From a virus, in the IMG/VR virus record IMGVR_UViG_3300022204_000002, positions 1 to 38,674 of that record: a stretch of 38,674 bases of DNA; one strand, 5' to 3'. Shown piece by piece: positions 1-38,674 of the stretch (positions are counted from its first letter, which is position 1; every line of letters begins with the position of its first letter). Below the pieces are notes generated by a model. The model was given only the letters and a program-made list of their open reading frames with translations, made no database searches and was not told the DNA's origin. Both the position numbers and the translations under genes were made by a program.

Positions 1-127
1 GCCACATACCATCCTTTATGCCAAAATGCAGCGCTATACGATAACGGCGCTTTTTATCGTCCGCATAAGCCCATTTGGGCTTATCCTCAAAGGTCTCTTC
101 GTCTATCTCTTCTTGGGTGCTTAGCTC
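1..127. repeat. 127-bp direct terminal repeat (assembly overlap)
   Basis: Identical to 38548-38674. The length of 127 equals a common maximal assembly k-mer and the repeat lies inside the portal gene. It is best read as the overlap of a circular or circularly permuted genome, not as a biological terminal repeat. Confidence 0.9.
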
Positions 128-676
128 ATCCAGGTTTACCTCTGGGAACTTCTCTTTAACTTCGCTTTCGTCCATCCAGAGAATAATTCCCATGTATCGA
201 GCATCGCTGAAGTCTTTCTTTCGTGAGTGCGGGTCAAAGTAGATTCTATCCCATGGTATTTCCTCTACGAAGATTTCTATTTCACCACGACCATTAGCCC
301 TAACATCAACGATTGCCCCGCCGTATCCCTCGATAAAGAAATTCTCGGCTACATCGGTTTTGACACTCTCAAAGTCATTATTATCTGCAACGTACCTTAG
401 TGCGTCCGTTATGGCTTGCGCGGTCTCTTCATGCTCTTGGGTGCGCGGATAGGCTTTTGGGTCGGTATGTCTTAGCCCGTACATACCAAGCAAGCCCTCA
501 ACCTTTGGCTTTACTCGATTAACAACAATAGGAGCTTGGTTTCTTGCGGCGAGCTTAGTGCGTTCTGCCTCTGTCCATTGCTTATGGTCGTAATAGTCAC
601 GGCATCGCTCTGACAGGAAACGAGCGTCAAGCGTGTTATTGAGGAAATCCTCTACCTTTTCGCGTTCGCTAATCAT
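1..676 (-). CDS. Portal protein, N-terminal part (gene crosses contig join)
   Basis: This is the 5' part of a 612-codon portal gene. Translation starts at the ATG at 676-674, which overlaps the TGA of the terminase gene (ATGA). It begins MISEREKVEDFL and runs open to base 1, then continues in frame from 38547 down to 37385. The length, the start 'QAPIVVNRVKPKVEGLLG', and the position after the terminase match P22-type portals, the dodecameric ring at one capsid vertex through which DNA is packaged and ejected. The in-frame join shows that the contig is circular. The family call is from remembered sequence patterns. Confidence 0.85.
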   Translation of the reverse strand, partial: MISEREKVEDFLNNTLDARFLSERCRDYYDHKQWTEAERTKLAARNQAPIVVNRVKPKVEGLLGMYGLRHTDPKAYPRTQEHEETAQAITDALRYVADNNDFESVKTDVAENFFIEGYGGAIVDVRANGRGEIEIFVEEIPWDRIYFDPHSRKKDFSDARYMGIILWMDESEVKEKFPEVNLDELSTQEEIDEETFEDKPKWAYADDKKRRYRIALHFGIKDGMW

Positions 677-2091
677 CGCCAGCCGCTTGCATCTTCTTCA
701 AAACCATATGTATCTCTAGAGTTCTCTTCAGGCTCGTCTTGTATTGACATTGGCGCTCTAACTGCTGTTGCTAAATATCTAAATCCATCAGCAGGATCAG
801 AAGCCCAGTTATGCAATGGATTGTCTCTAAACCGCTTAAGCTTATCATCCCATTCATACTGGTATGCCTTAAGTGCCTCCATTCCATCTTCACATCGCTC
901 TGAAATAGCCGTCTTTCTAAGCATCTGCCTTACATATTTTAGACCATCTGAGACAGATAGTGTAGATAATACACGAACCTTTCCCCAACCAAAAGCAGCA
1001 GAGAACTGCTCTTGAACGCTTTTCTTTGACCCTAATCGCTTAGCTTTAGCGTCATGAGGCAGGTAAACGCACTCATAGTCGTATTCTTGTCGATGTTCTG
1101 CACCCTCTTCGTTTCCGTCTTTTGTAATGACAATATCATCATCGACTATGTCTATTTTTGTGCTTATTCCTGTCATTATTGATATGTAGTGGTCTAAATC
1201 CTTGAAGTTATTCGCGTAATAATCAATAACCCTGACTTCATTAGCTATCAGCTGATAAAACCATATAGCTGTCGCATCTTTTCTGCCTATATCAAGAGCT
1301 GCACAGACAGGAAAGTCTTTGTCGTGGTCAAACCAGCAATATCTGCCCTCATCAATCAACTTGTTAAGCTCTGCGCCCCAGATTGCACCAAGGATTGCAG
1401 CATCAAACGAGCAAAAGTACTCCTGCCGATATAAGGCCATTCCCATATCAATACCATATGTATCGACATATTCAGCCATTTCAACTTCAAGCTCTGCCGC
1501 CGTCAGCATACCTGTCTGCTCTACTGTGAGCTTTTGTGCAAAGGCTTCTGGGTTCTTTAGTGCTGATTTAAACGTCTTGTATGCATGGTTTTTACCGCGT
1601 GGAGTTGTGATGTAAAGCTGCCAGCCCTTATTTTCCGCAAGAATCGGCCTTAGATAGCCTCTAGCGCTTGGGTTTGCTTGCGCCCATTCAGAATAAACAA
1701 TCCCAGCTGGTGTAGAGCCTATTGAGCCTTCGTAGTTATCTGATCCTAGTGCTTGCCATGTGGATCCGTTCTTAAACTTGATGAACATTTCCTGATCTCT
1801 GGTGGTTTCCCTTATTTCATGCGGGAAAGCCTCGTCTATTCTTTTTCTACCAGAGTGTGGGTTAACAGCTTCCCAGATAGCTTTTCTGACCTGAGTTGCT
1901 TGTGGAAGCATGTGCCAGTAGTTTGCTGGTCTTTCGAGTGCTGCAACTGCGGTTCTGTGAAGGGCTACTTCATCCTTTCCCGATCTTCTGTGCCAGATCA
2001 GCTCTGCATGTCTTCCGCCATTTTCCAGGTAGCTCCATGCTTCCATTTGGTATGGCCTTGGCTTCCAGTTATTTGGAATCTGTATTGCCAA
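673..2091 (-). CDS. terL: Terminase large subunit
   Basis: ATP-driven DNA packaging motor with nuclease. The 472 residues hold an adenine-binding-type PRPYQ (11-15), a Walker A variant RRSGKD (35-40), a Walker B GIVYSEWA (130-137), a coupling motif ITTPRG (161-166), and nuclease acidic residues in ALDIGRKD (265-272) and ASDPADGF near the C terminus. The start is a TTG that overlaps the end of the small-subunit gene by 23 nt. The next in-frame ATG (codon 16) would remove PRPYQ, so the TTG is preferred. The TGA overlaps the portal ATG. Confidence 0.92.
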   Translation of the reverse strand: MAIQIPNNWKPRPYQMEAWSYLENGGRHAELIWHRRSGKDEVALHRTAVAALERPANYWHMLPQATQVRKAIWEAVNPHSGRKRIDEAFPHEIRETTRDQEMFIKFKNGSTWQALGSDNYEGSIGSTPAGIVYSEWAQANPSARGYLRPILAENKGWQLYITTPRGKNHAYKTFKSALKNPEAFAQKLTVEQTGMLTAAELEVEMAEYVDTYGIDMGMALYRQEYFCSFDAAILGAIWGAELNKLIDEGRYCWFDHDKDFPVCAALDIGRKDATAIWFYQLIANEVRVIDYYANNFKDLDHYISIMTGISTKIDIVDDDIVITKDGNEEGAEHRQEYDYECVYLPHDAKAKRLGSKKSVQEQFSAAFGWGKVRVLSTLSVSDGLKYVRQMLRKTAISERCEDGMEALKAYQYEWDDKLKRFRDNPLHNWASDPADGFRYLATAVRAPMSIQDEPEENSRDTYGFEEDASGWR

Positions 2092-2326
2092 ACCGTATTA
2101 TCTCAATAGTTAATGGGCCTCCATCCTCTCCTGTGACGGCTTGAACAGTTTTACCGTCTAATCTGTCGCCAACCTCTTTTATGGCCTGCATGTCTCCTTC
2201 AACAGCCATATCTACAAGCTTATCAGCTATCTTTCTCAGTTTATCGTTATTAAGCGCAGCTTTGCGGACTGCCTCTGCCCACATTCTGCCTTTTGCTGCG
2301 TTTTGATTTCCTTTAGGTGCGGCCAT
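2069..2326 (-). CDS. terS: Terminase small subunit (putative)
   Basis: 85 residues starting MAAPKGNQNAAKGRMW, a common opening of small phage terminase subunits (basic, Asn/Ala-rich, helix-turn-helix-like). It lies directly upstream of and overlaps terL, the usual order. It would recognise the packaging start on phage DNA and load TerL. It is short for the family, and the assignment rests on sequence flavour plus position. Confidence 0.75.
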   Translation of the reverse strand: MAAPKGNQNAAKGRMWAEAVRKAALNNDKLRKIADKLVDMAVEGDMQAIKEVGDRLDGKTVQAVTGEDGGPLTIEIIRFGNTDSK

Positions 2327-2385
2327 ATTAATTCAACATTTAACTTATTGTAAATCTTACACTAAGGTTAGTGTTGTTTGTACAC

Positions 2386-2727
2386 TTACCCTAAGCATAG
2401 CCCATAATCGTTAGAATGCTGCATTGGGTCTTTTGCGTACACTCTTAGATAGATACATTTAGTGTCGTTCATGCCTGTGGCTTTTAATTTAACCATTGAC
2501 CCGCCTGTATCGCTTGTAGTGATCTGAGCGCTTGCAACATTTGAGGCGAGGGCTTGGCCTGAAATGCCTGCACTACCAGACTCAACTGTCCAGGTAACGG
2601 ATGATACTGTGCCGTTGTCTTCTGCCCACGGTGAAAAATCAAACTGGACGGTTTCAACGCCATCTTTGAACGCAAGCTGGCGCCTAACTTGTATTGGGTC
2701 TTTTGCCCTCACTATAAAGCTTTTCAT
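2386..2727 (-). CDS. Small Ig-like/adaptor-type structural protein
   Basis: 113 residues, beta-rich, with an Ig-like pattern (TVSSVTWTVESGSAGISGQ, then 'KLKATGMND'). Such domains occur in small phage virion proteins and tail or fibre adaptors. It lies between two membrane-protein genes and terS in the late transcript, with a start ten bases downstream of the previous stop. The specific role is unknown. Confidence 0.55.
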   Translation of the reverse strand: MKSFIVRAKDPIQVRRQLAFKDGVETVQFDFSPWAEDNGTVSSVTWTVESGSAGISGQALASNVASAQITTSDTGGSMVKLKATGMNDTKCIYLRVYAKDPMQHSNDYGLCLG

Positions 2728-2736
2728 GGTTATTTC

Positions 2737-3144
2737 TTACTTAAAGAAAGAAAACGCGCTCATTTCCTGCGCGGTATACGCTTTTTCCTGATGGGTCTTT
2801 TCTGTGGTTTCTTTTCCGACATGATTTCCTCTTCTGTTCATTAATGAGTAGATTGTTATTGCAATAATTCCAATAGAATCAAGAGATTGACACAAATAAT
2901 CAACTGTTTCTATTGGTTCTAAAAATACAGAAAACACATAATACGTTACAGCGCTCACAAATAACGGGGTTATTGCTATCTTAAGCCTTATGTCTCTTTT
3001 GCAATAAACAGCAAAGCCAACCACTATAATTATAGCTGATGCTATAAAAGTTATAGCCATTGTAGTTATTTCTATTGAAATTGAGCATAAGCCCAAAGCC
3101 ATACCTACAGGGACTGATGCAAGAAAAGCAGTTGCCTTAGTCAA
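2737..3144 (-). CDS. Four-helix membrane protein, possible holin
   Basis: 135 residues with about four hydrophobic segments (roughly 7-22, 27-46, 54-74 and 86-102) and a charged tail of about 30 residues. The likely start is a TTG overlapping the TGA of the preceding gene (TTGA), which suggests coupled translation. A small multi-pass membrane protein at the head of the late operon next to the terminase genes would fit a holin. There is no motif to prove it and no recognisable endolysin beside it. Confidence 0.5.
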   Translation of the reverse strand: MTKATAFLASVPVGMALGLCSISIEITTMAITFIASAIIIVVGFAVYCKRDIRLKIAITPLFVSAVTYYVFSVFLEPIETVDYLCQSLDSIGIIAITIYSLMNRRGNHVGKETTEKTHQEKAYTAQEMSAFSFFK

Positions 3145-3329
3145 TGAGAATGCTCCTTCGCCTTAATGACAGCGACTTCTTGCTCTATAGCTCGAATACG
3201 TTTTTCATTATCTTCCACGTCCTCCTCAAGAGGGCCATACATCCACGTCATAATAAAACCAAGTATTAAACCTGTTAACGATACTAGCGCCGCATTTATC
3301 AAGGGTCCTTTGTTGTCTGGCTTTGTCAT
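3141..3329 (-). CDS. Small membrane protein with C-terminal coiled coil
   Basis: 62 residues with one membrane segment (about 12-31, INAALVSLTGLILGFIMTW), followed by a charged coiled-coil-like tail (EEDVEDNEKRIRAIEQEVAVI). It is the first gene of the late minus-strand transcript. The form fits a small phage lysis or inner-membrane protein (holin or antiholin-like). The function is inferred only from form and position. Confidence 0.55.
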   Translation of the reverse strand: MTKPDNKGPLINAALVSLTGLILGFIMTWMYGPLEEDVEDNEKRIRAIEQEVAVIKAKEHSH

Positions 3330-3404
3330 ATGTATAAATTAGTATCGCGCCGGTCTTTTGTCTACAGCCATTTAGCACACTGTAAAAGTGAATGTGCTGT
3401 CTAC

Positions 3405-3440
3405 TCATAAAATTATATCAACCAATAATAAATGTTATTA
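3405..3440 (-). promoter_or_regulatory. Candidate late promoter (extended -10)
   Basis: On the minus strand TGATATAAT (3420-3412) is an extended -10 box. The -35 region is weak, as expected for an activator-dependent or extended -10 promoter. It lies about 75 bp upstream of the first late gene, in a 278-bp stretch (3330-3607) with no convincing gene. A second TGCTAAAAT is at 3455-3447. Confidence 0.35.
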
Positions 3441-3599
3441 ACTCTAATTTTAGCATGAAAAGCAATATCACACCATAATGCACAATTTGCAATTACTGCA
3501 CGAATATTACATGCCCTGTATTTCAAGATCAGCACAACTGTTAAGGCTGCAAGGCGATTTATAGTTGAGCGTTTTGCTTTGGGTGACGAATATCCAGAT

Positions 3600-3606
3600 G
3601 TTATAT
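3600..3606 (-). repeat. Half attC site M9 (left core only)
   Basis: Minus-strand ATATAAC just after the stop of the 56-aa cassette gene. It is the exact complement of the GTTATAT that opens that cassette in M8. No matching right half was found before the late genes, so the array end looks truncated. Confidence 0.6.
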
Positions 3607-3607
3607 T

Positions 3608-3778
3608 TCACTCAGCTTTTTTATACTGTGAAATGTGTGCATATCTGCACTCCATACAAAACTTCAAGTTAGGGTTGCCACAGCTCCAAGCTAAATAATC
3701 TTTATGTCTAGCGCATCCCGTCTTTTTACACTCTTTTCCAGTCCTTTGCTTTGGGTGGTATTCACTATAGTTATTCAT
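3608..3778 (-). CDS. Small Cys-rich protein (cassette gene)
   Basis: 56 residues starting MNNYSEYHPKQRTGKEC. Cys residues are arranged C17, C22, C34, C43 and C46 with nearby His, which suggests a zinc-binding knuckle. The ATG is preceded by GAGGAAATTTAA, a good ribosome binding site. It lies between attC M8 and half site M9, so it is the last cassette of array B. No family recognised. Confidence 0.65.
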   Translation of the reverse strand: MNNYSEYHPKQRTGKECKKTGCARHKDYLAWSCGNPNLKFCMECRYAHISQYKKAE

Positions 3779-3800
3779 TTAAATTTCCTCTATTATCAAA

Positions 3801-3873
3801 ATATAACAACGCAATTAACACGGACACTCATTCCGCTGCGCTGCATTCGTTCCGGTTATTGCTGGCGTTATGT
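3801..3873 (-). repeat. attC-like site M8
   Basis: Left core ACATAAC, right core GTTATAT. Inner arms GCAATAACCGGA and TCCGTGTTAATTGC, the right arm carrying extra bases. It lies between the 53-aa and 56-aa genes. Confidence 0.8.
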
Positions 3874-3883
3874 GGCAATCTAA

Positions 3884-4045
3884 CTATCTACGTCGCCTTC
3901 CTGAATATATTCCATAATGACCGCGCGTCTCGTTGTGTTGAGTGGGCTTGCTATTCCAGTGAAATCCTAAACCAAGCCCGCAGATAAATATGGTTAACAT
4001 TAATATAATAAATGCCTCACCAGCCCATACGAAAAAATCAAGCAT
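3884..4045 (-). CDS. Small membrane protein (cassette gene)
   Basis: 53 residues starting MLDFFVWAGEAF, with one hydrophobic segment (about 4-26) and a basic tail rich in His and Arg. The start is chosen for the GGAG eight bases upstream. A longer reading to 4114 would run into the inverted repeat behind attC M7. It is a single-gene cassette between M7 and M8. Function unknown. Confidence 0.6.
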   Translation of the reverse strand: MLDFFVWAGEAFIILMLTIFICGLGLGFHWNSKPTQHNETRGHYGIYSGRRRR

Positions 4046-4065
4046 ATAAGCACTCCGAATAAAGC

Positions 4066-4129
4066 GTGGCTGGCAAAACCTAAGTTCATTTATAGCTATT
4101 AACGCTTCCACCAATAGCTAACCAGCCAC
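4066..4129 (-). repeat. Nested inverted repeat upstream of the 53-aa gene
   Basis: Outer arms GTGGCTGG/CCAGCCAC and inner arms TAGCTATT/AATAGCTA are properly nested. The structure overlaps the right core of attC M7 and sits in the leader of the cassette. It could be an RNA hairpin that modulates translation. Confidence 0.5.
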
Positions 4130-4215
4130 ATAACCAAATAAATCGAGCAGACCGCGAGGTCTACGCGCCTTGTTCAATTTGAGGAGCTGGCGGCTCCTCA
4201 TTTACAACGTTAGGC
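4128..4215 (-). repeat. attC-like site M7
   Basis: Left core GCCTAAC (it contains the ACP stop TAA), right core GTTATGT. Inner arms AAATGAGGAGCC and GGTCTGCTCGATTT, with an extra base in the right arm. Confidence 0.85.
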
Positions 4216-4446
4216 TTCAAAGTGTTTATACACATCACCAACAGTTTTCCATTGCTCACAAACCTCATCAGGAATATGAACGTCAAACTCTTCTTCTACA
4301 GCCATTACCATTTCTACCTCATCAACTGAGTCAGCACCAAGCTCATCGGCTATATGATCCTCAGGCTTTATATCGTCAGGGCTTCCTTCCAGCCCTAGCC
4401 ATTCAAAAAGAATGTTGTTAATTCGTTCTTTAGTTGTCTTTGGCAT
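4210..4446 (-). CDS. acpP: Acyl carrier protein (cassette gene)
   Basis: 78 residues, very acidic, with the carrier-protein signature DELGADSVDEVEMVMAVEEEF. Ser40 is the expected 4'-phosphopantetheine site; the usual DSL is DSV here. The length equals that of bacterial AcpP. If activated by the host holo-ACP synthase it would carry acyl chains in the cytoplasm for fatty-acid or lipid synthesis, or occupy ACP partners. It is bounded by attC sites M6 and M7, and the core at its 5' end (GTTAGGC) exactly matches its own left core (GCCTAAC). It is therefore a complete mobile cassette. Ribosome binding site AGGAAA. Confidence 0.88.
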   Translation of the reverse strand: MPKTTKERINNILFEWLGLEGSPDDIKPEDHIADELGADSVDEVEMVMAVEEEFDVHIPDEVCEQWKTVGDVYKHFEA

Positions 4447-4478
4447 TTTCTATTTCCTAGTCTTCAGTGGTTTAAATC

Positions 4479-4565
4479 GCCTAACAAGCAAAATTCACCG
4501 TGACGCTATAAAGCGCTGTGGTTTGTTTTAACTCATCGTGGCGCAGGTGATTCATCACGTTATTT
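4479..4565 (-). repeat. attC-like site M6
   Basis: Left core AAATAAC, right core GTTAGGC. Inner arms GAATCACC and GGTGAATTTT (extra base in the right arm). It lies between the 100-aa gene and the ACP gene. Confidence 0.85.
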
Positions 4566-4567
4566 AC

Positions 4568-4870
4568 CTAGTACAAGCCTTCGCTATATAGGGTGTCTTT
4601 ATCACCACCACACCCACGCTCAATATCAACTTTCTGCCCAGCAGCAATGGCAACCTTCATTGCTTCCTGGCGGGTAAGGAATTCTCCAAATTGATCAATA
4701 AAGCCTTGCTCCGATAGTTTCCAGTTGCAGCTTGTTCTATCCATCTGCTCACGCATTCTGGAATCGAAATGCCTTGCCCCAAGCACAATGTGTTCACCCA
4801 TCTTGCATGCAGCACACACAACAACCTGCTGAGGTTTCTTTATATTATTGTCTGCCAAATAATCACCCAT
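4568..4870 (-). CDS. Unknown phage protein (cassette gene)
   Basis: 100 residues starting MGDYLADNNIKKPQQVV. It contains CAACKMGEHIVLGARHFDSRM and EQGFIDQFGEFLTRQEAMKVA, a pattern I have seen in phage proteins of unknown function. The ATG at 4870 is favoured (GAGATAAG upstream). A GTG at 4903 would start inside attC M5 and add 11 residues read through its right core. It forms one cassette between M5 and M6. Confidence 0.6.
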   Translation of the reverse strand: MGDYLADNNIKKPQQVVVCAACKMGEHIVLGARHFDSRMREQMDRTSCNWKLSEQGFIDQFGEFLTRQEAMKVAIAAGQKVDIERGCGGDKDTLYSEGLY

Positions 4871-4884
4871 AGTCTTATCTCGGT

Positions 4885-4969
4885 TAATAACAATTAAATC
4901 CACCAGACGTGTTTGGCCATTCGTGCCTTGTTCACCAGCGTGTGATTGCTGGTGATTACAGTGTTATGC
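4885..4969 (-). repeat. attC-like site M5
   Basis: Left core GCATAAC (contains the stop of the 84-aa gene), right core GTTATTA. Inner arms TAATCACCAG and CTGGTGGATTTA, with one extra base in the right arm. Confidence 0.85.
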
Positions 4970-5218
4970 ATCAATCTCTGCTTTTGCCTTTTCCAGCTTT
5001 CGCAAATGAGCCTCGGCTTCTGCTATATGTTGCTTCGTGTACTTTATTGCCATGTCAATAGACGCTGGGAGAGCAGATAAACCTTCTCGGCACACGCCAC
5101 CACCGGCATAGCGGAACTGCGGAACAATATCTTTCAGCACGACACTGTGCGGCACATGCCAGCCTGCACCCTGTCTGTCTAAAGGGGCGTGAATTCTACA
5201 TATCTTTGGTATTTTCAT
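4964..5218 (-). CDS. Hypothetical protein (cassette gene)
   Basis: 84 residues. The C-terminal 35 residues form a likely amphipathic or coiled-coil helix (KYTKQHIAEAEAHLRKLEKAK). Strong ribosome binding site GGAGTGAGAC. The stop TAA is in the left core of M5, and its 5' core (GTTATGC, in M4) is the exact complement. Family not recognised. Confidence 0.6.
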   Translation of the reverse strand: MKIPKICRIHAPLDRQGAGWHVPHSVVLKDIVPQFRYAGGGVCREGLSALPASIDMAIKYTKQHIAEAEAHLRKLEKAKAEIDA

Positions 5219-5235
5219 GTCTCACTCCGAATCAT

Positions 5236-5321
5236 GCATAACAAAATAAATCCACCAGACTGCCTCACCCTTTGCGCTTTGTTTTTACACCCAGCGCAGC
5301 AGGTGATTTAATATGTTATCA
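5236..5321 (-). repeat. attC-like site M4 (first site of array B)
   Basis: Left core TGATAAC, right core GTTATGC. Inner arms TAAATCACC and GGTGGATTTA (one extra base). It follows the ruvC-like gene, whose stop is 57 bp away, so it could act as the entry site for cassettes here. The 5322-5377 gap holds no gene. Confidence 0.85.
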
Positions 5322-5377
5322 ATACATCACCTTTTGCATTGTGCTGATAGCGTCAATTTATTACACTCTAAATCCGC

Positions 5378-5812
5378 CTATACCCCAAAACACAGCATTC
5401 CAGCATCTCTTGTGTGCTCGTTTGACTTGCCTTTCCATCCGGTTAGTTTGTTAAATCTATTGTGATCCATGCTCTTTCCTTTTCCTGATGGGTGCTGCGT
5501 TGTTACGGAATACCCATGCTCCATTAGCATAGCCGCAATTAATTCAGACTCCTTTGCTACGCCTCCAACCTTAAGAGCTACATTTAGGCGAACCCTTATT
5601 GGTAGTGATGAATTATCTTTCCATACGTGATTGCTGTTCGATACCTCAATCACGACAGCATAAACATCCTCAACAGCATATTCTGACTTAATCAGTCTTA
5701 ATGCAGATACGAAATTCAAACACTCAAGGCGCGTTACTTTCTTTAAATGCCTGTCATAAACTGCGACACCTGTTTTGGTTCCTGGGTCAATTCCAATGCT
5801 GTATCTTTTCAT
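5378..5812 (-). CDS. RuvC-like Holliday junction resolvase
   Basis: 144 residues with an RNase H-like fold. Visible acidic residues are D9 in GIDPGTKTG, E56 in VVIEVSN and D136 in NEHTRDAG, the spacing of RuvC-type resolvases. It would cut four-way junctions from replication or recombination before packaging. It is the last gene of the replication block. Its ATG overlaps the stop of the 29-aa gene upstream (ATGA). Confidence 0.8.
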   Translation of the reverse strand: MKRYSIGIDPGTKTGVAVYDRHLKKVTRLECLNFVSALRLIKSEYAVEDVYAVVIEVSNSNHVWKDNSSLPIRVRLNVALKVGGVAKESELIAAMLMEHGYSVTTQHPSGKGKSMDHNRFNKLTGWKGKSNEHTRDAGMLCFGV

Positions 5813-5901
5813 CAGTAAACCCCAATACCAGCCGAATACAGCGCCAGCGCATAATAAACAAGCCCAGAATACATGGCTTTACGTAGATCTATGCTATTCA
5901 T
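5812..5901 (-). CDS. 29-residue membrane peptide
   Basis: Sequence starts MNSIDLRKAMYSGLVYYALAL and ends with a hydrophobic stretch (about 11-29). Its ATG overlaps the stop of the gene before it and its TGA overlaps the ATG of ruvC, so both junctions are ATGA. This double coupling is the main evidence that it is translated. Function unknown. Confidence 0.55.
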   Translation of the reverse strand: MNSIDLRKAMYSGLVYYALALYSAGIGVY

Positions 5902-6083
5902 GCTTTTGTCCTCATTTTTTCATCATACCCTTTACACCATAGCGCCTTATATCTTGATGTATGGCCTTCATGCCAATTTGGCGGAACTCTAGGCCAGCCC
6001 CATCCGGCTACCAGAAAACCAACTAAATGAGGGTCTTTATGGCCTGGGGCTATTGCGTCAACTTTGCGCTTTTTCTTCGACAT
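5898..6083 (-). CDS. Hypothetical basic protein
   Basis: 61 residues. Basic start MSKKKRKVDAIAPGHKDPH, then a Trp-rich middle (AGWGWPRVPPNWHEGH). It lies between the helicase loader and the 29-aa peptide in the replication operon. Related short proteins are common in phage replication regions. No function assigned. Confidence 0.55.
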   Translation of the reverse strand: MSKKKRKVDAIAPGHKDPHLVGFLVAGWGWPRVPPNWHEGHTSRYKALWCKGYDEKMRTKA

Positions 6084-6108
6084 CGTTTTTTATCTTGTCT
6101 GTCTGCGT

Positions 6109-6813
6109 TTACCTGTAGCTTTTCCAACAAAAAGGCACGTACACATGATTTTCTCTCAGCCTGTCATATGCCCTCTCACCAACCGCTTTTTCAAACCTAT
6201 CAGCATCTAGATTTGATATAACTATCATTGGCAGTTCTAAACTATACCGCTTATCAATCACATCAAAGAGGATTCGCCTATCAAAATCAGAAATGTCCTC
6301 GCATATCTCATCAATTATCAGCAGACCAACCCTTGCAAACCTATCTACTACCGCCTTTTCAGATCCGCTTGAATTAAAGGTTTCCTTGACAGCAGCCGCT
6401 ATGCCAGATGATTTCACCATCAAAACGCCGCCGTTGTGCTTACTGATCACCCTAATAGCTACACCAGCCGCAAGATGAGTCTTGCCGCACCCTGGTGAGC
6501 CTAGGAACGCCATAGGGTGCCACTGCCTACGAAAGTCAGGATAATTATCTGCAAACGTACAGGCGGCCTCTAATGCGGCCTTCTGGTCTTTTGTGGTTGC
6601 TTTGTAGCTCTTTAGTGTCGTCTGATGATATCGCCTATCAATTCCAGCTTTATTTAGGCGCTTAATCCATTCCTTCTTGCCATCCTCTGCAATCTCAGCC
6701 TTTGTGCAGACTGGGCATTTAGTCCAGATGTTGCCAAGCACGTTCTTGCTGGCATATTCACCATGAGATTCACAGCTCTCTTTTCTTTCTTTCGGGTCTA
6801 TTGGCAACTTCAT
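6109..6813 (-). CDS. DnaC-like helicase loader ATPase
   Basis: 234 residues. The N terminus has C14, H18 and CPVC (33-36), a possible zinc site. AAA+ core with Walker A GSPGCGKT (105-112) and Walker B LLIIDEI (164-170). The family (DnaC/DnaI, phage P-like) loads the replicative helicase at the origin. Its ATG overlaps the stop of the initiator-like gene upstream, the O-P type arrangement of lambdoid phages. Confidence 0.88.
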   Translation of the reverse strand: MKLPIDPKERKESCESHGEYASKNVLGNIWTKCPVCTKAEIAEDGKKEWIKRLNKAGIDRRYHQTTLKSYKATTKDQKAALEAACTFADNYPDFRRQWHPMAFLGSPGCGKTHLAAGVAIRVISKHNGGVLMVKSSGIAAAVKETFNSSGSEKAVVDRFARVGLLIIDEICEDISDFDRRILFDVIDKRYSLELPMIVISNLDADRFEKAVGERAYDRLRENHVYVPFCWKSYR

Positions 6814-7454
6814 AGCGAAGTCCTATCGGTGTAAATTGTTTTGGCAAATGATTTCTTTTCTGGCTTTTCCCACGTCCTCACTGCGGCTTTCCAGTCTTTC
6901 ATTGTGTTCTTTCCAATCTTCCATCCATTTGAAGTGTAGTGATCCATCCATTTGTTTGGGTCTACAGAATTAGATCTCTCCTTGCAGTAGGCGGTGACAT
7001 CTTCAAGAGTTGGCTTTTTAAATCGCCCAGTTAGTTTCTTTACTTCTTTTTCTTCTTTACATTCTTGTTTATGTACCGTCTGTTGTCCGTCTGTTGCCTC
7101 GTCTGCTGTACCGTCTGTTGTACTGCCATCCTGAAATTTAGAGTAATTACATATAGTTACGATACTTGTTATGTGTCTATCCTGTTGTACCGAAATTCGA
7201 CCTAAATCTTTTAGTAATTCCAGGTATCTTCTGACCTTTCCGCGACTCCATTTCCAGCGTTTTCCCATGGTCAATTCAGACCATCCAAGCTGGCCTCTTT
7301 CGATCTTTACAAGGTTTCCGCGGATAGAGATATAGTTTTCTGCATGGTTAGCATTAATCAATAGATCAACCCAAGCCTGAGCTTTAGTGAATGGCTCAGT
7401 AAGCCAAAGCTCATCATCTTGCATTTGTCTGTATAATTTAATCCAACCTGACAT
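6810..7454 (-). CDS. Replication initiator, O/DnaT/DnaD-like
   Basis: 214 residues. An N-terminal winged-helix-like region (GWIKLYRQMQDDELW through about 110) is followed by a hydrophilic linker (STTDGTADEATDGQQ), then a C-terminal segment with W residues (KWMDHYTSNGWKIGKN, DWKAAVRTWE) typical of DnaT/DnaD-type C domains. It would bind the origin and recruit helicase with the DnaC-like protein next to it. The linker-coding DNA carries the candidate iterons. Confidence 0.8.
   Translation of the reverse strand: MSGWIKLYRQMQDDELWLTEPFTKAQAWVDLLINANHAENYISIRGNLVKIERGQLGWSELTMGKRWKWSRGKVRRYLELLKDLGRISVQQDRHITSIVTICNYSKFQDGSTTDGTADEATDGQQTVHKQECKEEKEVKKLTGRFKKPTLEDVTAYCKERSNSVDPNKWMDHYTSNGWKIGKNTMKDWKAAVRTWEKPEKKSFAKTIYTDRTSL
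7035..7165. other. Candidate replication origin (iterons in the initiator gene)
   Basis: Four copies of CCGTCTGTTG at 7076, 7087, 7099 (TCGTCTGCTG) and 7111 are spaced 11-12 bp apart. A pyrimidine/AT-rich tract (7035-7074) is on one side and AT-rich DNA (7135-7165) on the other. Iterons plus an AT-rich stretch inside the middle of the initiator gene is the lambda-type origin layout. Confidence 0.5.
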
Positions 7455-7499
7455 ATATATTCCCGGTATCTCCCAGATTGATCACCCTTAAAAAGGATG

Positions 7500-7555
7500 C
7501 CGCGACAGGGTGGGAGGCCTGTTCAGAAGGGTAATTACTCCCTTCCTAGTCGCGG
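7500..7555. other. Two-part hairpin upstream of the initiator gene
   Basis: Outer stem CCGCGAC (7500-7506)/GTCGCGG (7549-7555) encloses an inner stem GAAGGG (7526-7531)/CCCTTC (7540-7545). It lies in the 311-bp non-coding stretch 7455-7765. On the minus strand it is in the leader of the initiator gene and could control its expression or be part of an origin. Confidence 0.45.
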
Positions 7556-7618
7556 GTGCTTGAGAACACAGTTCTATATTAGCACAACAATCAACCAAAA
7601 CAAGGTTTGCTCACAAGC

Positions 7619-7759
7619 TTAGGGCTTTTTGTTTATAGCTTGATCAATAAGCTTATCAAGTCGCTTTCTCTCTGGCGCTGCATGCCATAGTAAAGCCTGG
7701 GCATTGACTAGACCTTCTTTTGTCTTTATCTCCTGTAATTTCCGCCGGTCTGGTTACCC
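7619..7759 (-). pseudogene. Orphan coding-like frame without a usual start
   Basis: A minus-strand frame from just after a TAA at about 7759 to the TAA at 7619 reads like a real protein C-terminus (GLVNAQALLWHAAPERKRL then IDQAINKKP), but it has no ATG, GTG or TTG. A CAGGAG sits before an ATA codon. It may be the end of a gene cut by the array boundary at M3. Confidence 0.35.
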
Positions 7760-7764
7760 TAATC

Positions 7765-7771
7765 GTTAGCC
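7765..7771 (-). repeat. Half attC site M3
   Basis: Minus-strand GGCTAAC holds the stop of the 76-aa gene and exactly complements the GTTAGCC that opens this cassette. An inner-arm-like GGGTAACC follows, but no right half is present. Confidence 0.65.
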
Positions 7772-7996
7772 GTCAACCGATCTAAGCCAAATCCAGTCTT
7801 TTGGGTTGGCCGTGCCGTGAAAATATGTATACAACTCTTTTGCCGTGGTCACAAAATCAGGCTCATCGTCATATACGTCATGATCTCTACCCCATGTATC
7901 AAACTGGTGCTCTTCCCACCAGTCTAACGTTTGAATTAAATGCCACTTAATTCTTTCTGAAAGCTCAACAGTTTGGTGTATTTTCAATACTTCCAT
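7766..7996 (-). CDS. Hypothetical acidic protein (cassette gene)
   Basis: 76 residues rich in Trp and acidic residues (TLDWWEEHQFDTWGRDHDVYDDEPDF). The start is supported by GAGGTGGGAT before the ATG. It sits between M2 and M3. Family not recognised. Confidence 0.6.
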   Translation of the reverse strand: MEVLKIHQTVELSERIKWHLIQTLDWWEEHQFDTWGRDHDVYDDEPDFVTTAKELYTYFHGTANPKDWIWLRSVDG

Positions 7997-8015
7997 ATCC
8001 CACCTCTTCGACCAC

Positions 8016-8101
8016 GGCTAACAACGTAAATCAATTTGACGATTTCGTCATTAGCTGTTGTTTAAAATTGGTCACGTCGCAAATTATTTACAACGTTATA
8101 C
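8016..8101 (-). repeat. attC-like site M2
   Basis: Left core GTATAAC (contains the stop of the zinc-ribbon gene), right core GTTAGCC. Inner arms TAAATAATTTG and CAAATTGATTTA match perfectly apart from one extra base in the right arm, a clear attC form. Confidence 0.9.
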
Positions 8102-8296
8102 GGCTCGCCAGTGCTCTTCACAGCGCCACGTTTCTCCGCATATACCTACCCCTGGCTGTTCGCATATCGTGCAGCTTGGGTTTGGTTCGCGGCACTCGTC
8201 TGGCCAACCGCATTCTTCACAATAGGTGTCAATATCACCATTGCCTAAATTAGCATGCACTAACAGCTCGCCGCAGCTTGGGCAGTTCTTTTTCAT
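8096..8296 (-). CDS. Zinc-ribbon protein (cassette gene)
   Basis: 66 residues with MKKNCPSCGELLVHANLG at the start and further pairs C26-x2-C29, C42-x2-C45 and C53-x5-C59. This looks like one zinc ribbon plus a second Cys cluster. GGAG lies nine bases before the ATG. It is the last gene of a cassette that opens in attC M1. It may bind nucleic acid or host proteins; no family assigned. Confidence 0.65.
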   Translation of the reverse strand: MKKNCPSCGELLVHANLGNGDIDTYCEECGWPDECREPNPSCTICEQPGVGICGETWRCEEHWRAV

Positions 8297-8298
8297 CG

Positions 8299-8394
8299 TT
8301 ACAGCTCCAATAAAATATTAGATGCCTGTCTCTCCAGGCTGTCACGCCGTATTGCTAGATGCTTGATTCCAGGCGTTCTCATATCACTATTCAC
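8299..8394 (-). CDS. Short ORF coupled to the zinc-ribbon gene
   Basis: 31 codons from a GTG (27 from an ATG at 8382), reading NSDMRTPGIKHLAIRRD then SLERQASNILLEL. It ends two bases before the next ATG, and its last codons carry the ribosome binding site of the zinc-ribbon gene. It could be a leader peptide; translation is uncertain. Confidence 0.35.
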   Translation of the reverse strand: MNSDMRTPGIKHLAIRRDSLERQASNILLEL

Positions 8395-8398
8395 ACGT

Positions 8399-8551
8399 CT
8401 AGCTGTGGCCTCCCTGTAGCGTCACCTTCGGGACGGAGCAGCTTACCTTTGGCGAGGTTGTAACGCGCTGCAAATACGTATAACCATGCAAATTCAAATG
8501 ACCCGCTACAGCGGTGTTTGAGGATGAATTTGCAGGTTTAAATAAGTTCAT
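8399..8551 (-). CDS. 50-residue ORF that starts inside attC M1
   Basis: Begins MNLFKPANSSSNTAVAGHLN within the variable loop of attC M1, reads through the right core and continues to a TAG. The site supplies the first 25 or so residues. The AVAG-coding part is shared with the ORF that starts in P9. The ribosome binding site is weak (AAGGCACCTTATACA). Function unknown; it may be a translation leader for this cassette. Confidence 0.45.
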   Translation of the reverse strand: MNLFKPANSSSNTAVAGHLNLHGYTYLQRVTTSPKVSCSVPKVTLQGGHS

Positions 8552-8599
8552 TGTATAAGGTGCCTTGTTGTCGCGGTCATCTGATTTGCGGCGTTATAC
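8478..8599 (-). repeat. attC-like site M1 with internal ATG
   Basis: Left core GTATAAC, right core GTTATAC. Inner arms GCAAATCAGATGACC and GGTCATTTGAATTTGC (one extra base). At 122 bp it has a long loop that contains the start of the 50-aa ORF. Confidence 0.82.
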
Positions 8600-8623
8600 C
8601 AACAAAGCCCCAATCAAGGGGCT
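8600..8623 (-). terminator. Leader terminator of the leftward operon
   Basis: On the minus strand AGCCCC-TTGATT-GGGGCT is followed by TTTGTT. It lies about 30 bp downstream of the leftward promoter and before all genes, so it may act as an attenuator relieved by antitermination. Confidence 0.5.
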
Positions 8624-8649
8624 GTGGTTGATTGCGTTGGTGTGATTTA

Positions 8650-8677
8650 ATCTTAGCAAAATTCGATAGCCAGTCAA
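8650..8677 (-). promoter_or_regulatory. Leftward early promoter
   Basis: Minus-strand -35 TTGACT (8677-8672) and -10 TAAGAT (8655-8650), spacer 16. It drives the array A and replication operon. Confidence 0.6.
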
Positions 8678-8694
8678 GTCTTATTTAAATTAAT

Positions 8695-8722
8695 TTGACT
8701 TCGCATAAAAAACAGCTAGAAT
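8695..8722 (+). promoter_or_regulatory. Rightward early promoter
   Basis: -35 TTGACT (8695-8700), -10 TAGAAT (8717-8722), spacer 16. The two promoters are back to back with an AGTCAA/TTGACT inverted repeat. This is a natural operator position for the XRE protein encoded just downstream. Confidence 0.65.
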
Positions 8723-8743
8723 GCTTAAAACATTGGAGGAATT

Positions 8744-8941
8744 ATGAATATCGGCAAATCAATAAAGCATTTCCTTAATCAACAAGATAAAACAAGGGTA
8801 GAGCTATCTGAATACCTTGGATTATCACCTACTTATGTAAGCACTATATCCAATAGCAAAACAGCCGGTAAATCGAATATAGAAGAGCTAAGCGCATTTT
8901 TTAATGTGAAAGCATCTGAGTTTATTAAGGCTGGAGAATAA
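8744..8941 (+). CDS. XRE-type helix-turn-helix regulator
   Basis: 65 residues forming one helix-turn-helix domain: helix 2 to helix 3 is RVELSEYLGLSPTYVSTISNSK (about 18-39). This is the size of Cro or small repressor proteins. Strong ribosome binding site GGAGG. It is first in the rightward operon, next to the divergent promoters it probably controls. No larger CI-type repressor is visible. Confidence 0.78.
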   Translation: MNIGKSIKHFLNQQDKTRVELSEYLGLSPTYVSTISNSKTAGKSNIEELSAFFNVKASEFIKAGE

Positions 8942-8953
8942 GAGTATTTTACG

Positions 8954-9082
8954 ATGTTTAAATTACAGCAGCACGAAGGGTTCAATAGCTATTCAATATC
9001 GAATGGAGAGTTGACCTATGTCAATCTTTCTTGGTTTGAAGCTATTTCTATGCGGGTTTATCTAAATTGTTTTGACGCATAA
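8954..9082 (+). CDS. 42-residue hypothetical protein
   Basis: Reads MFKLQQHEGFNSYSISNGEL and ends YLNCFDA. Its TAA lies in the left core of attC P1. It starts 12 bp after the XRE stop with only a poor ribosome binding site, probably by coupling. It has no attC at its 5' side, so it is a resident gene ahead of array C rather than a full cassette. Confidence 0.5.
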   Translation: MFKLQQHEGFNSYSISNGELTYVNLSWFEAISMRVYLNCFDA

Positions 9083-9162
9083 CGACAAAAATCAGGTGCA
9101 GCCCACCTGATGAGAACTAGGCGCAAAAGAGCGCGCTGTCAGCTGGATTTTTATGGTTATAC
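9077..9162 (+). repeat. attC-like site P1
   Basis: Left core GCATAAC, right core GTTATAC. Inner arms AAAAATCAGGTGCAGC and GCTGTCAGCTGGATTTTT, extra bases in the right arm. Confidence 0.85.
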
Positions 9163-9177
9163 ATTTGGAGGTTGATT

Positions 9178-9465
9178 ATGAGTGGCGGAAGTTATGATTA
9201 TCTTTATTGCAAGGACGTTGATTCTTTGCTTAATAGCGTGCCAACAGTGCAAGAGATGGCGGATAGATTGGCGGGCCTTGGATATGCTGAAGATGCAGCA
9301 AGGGAAACTGAAGAGCTGCTTTTAACGTTGCGCCAATTTGAGAATAGGATTAATTCTATGCAAGCAAGGCTTAGCTGTGTTTGGCGAGCGGTTGAATGGT
9401 GGGATTCGTGTGATTCTGGCGAGGATTGTGTAAAAGATGCCCTGCAAGAATACAGAGATGTATAA
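9178..9465 (+). CDS. SGGSY-type small phage protein (cassette gene)
   Basis: 95 residues starting MSGGSYDYLYCKDVDSLLN, an opening that recurs in small phage and prophage proteins of unknown role. The rest is helical, with RLAGLGYAEDAARETEELLL. The start is set by GGAGG six bases upstream. The stop TAA is in the left core of P2. Cassette ends match exactly (GTTATAC/GTATAAC). Confidence 0.7.
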   Translation: MSGGSYDYLYCKDVDSLLNSVPTVQEMADRLAGLGYAEDAARETEELLLTLRQFENRINSMQARLSCVWRAVEWWDSCDSGEDCVKDALQEYRDV

Positions 9466-9547
9466 CACTTAATTAATTTGCTGCCACCACTGCGGGCAGC
9501 TTAAGAAGCGCATGACTTTCGCAGTCAAATTCAATGTTTTGTTATTT
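9460..9547 (+). repeat. attC-like site P2
   Basis: Left core GTATAAC, right core GTTATTT. Inner arms ATTAATTTG and CAAATTCAAT, one extra base. Confidence 0.85.
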
Positions 9548-9563
9548 TACGGGAGCATTCACA

Positions 9564-9824
9564 ATGTTTGGACTAGAGTACATACCAGCAATTATTAAAG
9601 TGTTTTTTAACATCGCGTTTTCAATAGTGACGGCGATTCCTTTTTATTATGGATGGAATTGCATAGCAGATGTTTACCTGCCGTTTATACCCGAGCTGTA
9701 CCAGAATCTGCCTTACTGGGACATAGTAGGATTCTTTCTAGTGTGTACATATTTAGGTGAACAGATAAACAAGCTGACACCTAAAATAGTTTCAATATCA
9801 CAAAGCAACGGAAATAGCGGGTAG
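9564..9824 (+). CDS. Two-helix membrane protein (cassette gene)
   Basis: 86 residues with hydrophobic segments at about 6-30 and 52-64 and an aromatic loop between them (YYGWNCIADVYLPFIPELYQ). The ATG at 9564 follows GGGAG. An upstream ATG at 9534 would start inside P2. Cassette ends match exactly. Function unknown; it probably sits in the host inner membrane. Confidence 0.6.
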   Translation: MFGLEYIPAIIKVFFNIAFSIVTAIPFYYGWNCIADVYLPFIPELYQNLPYWDIVGFFLVCTYLGEQINKLTPKIVSISQSNGNSG

Positions 9825-9826
9825 TA

Positions 9827-9913
9827 AAATAACGCCCAAAATAACTGGGCACGTAAAAGAGTTTAAACAAACCGCTGGAGTCGAATTGCTCCAGTTGATT
9901 TTGATAGTTATAC
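9827..9913 (+). repeat. attC-like site P3
   Basis: Left core AAATAAC, right core GTTATAC. Inner arms CAAAATAACTGG and CCAGTTGATTTTG match perfectly except for the one extra base. Confidence 0.9.
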
Positions 9914-9929
9914 CTGATCGGAGAGCATT

Positions 9930-10334
9930 ATGAAACAAGGCGTATGCAGGCACTTTAAAGGGCTTTTACTCCGCAACGAACCGTGCGGCGCAGGACTTGA
10001 TGTGCAAGAGGTTACAGGCGGAGAAAAGCTTGGTTGGCTGACTAGAACGCCATGCCTAAAAAGCAACAATAGCGCTGTGATTTGTGACTCTTATTCTGAG
10101 CCAACACAAAAAGAGATTGAGGAATCAGAGGCCGACATGAGAGCAGCTATGGATAGAATCATCAAGGCTCAACCATTAATTGCAGAGATAAAAATAGAAC
10201 ACGGTAAAACCAATGCTAGTGGAACTAAGGTATGCCCGGTTTGCAATAACAAGCTCCATTACTCAGTAGCAGAATGTAACGGGCATGTATGGGGAAAATG
10301 CGAAACAGACGGCTGCCTGAGTTGGATGGAGTAG
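9930..10334 (+). CDS. Cys-rich protein with zinc-knuckle-like ends (cassette gene)
   Basis: 134 residues. The N terminus has CRHFKGLLLRNEPCGAG, a pattern seen in small phage proteins. The C terminus has CPVCNNKLHYS and further Cys at ECNGHVWGKCETDGC, likely a zinc-binding ribbon. The middle is a helical, acidic stretch (EIEESEADMRAAMDRI). Good ribosome binding site GGAG. Role unknown. Confidence 0.65.
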   Translation: MKQGVCRHFKGLLLRNEPCGAGLDVQEVTGGEKLGWLTRTPCLKSNNSAVICDSYSEPTQKEIEESEADMRAAMDRIIKAQPLIAEIKIEHGKTNASGTKVCPVCNNKLHYSVAECNGHVWGKCETDGCLSWME

Positions 10335-10336
10335 AG

Positions 10337-10424
10337 GTATAACATTTTAGCTAATTTGCTGCCCGCAAATATAGCTTAAAGAGCGCACCGCTTCACGCAG
10401 TCAATATTTAGCGGATTGTTATTA
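10337..10424 (+). repeat. attC-like site P4 (near-identical to P8)
   Basis: Left core GTATAAC, right core GTTATTA. About 60 bp, from the left core through CACGCAGTCAA, are identical to P8. The inner arms AGCTAATTTG/CAATATTTAGC are less regular. Confidence 0.8.
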
Positions 10425-10446
10425 GGCAAAATCGGAGAAACATACA

Positions 10447-10710
10447 ATGGCACATCACGACTTAAAAACAGACCCTGAGGTATTTCAAGCTTCTGCTGAT
10501 GGCGTTAAGAATTTCGAGATACGGCGCAACGACAGAGATTTTAAGGTCGGTGACGTGCTGACTCTGCATGAGACTGAACATAGCGGTGCAGAAATGCAGG
10601 ATGGCAAGCCCTTGGTTTACACAGGGAGATCCACGAAGGCGAAAATATATTACATCTTGCATGGCCCAATTTATGGGCTAGAAGATGGATGGGTGATACT
10701 TGCCTTATAA
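10447..10710 (+). CDS. DUF3850 (ASCH-like) protein (cassette gene)
   Basis: 87 residues. HHDLKTDPEVFQASADGVKN, FEIRRNDRDFKVGDVLTLHE and a YTGR-type turn are the marks of the DUF3850/ASCH-like family, small beta-barrels thought to bind RNA. The whole protein is one domain. Ribosome binding site GGAG. Its cassette ends differ by one base (GTTATTA against the expected GTTATAA). Confidence 0.82.
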   Translation: MAHHDLKTDPEVFQASADGVKNFEIRRNDRDFKVGDVLTLHETEHSGAEMQDGKPLVYTGRSTKAKIYYILHGPIYGLEDGWVILAL

Positions 10711-10766
10711 CACTTAGCTAACTTGTGCGAGTGAAACGAGCATCAATGTTCAGCGATTTGTTATAT
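10705..10766 (+). repeat. attC-like site P5
   Basis: Shortest complete site (62 bp). Left core TTATAAC, right core GTTATAT. Inner arms GCTAACTTGTGC and GCATCAATGTTCAGC with extra bases in the right arm. Confidence 0.82.
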
Positions 10767-10780
10767 TTTAGGGGATATTT

Positions 10781-11017
10781 ATGGCTATTTTATATGTACT
10801 GAACGAAACAGAAAAAGATGGATCAGCTGTTACTGTTGGTGTATTTGATTACAGCAGCATTGAACTGGAAAAGCTATCTGAGTACTACGGCAACGAATAC
10901 ACAGAAGTTGAGCATATTGATATAGAGGATTCTGGTTTAGAGTGGCAAAAACGAATAATTTGCGATGGTGAAGAGGTGATATTGACACTTCATAACTTCA
11001 CCCTGAATGAAATATAA
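10781..11017 (+). CDS. Hypothetical protein (cassette gene)
   Basis: 78 residues, acidic, probably alpha/beta (MAILYVLNETEKDGSAVTVG at the start, then KLSEYYGNEYTEVEHIDIED). Ribosome binding site AGGGGATATTT. The stop is in the left core of P6 and the ends match exactly (GTTATAT/ATATAAC). Family not recognised. Confidence 0.6.
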   Translation: MAILYVLNETEKDGSAVTVGVFDYSSIELEKLSEYYGNEYTEVEHIDIEDSGLEWQKRIICDGEEVILTLHNFTLNEI

Positions 11018-11097
11018 CGTTGTAAATAACCCGGCGCACACTGCGCCATAAACTACCGCTAACGACCACCCGCTCGGGTTGATTTACGTTGTTAGCC
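11012..11097 (+). repeat. attC-like site P6
   Basis: Left core ATATAAC, right core GTTAGCC. Inner arms GTAAATAACCCG and CGGGTTGATTTAC are perfect apart from one extra base. Confidence 0.92.
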
Positions 11098-11113
11098 ATG
11101 AACGGAGAAAGCC

Positions 11114-11464
11114 ATGTTAAGCGAAGGTGATGTGATTGAAATTGAGGTAGGTCATAAGGTTTACGCAGAAGTGCCAAAGCATTTCTTGTATTCAAATTGC
11201 AAAGGAGACTTTGAGCGAGCGCGTGGTGATATTCGCGTAGGTGGTGAGCTTGAGTATTTTGCTGGCAAATACATAGTGATTAAAACTACAAATGACGGTG
11301 GAAGCGGTCATCCTCATTCGCCAAATGGCCACCATGTGCATTGCATAAGAGCTGATGATTCAAGCGTGAAAATTGATTTTTACCAGACCGGTGGATTTAC
11401 TGCCGTAATAGCAGACATTGAGCCAATAGGTAAAGCAACGCTCACTTGGACGATTGATGGCTAA
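11114..11464 (+). CDS. Hypothetical beta-rich protein (cassette gene)
   Basis: 116 residues, beta-rich, with GDVIEIEVGHKVYAEVPKHF near the start and HPHSPNGHHVHCIRADD near 70. The His-rich loop could bind metal. GGAGAAAGCC precedes the ATG. The stop lies in the left core of P7 and the cassette ends match exactly. Family not recognised. Confidence 0.6.
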   Translation: MLSEGDVIEIEVGHKVYAEVPKHFLYSNCKGDFERARGDIRVGGELEYFAGKYIVIKTTNDGGSGHPHSPNGHHVHCIRADDSSVKIDFYQTGGFTAVIADIEPIGKATLTWTIDG

Positions 11465-11544
11465 CGACGTTTATTAATTTGCGCCACGCGGTAACGAGAA
11501 GAGCGCAAATGAAGAATGCGTCAAATTGAATAATTTTGTTAGCT
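11459..11544 (+). repeat. attC-like site P7
   Basis: Left core GGCTAAC, right core GTTAGCT. Inner arms TTATTAATTTGCGC and GCGTCAAATTGAATAA, with an extra base in the classic position. Confidence 0.88.
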
Positions 11545-11562
11545 GCCTGGAGGTGGTTTGAA

Positions 11563-11799
11563 ATGAAAACACAAGCAACGCAATGGTTTAACACAAAGAC
11601 TATGAAGCCAGTTTATGGAATCAAAGTTAAGCATGAGGGCAAGTGGCTTAATGCCGCAGAAAATGGCAAGCCTCTTCTTTTTGACTCTGAAGAAGAGCGC
11701 GATAGAAAGCGCAAAGAAATTAGAAATAGACCTCTTGGCTGTAGCAGAGATCCGATGAATTGTGAACGCAATGAAGGACATGGCTGCGAGTGCAGCTAA
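11563..11799 (+). CDS. Hypothetical protein with Cys-rich tail (cassette gene)
   Basis: 78 residues. The middle reads KVKHEGKWLNAAENGKPLLF, the tail GCSRDPMNCERNEGHGCECS has four Cys. GGAGGTGGTTTGAA sets the start. An earlier ATG-like start at 11536 would lie in P7. Cassette ends match exactly (GTTAGCT/AGCTAAC). Role unknown. Confidence 0.6.
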   Translation: MKTQATQWFNTKTMKPVYGIKVKHEGKWLNAAENGKPLLFDSEEERDRKRKEIRNRPLGCSRDPMNCERNEGHGCECS

Positions 11800-11881
11800 C
11801 ATTTTAGCTAATTTGCTGCCCGCAAATATAGCTTAAAGAGCGCACCGCTTCACGCAGTCAAAATTTAACGTATTGTTATTT
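11794..11881 (+). repeat. attC-like site P8 (near-identical to P4)
   Basis: Left core AGCTAAC, right core GTTATTT. It shares about 60 bp with P4 and differs only near the left core and in the right arm. Confidence 0.8.
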
Positions 11882-11905
11882 GGCATTTTGCCTACGGAGA
11901 AAGAA

Positions 11906-12223
11906 ATGCTAGACGAGAAAATAGATGAATTGATTGGCCAGTTGTCGAACTGTGACCTAAGAACCAGTGTTGGTGTAGATAAAGCAAAGAGGGTGCTTAG
12001 GCTAGCACTAAGGGAGCAAGATCGAGACGCAATACATGTGAGCAAAAAGACAGTAGGACACATTACTAACTTGATAGCTGATGAGGTTGGCTTTTTTAAT
12101 GGCTGGCAGGTATCGCGCGAAACAATGCTTGATGCGTGTGAGAAGGCTGCAAAACGAATTGAGAGATATTTGAAGCGTAAGCACATGCGCGAGTTTGGCC
12201 CAAAGACCGGGCATGCAAAATAA
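11906..12223 (+). CDS. Hypothetical helical protein (cassette gene)
   Basis: 105 residues, largely helical and basic at the end (KAAKRIERYLKRKHMREFG). GGAGAAAGAA precedes the ATG at 11906. The cassette begins with GTTATTT and ends with AAATAAC, an exact match. No recognised motif. Confidence 0.6.
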   Translation: MLDEKIDELIGQLSNCDLRTSVGVDKAKRVLRLALREQDRDAIHVSKKTVGHITNLIADEVGFFNGWQVSRETMLDACEKAAKRIERYLKRKHMREFGPKTGHAK

Positions 12224-12347
12224 CGACTTACATCAGCTGACCGCGATTAAGTAACTCAGGAGATTGAAACAATGACTAACTCTAACGAACAGGAAACACC
12301 AGGGATAAACGCCGCTGTAGCGGGTCTGCTGGATGTTTTTGTTAGCA
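12218..12347 (+). repeat. attC-like site P9 with internal start codon
   Basis: Left core AAATAAC, right core GTTAGCA. Inner arms ACATCAGCTGACC and GGTCTGCTGGATGT (one extra base). The 130-bp site contains a ribosome binding site (GGAG) and the ATG at 12272. Confidence 0.87.
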
Positions 12348-12688
12348 GTAATGTTGACTGCACCGTAAAAGAAATACCCGCACAGATAGGAATGCACTCG
12401 CTGGTTGGAATAGGGGCAACGGTTCACCCATTTAAGTTTGGTAACTACTTCTCATTTGTTGCCGATGGAACCTATTGCCTGAATATGTGGGCTGAGAATC
12501 TAGATGAATGGCTGAAGCGCAAGCCAATGGAGATGATTAAGGTGCTTGAGATCCGTGACACCGATAGAAAATTTTGTTTAGTGATAGACCCTCGCATACC
12601 AGAGGATTGGATTAATACAAAGTTGTGTTACACGGGATGCATGGGGATGAGCGTTGATATGAAAGCAGTTATCGCGCCTTACTGCTAA
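12272..12688 (+). CDS. Hypothetical protein with attC-encoded N-terminus
   Basis: 138 residues. The first 25 or so (MTNSNEQETPGINAAVAGLL and onward) are coded by attC P9, and GTT of the right core is an in-frame codon. The cassette-coded body starts around SSNVDCTVKEIPAQIG and is an alpha/beta domain of unknown family. Ribosome binding site GGAGATTGAAACA. Stop in the left core of P10, cassette ends exact. Confidence 0.65.
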   Translation: MTNSNEQETPGINAAVAGLLDVFVSSNVDCTVKEIPAQIGMHSLVGIGATVHPFKFGNYFSFVADGTYCLNMWAENLDEWLKRKPMEMIKVLEIRDTDRKFCLVIDPRIPEDWINTKLCYTGCMGMSVDMKAVIAPYC

Positions 12689-12814
12689 CATCGCAATTAA
12701 CCCGACCACGGGCAAATAAATAAGGACTATATGACATGACTGAATTGAACGAAAGCAACCAGCCTGAAAACGAGCACCACAGTAGTGGGTCGGCGTTGAA
12801 TTGCCTTGTTATGC
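12683..12814 (+). repeat. attC-like site P10 with internal start codon
   Basis: Left core TGCTAAC, right core GTTATGC. Inner arms GCAATTAACCCGACC and GGTCGGCGTTGAATTGC with extra bases. 132 bp, includes the ATG at 12736. Confidence 0.87.
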
Positions 12815-13350
12815 AGCTACAGCACCATTACGACCAAATGGCACCCCATGTGCAGGAACGCAAAACAGCAAAGCTACTATTAGCCGCAATTGCTGCAATT
12901 GCCAACCTAAATAGCAATATGATATGTGAGACCTGCGAACACTGGGAGGCTGGGGAAAAAGAAAATAAATGCGATGAAGATCTTATGTATTGCAAAGAGT
13001 TGCACTATAGCATTGCTGTTAATAAATACGTGCATACTACTGCTGATTTTGGATGCATAAAGCATTCTGCTGGCGAGACTGAACAAATTACGGCATTAGA
13101 GCAAATGCTAGAAGCAAGAATGACAACAGAGCTTGAATGGTGCGAACTATGGCCTTCTGCTGGGCCAGAAGGAAATAGCCTGGATGCAAATGTGAAACTG
13201 AGAGCAACTGTGCATGATTGCATCAACCTTGCTAGAGCTGTTGCGCGACACAATAGAAAGCCAACAATGGGCAATGATCGTGAATTTTTGCTAGATTTTA
13301 TAGCCGTACATGCTGCAAGAGCGTGTACTAGGGCGATGAAAGCCCAATGA
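12736..13350 (+). CDS. Hypothetical protein with attC-encoded N-terminus
   Basis: 204 residues. About 26 N-terminal residues (MTELNESNQPENEHHSSGSA) come from attC P10 and GTT of its right core is in frame. The body has a Cys-containing section (CETCEHWEAGEKENKCDED, then YCKELHY), possibly metal-binding, and a helical C half. Its TGA overlaps the next ATG. Family not recognised. Confidence 0.62.
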   Translation: MTELNESNQPENEHHSSGSALNCLVMQLQHHYDQMAPHVQERKTAKLLLAAIAAIANLNSNMICETCEHWEAGEKENKCDEDLMYCKELHYSIAVNKYVHTTADFGCIKHSAGETEQITALEQMLEARMTTELEWCELWPSAGPEGNSLDANVKLRATVHDCINLARAVARHNRKPTMGNDREFLLDFIAVHAARACTRAMKAQ

Positions 13351-13517
13351 AATGGCCCAGAGGAAAATACAACGGGCAGCGGATTGAAGGATTTAAGTTC
13401 AGTTTTGCCATGCATTTATTACGCTGGCACTGGAAACCGATATTTTGCCGCAATTTTGGAGAGCCTTATTTTATTTGGCTTGCTTTTACTCTACGGTTTT
13501 ACGCTGCATATGAATAG
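13347..13517 (+). CDS. Small basic aromatic protein
   Basis: 56 residues starting MKWPRGKYNGQRIEGFKF, rich in Trp and Phe (LLRWHWKPIFCRNFGEPYF). Proteins with this opening are frequent in phages and have no known function. ATGA overlap with the gene before. It shares the last cassette of array C; half site P11 follows three bases after its stop. Confidence 0.62.
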   Translation: MKWPRGKYNGQRIEGFKFSFAMHLLRWHWKPIFCRNFGEPYFIWLAFTLRFYAAYE

Positions 13518-13519
13518 CT

Positions 13520-13579
13520 GCATAACACTTAATATTCGGCGTAATTTACACGCGAACTAAAATAAACTTAGCGTTTATA
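13520..13579 (+). repeat. Half/degenerate attC site P11
   Basis: Left core GCATAAC exactly complements the GTTATGC at the start of this cassette. The right side is decayed, the best candidate being GTTTATA at 13573. Confidence 0.5.
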
Positions 13580-13610
13580 GTGAATTGCAGAGATTTAGAG
13601 GGAATCTAAA

Positions 13611-13817
13611 ATGTGCAGAGAAAAACCAGACACTATAGTGATAATAAAGCACCCAAAAACAAATGCGCCTGATATTCGCATAGCATTATATTCGAGGGGT
13701 AAGCAGATGGCCTGGAGATACAAGGATAAAATGCAGCCTGATACTTTAACGCCTACTGATCTGGGCAGAAGGCTTGGAACGTGGATAGGTTCGCATGATC
13801 CATTATGTGGTAAGTGA
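13611..13817 (+). CDS. Hypothetical protein
   Basis: 68 residues starting MCREKPDTIVIIKHPKTN. Short beta-rich N half, then DTLTPTDLGRRLGTWIG. It is the first gene after array C. The weak upstream AGAGGGAATCTAAA serves as ribosome binding site. No family recognised. Confidence 0.55.
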   Translation: MCREKPDTIVIIKHPKTNAPDIRIALYSRGKQMAWRYKDKMQPDTLTPTDLGRRLGTWIGSHDPLCGK

Positions 13818-13839
13818 TGTGCATTTAACGGGGGCTAAA

Positions 13840-13941
13840 GTGGATTTAATAGGCAAAGATGTAAAGCAGTTTGGGCGGTCGCGGTTTCAGAAGTGGCTGG
13901 ATAACATAATCCATATTTTAAATACGCCATTTAAGTTCTGA
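13840..13941 (+). CDS. 33-residue protein, GTG start
   Basis: Reads from VDLIGKDVKQFGRSRFQKWL and ends NTPFKF. GGGGG lies five bases before the GTG at 13840 (an earlier GTG at 13819 has no such site). One base separates its stop from the next ATG. Similar tiny proteins occur upstream of phage DNA-binding genes. Function unknown. Confidence 0.5.
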   Translation: MDLIGKDVKQFGRSRFQKWLDNIIHILNTPFKF

Positions 13942-13942
13942 T

Positions 13943-14263
13943 ATGGGCAGGTTATTCACCGGACCATCAAAAGATGAGTTGCTTTGTAAAATTAAAGAAC
14001 TTTCATCTAGGCAGGCTGTAGCCGATTATTATGGTGTTAATTTTTCGACGTTTTGGAGGTGGTGCAAGAAATACAGAATAAAGCGCGGGGTTTCTGGAGT
14101 AATGCATTGGGGGGCCGCTTTAACTAAAGACGATGTGATTTTATGTCGAGCGCTTATATCTGAAGGTGCAAGTCATTCAGCGGTAGCTAAAAAGCTTAAC
14201 GTCAACCCAGGAGTGATTGGAAGGCTTGCCAGATACGAAACATACATAAATATTATGGAGTAA
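13943..14263 (+). CDS. Helix-turn-helix DNA-binding protein
   Basis: 106 residues with two helix-turn-helix-like segments: SSRQAVADYYGVNFSTFWRW (about 20-39) and EGASHSAVAKKLNVNPGVIG (about 74-93). It is probably a regulator or a transposase-type DNA-binding fold. It is translationally coupled to the 33-aa gene. Target unknown. Confidence 0.62.
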   Translation: MGRLFTGPSKDELLCKIKELSSRQAVADYYGVNFSTFWRWCKKYRIKRGVSGVMHWGAALTKDDVILCRALISEGASHSAVAKKLNVNPGVIGRLARYETYINIME

Positions 14264-14267
14264 CAAA

Positions 14268-14672
14268 ATGAACCAGCCAGCCCAAAAGATAGTATGCCCA
14301 AAGTTTGAAAGCGAAGAGCTAAAGCAAAACATCATTGATGCTCTCATTGAGAACAAAACACGGTCACAAGCATCGATAGCGAGGGAGTTTGGCCAGGAAC
14401 AGCATAAGATATCAATGCTGGCTCGATGGCTAACACAAGATCAAGGCTATCATATTGTGAATATGGCAGGTAAGCGCCATAAAGGCACGGTTCCGTGTGT
14501 GATAGCCGGGAAGACAGAAGAAGAGGCCACGGCGGCCAGGGAGAAGGAGAAAGCCAACGAGTCAGACAATACGAAGGCGGCAAGGATGCGGCACAGAAAG
14601 CTTGTTAATCTTGAGTTTAGGCGTGAGCTTAAGGGTATTTTAACAGATCCGCTTGAGATGGGTTTATTATGA
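14268..14672 (+). CDS. Putative DNA-binding protein
   Basis: 134 residues. A helix-turn-helix-like N half (NKTRSQASIAREFGQEQHKI, about 29-48) is followed by a highly charged helical stretch (EEEATAAREKEKANESDNTK) and a basic segment. It starts four bases after the previous stop and its TGA overlaps the next ATG. Role unknown, perhaps early gene control. Confidence 0.58.
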   Translation: MNQPAQKIVCPKFESEELKQNIIDALIENKTRSQASIAREFGQEQHKISMLARWLTQDQGYHIVNMAGKRHKGTVPCVIAGKTEEEATAAREKEKANESDNTKAARMRHRKLVNLEFRRELKGILTDPLEMGLL

Positions 14673-14923
14673 AGTTTGAAAACATTAATGGCATGCAGGC
14701 AATCACCAAAAAAGGAAAAATAATAATGTGGGTGCTTACTACCTGCAATGACAAGTGGTGCTATGACATTGTTGGCGCAAAAACAGCCGTCAAGCCAGTA
14801 GACACCTATGGTCAGGCTGTTAATGATGCGCTTGATGATCTTATGCAAATACAGGCGCACACTGCGCAAGTGATAGGTGTTGCCATGTTTATGGCTACTT
14901 ACTTCATGGCAAGTATTATCTAA
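14669..14923 (+). CDS. Hypothetical protein with C-terminal membrane helix
   Basis: 84 residues. A small N-terminal domain is followed by a hydrophobic end (VIGVAMFMATYFMASII, about 68-84) that could anchor it in the inner membrane. ATGA overlap with the gene before. No family recognised. Confidence 0.55.
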   Translation: MKFENINGMQAITKKGKIIMWVLTTCNDKWCYDIVGAKTAVKPVDTYGQAVNDALDDLMQIQAHTAQVIGVAMFMATYFMASII

Positions 14924-14944
14924 CCAGCAAATAGGTGACCAGGC

Positions 14945-15178
14945 ATGAAATTGACAACAGCGGCAGCACTAAAGGCGATGCAGGTTAAAAATCCTGAAAT
15001 GACTCCTGTCGTTATCGCGTCACAATTCAGTGGTGAAAACAGCAAGGTGCTCAAGCATGATCCTATAAAAAAGGCATTTATCTTTGATACCATGCTAAAT
15101 GGCAGGCAGGCTCAGCGTATGCATTTCTACCTGGACCGGGCTATAACTGGATACAACCTTTTTGATTTGGAAGGGTAG
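14945..15178 (+). CDS. Hypothetical protein
   Basis: 77 residues starting MKLTTAAALKAMQVKNPEMT. A basic alpha/beta mini-domain. A weak upstream AGGTGACCAGGC may serve as ribosome binding site. No motif recognised. It lies in a run of short genes ahead of the recombination block. Confidence 0.52.
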   Translation: MKLTTAAALKAMQVKNPEMTPVVIASQFSGENSKVLKHDPIKKAFIFDTMLNGRQAQRMHFYLDRAITGYNLFDLEG

Positions 15179-15181
15179 TTG

Positions 15182-15326
15182 ATGAGACTGCAAAGAAAGG
15201 ATAGGTGAGTATATTGATAAACATGGATCTCAAACTTGCGAGTACCTAATCCATAACCAAAGAATGGAAAGCTATCACAGAGGTGCGTGGAATGCTTTAA
15301 ATGAGATTGACCGAGAATTATCTTAA
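15182..15326 (+). pseudogene. Frameshifted or start-less small gene
   Basis: An ATG at 15182 opens only eight codons (MRLQRKDR). The +1 frame from about 15186 reads a protein-like sequence, KERIGEYIDKHGSQTCEYLI then ESYHRGAWNALNEIDRELS, to the TAA at 15324. A one-base deletion early in the gene would join them. It is either a recent frameshift, a sequencing error or a start at a rare codon. Confidence 0.4.
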
Positions 15327-15354
15327 TAACCACCCCACACAAAGGAATTAGCAA

Positions 15355-15570
15355 ATGATAGACATCCAATCGATGCTAGATAGTCTAGAAAAAGAATGGG
15401 ACGCGGGCTGCCTATCTGATGGAATGTATGCAGAATACGCAACCATCATTGCAGAAAGAGTAGCGAAAGAGGCTGTCAAGCAACTTGTCGCGGAGTATCA
15501 GTGTGGAAAGATCTATGTTTCTGATATGCAGAAACGTCTTGAAGAGATACTTGATAAACCTGAGTTTTAA
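15355..15570 (+). CDS. Hypothetical acidic helical protein
   Basis: 71 residues, helical and acidic, MIDIQSMLDSLEKEWDAGCL to the end EEILDKPEF. Ribosome binding site AAGGAATTAGCAA. A 91-bp gap without a gene follows (15571-15661). Family not recognised. Confidence 0.52.
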   Translation: MIDIQSMLDSLEKEWDAGCLSDGMYAEYATIIAERVAKEAVKQLVAEYQCGKIYVSDMQKRLEEILDKPEF

Positions 15571-15661
15571 ACCAGATGAGCGGCGCATTTTCCCCGACGA
15601 ACGGTAGCCCCAAAAGGAACCAAGTGGTTTATATTTACTATTAACCACAGAGGAGAGAGAA

Positions 15662-15940
15662 ATGGAAACAGCAACAAAACCAATGGCACCCTGGACAACA
15701 GCATCAGAAAAAGATGTTATTACCTATCTGGCTAGTGATGACATGGATGGCAGTAGCGTATGGCCAAAGCGCAGCGCAAAGCCCACACTTGAGCAGCGCA
15801 AGGCCAAGCTAAGAGTATGGCTTGCAAGGTCTTACGAAAGGCGCTGGGATAAAGGCGTTAATCCAGATGAGTGCAGGAAATATGCATCATATCTGTACGA
15901 TGCACTGGAGCAAATGCAGGAGGAGGTGTCACATGATTAA
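15662..15940 (+). CDS. Hypothetical protein
   Basis: 92 residues with a basic middle (PTLEQRKAKLRVWLARSYER) that could bind nucleic acid. GAGGAGAGAGAA gives a strong ribosome binding site. Its end overlaps the next gene by eight bases. It opens the operon segment leading into RecT. Confidence 0.55.
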   Translation: METATKPMAPWTTASEKDVITYLASDDMDGSSVWPKRSAKPTLEQRKAKLRVWLARSYERRWDKGVNPDECRKYASYLYDALEQMQEEVSHD

Positions 15941-16289
15941 ACCAAGCCAAGACAATATAAACGAATGGAAAGATCTGATCCGTAAAGATTGGCATCTACT
16001 ATACCAGGGCATCGAGTGGCTTGCTGAACAGGAAAAGCTTTTTGGCACATCGGAAGAGCAGTCCATAGACAAGCTTATGCTAAAAACCCTGTGCATGGCA
16101 TCAACTAACGATTATCTCCCAACCTCGGACGAGAGAGAGGTGCTTAACGATCAGTTTGATCTAGTTGTTGATGCCTATGCAGAACACAGGGCAAAGCAAG
16201 CCATCAATGACGAAATCGAAGCTTCTTGCGAAAGGACAGCTGAGGCTATCTATGCGCGTGAATCACAGGGTATTGATGAGGGCAGATAG
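15933..16289 (+). CDS. Hypothetical helical protein
   Basis: 118 residues, mostly helical and acidic. The ATG at 15933 is chosen because GGAGGAGGTG precedes it; the longer frame from 15822 has no such support. Its stop TAG is directly followed by the next ATG. No recognised family. Confidence 0.55.
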   Translation: MIKPSQDNINEWKDLIRKDWHLLYQGIEWLAEQEKLFGTSEEQSIDKLMLKTLCMASTNDYLPTSDEREVLNDQFDLVVDAYAEHRAKQAINDEIEASCERTAEAIYARESQGIDEGR

Positions 16290-16463
16290 ATGACGGAATT
16301 TAACGGCAAAGCCTACATGGACGCCCTATGGGACAAGTCAATTGATGATTCCCTTGAAGGAAGAAAAGACGCCTCAAAGGGCAAGCCAAAGCAGGCTGGT
16401 AGATCTGAGTGGTATAACTCCGGGTATGATGATGAAAAGAAGTTTAAGGAGAGCAAGCAATGA
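16290..16463 (+). CDS. 57-residue protein upstream of recT
   Basis: Starts MTEFNGKAYMDALWDKSIDD, hydrophilic, ending KKFKESKQ. It begins immediately after the previous stop, and its TGA overlaps the recT ATG (ATGA). The tight coupling on both sides supports translation. Function unknown, possibly linked to recombination. Confidence 0.6.
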   Translation: MTEFNGKAYMDALWDKSIDDSLEGRKDASKGKPKQAGRSEWYNSGYDDEKKFKESKQ

Positions 16464-17377
16464 CAAGCGCAATTAAAGACAACTTTCAGAAATGTGTAGA
16501 CGTAGCTGCTGAGGCTCTTCATGGCAAAGGCTTCAAGCATTTAGACGCTGAAACGCAAGTTGCTAATATTTTCGCTTATTCAGCATCCGATAAGAAGTTT
16601 AAAGAAGTCTGCGAATCAACTGATGGAAGAGTTCAGGCAGAGCTTAGATCGCAAATAAAATACGTGTGTGAACTTGGGCTTGACACGGCGAAGGGGAGGA
16701 AGCTGGTATATGTTAGAACTAGAGGTTTAAATATTGGCACACCGAAAAATAAGCAGTGGCTAACAATGCCAGATATAGGTGAGTCTTACCATGCCTTAAT
16801 ACATATACTTGTCCGCTCAGAAGCGCTGAAAACCATACAGGTTCTACACACATACCAAAACTATGGTATCGACTATACCGGCGAGACGAACGTTGTGCCT
16901 ATTGTTAAGTCATGGGCTACGCCACCAAGCGAACGAGGGGCATACACTGGATTATTTGTGGTGCTTACACTTCCTGGCGCAGAAGTCATCACCAGCTATC
17001 ACCACGCAAAGGATATATTCGATACTCACAAGGCTTTTTCAAAGTCTCAGGATACCTGGATAAAACATGAGCAGGCAATGTGTGCAAAATCAGCAATTCT
17101 AGACGCTGTGAGATACATACCAGTATTTGATTCTGTAGTTGCTAGCGTAGTAGAGCACTATGACAGCACCATGGATTATGAAACAGCTGCCAGCGAGAAG
17201 ATATCTGAGGAGCAGGCGCTTAATATAAAGTCTGTACTTGAAGAGCGCGAAATGAATGAAGGTCGTTTGCTGAAATGGTACAACACGAAGATTAAAGGGA
17301 ATATAGCAACAGTGCAAGATATTCGTACAGATCAGTACTGCGCGGTTATTGAACAAATTGAAGGAGCTTCAAAATGA
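16460..17377 (+). CDS. recT: RecT-family single-strand annealing protein
   Basis: 305 residues. The core has the RecT-like features of many phage annealases: MPDIGESYHALIHILVRS, SWATPPSERGAYTGLFVVLT and the conserved region WIKHEQAMCAKSAILDAVRY (about 198-217). It would anneal complementary strands during phage recombination and replication, working with the exonuclease whose ATG overlaps its stop (ATGA). It could also help exchange cassettes through their related attC sequences. Confidence 0.82.
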   Translation: MTSAIKDNFQKCVDVAAEALHGKGFKHLDAETQVANIFAYSASDKKFKEVCESTDGRVQAELRSQIKYVCELGLDTAKGRKLVYVRTRGLNIGTPKNKQWLTMPDIGESYHALIHILVRSEALKTIQVLHTYQNYGIDYTGETNVVPIVKSWATPPSERGAYTGLFVVLTLPGAEVITSYHHAKDIFDTHKAFSKSQDTWIKHEQAMCAKSAILDAVRYIPVFDSVVASVVEHYDSTMDYETAASEKISEEQALNIKSVLEEREMNEGRLLKWYNTKIKGNIATVQDIRTDQYCAVIEQIEGASK

Positions 17378-17991
17378 ACACGGAAGAACTGGAGCAAGGA
17401 TCTGATGAGTGGCACAAAGCAAGGCTTGGAAAGCCTACCGCATCAGCAGCGAGCAAGCTGATAACTTCTACAGGCGCGAGATCTAAACAGCTTGAAGCAT
17501 ACGCCTACAAGCTTGCTGGTGAACGTTATTCTGGCCGATCCCTGGATGAGTGGGAAGGAAACAAGTATACCGATAGAGGAACTGAGCTTGAGCCAGAGGC
17601 AAGGGCGGCGTACGAGATTAAATATAATGTTGATGTTATTGAAAAAGGATTTATGACAGATAAAAGCGACTCTTATGGAATGTCACCTGATGGCCTAATA
17701 GGAGAAGATGGCCTGCTCGAAATAAAATGCTTGCCAGTTGGTCATATTCCAGCGATTTTGTATTACAACAAGCACAAAAAGCCACCATCTGACAGAATAG
17801 CGCAAGTTCAGTTTCAGCTATTAGTGTCGGGGCGTAAGTGGTGCGATCTTTGGTTTTATCAACCAGGGCTGCCATCACTTAGGATAAGGGTTGATTCGCA
17901 CAAGGCATATCAAAGTGATCTAGAGCTTTATATATCGGAAGCAATAAGGATTCGTGACGAAACGATATTAGTTCTAAATGAGTTTAAATAA
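17374..17991 (+). CDS. YqaJ/lambda-type exonuclease
   Basis: 205 residues. The opening QGSDEWHKARLGKPTAS is the family signature. The nuclease D-x10-E-x-K is D106 in SPDGLIGEDG, then E117 and K119 in LLEIKC. It would resect double-strand ends to give single strands for the RecT partner. The gene pair recT-exo is standard for Red/RecET-like systems. Confidence 0.85.
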   Translation: MNTEELEQGSDEWHKARLGKPTASAASKLITSTGARSKQLEAYAYKLAGERYSGRSLDEWEGNKYTDRGTELEPEARAAYEIKYNVDVIEKGFMTDKSDSYGMSPDGLIGEDGLLEIKCLPVGHIPAILYYNKHKKPPSDRIAQVQFQLLVSGRKWCDLWFYQPGLPSLRIRVDSHKAYQSDLELYISEAIRIRDETILVLNEFK

Positions 17992-18265
17992 AATCATGGC
18001 CAATCATCTTGAGTCTAAAAAGTACCTAGCATGGGTCAGAACGCAGGCATGCTTGCACTGTGGTAATACAGAAACCGCGCCACATCATGTAATAGGTATT
18101 AAAGATGGAAAGATGGGCGGGAAGGCTGCTGATATCCATGCTGTACCTCTCTGTGTGCGGTGTCACAATGAATTTCACGGTGACCCCATAGGCTGGCCGC
18201 AATTGCTATGGATCTGTAAGACTCAAGAGCAGGCCATTAGAGATGGGGTTTTGGTGGTCAAATGA
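17978..18265 (+). CDS. DUF968-like HNH zinc nuclease
   Basis: 95 residues (89 if it starts at the second ATG). Motifs are CLHCG (about 31-35), APHHVIG (42-48) and PLCVRCHNEFHGDP (77-90), an HNH/treble-clef pattern typical of DUF968-type phage recombination proteins. It overlaps the exonuclease gene by 14 bp and the next gene by four. Probably a structure-specific endonuclease. Confidence 0.75.
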   Translation: MSLNKIMANHLESKKYLAWVRTQACLHCGNTETAPHHVIGIKDGKMGGKAADIHAVPLCVRCHNEFHGDPIGWPQLLWICKTQEQAIRDGVLVVK

Positions 18266-18672
18266 CTGAGTTCACAGCCGTAAAACTTGCTGATGGATCA
18301 TATGTGGCATCAATGCCTGATGAATCTGCCTTAGTGCCTGTAGGCACAGAGGTAATGCTTGAATATTCATTAAAGAGAAACCCAGCAAACCATAGGCGGT
18401 TTTTTTCTTTCATTAAAATGACATTCGACATGCAGGAATTTTTCGACGATATGGATATTTATAGGCGCTGGCTAACAATGAAAGCAGGTTACTATCAAAC
18501 GGTAGTTACACCGAAAGGAGAGACAATATTTCTACCCGATTCTATAGCGTTCCATAAAATGCCAGAGGAGGAATTTAAAAAGCTGTTCTCTAAATGTATT
18601 GATGTATTTCTTAGAGAGCTGGGAAGCGGGCAAACAGAGCATAACTTAATGCAAATAGTTGGATATTCATAA
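18262..18672 (+). CDS. DUF1367-like phage protein
   Basis: 136 residues. [20 protein letters not shown] (about 37-56) and a [12 protein letters not shown]-like stretch resemble DUF1367, found in phage recombination operons next to DUF968/Nin-type genes. Function unknown. ATGA overlap with the HNH gene. Confidence 0.72.
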
Positions 18673-18683
18673 GGAGAGTTACA

Positions 18684-18860
18684 TTGTTGATACTTACAAG
18701 AAGATGCGGAGAGAGCATTATTATTGGCGATAACGTCACCATTACAGTATTGGGCGTTAAAGGCAACCAAGTGCGGATAGGAGTTAATGCCCCTAAAGTT
18801 GTGGCAGTGCATCGCGAGGAGATCTACAACAGGATTAAGCGTGAACAGGAACAAGAATAA
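18684..18860 (+). CDS. csrA: CsrA-type RNA-binding translational regulator
   Basis: 58 residues from a TTG at 18684 (AAGGAGAG lies eight bases upstream). It reads [16 protein letters not shown], then [17 protein letters not shown] and [12 protein letters not shown], almost the gammaproteobacterial CsrA pattern. RNA-contact residues L4 and R44 are kept. CsrA dimers bind GGA hairpins in mRNA leaders, so it could reset host metabolism, motility or biofilm programmes or act on phage mRNAs. It follows the recombination block and its stop is in the left core of attC P12. Confidence 0.93.
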
Positions 18861-18939
18861 CGCTTAATTGATTTGTGCTAGCTCGATAGTAGAACAAAGC
18901 GCAAAGATCCAAAGAATCAAATTTAATGCTTTGTTATTT
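18855..18939 (+). repeat. attC-like site P12 (first site of array D)
   Basis: Left core GAATAAC (contains the csrA stop), right core GTTATTT. Inner arms TTAATTGATTTG and CAAATTTAATG, less regular than the others. Confidence 0.8.
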
Positions 18940-18967
18940 TGCGAGAAACGATAAAGAGGACTGGAAA

Positions 18968-19393
18968 ATGGTATTTACTATCCACGAAATAAAGCAATAC
19001 TTGGAAAGCTGCACAGGCATAGCAGAAGCCGTTAGCGGACTGAGCGAGCAAGGAATAGTTGATTGCATTCCTGTTGATGATTTCGCCAGCCTAAACTTTG
19101 TAAAAAATGAGGCTAACCTAGAAAGATATGAAGCCTCTATTGGCATGCAAAAGCTTAAAGAAGAGCAGAGAACGCTACACAGAAACACTGAAGGCAAGCA
19201 AGGGCGGTATTGGATGGCGCTTTCCCCTAAGTGGAATGAGGGCCAAAAACCAGAAAGCGAGTACAAGATTGCTTATTGGGTGAATTATGGCGACAACCAG
19301 ACATATGGTTGGTTTTCGGTTGAGGATATTAAACGCTGGTTTGCTAACCCAGAACTGAAACTGCACGAACTTGGTGGAACAAAGGAAAGATGA
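18968..19393 (+). CDS. Hypothetical protein (cassette gene)
   Basis: 141 residues. MVFTIHEIKQYLESCTGIAE opens a helical N half. The C half (YKIAYWVNYGDNQTYGWFSV, DIKRWFANPE) looks like a small beta-domain. GAGGACTGGAAA precedes the ATG at 18968; the frame runs up to 18926 but that start is in P12. Cassette ends exact. No family recognised. Confidence 0.6.
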   Translation: MVFTIHEIKQYLESCTGIAEAVSGLSEQGIVDCIPVDDFASLNFVKNEANLERYEASIGMQKLKEEQRTLHRNTEGKQGRYWMALSPKWNEGQKPESEYKIAYWVNYGDNQTYGWFSVEDIKRWFANPELKLHELGGTKER

Positions 19394-19399
19394 CCAGCA

Positions 19400-19481
19400 A
19401 AATAACGATTAATGTTAACTGGCAGCGCGCCTTTTGCGCTGCCCAAGCGAGGAGCGAGCGATGTTGAACGATTTGTTATAC
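19400..19481 (+). repeat. attC-like site P13 with internal start codon
   Basis: Left core AAATAAC, right core GTTATAC. An inner hairpin GCAGCGCGCC...GCGCTGC and outer arms ATGTTAAC/GATGTTGAAC are present. The ATG at 19461 is inside the site. Confidence 0.78.
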
Positions 19482-19679
19482 GCGGGATTGTATCTGTTAG
19501 TTGGCTACTGGCTTGGTGCTTACTGGCCTAGACATTGGCATTGGATTAAAAGCGCTTGGCTAAAATACAAGATGGGCATTTGCTTCCATTACGAAGGAAA
19601 GGGATATCGCGAAACAATAAACGGCACAAACAGTGAATTTTGTAGGAAATGTGGGCACCCTGCTGGCTACCATTGGTAG
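19461..19679 (+). CDS. Membrane-anchored zinc-ribbon protein (cassette gene)
   Basis: 72 residues. One N-terminal hydrophobic segment (LLYAGLYLLVGYWLGAYW, about 4-21), then a basic region and a Cys/His cluster (CFHYEGKGY, FCRKCGHPAGYHW) likely to bind zinc. The ATG lies within attC P13 after GAGGAGCGAGCG, and the right core is read through. Cassette ends exact (GTTATAC/GTATAAC). Confidence 0.6.
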   Translation: MLNDLLYAGLYLLVGYWLGAYWPRHWHWIKSAWLKYKMGICFHYEGKGYRETINGTNSEFCRKCGHPAGYHW

Positions 19680-19680
19680 C

Positions 19681-19798
19681 GTATAACACTTAGCTCACTG
19701 CGCGAAGCAAAGAGGACTTGAAATGGAAACCGTAAACACCGAGAAAGAAAACAGCACAAACGCCGACGCTGAGCGTCTTGTGGAGCGTTTTGTTATAA
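19681..19798 (+). repeat. attC-like site P14 with internal ORF
   Basis: Left core GTATAAC, right core GTTATAA. Inner arms AGCTCACTGCGC and GCGTCTTGTGGAGCG, extra bases in the right arm. It contains an ATG (19723) with a ribosome binding site. Confidence 0.82.
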
Positions 19799-19818
19799 CA
19801 GCCGGGGAAAGACTATGA
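19723..19818 (+). CDS. 31-residue leader peptide in attC P14
   Basis: Reads METVNTEKENSTNADAERLV and ends TAGERL. AGAGGACTTGAA precedes the ATG. Its TGA overlaps the ATG of the methyltransferase gene, so translation of the site-coded peptide probably delivers ribosomes to the cassette gene. GTT of the right core is an in-frame codon, as in P9, P10 and P18. Confidence 0.5.
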   Translation: METVNTEKENSTNADAERLVERFVITAGERL

Positions 19819-20567
19819 AACACCTCGATTTGTTTACAGGCATAGGCGGCTTCACAGTTGCAGCGGAATGGGCAGGGATTGAAACAGTTGCTCATTGCGA
19901 GGTTGATCCAGAGTGCATAAGCGTAATTAAAAAGCACTGGCCCAGTGCCAGGCTACATACTGATATTAGAGAGCTTGACGGAAATGACTATAAACACATC
20001 GACATCATTACGGGGGGCTACCCATGCCAGCCTTTTAGCGTTGCCGGAAGTCAAAAAGCGCAAAAAGATGACCGCTACATCTGGCCGGAAATGTTGCGAG
20101 TTATTGCACAAGCAAAACCAGCTTGGGCAGTTTGTGAAAATGTTTATGGCCACATCAGATTGGGACTGGACAGTGTGTTGCATGACCTGGAAAGCATCGG
20201 CTACGCCTGCCAATCGTTTGTTATTCCAGCTCTTGCCACGGGTGCAAACCATAACAGGGAAAGAGTTTTTATTATCGCCAACTCCGCAAGCAATGGATGC
20301 GATGGTGGCAAGACCTCCAGAAGCAATGGAAAAGCACATGATGGGCCCAAGGAAAGGCCGCACCAAAATAGGAACAATGAAAGACGTGGCAGTGTACGGT
20401 TTGGAGTGGACTGGAAAGGCAACACGGCAGGGCGAAGGGGAACTCAACCCCCGCCGATTAGAGTGGATGATGAACTACCAAGACGGGCACACAGAATTAG
20501 AATGTTAGGCAGTGCCATAGATCCGTGGATTGCTTACCAGATATTCAGATGTATCCGTGCGGTATAA
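19815..20567 (+). CDS. C5-cytosine DNA methyltransferase (cassette gene)
   Basis: 250 residues. Motif I DLFTGIGGF (5-13), motif IV PCQPFS with catalytic C71, ENV (108-110), motif VIII NRERVF (146-151) and a C-terminal RIRMLGSAIDP (GNAVVP-type motif IX/X). It would methylate cytosine in phage DNA to evade restriction. The target-recognition part is short and an overlapping frame is open (see findings). It is bounded by P14 and P15. Confidence 0.88.
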   Translation: MKHLDLFTGIGGFTVAAEWAGIETVAHCEVDPECISVIKKHWPSARLHTDIRELDGNDYKHIDIITGGYPCQPFSVAGSQKAQKDDRYIWPEMLRVIAQAKPAWAVCENVYGHIRLGLDSVLHDLESIGYACQSFVIPALATGANHNRERVFIIANSASNGCDGGKTSRSNGKAHDGPKERPHQNRNNERRGSVRFGVDWKGNTAGRRGTQPPPIRVDDELPRRAHRIRMLGSAIDPWIAYQIFRCIRAV

Positions 20568-20649
20568 CGTTGTAAATAACAGGTGCCTAGCAACTAAGCT
20601 TAAACATAGCGCGTGACTACCGGCATCCGGTTGATTTGCTTTGTTAGCG
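20562..20649 (+). repeat. attC-like site P15
   Basis: Left core GTATAAC (methyltransferase stop), right core GTTAGCG. Inner arms AAATAACAGGTGCC and GGCATCCGGTTGATTT with the extra base. Confidence 0.87.
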
Positions 20650-20660
20650 AAGAGGTAATT

Positions 20661-20936
20661 ATGTTTGCATTCTTTAAAAACCGGAAGATTAGAAAAGAAA
20701 AAGAGAGGCAAGAGGATATTGCAGCCGACAAAGAGCAAGAAGCCAAAGCCGAGTTAAGCCTGGAAGTATACAAGAAAAATATGCTTTCATCACCGTGCCC
20801 CATCAATCATATGCACAATTGCAAAGAGGAATGCGTTCACTTTGCTGGAGGTTACACTTGCGTAATGCCTGATTTTTATAGTGGGTGGTTTTACTACGTT
20901 GAAGCTCCAAAATGCAAGCTTTGGGCTGCTCGCTAA
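20661..20936 (+). CDS. Hypothetical Cys-rich protein (cassette gene)
   Basis: 91 residues. A charged N-terminal helix (KNRKIRKEKERQEDIAADKE) is followed by a C half with six Cys (CPINHMHNCKEECVHF, YTCVMPDF, KCKLW), likely metal-binding. GAGGTAATT precedes the ATG at 20661. Cassette ends exact (GTTAGCG/CGCTAAC). Family not recognised. Confidence 0.6.
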   Translation: MFAFFKNRKIRKEKERQEDIAADKEQEAKAELSLEVYKKNMLSSPCPINHMHNCKEECVHFAGGYTCVMPDFYSGWFYYVEAPKCKLWAAR

Positions 20937-21018
20937 CGTGATAAATCACCTGCGGCGTAAAGATGTTGATTCAAAACGCTAATGGTGAACCCGTCACGGT
21001 GGATTTATTTTGTTAGGC
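20931..21018 (+). repeat. attC-like site P16
   Basis: Left core CGCTAAC, right core GTTAGGC. Inner arms ATAAATCACC and GGTGGATTTAT are perfect apart from one extra base. Confidence 0.92.
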
Positions 21019-21053
21019 GCGAACGAAGCCAATGAAAACTAGGAGATTGAAGA

Positions 21054-21251
21054 ATGCGATTATCAGAACAGCTTAAACAAGACCATGAATGCGGTGATTT
21101 TGGTAAAGCCTTGGAAGGATATGCTGATAGAGCTTATGCGCTTGAGCAAATCGTAGAGGCGGTGGCACACATAGGCGTGGATTTTGGGTACGGCCGTTTC
21201 GAACTAAGCAAAGACGATATTAAAAAGGCAAGAGAATTAATTGACGCCTAA
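21054..21251 (+). CDS. Hypothetical small protein (cassette gene)
   Basis: 65 residues starting MRLSEQLKQDHECGDFGKAL, helical, ending KKARELIDA. Strong ribosome binding site GGAGATTGAAGA. Stop in the left core of P17, cassette ends exact (GTTAGGC/GCCTAAC). No family recognised. Confidence 0.58.
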   Translation: MRLSEQLKQDHECGDFGKALEGYADRAYALEQIVEAVAHIGVDFGYGRFELSKDDIKKARELIDA

Positions 21252-21322
21252 CGTGAAGGCTAACTTGCGCATGTAGCAAGCGAAGCGACGCGGAATGCGT
21301 CGAGTTGAGCCGCTTGTTAGGC
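21246..21322 (+). repeat. attC-like site P17 (textbook form)
   Basis: Left core GCCTAAC, right core GTTAGGC. Inner arms GGCTAACT and AGTTGAGCC with one extra base. It fits the GTTRRRY consensus fully and looks like attC sites of classical integrons. Confidence 0.95.
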
Positions 21323-21378
21323 CGCACTTTTGCGAGCTTGACGATACGATGGTTTTACACTAGATTTGAAATGCGGAT

Positions 21379-21481
21379 GTGAGAACCCGCCAAAGCGATA
21401 GACTTAATACATAACCATCTTCTCTCCTGGGAGCTTCTATCGGCGTTCTCACCCTGGGCAGAGAGGGTGGTTTTCTATTTT
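21379..21481 (+). promoter_or_regulatory. Structured leader of the RecF-like gene
   Basis: Nested arms GTGAGAAC (21379-21386)/GTTCTCAC (21445-21452) and CGATAG (21396-21401)/CTATCG (21437-21442). An alternative pairing of AACCATCTTCTCTC (21413-21426) with GAGAGGGTGGTT (21461-21472) ends in a T-rich run, like a terminator. The two folds exclude each other, as in an attenuator or riboswitch. The stretch 21323-21492 holds no gene. Confidence 0.5.
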
Positions 21482-21492
21482 GGAGAATTGAA

Positions 21493-22755
21493 ATGAAAAT
21501 ATTGCAAATAGAGGTATCAAATTATCGCCTAATAAAAGCCATGCTATTGAACCTTGATGGGGAAAATATGGCGGTTGCTGGTGAGCCTGGACAAGGAAAA
21601 ACAACTGCTATATCGCTGCTTTGGGAAGCGTTAAAAGTTGTTGGTGACCCAGTTACTCATGGCGAAAAGAAGGGGCAAATAAAGATCACTCTAGGTGACG
21701 GGGAAACAAAAGCCTTCGTTACTCGATCACTTGCTGCCAAAACATCACCCATCACGATTCAAACAAGCGAGGGAGGCACAATATCGGCAAAAGAGTTTGC
21801 AAGCTGGTTTTGCGATCTTGGGGACAACCCGCACCGCATTATGGACATGAAACCCAAGGAGCAAGCCCAAGCGCTACTTGAGGCTGTAAAGCTGCCTGAT
21901 GGTGTTGACCTGAACAAGCTCGATACTGATCGCGATACAGCAGCCCAGGAGCGTCTGGAATTAAAACGTGATGGTGAGAGAGCAGCTAAAGCACTTGGGG
22001 CGGAGCCAGATAAGTCTGAGAGAGTTGATCTAAGTGAGCTTATTGACCAACAAAGCAAAGTCGCAGAATCAAACGCTGAACGCGCAAGGGCTGAAGCGAA
22101 TCTAACAAATGCTGAGCAGTCTTTAGTCGGGCTGAAAAACTTCGTAGATCAAAAGAAAAAAGAGCTTGCTGCGGCACAGACTGCGCTTGATGAGGCAATT
22201 GCCACAGCCGAGAATCAATCAGATTTTGTAACCAAAGCGAAAGCGGATCTCGAAGAGATGCCGCCAGCCATTGATATTGCTGATATTCAGCAGCAGATCC
22301 AAGAGGGCAGCATTGCCAATGCAAAAGCAGATGAATGGGATGCTTGGAGCAAAGAGAATGATGCACTAACCAAACTGCGTGATGAATGGTCTGCGAAGAA
22401 CGATGAAGTTAAAGCACTCGACAATGCTAAGAAGGATGCTCTAGCCTCTGCCGTTTGGCCGCTAGATGGGCTTTCTGTTGAAGATGGTGTTATTTTATTT
22501 AAGGGAACGCAGCTTTCCCAGTGCGGACACTCAGAGCAGATGCTGGTTTGTGGTGCACTTGCCGCTGAAACCATCAAGGACCACAAGTTACATGTTGTTC
22601 GCATGGATGGCATTGAATCCATGAGCCAAAAAGACTTTAAGCAGCTAGAAAAAATCTTCAACGACAAAGGCATTCAGGTCCTGAGTAGCCGCGTTACTCG
22701 TGGCGACATTGATGATGGAGAGATCCTTATTGTTGACGGAGCCATTTCTGACTAA
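21493..22755 (+). CDS. RecF/SbcC/SMC-like ATPase (cassette gene)
   Basis: 420 residues. An N-terminal ABC-ATPase half with Walker A GEPGQGKT (30-37) is followed by a long coiled-coil middle (about 180-310, ERARAEANLTNAEQSLV onward) and a C-terminal half with LHVVRMDGIESM as the probable Walker B region. Relatives hold or process DNA ends in recombination and some act in phage defence. TGGAGAATTGAA precedes the ATG. It is the largest cassette gene and is carried between P17 and P18. Confidence 0.75.
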   Translation: MKILQIEVSNYRLIKAMLLNLDGENMAVAGEPGQGKTTAISLLWEALKVVGDPVTHGEKKGQIKITLGDGETKAFVTRSLAAKTSPITIQTSEGGTISAKEFASWFCDLGDNPHRIMDMKPKEQAQALLEAVKLPDGVDLNKLDTDRDTAAQERLELKRDGERAAKALGAEPDKSERVDLSELIDQQSKVAESNAERARAEANLTNAEQSLVGLKNFVDQKKKELAAAQTALDEAIATAENQSDFVTKAKADLEEMPPAIDIADIQQQIQEGSIANAKADEWDAWSKENDALTKLRDEWSAKNDEVKALDNAKKDALASAVWPLDGLSVEDGVILFKGTQLSQCGHSEQMLVCGALAAETIKDHKLHVVRMDGIESMSQKDFKQLEKIFNDKGIQVLSSRVTRGDIDDGEILIVDGAISD

Positions 22756-22762
22756 ACCAACG

Positions 22763-22790
22763 GGCCGCACAACCAAGCAGTCGTGCGGCC
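22763..22790 (+). terminator. Hairpin between the RecF-like gene and P18
   Basis: GGCCGCAC (22763-22770) pairs with GTGCGGCC (22783-22790) over a 12-nt loop. No T-run follows because attC P18 abuts it. It may stop transcription weakly or be a structural part of the cassette end. Confidence 0.45.
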
Positions 22791-22911
22791 TAACGCTTAG
22801 GCTCAGGGGCTGCTAGCCAATGAGCAACTTAAAAAGAACTGGAGAAACTAGGGATGCAAAAAGAACAAACAAACGTCGCGGCTAGCAGTCCTTTGAAGCC
22901 AATTGTTAGCG
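22788..22911 (+). repeat. attC-like site P18 with internal start codon
   Basis: Left core GCCTAAC, right core GTTAGCG. Inner arms GCTGCTAGCC and GGCTAGCAGT. With 5 bp beyond the left core, GTGCGGCCTAAC exactly complements GTTAGGCCGCAC at the start of the same cassette. The ATG at 22854 is inside. Confidence 0.88.
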
Positions 22912-23255
22912 GCGACGCTGCCGACAGACTGGCTTTTGAGAAATGGGCTTCTGACGATTACAAAAACCCAGGGGCTATTGAGCGCAACGGCGAAGGCTAC
23001 AAGCTGATGCAAACTCAAAGTGACTGGGGTGCATGGAAAGCCTGCTCGCAATCTATCGGCGTAATCTGGCATCAATACCCTGATGTTACTCCCATGTGTA
23101 TTGGTAGTTATTTAGTAGAAAAACGCGCTGACGGTATCCGTGAAATCGAATGGGCTTTTTACAACAGCAACGGTCACTGGTGCTCAACTACGGGGTATTT
23201 AATTGACGGTATCGTTTCACGATTCACGAAACTGCCGCGACCGTCTGCCCGCTAA
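22854..23255 (+). CDS. Hypothetical protein with attC-encoded N-terminus
   Basis: 133 residues. The first 20 (MQKEQTNVAASSPLKPIVSG) come from attC P18, with GTT of the right core in frame. The body contains FEKWASDDYKNPGAIERNGE and YKLMQTQSDWGAWKACSQS, a pattern frequent in small phage proteins of unknown function. GGAGAAACTAGGG gives the start. It is the last rightward gene; its stop is in half site P19. Confidence 0.65.
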   Translation: MQKEQTNVAASSPLKPIVSGDAADRLAFEKWASDDYKNPGAIERNGEGYKLMQTQSDWGAWKACSQSIGVIWHQYPDVTPMCIGSYLVEKRADGIREIEWAFYNSNGHWCSTTGYLIDGIVSRFTKLPRPSAR

Positions 23256-23256
23256 C
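23250..23256 (+). repeat. Half attC site P19
   Basis: CGCTAAC exactly complements the GTTAGCG at the start of the last cassette (P18). No right half follows; a hairpin does. Confidence 0.6.
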
Positions 23257-23260
23257 AGGT

Positions 23261-23286
23261 GATATTCGGCATCAGTGCCGAATATC
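23261..23286. terminator. 11-bp perfect hairpin between converging operons
   Basis: GATATTCGGCA (23261-23271) and TGCCGAATATC (23276-23286) with a 4-nt loop. It lies between the end of the rightward operon and the end of the late operon. No T-run on either strand, so termination may need a factor. Confidence 0.5.
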
Positions 23287-23364
23287 ATGCAAGGCAATAT
23301 CTCTCCAGTGTTAATGGTTGTGCGGTTTGGCTGATATCAGGTGTAATATTCAGGCACAAAATGA

Positions 23365-26067
23365 TTACTCTGAATCTAATAGCAAAGTTATGCTTGAGCC
23401 GCTTTTTACTCGGCATGATGCACCGTCGCGCCCAGTTAGCCCGGTAGTGGTAACTCTAAGAGAGCATCTATCCTCTGTTATCTGAGCAAACGCAACTGAA
23501 GAGCCAAACGCAGCGTCAGAATAAACTTCAAAATCTGCTGCTGCTCCTGTCTGTATTGTTATGGCCGGTGCCGATCTCATGCGCTCGAAGTTTAAAACAC
23601 CCCAAAACGCTGTAGTAGTTGGATTAAACCCATTGCATATCTGATCCAGTGTTCCAAAATCTAAAGCTCTCACGTAGCGATTGGATCTTGATCTCTCCAA
23701 CTCTATGTCAATTGGCGGAAAAGCGGTTGCGTATTCTCCTATCTCGGCTTTTACGCCGCATATCTGCGCATCCCATGCGGCGCTGCCGCTAGCGGATGCA
23801 ACAATTATTCTCACGTAAGGACTAGCGCCTATCGTCTTTCCTTCCAAAGTGGCTGATTTAATAGTCGCCGTCGCCCTCCATAGCTTGTCGGTGCCTTCTG
23901 CAACCTGGAAATTTACGGTAGTTGATACATCAGCAGATCCATCATAATGAAATAGCACCTGACCAAATAGCCCAGTTGGGACATCACCCAAGCCATACAC
24001 TTGTAATGTAATTTGGGAATCAGCCAACCTGTAAAGCTCGCTTTCTCCGAACTGATCTTGGTAAAGAGAAATATAATCATCAGCAGTTGCACTGATATCT
24101 ATCGCATAACGTCCTGCAAAAGGGAGTAATCTACTGTCTTCAACGGCCAGTTCAACCCTGGAGGCGGTGATTGTTGAGCCAGATGGATTAATTACCCACC
24201 CGTCTGCTACTTTAGTTATGGCGGTAATACCAGCAAATGACGTTCCGCGACTCCAAAACTCAAAGGTTGGGTTTCTCAGGATGTTCTGGCCTACCGCTAG
24301 CTGCCTAACTTGCCCAAGGCTTACCGATGGCGCTCTCCTGGTGCTGCCTGACACGATGAAAGACGAAGCCCGGACGCTGGTACTGCCGCCGTATTCTCCA
24401 GCCAAATAAGCCCAGATAAAGTCCTGCTCTATGGGTAGGATAGTCATATACCCGATAGCGCGCTCCGTGCCTGTTGAGATCTTCCTGATACTGGCGTTTG
24501 TGAAGTCACTCGCATCATATACAGCAGAAACATCATCCTCGATAAGCAGTAGATCATTCTGCTCAGATATAGAAGCGTCAAAGTCACGCATGAACATGTA
24601 GACATAGACGCGACCACTATCAACGTAAGCAGTAACAGGGTTAGAGCCTAAATCAATACCTGTATCCGTAGGGGCAGTCCACGTCTTCATGTCTGTTGAA
24701 GTGGATATGAGCATATTGTTTAAGTTTTTTCTAAGAAAGCTCACCCACTTTGTTTCACCAGGAACCCTAACAACAGACGGCTCTACTAAAGACAGAGCTG
24801 TGTGCGTGGCTGTCGCCGCTGTCCATGTTGTCCCGTTATCTGTGGTGGCAGAATAATATGTATTGGTGCTTAAGTACCCGTAAGCGATAAACCCCGTTGT
24901 ATCGTGGCCTCCTGCTACAGCCGGATATGGAAGCAGTCCGCCATAAACCATAAAGCCATTAGGTGAGGCGATTTCGCTTTCACTTACTGTCCATGTGGTT
25001 CCGTTATCATCAGAGTAAATAAAATCATTCCGATAATTTGAGCTTGCATCCCTAAGCGATGCAAATATACCAATACGGTTAGATCCCATAATGGTCATGC
25101 AGGCGTCGGCCATATCCCAGCTATCAACGGTATGGATGGTTTTTTCACCGTACCATGACTGGCCCTTATCATCTGAGTAGATAATATTCAGAGGGGCAGA
25201 GATACCGGTATCATGCCGGTATGAAGGGGATATAAGAGCAATGGTTACACCGGTACTTTCAACATATACCATGCCGAAAAACCAGTAATGCGTTTTACCA
25301 TCGCCATACGATATCCAGCTGTTACCATCTAGAGGGTTATCAAGTCTATTTCGACGCAAGCTCGTGCGGGTAGAGCCTACAATGAAATCACCATTGTAAT
25401 ATTTGCATCCAGTGGGGATTGCTGTTACAGCGTATGTAAGCCCTTGCAAGTCTACATATTTACCACCATGCGCTGTCTCTAGCGCTGTTATTGCTGTCGT
25501 GTCGTTTGTTGATCCGTCGCCAGTAACGCCATACTGCTTTACATTCAAATCAACATCGACCTGCAATACTGCAATGTTGCCATTTGCAATAGTATGGTCG
25601 CCGGCCTCATCTGGGGTAACTCCAAATGCGGCGGCCGTCATTATAAGATATTTTGCCCCACCCCCGTCATTGGCGGACGTGTATCCAGAAGTAAATACAA
25701 TTTCACCAGCATCAATATTACCCAGCACCATAGCAGCTACTGTCGCATAACTCACGCCTTCTGCAATAGAAAGGCCGTCTATTGACCATATTTCGCCAGT
25801 GTCGCTATCTGCTGCTGCCTGCGTTGGATATAGCATTAACTTATAAGGCTGATCAACATGCGGAATGATAATATTCCCTGATACAACCGGGTATCCATCT
25901 GCATTTAGCGCTACGCTACTAGCAGTGGTTCCGCCTGTATTATCAGTAGCCAAACTAATGTTTGTTGATGTTCCGCTTTTATACGCTTTTAAAACAGCAC
26001 CAGAATAAGGATCGCCATTTGTATCAACGTACTGCGGTGCTGTTTTTGCTATTGGATTCCAAGCCAT
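23365..26067 (-). CDS. Tailspike with sialidase-like BNR repeats
   Basis: 900 residues. The N-terminal head-binding part (MAWNPIAKTAPQYVDTNGD to about 100) is followed by a tailspike-type start of a fold (VKQYGVTGDGSTNDTTAI, about 177-194). A propeller with BNR/Asp-box motifs comes next: SDDKGQSW (298-305), SDDNGTTW (about 352), TTDNGTTW (about 408) and STDMKTW (about 457). A C-terminal carbohydrate-binding-like region follows. It would bind and cleave a sialic-acid-like surface glycan on the host. It is the last late gene and its ATG follows the previous stop directly. Confidence 0.82.
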   Translation of the reverse strand: MAWNPIAKTAPQYVDTNGDPYSGAVLKAYKSGTSTNISLATDNTGGTTASSVALNADGYPVVSGNIIIPHVDQPYKLMLYPTQAAADSDTGEIWSIDGLSIAEGVSYATVAAMVLGNIDAGEIVFTSGYTSANDGGGAKYLIMTAAAFGVTPDEAGDHTIANGNIAVLQVDVDLNVKQYGVTGDGSTNDTTAITALETAHGGKYVDLQGLTYAVTAIPTGCKYYNGDFIVGSTRTSLRRNRLDNPLDGNSWISYGDGKTHYWFFGMVYVESTGVTIALISPSYRHDTGISAPLNIIYSDDKGQSWYGEKTIHTVDSWDMADACMTIMGSNRIGIFASLRDASSNYRNDFIYSDDNGTTWTVSESEIASPNGFMVYGGLLPYPAVAGGHDTTGFIAYGYLSTNTYYSATTDNGTTWTAATATHTALSLVEPSVVRVPGETKWVSFLRKNLNNMLISTSTDMKTWTAPTDTGIDLGSNPVTAYVDSGRVYVYMFMRDFDASISEQNDLLLIEDDVSAVYDASDFTNASIRKISTGTERAIGYMTILPIEQDFIWAYLAGEYGGSTSVRASSFIVSGSTRRAPSVSLGQVRQLAVGQNILRNPTFEFWSRGTSFAGITAITKVADGWVINPSGSTITASRVELAVEDSRLLPFAGRYAIDISATADDYISLYQDQFGESELYRLADSQITLQVYGLGDVPTGLFGQVLFHYDGSADVSTTVNFQVAEGTDKLWRATATIKSATLEGKTIGASPYVRIIVASASGSAAWDAQICGVKAEIGEYATAFPPIDIELERSRSNRYVRALDFGTLDQICNGFNPTTTAFWGVLNFERMRSAPAITIQTGAAADFEVYSDAAFGSSVAFAQITEDRCSLRVTTTGLTGRDGASCRVKSGSSITLLLDSE

Positions 26068-27771
26068 TTAATCTGCCTCTCTTTCTTTGATTGCGCCTGG
26101 AGTACCAGCGGCGGTTATTCCAGCAGCGGCATTTAATGCCCTTCTTCCTTTTGCAATTTCTGCCGCTTCTCTAATTAGTTTATTATTTGATGCAATAGCA
26201 GCATCCAAGCTTAAATCAGATCTTACAAGTAGCTCTGATAACTCTTCAGCCGATCTTGCGGCTTTATTTACATTTGATAAATATGCTCTCGCAATATCCT
26301 CTGCATTATCTCCTGCGCGGATTACTGCATCTGCAAACTTAGCGCCTCTCAGTGTGAGTTTTTGAGCTAATTTTCTTGATACCTGTCCAATTGCTGGTAT
26401 AACAACACCGCCAACTGGGCCGAAAGCAGTTGCTCCAGCAGCTGATCCAATTGCTCCGCCTACAATATTTGTAGCATGACCCTCACTAAATCCGAATCTG
26501 CCTACCAGCTTGGCTATGTTTGCAGTGGTTGTGCCTTTTACGACATCCTTCATGGCATTAATCTCTTCAGCCTTAAAGAATCTTCTCCTTTTGGGGTTTG
26601 CTAAAATCTGCCTGAACTGCACTACTAAGCCGTTCTCAAAACCACTAGCCTGAAGGCTGGCCTTCTCAAACGCCTCATTAATTATTTCACTTCGCCTTGC
26701 TCTGCCCCATAGCGCCCTAGCCACTTTGTATTTTGGCCCTATCTCTGAAGTAGGGACATTGCCTTTTATAAATGAACTTGGACTTGCAGAATCAAGAAAA
26801 GAGTCTATCTCATCTATTGCTATAGCCCCCAGTCTTGCATCAGATAGCTTTGTGGCATCTGCTGCGCTTTGCGCGACCTGCCTAATAGTATCCACATCTG
26901 AAAGACTCTTTTTTCCAATTTCTTCGTTTAACCTGCGAACCAAGGCAAAAGAATCTGGAGTTAAATCACGGTCTAGTCCTTCTTTTTGCAGTTTTTTCTC
27001 TATTTTCTTTACAAGGCTTTTCATTGCTACTGACTTAACAGCAACTCCAGAGTTATCAAGCTCCTTATAAACTGCTCTTGATGCATCTTTGATTTGATCT
27101 ATATCAGGTGCAGCCTCGACAACAGCACGTCTAACCTCTCGGCTTTTTGCGGCCTGTTTTGTGCGGCTTCCCGCTTTTATAACACCACGTGCAGAAGCTA
27201 GTCCAAGCCCCTCTATTAAAGCCGTTGGAATAGTGGTAGCAGCAGCAGCTAATGCAGGGCTTTTGGTTGCCTCAAATGTCTCGTCACCTAGAAAAGTCTC
27301 AGCTGATTTTAGCGCCTCCCCTACAGGCTTCAAGACTTCCCCTACAGCTTGTAATCCCTTTTTACCTGCCTCTGTCTTTGGTTTGTATGTTAAAGCCTCT
27401 CTAGTGGCTTCTACGGCTTCTGCGCCTGCTCTTGACGCGTCTTCAGGGCTTCTAGCACCTGCCGCACCAAAAATGCCAGCTATCCCGGCAGCTGGCTCAG
27501 CAAGCGCTCCAGTAAGCATGGTTGCGGCAGGCTCTAATACGGCCCCAATAGATTCGCCAATGCCTCCGCTATCGCGTCTGTCAGCCCCAGCGCCGACATC
27601 ATCTTGCACACTAGATAAGCCAGCGGTATCTGCCACAGTAGATCTAACATCTTGCTCTCCTTGTTTTGCTAAAGCTCTTAATCTATTAAGTTCTTGGCGC
27701 GGCGAAAGCACGGTTTCTTGCTGAACTGCAAGCCGTCTTAGCCTATTTAATTCTTCTCTAGGTGTTGGCAT
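26068..27771 (-). CDS. DNA ejection protein (gp16-like, putative)
   Basis: 567 residues. Two copies of an N-terminal motif (PREELNRLRRLAVQQ, PRQELNRLRALAKQG), an Ala/Gly-rich stretch (about 70-130), and a late hydrophobic Gly/Ala-rich section (NIVGGAIGSAAGATAFGPVG) that could enter membranes. Size and position before the tailspike fit the large P22-type ejection protein. The ATG overlaps the previous TAA by one base. Confidence 0.65.
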   Translation of the reverse strand: MPTPREELNRLRRLAVQQETVLSPRQELNRLRALAKQGEQDVRSTVADTAGLSSVQDDVGAGADRRDSGGIGESIGAVLEPAATMLTGALAEPAAGIAGIFGAAGARSPEDASRAGAEAVEATREALTYKPKTEAGKKGLQAVGEVLKPVGEALKSAETFLGDETFEATKSPALAAAATTIPTALIEGLGLASARGVIKAGSRTKQAAKSREVRRAVVEAAPDIDQIKDASRAVYKELDNSGVAVKSVAMKSLVKKIEKKLQKEGLDRDLTPDSFALVRRLNEEIGKKSLSDVDTIRQVAQSAADATKLSDARLGAIAIDEIDSFLDSASPSSFIKGNVPTSEIGPKYKVARALWGRARRSEIINEAFEKASLQASGFENGLVVQFRQILANPKRRRFFKAEEINAMKDVVKGTTTANIAKLVGRFGFSEGHATNIVGGAIGSAAGATAFGPVGGVVIPAIGQVSRKLAQKLTLRGAKFADAVIRAGDNAEDIARAYLSNVNKAARSAEELSELLVRSDLSLDAAIASNNKLIREAAEIAKGRRALNAAAGITAAGTPGAIKEREAD

Positions 27772-28964
27772 TACTGGCCGCCGAATCTCGCCTTAAGCTC
27801 ATCAAGCTCTGCTTGCTCTTCAGGAGTAAGCCTGTCTCTTTCTTCCTTTTTCATCTGGATAAACTCTGCTATCGTATTCCCTGGCGTACCAAGAAACAGC
27901 GCAGCCTCCTCGAGGTTAGTAGCTAATTTATGTTGTGCATCACGCTTTTCAGTGAGCCATTGCTTTAGCTCTTCCTCATCAAGCTTTGTTGGCAGCGCTG
28001 TATCCAGCGCAAATTGCAATTCTGCCTCTGACAATGCGCCAAAAGTCACAGCCCCAATCACATCCAAACCAAGCCTGCCTTTTAGGTTAGCAAGCTTTAC
28101 TGATGCAGATCTAATAGAAGGCAGTCTTCCTTCGATGGCACCTGTTTTTGCCCCCTCATCAAGCAACCTTATACCTTCGTCTATATTTCTGATGTTTTTC
28201 CTTACGTCACCAAGAGTTTTAAAGGATGCAACTGAACTTTTAATGGCTTCCGATGCGGCCCCGCGCTCTCCAGCCCTCAACCCCTGTAATTCTGCTCCGC
28301 GCTCTTCTGCTGCTTTTATTAGTTCCTCATTTGCCTCTGATGGCGTTTTTGTCTCTATTTTCCCGCTTTTATATACTAATTGGGTAACTCCTCCTGGCAG
28401 TATCTTAGATGATTGAACTTGATCCACGCCCGCTGCTTTAGGCTCTGTCGGGTCTGCCTTTATCAACCCCTCCCTCTCAGCCACGGCAATACCCTGGCTT
28501 ATAAAATCCCTTGCAGACTGCGGGTCGGTTTCTAGCAGTTGAATAAACTGGTCTGTTTCATCGGTTCCATTCACTACAGATAAACCACGGTCAATGCCAG
28601 ATTGAAGCCTCTCTTTTCTTTTAAGCGCAATACCTTTAACGCGCTCTACATTTTCTGGAGTAATTCCACCCTTAAATATCTCATCAGCCTTAATGAACTC
28701 ACGAATTGCGTTATCCTGCGTTTCCTTTTCAAAAGCCTCTGACTCTTTTCTGATTCTTTCCTGCTCAATCTGCTGCTGTTTTTGCATCTGCTGTGATTGG
28801 CGCTGTTGCAGCGTTTCACGTTGTAACTGCAACCCTTCGCGCTGTAGACCCTGCTGCTGTTGGGACCGCTCATCTTCTCGTTTTTGCTGCACAAGTGCTT
28901 GCAGCGGAGAAACATCTAGTGTTTCACGTGAAACACTAAGTGGTATATTTGGATTTAATGGCAT
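27771..28964 (-). CDS. DNA ejection protein (gp20-like, putative), carries parS
   Basis: 397 residues. A Gln-rich coiled coil near the N terminus (about 25-80, LQRETLQQRQSQQMQKQQQI) and a helical remainder. Position two of three in the ejection set. Codons 10-15 (V-S-R-E-T) contain the perfect parS site at 28920-28935. No enzymatic motif. Confidence 0.62.
   Translation of the reverse strand: MPLNPNIPLSVSRETLDVSPLQALVQQKREDERSQQQQGLQREGLQLQRETLQQRQSQQMQKQQQIEQERIRKESEAFEKETQDNAIREFIKADEIFKGGITPENVERVKGIALKRKERLQSGIDRGLSVVNGTDETDQFIQLLETDPQSARDFISQGIAVAEREGLIKADPTEPKAAGVDQVQSSKILPGGVTQLVYKSGKIETKTPSEANEELIKAAEERGAELQGLRAGERGAASEAIKSSVASFKTLGDVRKNIRNIDEGIRLLDEGAKTGAIEGRLPSIRSASVKLANLKGRLGLDVIGAVTFGALSEAELQFALDTALPTKLDEEELKQWLTEKRDAQHKLATNLEEAALFLGTPGNTIAEFIQMKKEERDRLTPEEQAELDELKARFGGQ
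28917..28938. promoter_or_regulatory. parS centromere-like site (ParB-binding consensus)
   Basis: 28920-28935 is TGTTTCACGTGAAACA, identical to the bacterial chromosomal parS consensus. The palindrome extends to 22 bp (28917-28938). It lies inside the gp20-like gene. A random match to this 16-mer in a 38.5-kb genome would be expected about once in 100,000 genomes. Confidence 0.85.
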
Positions 28965-28973
28965 TTTTATCCC

Positions 28974-29744
28974 CTATATTGACGCATAGACTGGAGCGCC
29001 ACCACCACCTGAAATAAGTGGCGCAGTTCCTGCTGAGGAGGTAATTGGGGCTGGTGTGCCTCTTTGCGCTGTAGCTGAGTTACCAAATAGTGAATACAGG
29101 TTTGCTCCGGTCGCCATTCCAGTGTTTAGCCCAGCAAGCAACGGACTCCTTTGTGCAACTTGACCAGCCGCCAAAACATTGCCTCTCTGAGTCATAAGAT
29201 CACCTATATTCCCAGCCCCCTGTATTGCGCCCATTCCTGTCTGCACAGCAGCATTAAGCCCTGTAGAGGTTAGGTTTTGACTCGCGCCAATCAAGCCTAG
29301 GCGTTGGTTTATGTTCTGATTTACAAGATCAGAACCAAGAAGCAATAAGCTATTCTGTAGCGCCTTGGCTGTACCACCAGAACCCACTTTCCCTCTCGCG
29401 GCCTCGCTTTGGAAAAGCCTTGATTGAGCTTCATCTGCCATTGATTTAAAGAATGGGTTTTGTGTGACGTATTTCCTTTGTGTCATTGGGCTTGTAATTA
29501 AGCTTCTTAAACCAGGAATATCCACATCAGCAAGACGACTAGCCTCTCTTCCGCCAACCCTTCTGAAAGGCCATGTATCCTTTCTGACCTGCTTTTGGGT
29601 TTCTCGCTGCAATTCTGCCGCATGCATAGCGGCCTGCGCCTGTATGTCAGCGCCTTTTAATGCTGCCTTGTTTGCAGAAGAAGACGCCTTTGATGCTATT
29701 ATAGCGCTTCCTATTGTTGCTGCGGCCATTGCACCTGTAGCCAT
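28974..29744 (-). CDS. DNA ejection protein (gp7-like, putative)
   Basis: 256 residues from the ATG at 29744 (GAGG 10 bases upstream; three bases after the GNAT stop). It opens with an Ala-rich membrane-active-looking segment (MATGAMAAATIGSAIIASKA), then a coiled-coil-like region and a Gly/Ala/Ser-rich C half. First of the three ejection-type genes. Homology to P22 gp7 is by position and composition only. Confidence 0.62.
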   Translation of the reverse strand: MATGAMAAATIGSAIIASKASSSANKAALKGADIQAQAAMHAAELQRETQKQVRKDTWPFRRVGGREASRLADVDIPGLRSLITSPMTQRKYVTQNPFFKSMADEAQSRLFQSEAARGKVGSGGTAKALQNSLLLLGSDLVNQNINQRLGLIGASQNLTSTGLNAAVQTGMGAIQGAGNIGDLMTQRGNVLAAGQVAQRSPLLAGLNTGMATGANLYSLFGNSATAQRGTPAPITSSAGTAPLISGGGGAPVYASI

Positions 29745-29746
29745 TA

Positions 29747-30211
29747 TTAAACCCTCACCATTGCGTAAGCATGCACATTGCGCCACTCACCATTACGAAA
29801 CCAGTATTTCCTATGAGTGCCTTCTCTCTTCATACCAAGCTTTTCGGTTAGCTTAATGCTTGGGATATTGTCTTCCTCAACAAAGCCAACAATTCTCTGA
29901 ACATTCAAACGTTCAAATGCCCAATATTTTGCAGCCCTTACTATTTTATCCATAATATCCTTGTTCAGCCATTTACCATGATAGCTAGGATCAACCACTA
30001 AATCCTCCTGAATCTGGCGCAATGGGACATAGTTAGTTAGCATAAAATACCCAATGATTTCTTTATCATTACATAAAGAGAAGTTTATACCGTTTATTAT
30101 AGTACCCTCAAACTCAGAAAGCGTCATAATTTCTGGGAAACGCCCGCATTTGCGCCATAAATCAAAGATCTCTAGCACTGGCGGTGATTCCAATTGTATT
30201 AGATCTATCAT
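29747..30211 (-). CDS. GNAT acetyltransferase
   Basis: 154 residues. GNAT motifs: EEDLVVDPSYHGKWL-like acetyl-CoA region at about 68-85 and FVEEDNIPSIKLTEKLGMKREG (about 110-131), the classical end of the domain. It lies among virion genes. It may modify a virion or host protein; the target is unknown. ATGA overlap with the tail gene upstream. Confidence 0.78.
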   Translation of the reverse strand: MIDLIQLESPPVLEIFDLWRKCGRFPEIMTLSEFEGTIINGINFSLCNDKEIIGYFMLTNYVPLRQIQEDLVVDPSYHGKWLNKDIMDKIVRAAKYWAFERLNVQRIVGFVEEDNIPSIKLTEKLGMKREGTHRKYWFRNGEWRNVHAYAMVRV

Positions 30212-31926
30212 GTATAAAAATCAGGCACCTTGTCTTTTGTGGCTATATTTGTCGATTGGTAATGAACATCTGAAAAGTGTAAAAATGGATCTGGAACTGC
30301 GCCACTAGATGTTATATTGTTCGCACTCAAATACACCCTAACCACAAGCACACCATCAGGCTCTAAATTATCTGAATCTATTTGTGATCCAGATGGAGAG
30401 GCAGCAGAAATCTGAGTCTCTGTAATTATATGCTGATACTGAGTAGTGCTGGCATTGCCAGCAAACGTACCAGAAACCGGAGCAATAAAGGCCGCTTGGT
30501 TATGCCCTTTTGCATAAGTGATTTCATAGCCCCATGTCACACTTCCACCTGTAACCAATGTTGAGATATGAGACCAATGAAAGTGCAAATGGATATCTGA
30601 GCCAGCCACGTAGTCATGCGGGATATGGAAATTTACCCACGCTTCATCGTTCACCGCAAACTGAAAAGCTTTTATACCGCCCCGATATGTTGCATCTGAT
30701 GGGTCAGTTGCGCCAACTCCACGCACCCTGATTTCTCCCAACAAATCACGCCAGCCAAAAGTTGGTGTAGTTAAGTCAACTTTTATCCCGTTGCCCGACG
30801 TTTTTGGCAAAAGAAGATTACCCGAAACAGATAGCTTTTCTTGCGGGCTTGATGAGCCTATGCCAAGCCTATCGCTACCAAAATCATATGTTAAATCTGT
30901 CGCTTCTTCCCAAAGAGTATTACCGTTATTCCATGCTGTCATCGCGCCAGCAGATGGTGCATTAAGCGTATCATCTACGTCATGAAGCTCATAATATTCA
31001 TTCCCATTGGTCACATGTACATAGATGGTTCCTGTTGTTGCATGGCTACTTAGCACATACCCAACAACAACCGCATGAGCTGGGCTAGTGGGCTTAGTTC
31101 CAGTGAACTCACCAGCGGTTTCTGAAAGCCAGAGTGTATCGCCCTCACTGTAAGCGCTCGTGTTTATCGGCTCTGAGGCTGTGCCAGTTATTCTTCCAAA
31201 TGTAGAAACGTACCCAAGATCGTTGTCATCAATGCTTTCTGATACTATTCCTATAGTTTTACTGCTAAGCGCTTCTGTTGATGCGTCTGCTTTGGCTATT
31301 GTTGGCTTTGCACCACTTGCGCCATTAACATAGACCACCGTCCCTCTATTAAGAGTGGCACCTGTCTCGTTCTTTGCGCGACCGGGTAAAAACACTTCTT
31401 GGCCTAGATGATAGTGTAATGACCCTCCAGGCATACCTAGGATGGCTGTCTTATCATCATCATTCCATCTAATCATTCCTTCAGATACAGTCTGAGTCGC
31501 AGATGTATCTAGAATTAATGCCTGCAAATTGATTAAATCATTTATTTCATCGTAATTTGTAGCTAGGGATGTACCGAAAAATACATTTCCTTTTGTGGCA
31601 TGAGACGTAGATCTCAGTGTTAAATCATCACCAGACCCAGTTCCTCCTGTGGCAATTTGCCCGCCGCTCCTACCAGCAAGGAGTAAGTAGTTTAATAATT
31701 CTGTGTCAACTTCGCCGATTGAATACACATCAAGGTTTGAGCGCGCTCCCGCTGCTGTGTTTGCTCCAGTTCCGCCTTCTTCTATTTGTACGACACTACC
31801 TCCGCCCGTTTTAGCCCATATAAGATATATGTCACGCAGAAGTCTTTGGAAAAAGGCGTTGGTTTCAGGGTCTTTTGATAACGACGGCGGGATTCTTATC
31901 GGTGGCGGATTGGTTCGAAGTGTCAT
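30208..31926 (-). CDS. Tail needle/fibre-like structural protein
   Basis: 572 residues. The N terminus (PPPIRIPPSLSKDPETNAFF) is followed by a Gly/Thr-rich repetitive region and beta-rich segments (GGSLHYHLGQEVFLPGRAKN, GTTLW-type, then SVTWGYEITYAKGHNQAAF). It occupies the place of P22 gp26 (tail needle) after gp10, but it is longer and fibre-like. It overlaps the gp10-like gene by ATGA. Confidence 0.62.
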   Translation of the reverse strand: MTLRTNPPPIRIPPSLSKDPETNAFFQRLLRDIYLIWAKTGGGSVVQIEEGGTGANTAAGARSNLDVYSIGEVDTELLNYLLLAGRSGGQIATGGTGSGDDLTLRSTSHATKGNVFFGTSLATNYDEINDLINLQALILDTSATQTVSEGMIRWNDDDKTAILGMPGGSLHYHLGQEVFLPGRAKNETGATLNRGTVVYVNGASGAKPTIAKADASTEALSSKTIGIVSESIDDNDLGYVSTFGRITGTASEPINTSAYSEGDTLWLSETAGEFTGTKPTSPAHAVVVGYVLSSHATTGTIYVHVTNGNEYYELHDVDDTLNAPSAGAMTAWNNGNTLWEEATDLTYDFGSDRLGIGSSSPQEKLSVSGNLLLPKTSGNGIKVDLTTPTFGWRDLLGEIRVRGVGATDPSDATYRGGIKAFQFAVNDEAWVNFHIPHDYVAGSDIHLHFHWSHISTLVTGGSVTWGYEITYAKGHNQAAFIAPVSGTFAGNASTTQYQHIITETQISAASPSGSQIDSDNLEPDGVLVVRVYLSANNITSSGAVPDPFLHFSDVHYQSTNIATKDKVPDFYT

Positions 31927-33332
31927 ATTCCTGCCTCAACATCAAGAATGCCAGAATGGATCGAGTAAAATACTGGATCAGATGTTTTTATCCTGAATAT
32001 TCTGCTTAAGGCGGCCCCCAGCACAGACCATTCCACTTTAAACATAAAATCACCGAGCCGCCCAACTTCTCCCCACATTTCATTTGACCACGTTCGCCCG
32101 CCATCATCAGAAACTTGGAGCATAATCACAGGCTCAACGCCTTGACCGCTTAGAAGCCCTACCCCAGCCTCCATTATCAGCTCTAATCGGTTAAACTCAA
32201 CGTCTACACCCGGCGCGCCAATCATGCCACCGTGAAACACTCCGCTATCACGAACCCTTATTATTGAATTTCCATTTTCATCGTATGTTGCAGAGCTTAG
32301 CTCGTACAAATCGCCGGTTATTTCGTCGGCTACTATGTTTTTTCCGTACGCAGCTACAATAGTTTGGCCTCTATATCGCCCTCCGCTAGCTCCAGATGAC
32401 AGCTCAAACCATGCACCTGACTCAGTAAAGCACCATGTTTTATCTTCGGTTGGAAAGGTGAGCATGTAAAAGTTTTGACCATCATATGTGAACGCGCTAC
32501 CTATCGCGTCTGATACAGCGGTATAAGTCGAGAACTCATTAGCCATTGCTATAGTTGAAACAGCAATCCCGCGATCCTGTCCAGTTGTGCGGTATATCTG
32601 TCGATCATCTCCAAGCCAGTAAACGTAAGCATCATTGCTCGCTACAGAGTAAATTGCAGCTATTCCGACCGTTATGATTCCGCCTTCTACTCTGTCGTAT
32701 GGCGGATTACCAACACCTGAGTTATACCACGGCTCCATGGTTACTTCGCCAAAATTCAATAGCAGCTGATTAAACGTATATACCCGCTTTAAATCATCAG
32801 CATTTGATTCTGCTGTTGCGTAATTCAACCCATTGATGGTGGTTGCATCACCAACGTCAGACGTTACAAACCGACCGCCATCACCATCATATATCATCTG
32901 ATTATTGAGGTGAGCGCATGAATTAGGCGTTTCTAGATTTGTATCAGTGATTTCTGATACAGTTGATCCGTCATATTGGTAAGCCCTGCCTCCTGTCACC
33001 ACCACAACATTTGAGCCAATGCCTTCCAGTACACAATACCCAGTCCCTGAAATTGTACCTAGCGATGTATGTGCGCCTGAGCTAGATACAGAAAACAACT
33101 CTGTACCTGCCACCCTATACAAAACACCTTTATGCGTAAGCATCCCTCTATCTTTTGCGGTTGTAGAGGTTGCGCCGAATGATTTTAACCCTGAAAAGGA
33201 GTGCAGAACCTGCTGGCTTCTTGCGCGGACATCTTGTTGCGCTTCTGGGTAGAAATTACGTGTAACCTGTGCAGACAAAGGCAACGATTTGCTTGTGTAT
33301 GACTGACCAGTTACATTGACCTCTACTCTCAT
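31923..33332 (-). CDS. gp10-like DNA stabilisation (tail hub) protein
   Basis: 469 residues. Features of the P22 gp10 family: SQVTRNFYPEAQQ-type start (about 20-34), a propeller-like middle (VLEGIGSNVVVVTGGRAYQY, LNNQMIYDGDGGRFVTSD), and the section YDRVEGGIITVGIAAIYSVA. It forms a hexameric ring that closes the portal after packaging. Its start shares one base with the gp4-like stop. Confidence 0.85.
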   Translation of the reverse strand: MRVEVNVTGQSYTSKSLPLSAQVTRNFYPEAQQDVRARSQQVLHSFSGLKSFGATSTTAKDRGMLTHKGVLYRVAGTELFSVSSSGAHTSLGTISGTGYCVLEGIGSNVVVVTGGRAYQYDGSTVSEITDTNLETPNSCAHLNNQMIYDGDGGRFVTSDVGDATTINGLNYATAESNADDLKRVYTFNQLLLNFGEVTMEPWYNSGVGNPPYDRVEGGIITVGIAAIYSVASNDAYVYWLGDDRQIYRTTGQDRGIAVSTIAMANEFSTYTAVSDAIGSAFTYDGQNFYMLTFPTEDKTWCFTESGAWFELSSGASGGRYRGQTIVAAYGKNIVADEITGDLYELSSATYDENGNSIIRVRDSGVFHGGMIGAPGVDVEFNRLELIMEAGVGLLSGQGVEPVIMLQVSDDGGRTWSNEMWGEVGRLGDFMFKVEWSVLGAALSRIFRIKTSDPVFYSIHSGILDVEAGI

Positions 33333-33679
33333 CAGTAATTATCCGGTTCTTCAAGAGATTCATATTTAGGTGTTACAAATTTCCTAATCTCCCTCTCTGC
33401 AATGCTTGCTCTGTTTAATATGCGGGTATATCGAGAATCGGAAACACCATATGTATCAACTCTTGCCATGGCAACCAAAGCAACAACGTGCGGTGTTACA
33501 TCGTTAGGCACTTCAGCAGTACTTGACCATGTAGCCAAACCTATAGTCTTTAGTCCTTCATAGACTTCATTATAAGCCTGATCTACAGATACCTTATCCT
33601 GGTTCTGTGGAGACTGCCCAAGCCTAAGCCTCCCTAAGAGGCTTAATGCTTGATTTCTGATCTCTGCCTTAGTGGTCAT
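33332..33679 (-). CDS. gp4-like head-completion protein
   Basis: 115 residues. TTKAEIRNQALSLLGRLRLG at the start, YNEVYEGLKTIGLATWSS in the middle and the final RASIAEREIRKF helix follow the P22 gp4 tail-factor pattern. It would bind under the portal before the gp10 ring. Its ATG overlaps the stop of the 131-aa gene (ATGA). Confidence 0.8.
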   Translation of the reverse strand: MTTKAEIRNQALSLLGRLRLGQSPQNQDKVSVDQAYNEVYEGLKTIGLATWSSTAEVPNDVTPHVVALVAMARVDTYGVSDSRYTRILNRASIAEREIRKFVTPKYESLEEPDNY

Positions 33680-34071
33680 TTCTTATTACGCAGAATAGCT
33701 TCAGCTTGCTTCTCTGCGTCAAGTTGGCGCTGTTTAGCAGCTCTTTTTTTAGCCAAATCATCCTGTTTGAATAATTCGTCCTGATTCACTTCGCCAAATA
33801 CAAAGCATTTATGCGTTGGTATTTTCGCCAAAACCACAGGATCAGTGACTAAAATTGACTGCCCTCTGACAAACTTCTGCCTACCCATAAAATCAATCAT
33901 GTGTGGCGGCTCATCGCCTGATCCAATATAAGTTACAAGCTCACCCTCCGGTTTAGGCCGATCTTCAACAGTCATTTCAAGATATGCCTTCTCAACATCC
34001 TCATTACTGCGCGGAACGTCTTTCCCAGCCTCTTTTAGCGCCGCCCTCATATCTACTGATTCCATAATCAC
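33676..34071 (-). CDS. Hypothetical head-region protein
   Basis: 131 residues. A short N-terminal helix region, a beta-rich centre (LVTYIGSGDEPPHMIDFMGR, FVRGQSILVTDPVVLAKI) and a charged C-terminal helix (LAKKRAAKQRQLDAEKQAEA). Found between head and tail-factor genes, so probably virion-associated. ATGA overlaps on both sides. Confidence 0.55.
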   Translation of the reverse strand: MIMESVDMRAALKEAGKDVPRSNEDVEKAYLEMTVEDRPKPEGELVTYIGSGDEPPHMIDFMGRQKFVRGQSILVTDPVVLAKIPTHKCFVFGEVNQDELFKQDDLAKKRAAKQRQLDAEKQAEAILRNKK

Positions 34072-34811
34072 CTCATTGTTGTGGTTTCTAAAAGCGTATT
34101 TACTTTATTGCCAGAATCTATCGCCCTGGCGACCTTCATCATTCTCTCATAAGCCTGCGCGGCTCCTGAGTGCGCATGAATACTGTTGTTTAATTCTTCT
34201 ACCTTATTCTTTAGCTCTTCAACTTTGGCATTATGCTGCTGAGCCATTAAGCTAAATTCATTATAAGTAAATGGCGGTGTTTTAGGTTTTAATTCTGCGC
34301 CATACACAAAAGCACTGCTGCCGATGTGCGACTCTTTTGGGATATAAACATCAATCCCTATTCCCCTTGCGTATCCTATCCATGACTCCATACACGGTCT
34401 CTGATAAAAATACTCATTATCACTAACCGACATATCTATTCCGTAGATTCCTATGTGCGTAGCACCCTCTAAAATAGCCAACGCCATCATATGAGCAGCT
34501 GAGCTTGTAAGATATAGAGACCCGTACATGTCCTCTATTTCCTTATAGGGATACACGCTTACATGACTGCCAGAAGCCGGGAAATTCTCACCAACAACCA
34601 GCGGGACATTTCTTGATACGAGCCATTTAATATAAATATCCGACCCTTCTCTTGTTCCTATATCATCGTGTATTTCAAAAGCCCTTGTTACGCGCTTGTC
34701 TATATGCCTATCAAGCATATTCCCAAGCACCCATATTTCTAGCTCCTTATCCTCGTAAGGAACCAATGACTCTGATGTTGGTGAGCCTCCTACTATTGCA
34801 ATCTTTTTCAT
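34068..34811 (-). CDS. Rossmann-like protein of unknown function
   Basis: 247 residues. MKKIAIVGGSPTSESLVPYE opens a nucleotide-binding-like fold; LEIWVLGNMLDRHIDKRVTR and HIGIYGIDMSVSDNEYFYQR follow. A coiled-coil tail (about 195-225) comes last. Such genes are seen near capsid genes in other phages, and a sugar- or nucleotide-handling role is possible. A weak ribosome binding site lies inside a terminator hairpin. Function not assigned. Confidence 0.55.
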   Translation of the reverse strand: MKKIAIVGGSPTSESLVPYEDKELEIWVLGNMLDRHIDKRVTRAFEIHDDIGTREGSDIYIKWLVSRNVPLVVGENFPASGSHVSVYPYKEIEDMYGSLYLTSSAAHMMALAILEGATHIGIYGIDMSVSDNEYFYQRPCMESWIGYARGIGIDVYIPKESHIGSSAFVYGAELKPKTPPFTYNEFSLMAQQHNAKVEELKNKVEELNNSIHAHSGAAQAYERMMKVARAIDSGNKVNTLLETTTMR

Positions 34812-34838
34812 AAATAAAGGGGCGAGTTTTCCCGCCCC
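34811..34838 (-). terminator. Intrinsic terminator after the decoration-like gene
   Basis: On the minus strand GGGGCG...CGCCCC (8-nt loop, 34838-34819) is followed by TTTATTT. It abuts the next start codon and probably lowers transcription of downstream genes relative to capsid. Confidence 0.65.
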
Positions 34839-34846
34839 AGTCCTAT

Positions 34847-35338
34847 TTAGTCAAAATAGCCATATATTTCAACTGCCAGAGTTCCAGCAGCCGTGGTTGA
34901 TGCATCAGCTACAGATGCATAAATGTCAAGCTGACCACCTGGATCAGTGGTTTGACCGTTTACAAACTCCCACGCACGTTTACCAGCATTTGCGGCATCA
35001 GCCATGATGGTAGTTGTGGTGGTAGCAGATGACAGCGCAATACCATTGTTAATGGCGTCCGGGTCACTGGTGATATTGCTATCAACAGATGCCAACCCAA
35101 TATCAAGTGTAGGCGAGCCAGTAGATGCCAAGTCATCATTATAGATCAGACCAGTAGGTAAGATCCTCGCGTTTGATGGAATGCGACCAAGTTTGACGGT
35201 TGCGCCAGAAGCGCTAACACCAAGCTCAATGGTTGCACATGCCAACACCTTAACGCTATTGGCGTCACCCTTACCAGGGACGTTGCCAGGAGAACCCCGG
35301 CGTTCGGTTGCTTTATTTGTATAGCTAATGTCAGCCAT
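34847..35338 (-). CDS. Capsid decoration or head fibre-like protein
   Basis: 163 residues, beta-rich and Thr/Ala/Ser-rich (ACATIELGVSASGATVKLGR, GTLAVEIYGYFD at the end). Strong ribosome binding site GGAGG. It directly follows the capsid gene and is itself followed by a terminator, the arrangement of a high-copy decoration protein. No sequence motif proves this. Confidence 0.6.
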   Translation of the reverse strand: MADISYTNKATERRGSPGNVPGKGDANSVKVLACATIELGVSASGATVKLGRIPSNARILPTGLIYNDDLASTGSPTLDIGLASVDSNITSDPDAINNGIALSSATTTTTIMADAANAGKRAWEFVNGQTTDPGGQLDIYASVADASTTAAGTLAVEIYGYFD

Positions 35339-35348
35339 GATGCCCTCC

Positions 35349-36503
35349 TTAAGAGTCTACAGCAGCAGAATGGAACGTGGTTAACATGCCATGCTGCTTG
35401 TTATTGTAAAAGGTCTTCTTGATGTCGTGCTTTGCAGCAATACCAACACCTGAAAGATGCTCATAATCGTCCTCTTTGCGACGACGAAAGCCAGCAGTTT
35501 TACCAATACCAAAACCGATAGCTTGAGCGCCACACAGAAAACCAACGCTGACCCGTGAAGAGCTGTCGCCACTTGTAGCAAGACTATCACCAGTAGCATT
35601 CGCACCCCATACGCCATCCCAAAGACCCGATCCACTGGAGTCAATGAACTTATCCAGATCTGGAAGCTCTTTGACGATTACACCATCAATCACCAAGTCG
35701 CCACCCGTCCAGATTGGGTTATCTGACAATGAGCGCGGTGCTGCGTTTTGTAGACGAGTATCTAGGTTTGCACGAAGATCCCTGAAAGCGTACTTGCCAA
35801 GGAAAAGCACATACCAAGGCTCGTCACCTTTGACCATGATTGGGCGAATAAGCGGATCAGCATCTTGTGCCATGCGCTTCATCAGTTCAACCATGTCTGC
35901 ATCCATCTTATCGTTGGTGGTGTCAATCGTCCCCAGAGAGGTCGTATGATCGCCAGCAGTACGATTGGATTTAGCCGCACCATATAGAATGCGGTCGCCG
36001 TTGTTGGTGTTCCAGGTGTCCATATTGGCAGCAGATGCCGCACTAGAACCCTTTGCGCCAGAAGCTTCAGTACCACCGTAGTTGTAGTAAGTGCCACCCG
36101 CTTCAATTGCGCCAAAAGCCTGGATAATCTGATCGCGCTTGGTTTCCATCATCCAGTTCATCAACGAAGGCTTTGCTTCTGAAAAGAGATCAAACTCGGT
36201 CTTTTCACGCTCTTCATTGTCGATCAGCACACCATTTCGAAGATAGGTGGGCTGTAGGATGGTGGCGTAGTTGCTTAGCGCTTCCTCGTTTCCAGAAAGC
36301 TGACCAGAGCCACGAACACCAGGGCCAGAAAGCTTACCAACCAGAGGAAGAGAACACTTTTTAGTCTCTTTAACAACCTGGATGATTTTGTTCTCATCAG
36401 CTCCGATATACGGGCCAAACCGCCCGCCGCGAACATATTCACGGCGTACCTTTTTTTTAAAACGTGTTGCCACGTTTGCACTTGCAGCTGTAGTTTCAGC
36501 CAT
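35349..36503 (-). CDS. Major capsid protein
   Basis: 384 residues. It looks like the HK97-fold capsid family related to N4 gp56/DUF4043: PTYLRNGVLIDNEEREKTEF (about 85-104) and GGDLVIDGVIVKELPDLDKF (about 267-286) are typical. GAGGTAAATAGCA precedes the ATG. It follows the scaffold gene, as expected for a coat protein. Confidence 0.78.
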   Translation of the reverse strand: MAETTAASANVATRFKKKVRREYVRGGRFGPYIGADENKIIQVVKETKKCSLPLVGKLSGPGVRGSGQLSGNEEALSNYATILQPTYLRNGVLIDNEEREKTEFDLFSEAKPSLMNWMMETKRDQIIQAFGAIEAGGTYYNYGGTEASGAKGSSAASAANMDTWNTNNGDRILYGAAKSNRTAGDHTTSLGTIDTTNDKMDADMVELMKRMAQDADPLIRPIMVKGDEPWYVLFLGKYAFRDLRANLDTRLQNAAPRSLSDNPIWTGGDLVIDGVIVKELPDLDKFIDSSGSGLWDGVWGANATGDSLATSGDSSSRVSVGFLCGAQAIGFGIGKTAGFRRRKEDDYEHLSGVGIAAKHDIKKTFYNNKQHGMLTTFHSAAVDS

Positions 36504-36530
36504 TGCTATTTACCTCATATCATAGCAACG

Positions 36531-37301
36531 TCAATAAGCCTGATCTGCAAACATGCCATCAAGATCCTCATCTTTTTCAATTGGCTGTGTGTTTGAGTCA
36601 GTTGCCGTCGCTTTAGTTAGACTTGGCGTGTTCAACGCTGACTTTTTACGTTTCTCTGCTTCAGAAGGTTCTGATTTGCTTTCGGTTGTTTGCCCCAGCT
36701 CTGCCATGATTTTAGCTCTGATTCTCTCCTCCAAAGATGACATCTTTGAATTTTCAAACTCAACAGCTTTTTCATAGGCATAACGCGCTGGTTCAGGATG
36801 CTTATTCATCTCGTCAACTAGCGTTTTATCTTTGCTAGCCAAGAACAAGAATGTGTTTTCCTTGTCCTCATAATCATCATGCTTTTCAAGCATTTCAGAA
36901 CGAGACCTATCAACTCTTTCAGCATACAGGTCGTTTTCAACCTGCTGCCTGACATATGCTTTATACCCTTCCGGGTCGTCGTACATATCAGGCGCTTCAG
37001 AGTCTTCCTGTGGCAACTTTGCCGCTAGCTCATCAGCTTTCTTCTGTGCAGCCTCCCGCTTACGTCGTTCGTCGAGTAATGCCGCGATGGGCACCGTTTT
37101 AAGTTCTTCCGTTTCTGACTGACTATCTTCAGTTGTCTCGGACTCAGATTCAGGCTCTTCTGAGCTTTCCTCTTCTGTCTCCTGGCTTTCTACCTCTTCT
37201 GATGCTTCTGACTCTTCAGTCTCTACATCATCAGCGCTTTCATTGCCAAACAGCTCGTCGATAGCTGCATCATCTACGTTTTCACCTTCTTCAATACCCA
37301 T
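36531..37301 (-). CDS. Scaffolding protein (putative)
   Basis: 256 residues from the ATG at 37301 (AAGG nine bases upstream; a GTG three codons earlier is less likely). Extremely acidic N half (ETEESEASEEVESQETEEES), then a helical middle and a basic, helical C terminus. The charge pattern and the position between portal and capsid are typical of phage scaffolds. Confidence 0.72.
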   Translation of the reverse strand: MGIEEGENVDDAAIDELFGNESADDVETEESEASEEVESQETEEESSEEPESESETTEDSQSETEELKTVPIAALLDERRKREAAQKKADELAAKLPQEDSEAPDMYDDPEGYKAYVRQQVENDLYAERVDRSRSEMLEKHDDYEDKENTFLFLASKDKTLVDEMNKHPEPARYAYEKAVEFENSKMSSLEERIRAKIMAELGQTTESKSEPSEAEKRKKSALNTPSLTKATATDSNTQPIEKDEDLDGMFADQAY

Positions 37302-37384
37302 AATATTCACCTTTTGCGCCCGATATATGCGGCGGCCATATTTGCGCCCGAACCCCGGCGGCGGGTCGCTATACTAGCGAAAAA

Positions 37385-38674
37385 CTATACCGATACACTC
37401 GATACCTGCTCTGGAGGATTCTCCAAAAGCAAGGCATTCTCAATCTGTTTCTGTGTTGCTTCCTGTGCAATTAGCTCTGTATCTGCTGCCGTTTTTTGCA
37501 CACTCATCATCTTTTGCATATTGTCTGCCTGCTTACCTTCTGCTTCCAGTTGTGCAACATTACCAGCGGCCTGAGCTGCTGCTTGTCTGCGCTGTTCAAT
37601 CTTCTCTATCAATGCTTCTTTGCCGCGTATCTCTGACAGCTCAATAAGTTCAATGATGTCAATGTCAGAACCCTGTGCAAACTGAGCCAACATACGAAAC
37701 TGCTCTTGTTGGATGTTCACCACATCAAACGACTGATCAAGAATAATGTCTACGTCCAGCTCTGTTGTTTCGTTCCTGACCTCAACTACTTCCTGCAAAC
37801 GAGGGTCGTTGGTCTGCATCATCTGAGTAAATAACTGCGCGGCCTGCTGCCGCTCTATCTCTTGGCGCTCTTCATCGTTTATGGTTTCTTCAAGCACCAT
37901 CTGGAGGGTAAACGGCGTATTAAACCCGACCCACCGCAAGGTATCCATGTCATCGGTTACACGGATCCATTTCTCTTCATTCCAAAACTGCTTAACTCTT
38001 GCCCATATCTGCCGGTAGATTCTGCGCTCCCATTTAGAGAGCAAAGCATACTGACGGTTCAGCTCTAAGCTTCCAGCGCCCTGAAGCTTGTCAATTGCAA
38101 CACCAGATAAATCACCTTGTTGGCGCTCTCCTGAGAGCTGAGCGTTGATAGAGACAGCATCCAGCTCTGCCTTGGCATCTTGGTACAGATTAAACTGAGC
38201 TACCGCCATGTCTCCGGTGTTAAGAACCTCGAAGTCGCCTTTCTCACCATCATATTCAACATGGCCGTTGGGCTTGGCAAGCTCGCGTTTTAACGCAGCA
38301 ACGTCTTGGATAGCACCCCTTCTTGCTGCCGTTTGCCTCTCTGAAAGAAGATGAAGCCCTTTAGACCGCCTATGGTTAATTTCGTCTTGCTGATCAAGAA
38401 ACCCGGCTACTTCACCATAGCGATTATTCTCTCGGTCAATGTTAGCGGCTACTAACTCAATAGGATTAGATGGCTCTCCAAATTCATCCTCAAACGGTGA
38501 AGGTTCAGGCTCTTGAATATAAGTATCACCAGAGAATAAAGACCTGTGCCACATACCATCCTTTATGCCAAAATGCAGCGCTATACGATAACGGCGCTTT
38601 TTATCGTCCGCATAAGCCCATTTGGGCTTATCCTCAAAGGTCTCTTCGTCTATCTCTTCTTGGGTGCTTAGCTC
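37385..38674 (-). CDS. Portal protein, remainder (C-terminal part)
   Basis: This is the 3' part of the portal gene, ending at 37385. Bases 38548-38674 duplicate 1-127, so the gene should be read once across the join. The C-terminal third is rich in Gln, Glu and Ala, with predicted helices (around 'EKIEQRRQAAAQAAGNV'). This fits the long helical barrel at the end of P22-type portals. It is transcribed with the scaffold and capsid genes that follow on the minus strand. Confidence 0.85.
   Translation of the reverse strand, partial: ELSTQEEIDEETFEDKPKWAYADDKKRRYRIALHFGIKDGMWHRSLFSGDTYIQEPEPSPFEDEFGEPSNPIELVAANIDRENNRYGEVAGFLDQQDEINHRRSKGLHLLSERQTAARRGAIQDVAALKRELAKPNGHVEYDGEKGDFEVLNTGDMAVAQFNLYQDAKAELDAVSINAQLSGERQQGDLSGVAIDKLQGAGSLELNRQYALLSKWERRIYRQIWARVKQFWNEEKWIRVTDDMDTLRWVGFNTPFTLQMVLEETINDEERQEIERQQAAQLFTQMMQTNDPRLQEVVEVRNETTELDVDIILDQSFDVVNIQQEQFRMLAQFAQGSDIDIIELIELSEIRGKEALIEKIEQRRQAAAQAAGNVAQLEAEGKQADNMQKMMSVQKTAADTELIAQEATQKQIENALLLENPPEQVSSVSV
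38548..38674. repeat. Second copy of the 127-bp terminal overlap
   Basis: Exact copy of 1-127. Removing it gives a 38,547-bp circle with an intact portal frame. Confidence 0.9.

Follow-up and report, generated by a model that had tools for sequence, protein, structure and literature searches.

An exact chromosomal-type parS site in a late gene of a P22-like phage without ParB, and orphan parS sites in other phages

In silico analysis of the IMG/VR record IMGVR_UViG_3300022204_000002 (38,674 nt; positions 1 to 38,674, the whole stretch that is here called the window) revealed direct terminal repeats of 127 bp, and the contig therefore represents a complete genome of about 38.5 kb that is circularly permuted. 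Portal (P22_portal, E = 6e-45), coat (Phage_capsid_3, E = 4e-38), head closure (Hc3, E = 2e-85), and DNA ejection (E = 2e-17) proteins, together with their gene order, identify the phage as a P22-like podovirus. A BNR tail protein with an endosialidase-type N-terminal domain was also recognized; tRNA genes were not found in the window. The late block includes a gp20-like ejection protein gene that harbors an exact copy of the chromosomal parS consensus close to its start. The site and the genes of the late block are as follows.

28920 to 28935, no strand assigned: exact match to the 16-bp chromosomal parS consensus, TGTTTCACGTGAAACA
28917 to 28938, no strand assigned: perfect 22-bp palindrome with parS inside, TAGTGTTTCACGTGAAACACTA
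27771 to 28964, minus strand: gp20-like ejection protein gene, with parS in codons 9 to 16 (LSVSRETL) of the variable N terminus
28974 to 29786, minus strand: gp7-like DNA ejection protein gene (PHROG 598 DNA ejection, E = 2e-17), directly upstream of the gp20-like gene
26068 to 27771, minus strand: gene for a gp16-like protein, related to the putative ejection protein gp19 of virus H6/1, directly downstream of the gp20-like gene
31923 to 33332, minus strand: gp10-like gene for packaged-DNA stabilization and head closure, in the same late block (PHROG 578 head closure Hc3, E = 2e-85)
673 to 2091, minus strand: terminase large subunit gene (PHROG 2 terminase large subunit, E = 5e-22), in the late block across the circular junction

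Relatives of the C-terminal half of the gp20-like protein include the putative ejection protein of Pseudoalteromonas virus H6/1 and a protein of Sulfitobacter phage NYA-2014a, and the gp16-like protein has a relative with 62% identity (L127).

The parS consensus, TGTTYCACGTGRAACA, is a 16-bp palindrome, and the window site matches it at every position. It is the sole match with three or fewer mismatches across the window, the runners-up having four. The symmetry reaches 3 bp past the 16-mer on each side, which adds a further factor of 1 in 64, and in the gp20-like reading frame the palindrome starts at the third base of codon 9 and closes with the last base of codon 16 (L9 S10 V11 S12 R13 E14 T15 L16). 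Both the exact 16-mer within a 22-bp palindrome and its place near the start of the gp20-like gene, as described in the original prediction, were thereby confirmed. A perfect parS can encode the peptides VSRET or FHVK, the third frame containing a stop codon. VSRET occurs once more in the window (small open reading frame 11873 to 12223, plus strand, around position 12109); this copy was rejected as a parS site with four mismatches and is probably a coincidence.

The expected number of exact 16-mers per genome is 1.1e-5 under a third-order Markov model and 1.3e-5 from base composition, i.e., about 1 in 80,000 to 90,000 genomes, close to the 1 in 100,000 given beforehand. Conditional on the peptide SVSRET and the codon usage of the window phage, the probability of the exact 16-mer is 0.0012. 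Since the scan from which the site originated covered many genomes and many noticeable motifs, these figures are insufficient alone, and the frequency of parS in phages was therefore surveyed. Judged in isolation, the window site is hard to set apart from chance.

Chromosomal-type parS sites normally share a replicon with parAB, usually in multiple copies close to the origin. The window departs from this arrangement, having one site and no match to either the ParB_N domain or the ParA-type AAA_31 domain, as expected from the earlier statement that no ParA or ParB gene is visible. Furthermore, no phage-plasmid replication or partition gene was recognized in the window genome. A phage-plasmid with its own ParABS system was considered and ruled out from the missing ParB_N and AAA_31 domains. 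The accompanying statement that the phage has no integrase stands for the tyrosine type, which had no match in the window genome and to which the result applies. With ParA and ParB absent from the phage, host ParB, already suggested as the reader, appears to be the only plausible candidate, and the palindrome is probably a ParB-loading site read by it.

Searches for close relatives with one protein each yielded no locus for gp20, three for gp10, and one for gp16, and a scan of genome contigs gave distant ejection-protein relatives only, with no link to a host. parS was absent within two mismatches from the locus DNA of all 80 gp20 relatives, and exact parS was absent from 50 whole records of gp20 relatives (with a single one-mismatch variant in one record) and from 12 cultured relatives. 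With zero exact sites in these three sets, conservation in the phage's own family is not claimed. The nearest relatives have neither the palindrome nor the VSRET peptide, and their N termini are poorly conserved; a relative with 60% identity in the C-terminal half (L129) has only the first residues of its N terminus in common with the gp20-like protein. The conservation at synonymous positions that had been proposed as a check was not observed in these sets, which contain no close relative. Because VSRET itself is missing from the nearest relatives and the N terminus varies, the comparison does not speak cleanly in either direction on a synonymous loss of the palindrome with retention of the protein. 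A relative of this protein of Gram-negative-bacteria phages is also encoded on a contig filed as Bacillus subtilis SK6B4 (L225), possibly a mis-assigned phage contig.

In viral contigs, the exact parS 16-mer was found at at least 120 loci, while the entire viral-contig collection contains 11 copies of a control palindrome (TTGTCTACGTAGACAA) that matches parS in base composition and in its central ACGT, an at least 11-fold excess. Four of the 59 parS contigs obtained from an independent terminase-homology search recur among the at least 120 matches listed. The total is estimated at about 1,800 parS loci in viral contigs, a rough figure with a wide error from the ratio of 4 to 59 and with random order assumed, and by this estimate the excess is about 160-fold. 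The at least 120 loci do not equal 120 independent phage sites, as clades and at least one host-DNA-like contig are among the matches listed. The contig of locus L087 (IMGVR_UViG_3300037518_000322) has 24 parS sites between 91.7 and 112.4 kb, 23 of them TGTTTCACGTGGAACA; it looks like host chromosomal origin-region DNA filed as viral, and host DNA may likewise underlie some other "viral" contigs with an exact parS. This does not apply to every parS contig, since 34 of the 120 parS loci among the matches listed encode a phage terminase that is a relative of the one at locus L119 and the window is a complete phage.

The collection of cultured phages was searched with two probes of 30 bases, each with parS at its center, and with controls of the same flanks and a scrambled core. 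The parS probes matched 419 and 333 records and the scrambled-core controls 4 and 2. Since these matches include imperfect ones, eight phages were checked individually; seven of them have two to six exact parS sites, and ParB_N was found in none of the eight.

Bacillus phage BSTP4 (classed as Salasvirus phi29; L411): four exact TGTTTCACGTGGAACA sites, at 10294, 15755, 17095, and 18612
Inovirus bajarodino virus 6, filamentous (L412): six exact parS sites in 5.9 kb
Bacillus phage vB_BcoS-136: four exact parS sites
Vibrio phage phi 3 (L409): two exact parS sites in each terminal repeat, around the A1/A2 genes
Butyrivibrio virus Bo-Finn: three exact parS sites
Gordonia phage Woes: two exact parS sites
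Lactobacillus phage Dionysus: two exact parS sites
Vibrio phage JSF10 (L416): two one-mismatch sites and no exact one, both with CACGTG changed to CATGTG, a coordinated variant

With viral contigs and cultured phages taken together, orphan parS sites are far above chance level, and the original prediction was partly supported.

A strong retention of parS was observed in a marine phage clade that is unrelated to the window phage. The clade sample consists of 80 loci (L231 to L310), chosen by homology to the L119 terminase regardless of parS. An exact parS lies upstream of terL in 59 of the 80, within 400 bp in 54 of them and at about 1.06 kb in 5 more, the distance being about 50 to 160 bp in most clade members and mostly 77 to 151 bp in L231 to L310. 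The remainder of the clade has one site with a single mismatch, and elsewhere there is none with one or no mismatch in 0.43 Mb. Eleven loci have two sites, TGTTTCACGTGAAACA and TGTTCCACGTGGAACA, spaced 23 to 24 bp apart. These are the two classic ParB-binding variants, and the pairing therefore points to ParB, not another protein, as the reader of the clade site. The flanks of the site differ strongly among members in an ungapped comparison that includes some loci picked for parS. ParB_N was not found in any of 14 clade records scanned, 12 of which bear the site. parS is absent from the cultured relatives HTVC027P and HTVC023P and from five more distant phages, which argues that gain and loss of parS are common.

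Sites within coding sequences recur as well. Among the at least 120 matches listed, VSRET reappears in variable N termini of late proteins, and these N termini are probably disordered. In a scaffold-like family, VSRET is encoded by an exact parS in the N-terminal tail of L054/L329, L348, and L112. The site is rare in this family (2 of 80, one of the two being the query), and L330, with 78% identity to L329, is without it, which suggests a recent in-frame gain or loss. The sporadic occurrence in scaffold-like N termini resembles the placement in the variable N terminus of the gp20-like protein. Furthermore, a primase-like pair with 74% identity, L092 (7754 to 7769) and L109 (3397 to 3412), has an exact parS in the coding sequence at codon 133-134 in both members.

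ParB is a CTP-dependent clamp that is loaded at parS. We propose that the window phage keeps parS for the host's own ParB. After injection and circularization, host ParB would bind to the window site, close as a CTP-dependent clamp, and spread across the neighboring late genes. Through such a partition complex, the phage genome, while unintegrated, would be coupled to the ParA-driven segregation machinery of the host, and the most likely payoff would be retention of the phage DNA, which would be passed to both daughter cells with lysis deferred. We are largely confident that the palindrome is a selected ParB site, as judged by the comparisons above. The full chain from host ParB binding through spreading to a benefit in partition may hold or fail with about equal probability. 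Among the uses listed in the original prediction, namely segregation, placement near the host origin, and interference, the sequence evidence favors none.

Two known systems led us to prefer partition and retention as the payoff. For phi29, a virulent phage, entrapment of the genome in spores by host Spo0J (ParB) is reported in the passage of PMC9437464 that cites Meijer et al. 2005, and parS mimics of SGI1 hijack the ParABS system of IncC plasmids (PMC10954446). The four sites of BSTP4 agree with the capture of phi29 in spores that is reported to depend on Spo0J. Like BSTP4, the window combines an exact chromosomal-type parS with the lack of ParB, but the phage of the phi29 species carries four sites and infects a host that sporulates, whereas the window phage is P22-like and has one site. 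SGI1 likewise is a mobile element with parS-like sites that is partitioned via the ParB of another replicon (PMC10954446); it differs in that the ParB is that of a plasmid instead of a chromosome and in that SGI1 has two sites plus a helper protein, Sci. The terL clade shares with the window an orphan exact parS and the lack of ParB_N in the records scanned, but its site lies upstream of terL and is widely conserved, whereas the window site lies inside a late gene of one genome. In P1 and RedRock (PMC7157519), parS also holds a phage genome outside the chromosome, but these phages have their own ParA, ParB, and parS type, whereas the window encodes neither protein. A phage without ParB that is read by host ParB is already known from phi29; the new aspect is a P22-like phage with the site in a structural gene.

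The main functional rival to partition is silencing of late genes. Here, host ParB would spread from parS and silence the late operon until it is displaced by copy number or by the passage of RNA polymerase, so that the site would time late genes or lysis. The position of the window site within the late block and of the clade site shortly upstream of terL in most members agrees with such a role, as does the repression of genes adjoining parS3 and parS4 by Pseudomonas aeruginosa ParB (PMC5521831). However, sites in other phages are scattered over coding regions, the terminal repeat of phi 3 beside the A1/A2 genes, and filamentous phages, and no promoter-like match was found near the window site. 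We therefore regard gene control as unlikely, if worth keeping in mind.

An accidental origin of the 16-mer, without function, in an N terminus that varies freely would account for a single site that is missing from all relatives examined, and large collections do hold accidental matches, as the 11 copies of the control palindrome illustrate. Against this stand the excess over that control in viral contigs (at least 11-fold, about 160-fold by estimate), the 3 bp of additional symmetry per side, and the recurrence of N-terminal placement in unrelated phages, which together make chance an improbable explanation.

It also seems improbable that the site is a decoy, by which a replicating phage would multiply parS and titrate ParB, together with ParB-loaded SMC, off the host origin, disturbing host segregation or division to its own benefit. 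There is a precedent in the SGI1 parS mimics, which bind the plasmid ParB, stabilize SGI1, and destabilize the plasmid (PMC10954446), and some phages have several sites, but titration would be poorly served by one site per genome, and no sign of host arrest was seen in the window.

It is very improbable that the palindrome forms an RNA hairpin where the gp20-like reading frame begins and acts as a translation or termination signal with an incidental match to parS: one weak terminator-like match lies on the coding strand (28939 to 28916) and a 76-nt segment at the mRNA start has a folding z of -2.7, but the palindrome is not the stem of the predicted minimum-energy fold, terminator-like matches are at shuffle level (0.8 expected, 1 found), and the exact parS sequence and its enrichment across phages would be left unexplained.

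Returning to partition by host ParB, the broader pattern of orphan parS sites outweighs the single window site in interest. Tentatively, and with somewhat less than even confidence, we suggest that hijacking of host ParB through an orphan parS is a widespread strategy of phages without ParB, gained cheaply and repeatedly via VSRET in disordered tails or via a site upstream of terL, and that it would allow strictly extrachromosomal, even virulent, phages to be partitioned with the host chromosome in a deferred infection, of which the window phage would be a P22-like example. A survey of orphan parS in phages was not found in the literature searched, the coverage of which leaves many journals outside. 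If host ParB does load on phage genomes via orphan parS sites, the chromosome segregation machinery would be a common phage target, phages considered to be strictly lytic could survive as DNA that is partitioned without integration, and the capture of phi29 in spores would illustrate a general strategy. As parS sites are short, exact, and easily mutated silently, the idea is directly testable.

Some further genes of the window were recognized. A C-5 cytosine methylase is encoded at 19815 to 20567 (plus strand), its match being limited to positions 1 to 169 of a 324-position profile, and an acyl-carrier-protein-like gene lies at 4210 to 4446 (minus strand). A gene for a GNAT-type acetyltransferase (29747 to 30211, minus strand) is located in the late block between a 572-amino-acid gene and the gp7-like gene.
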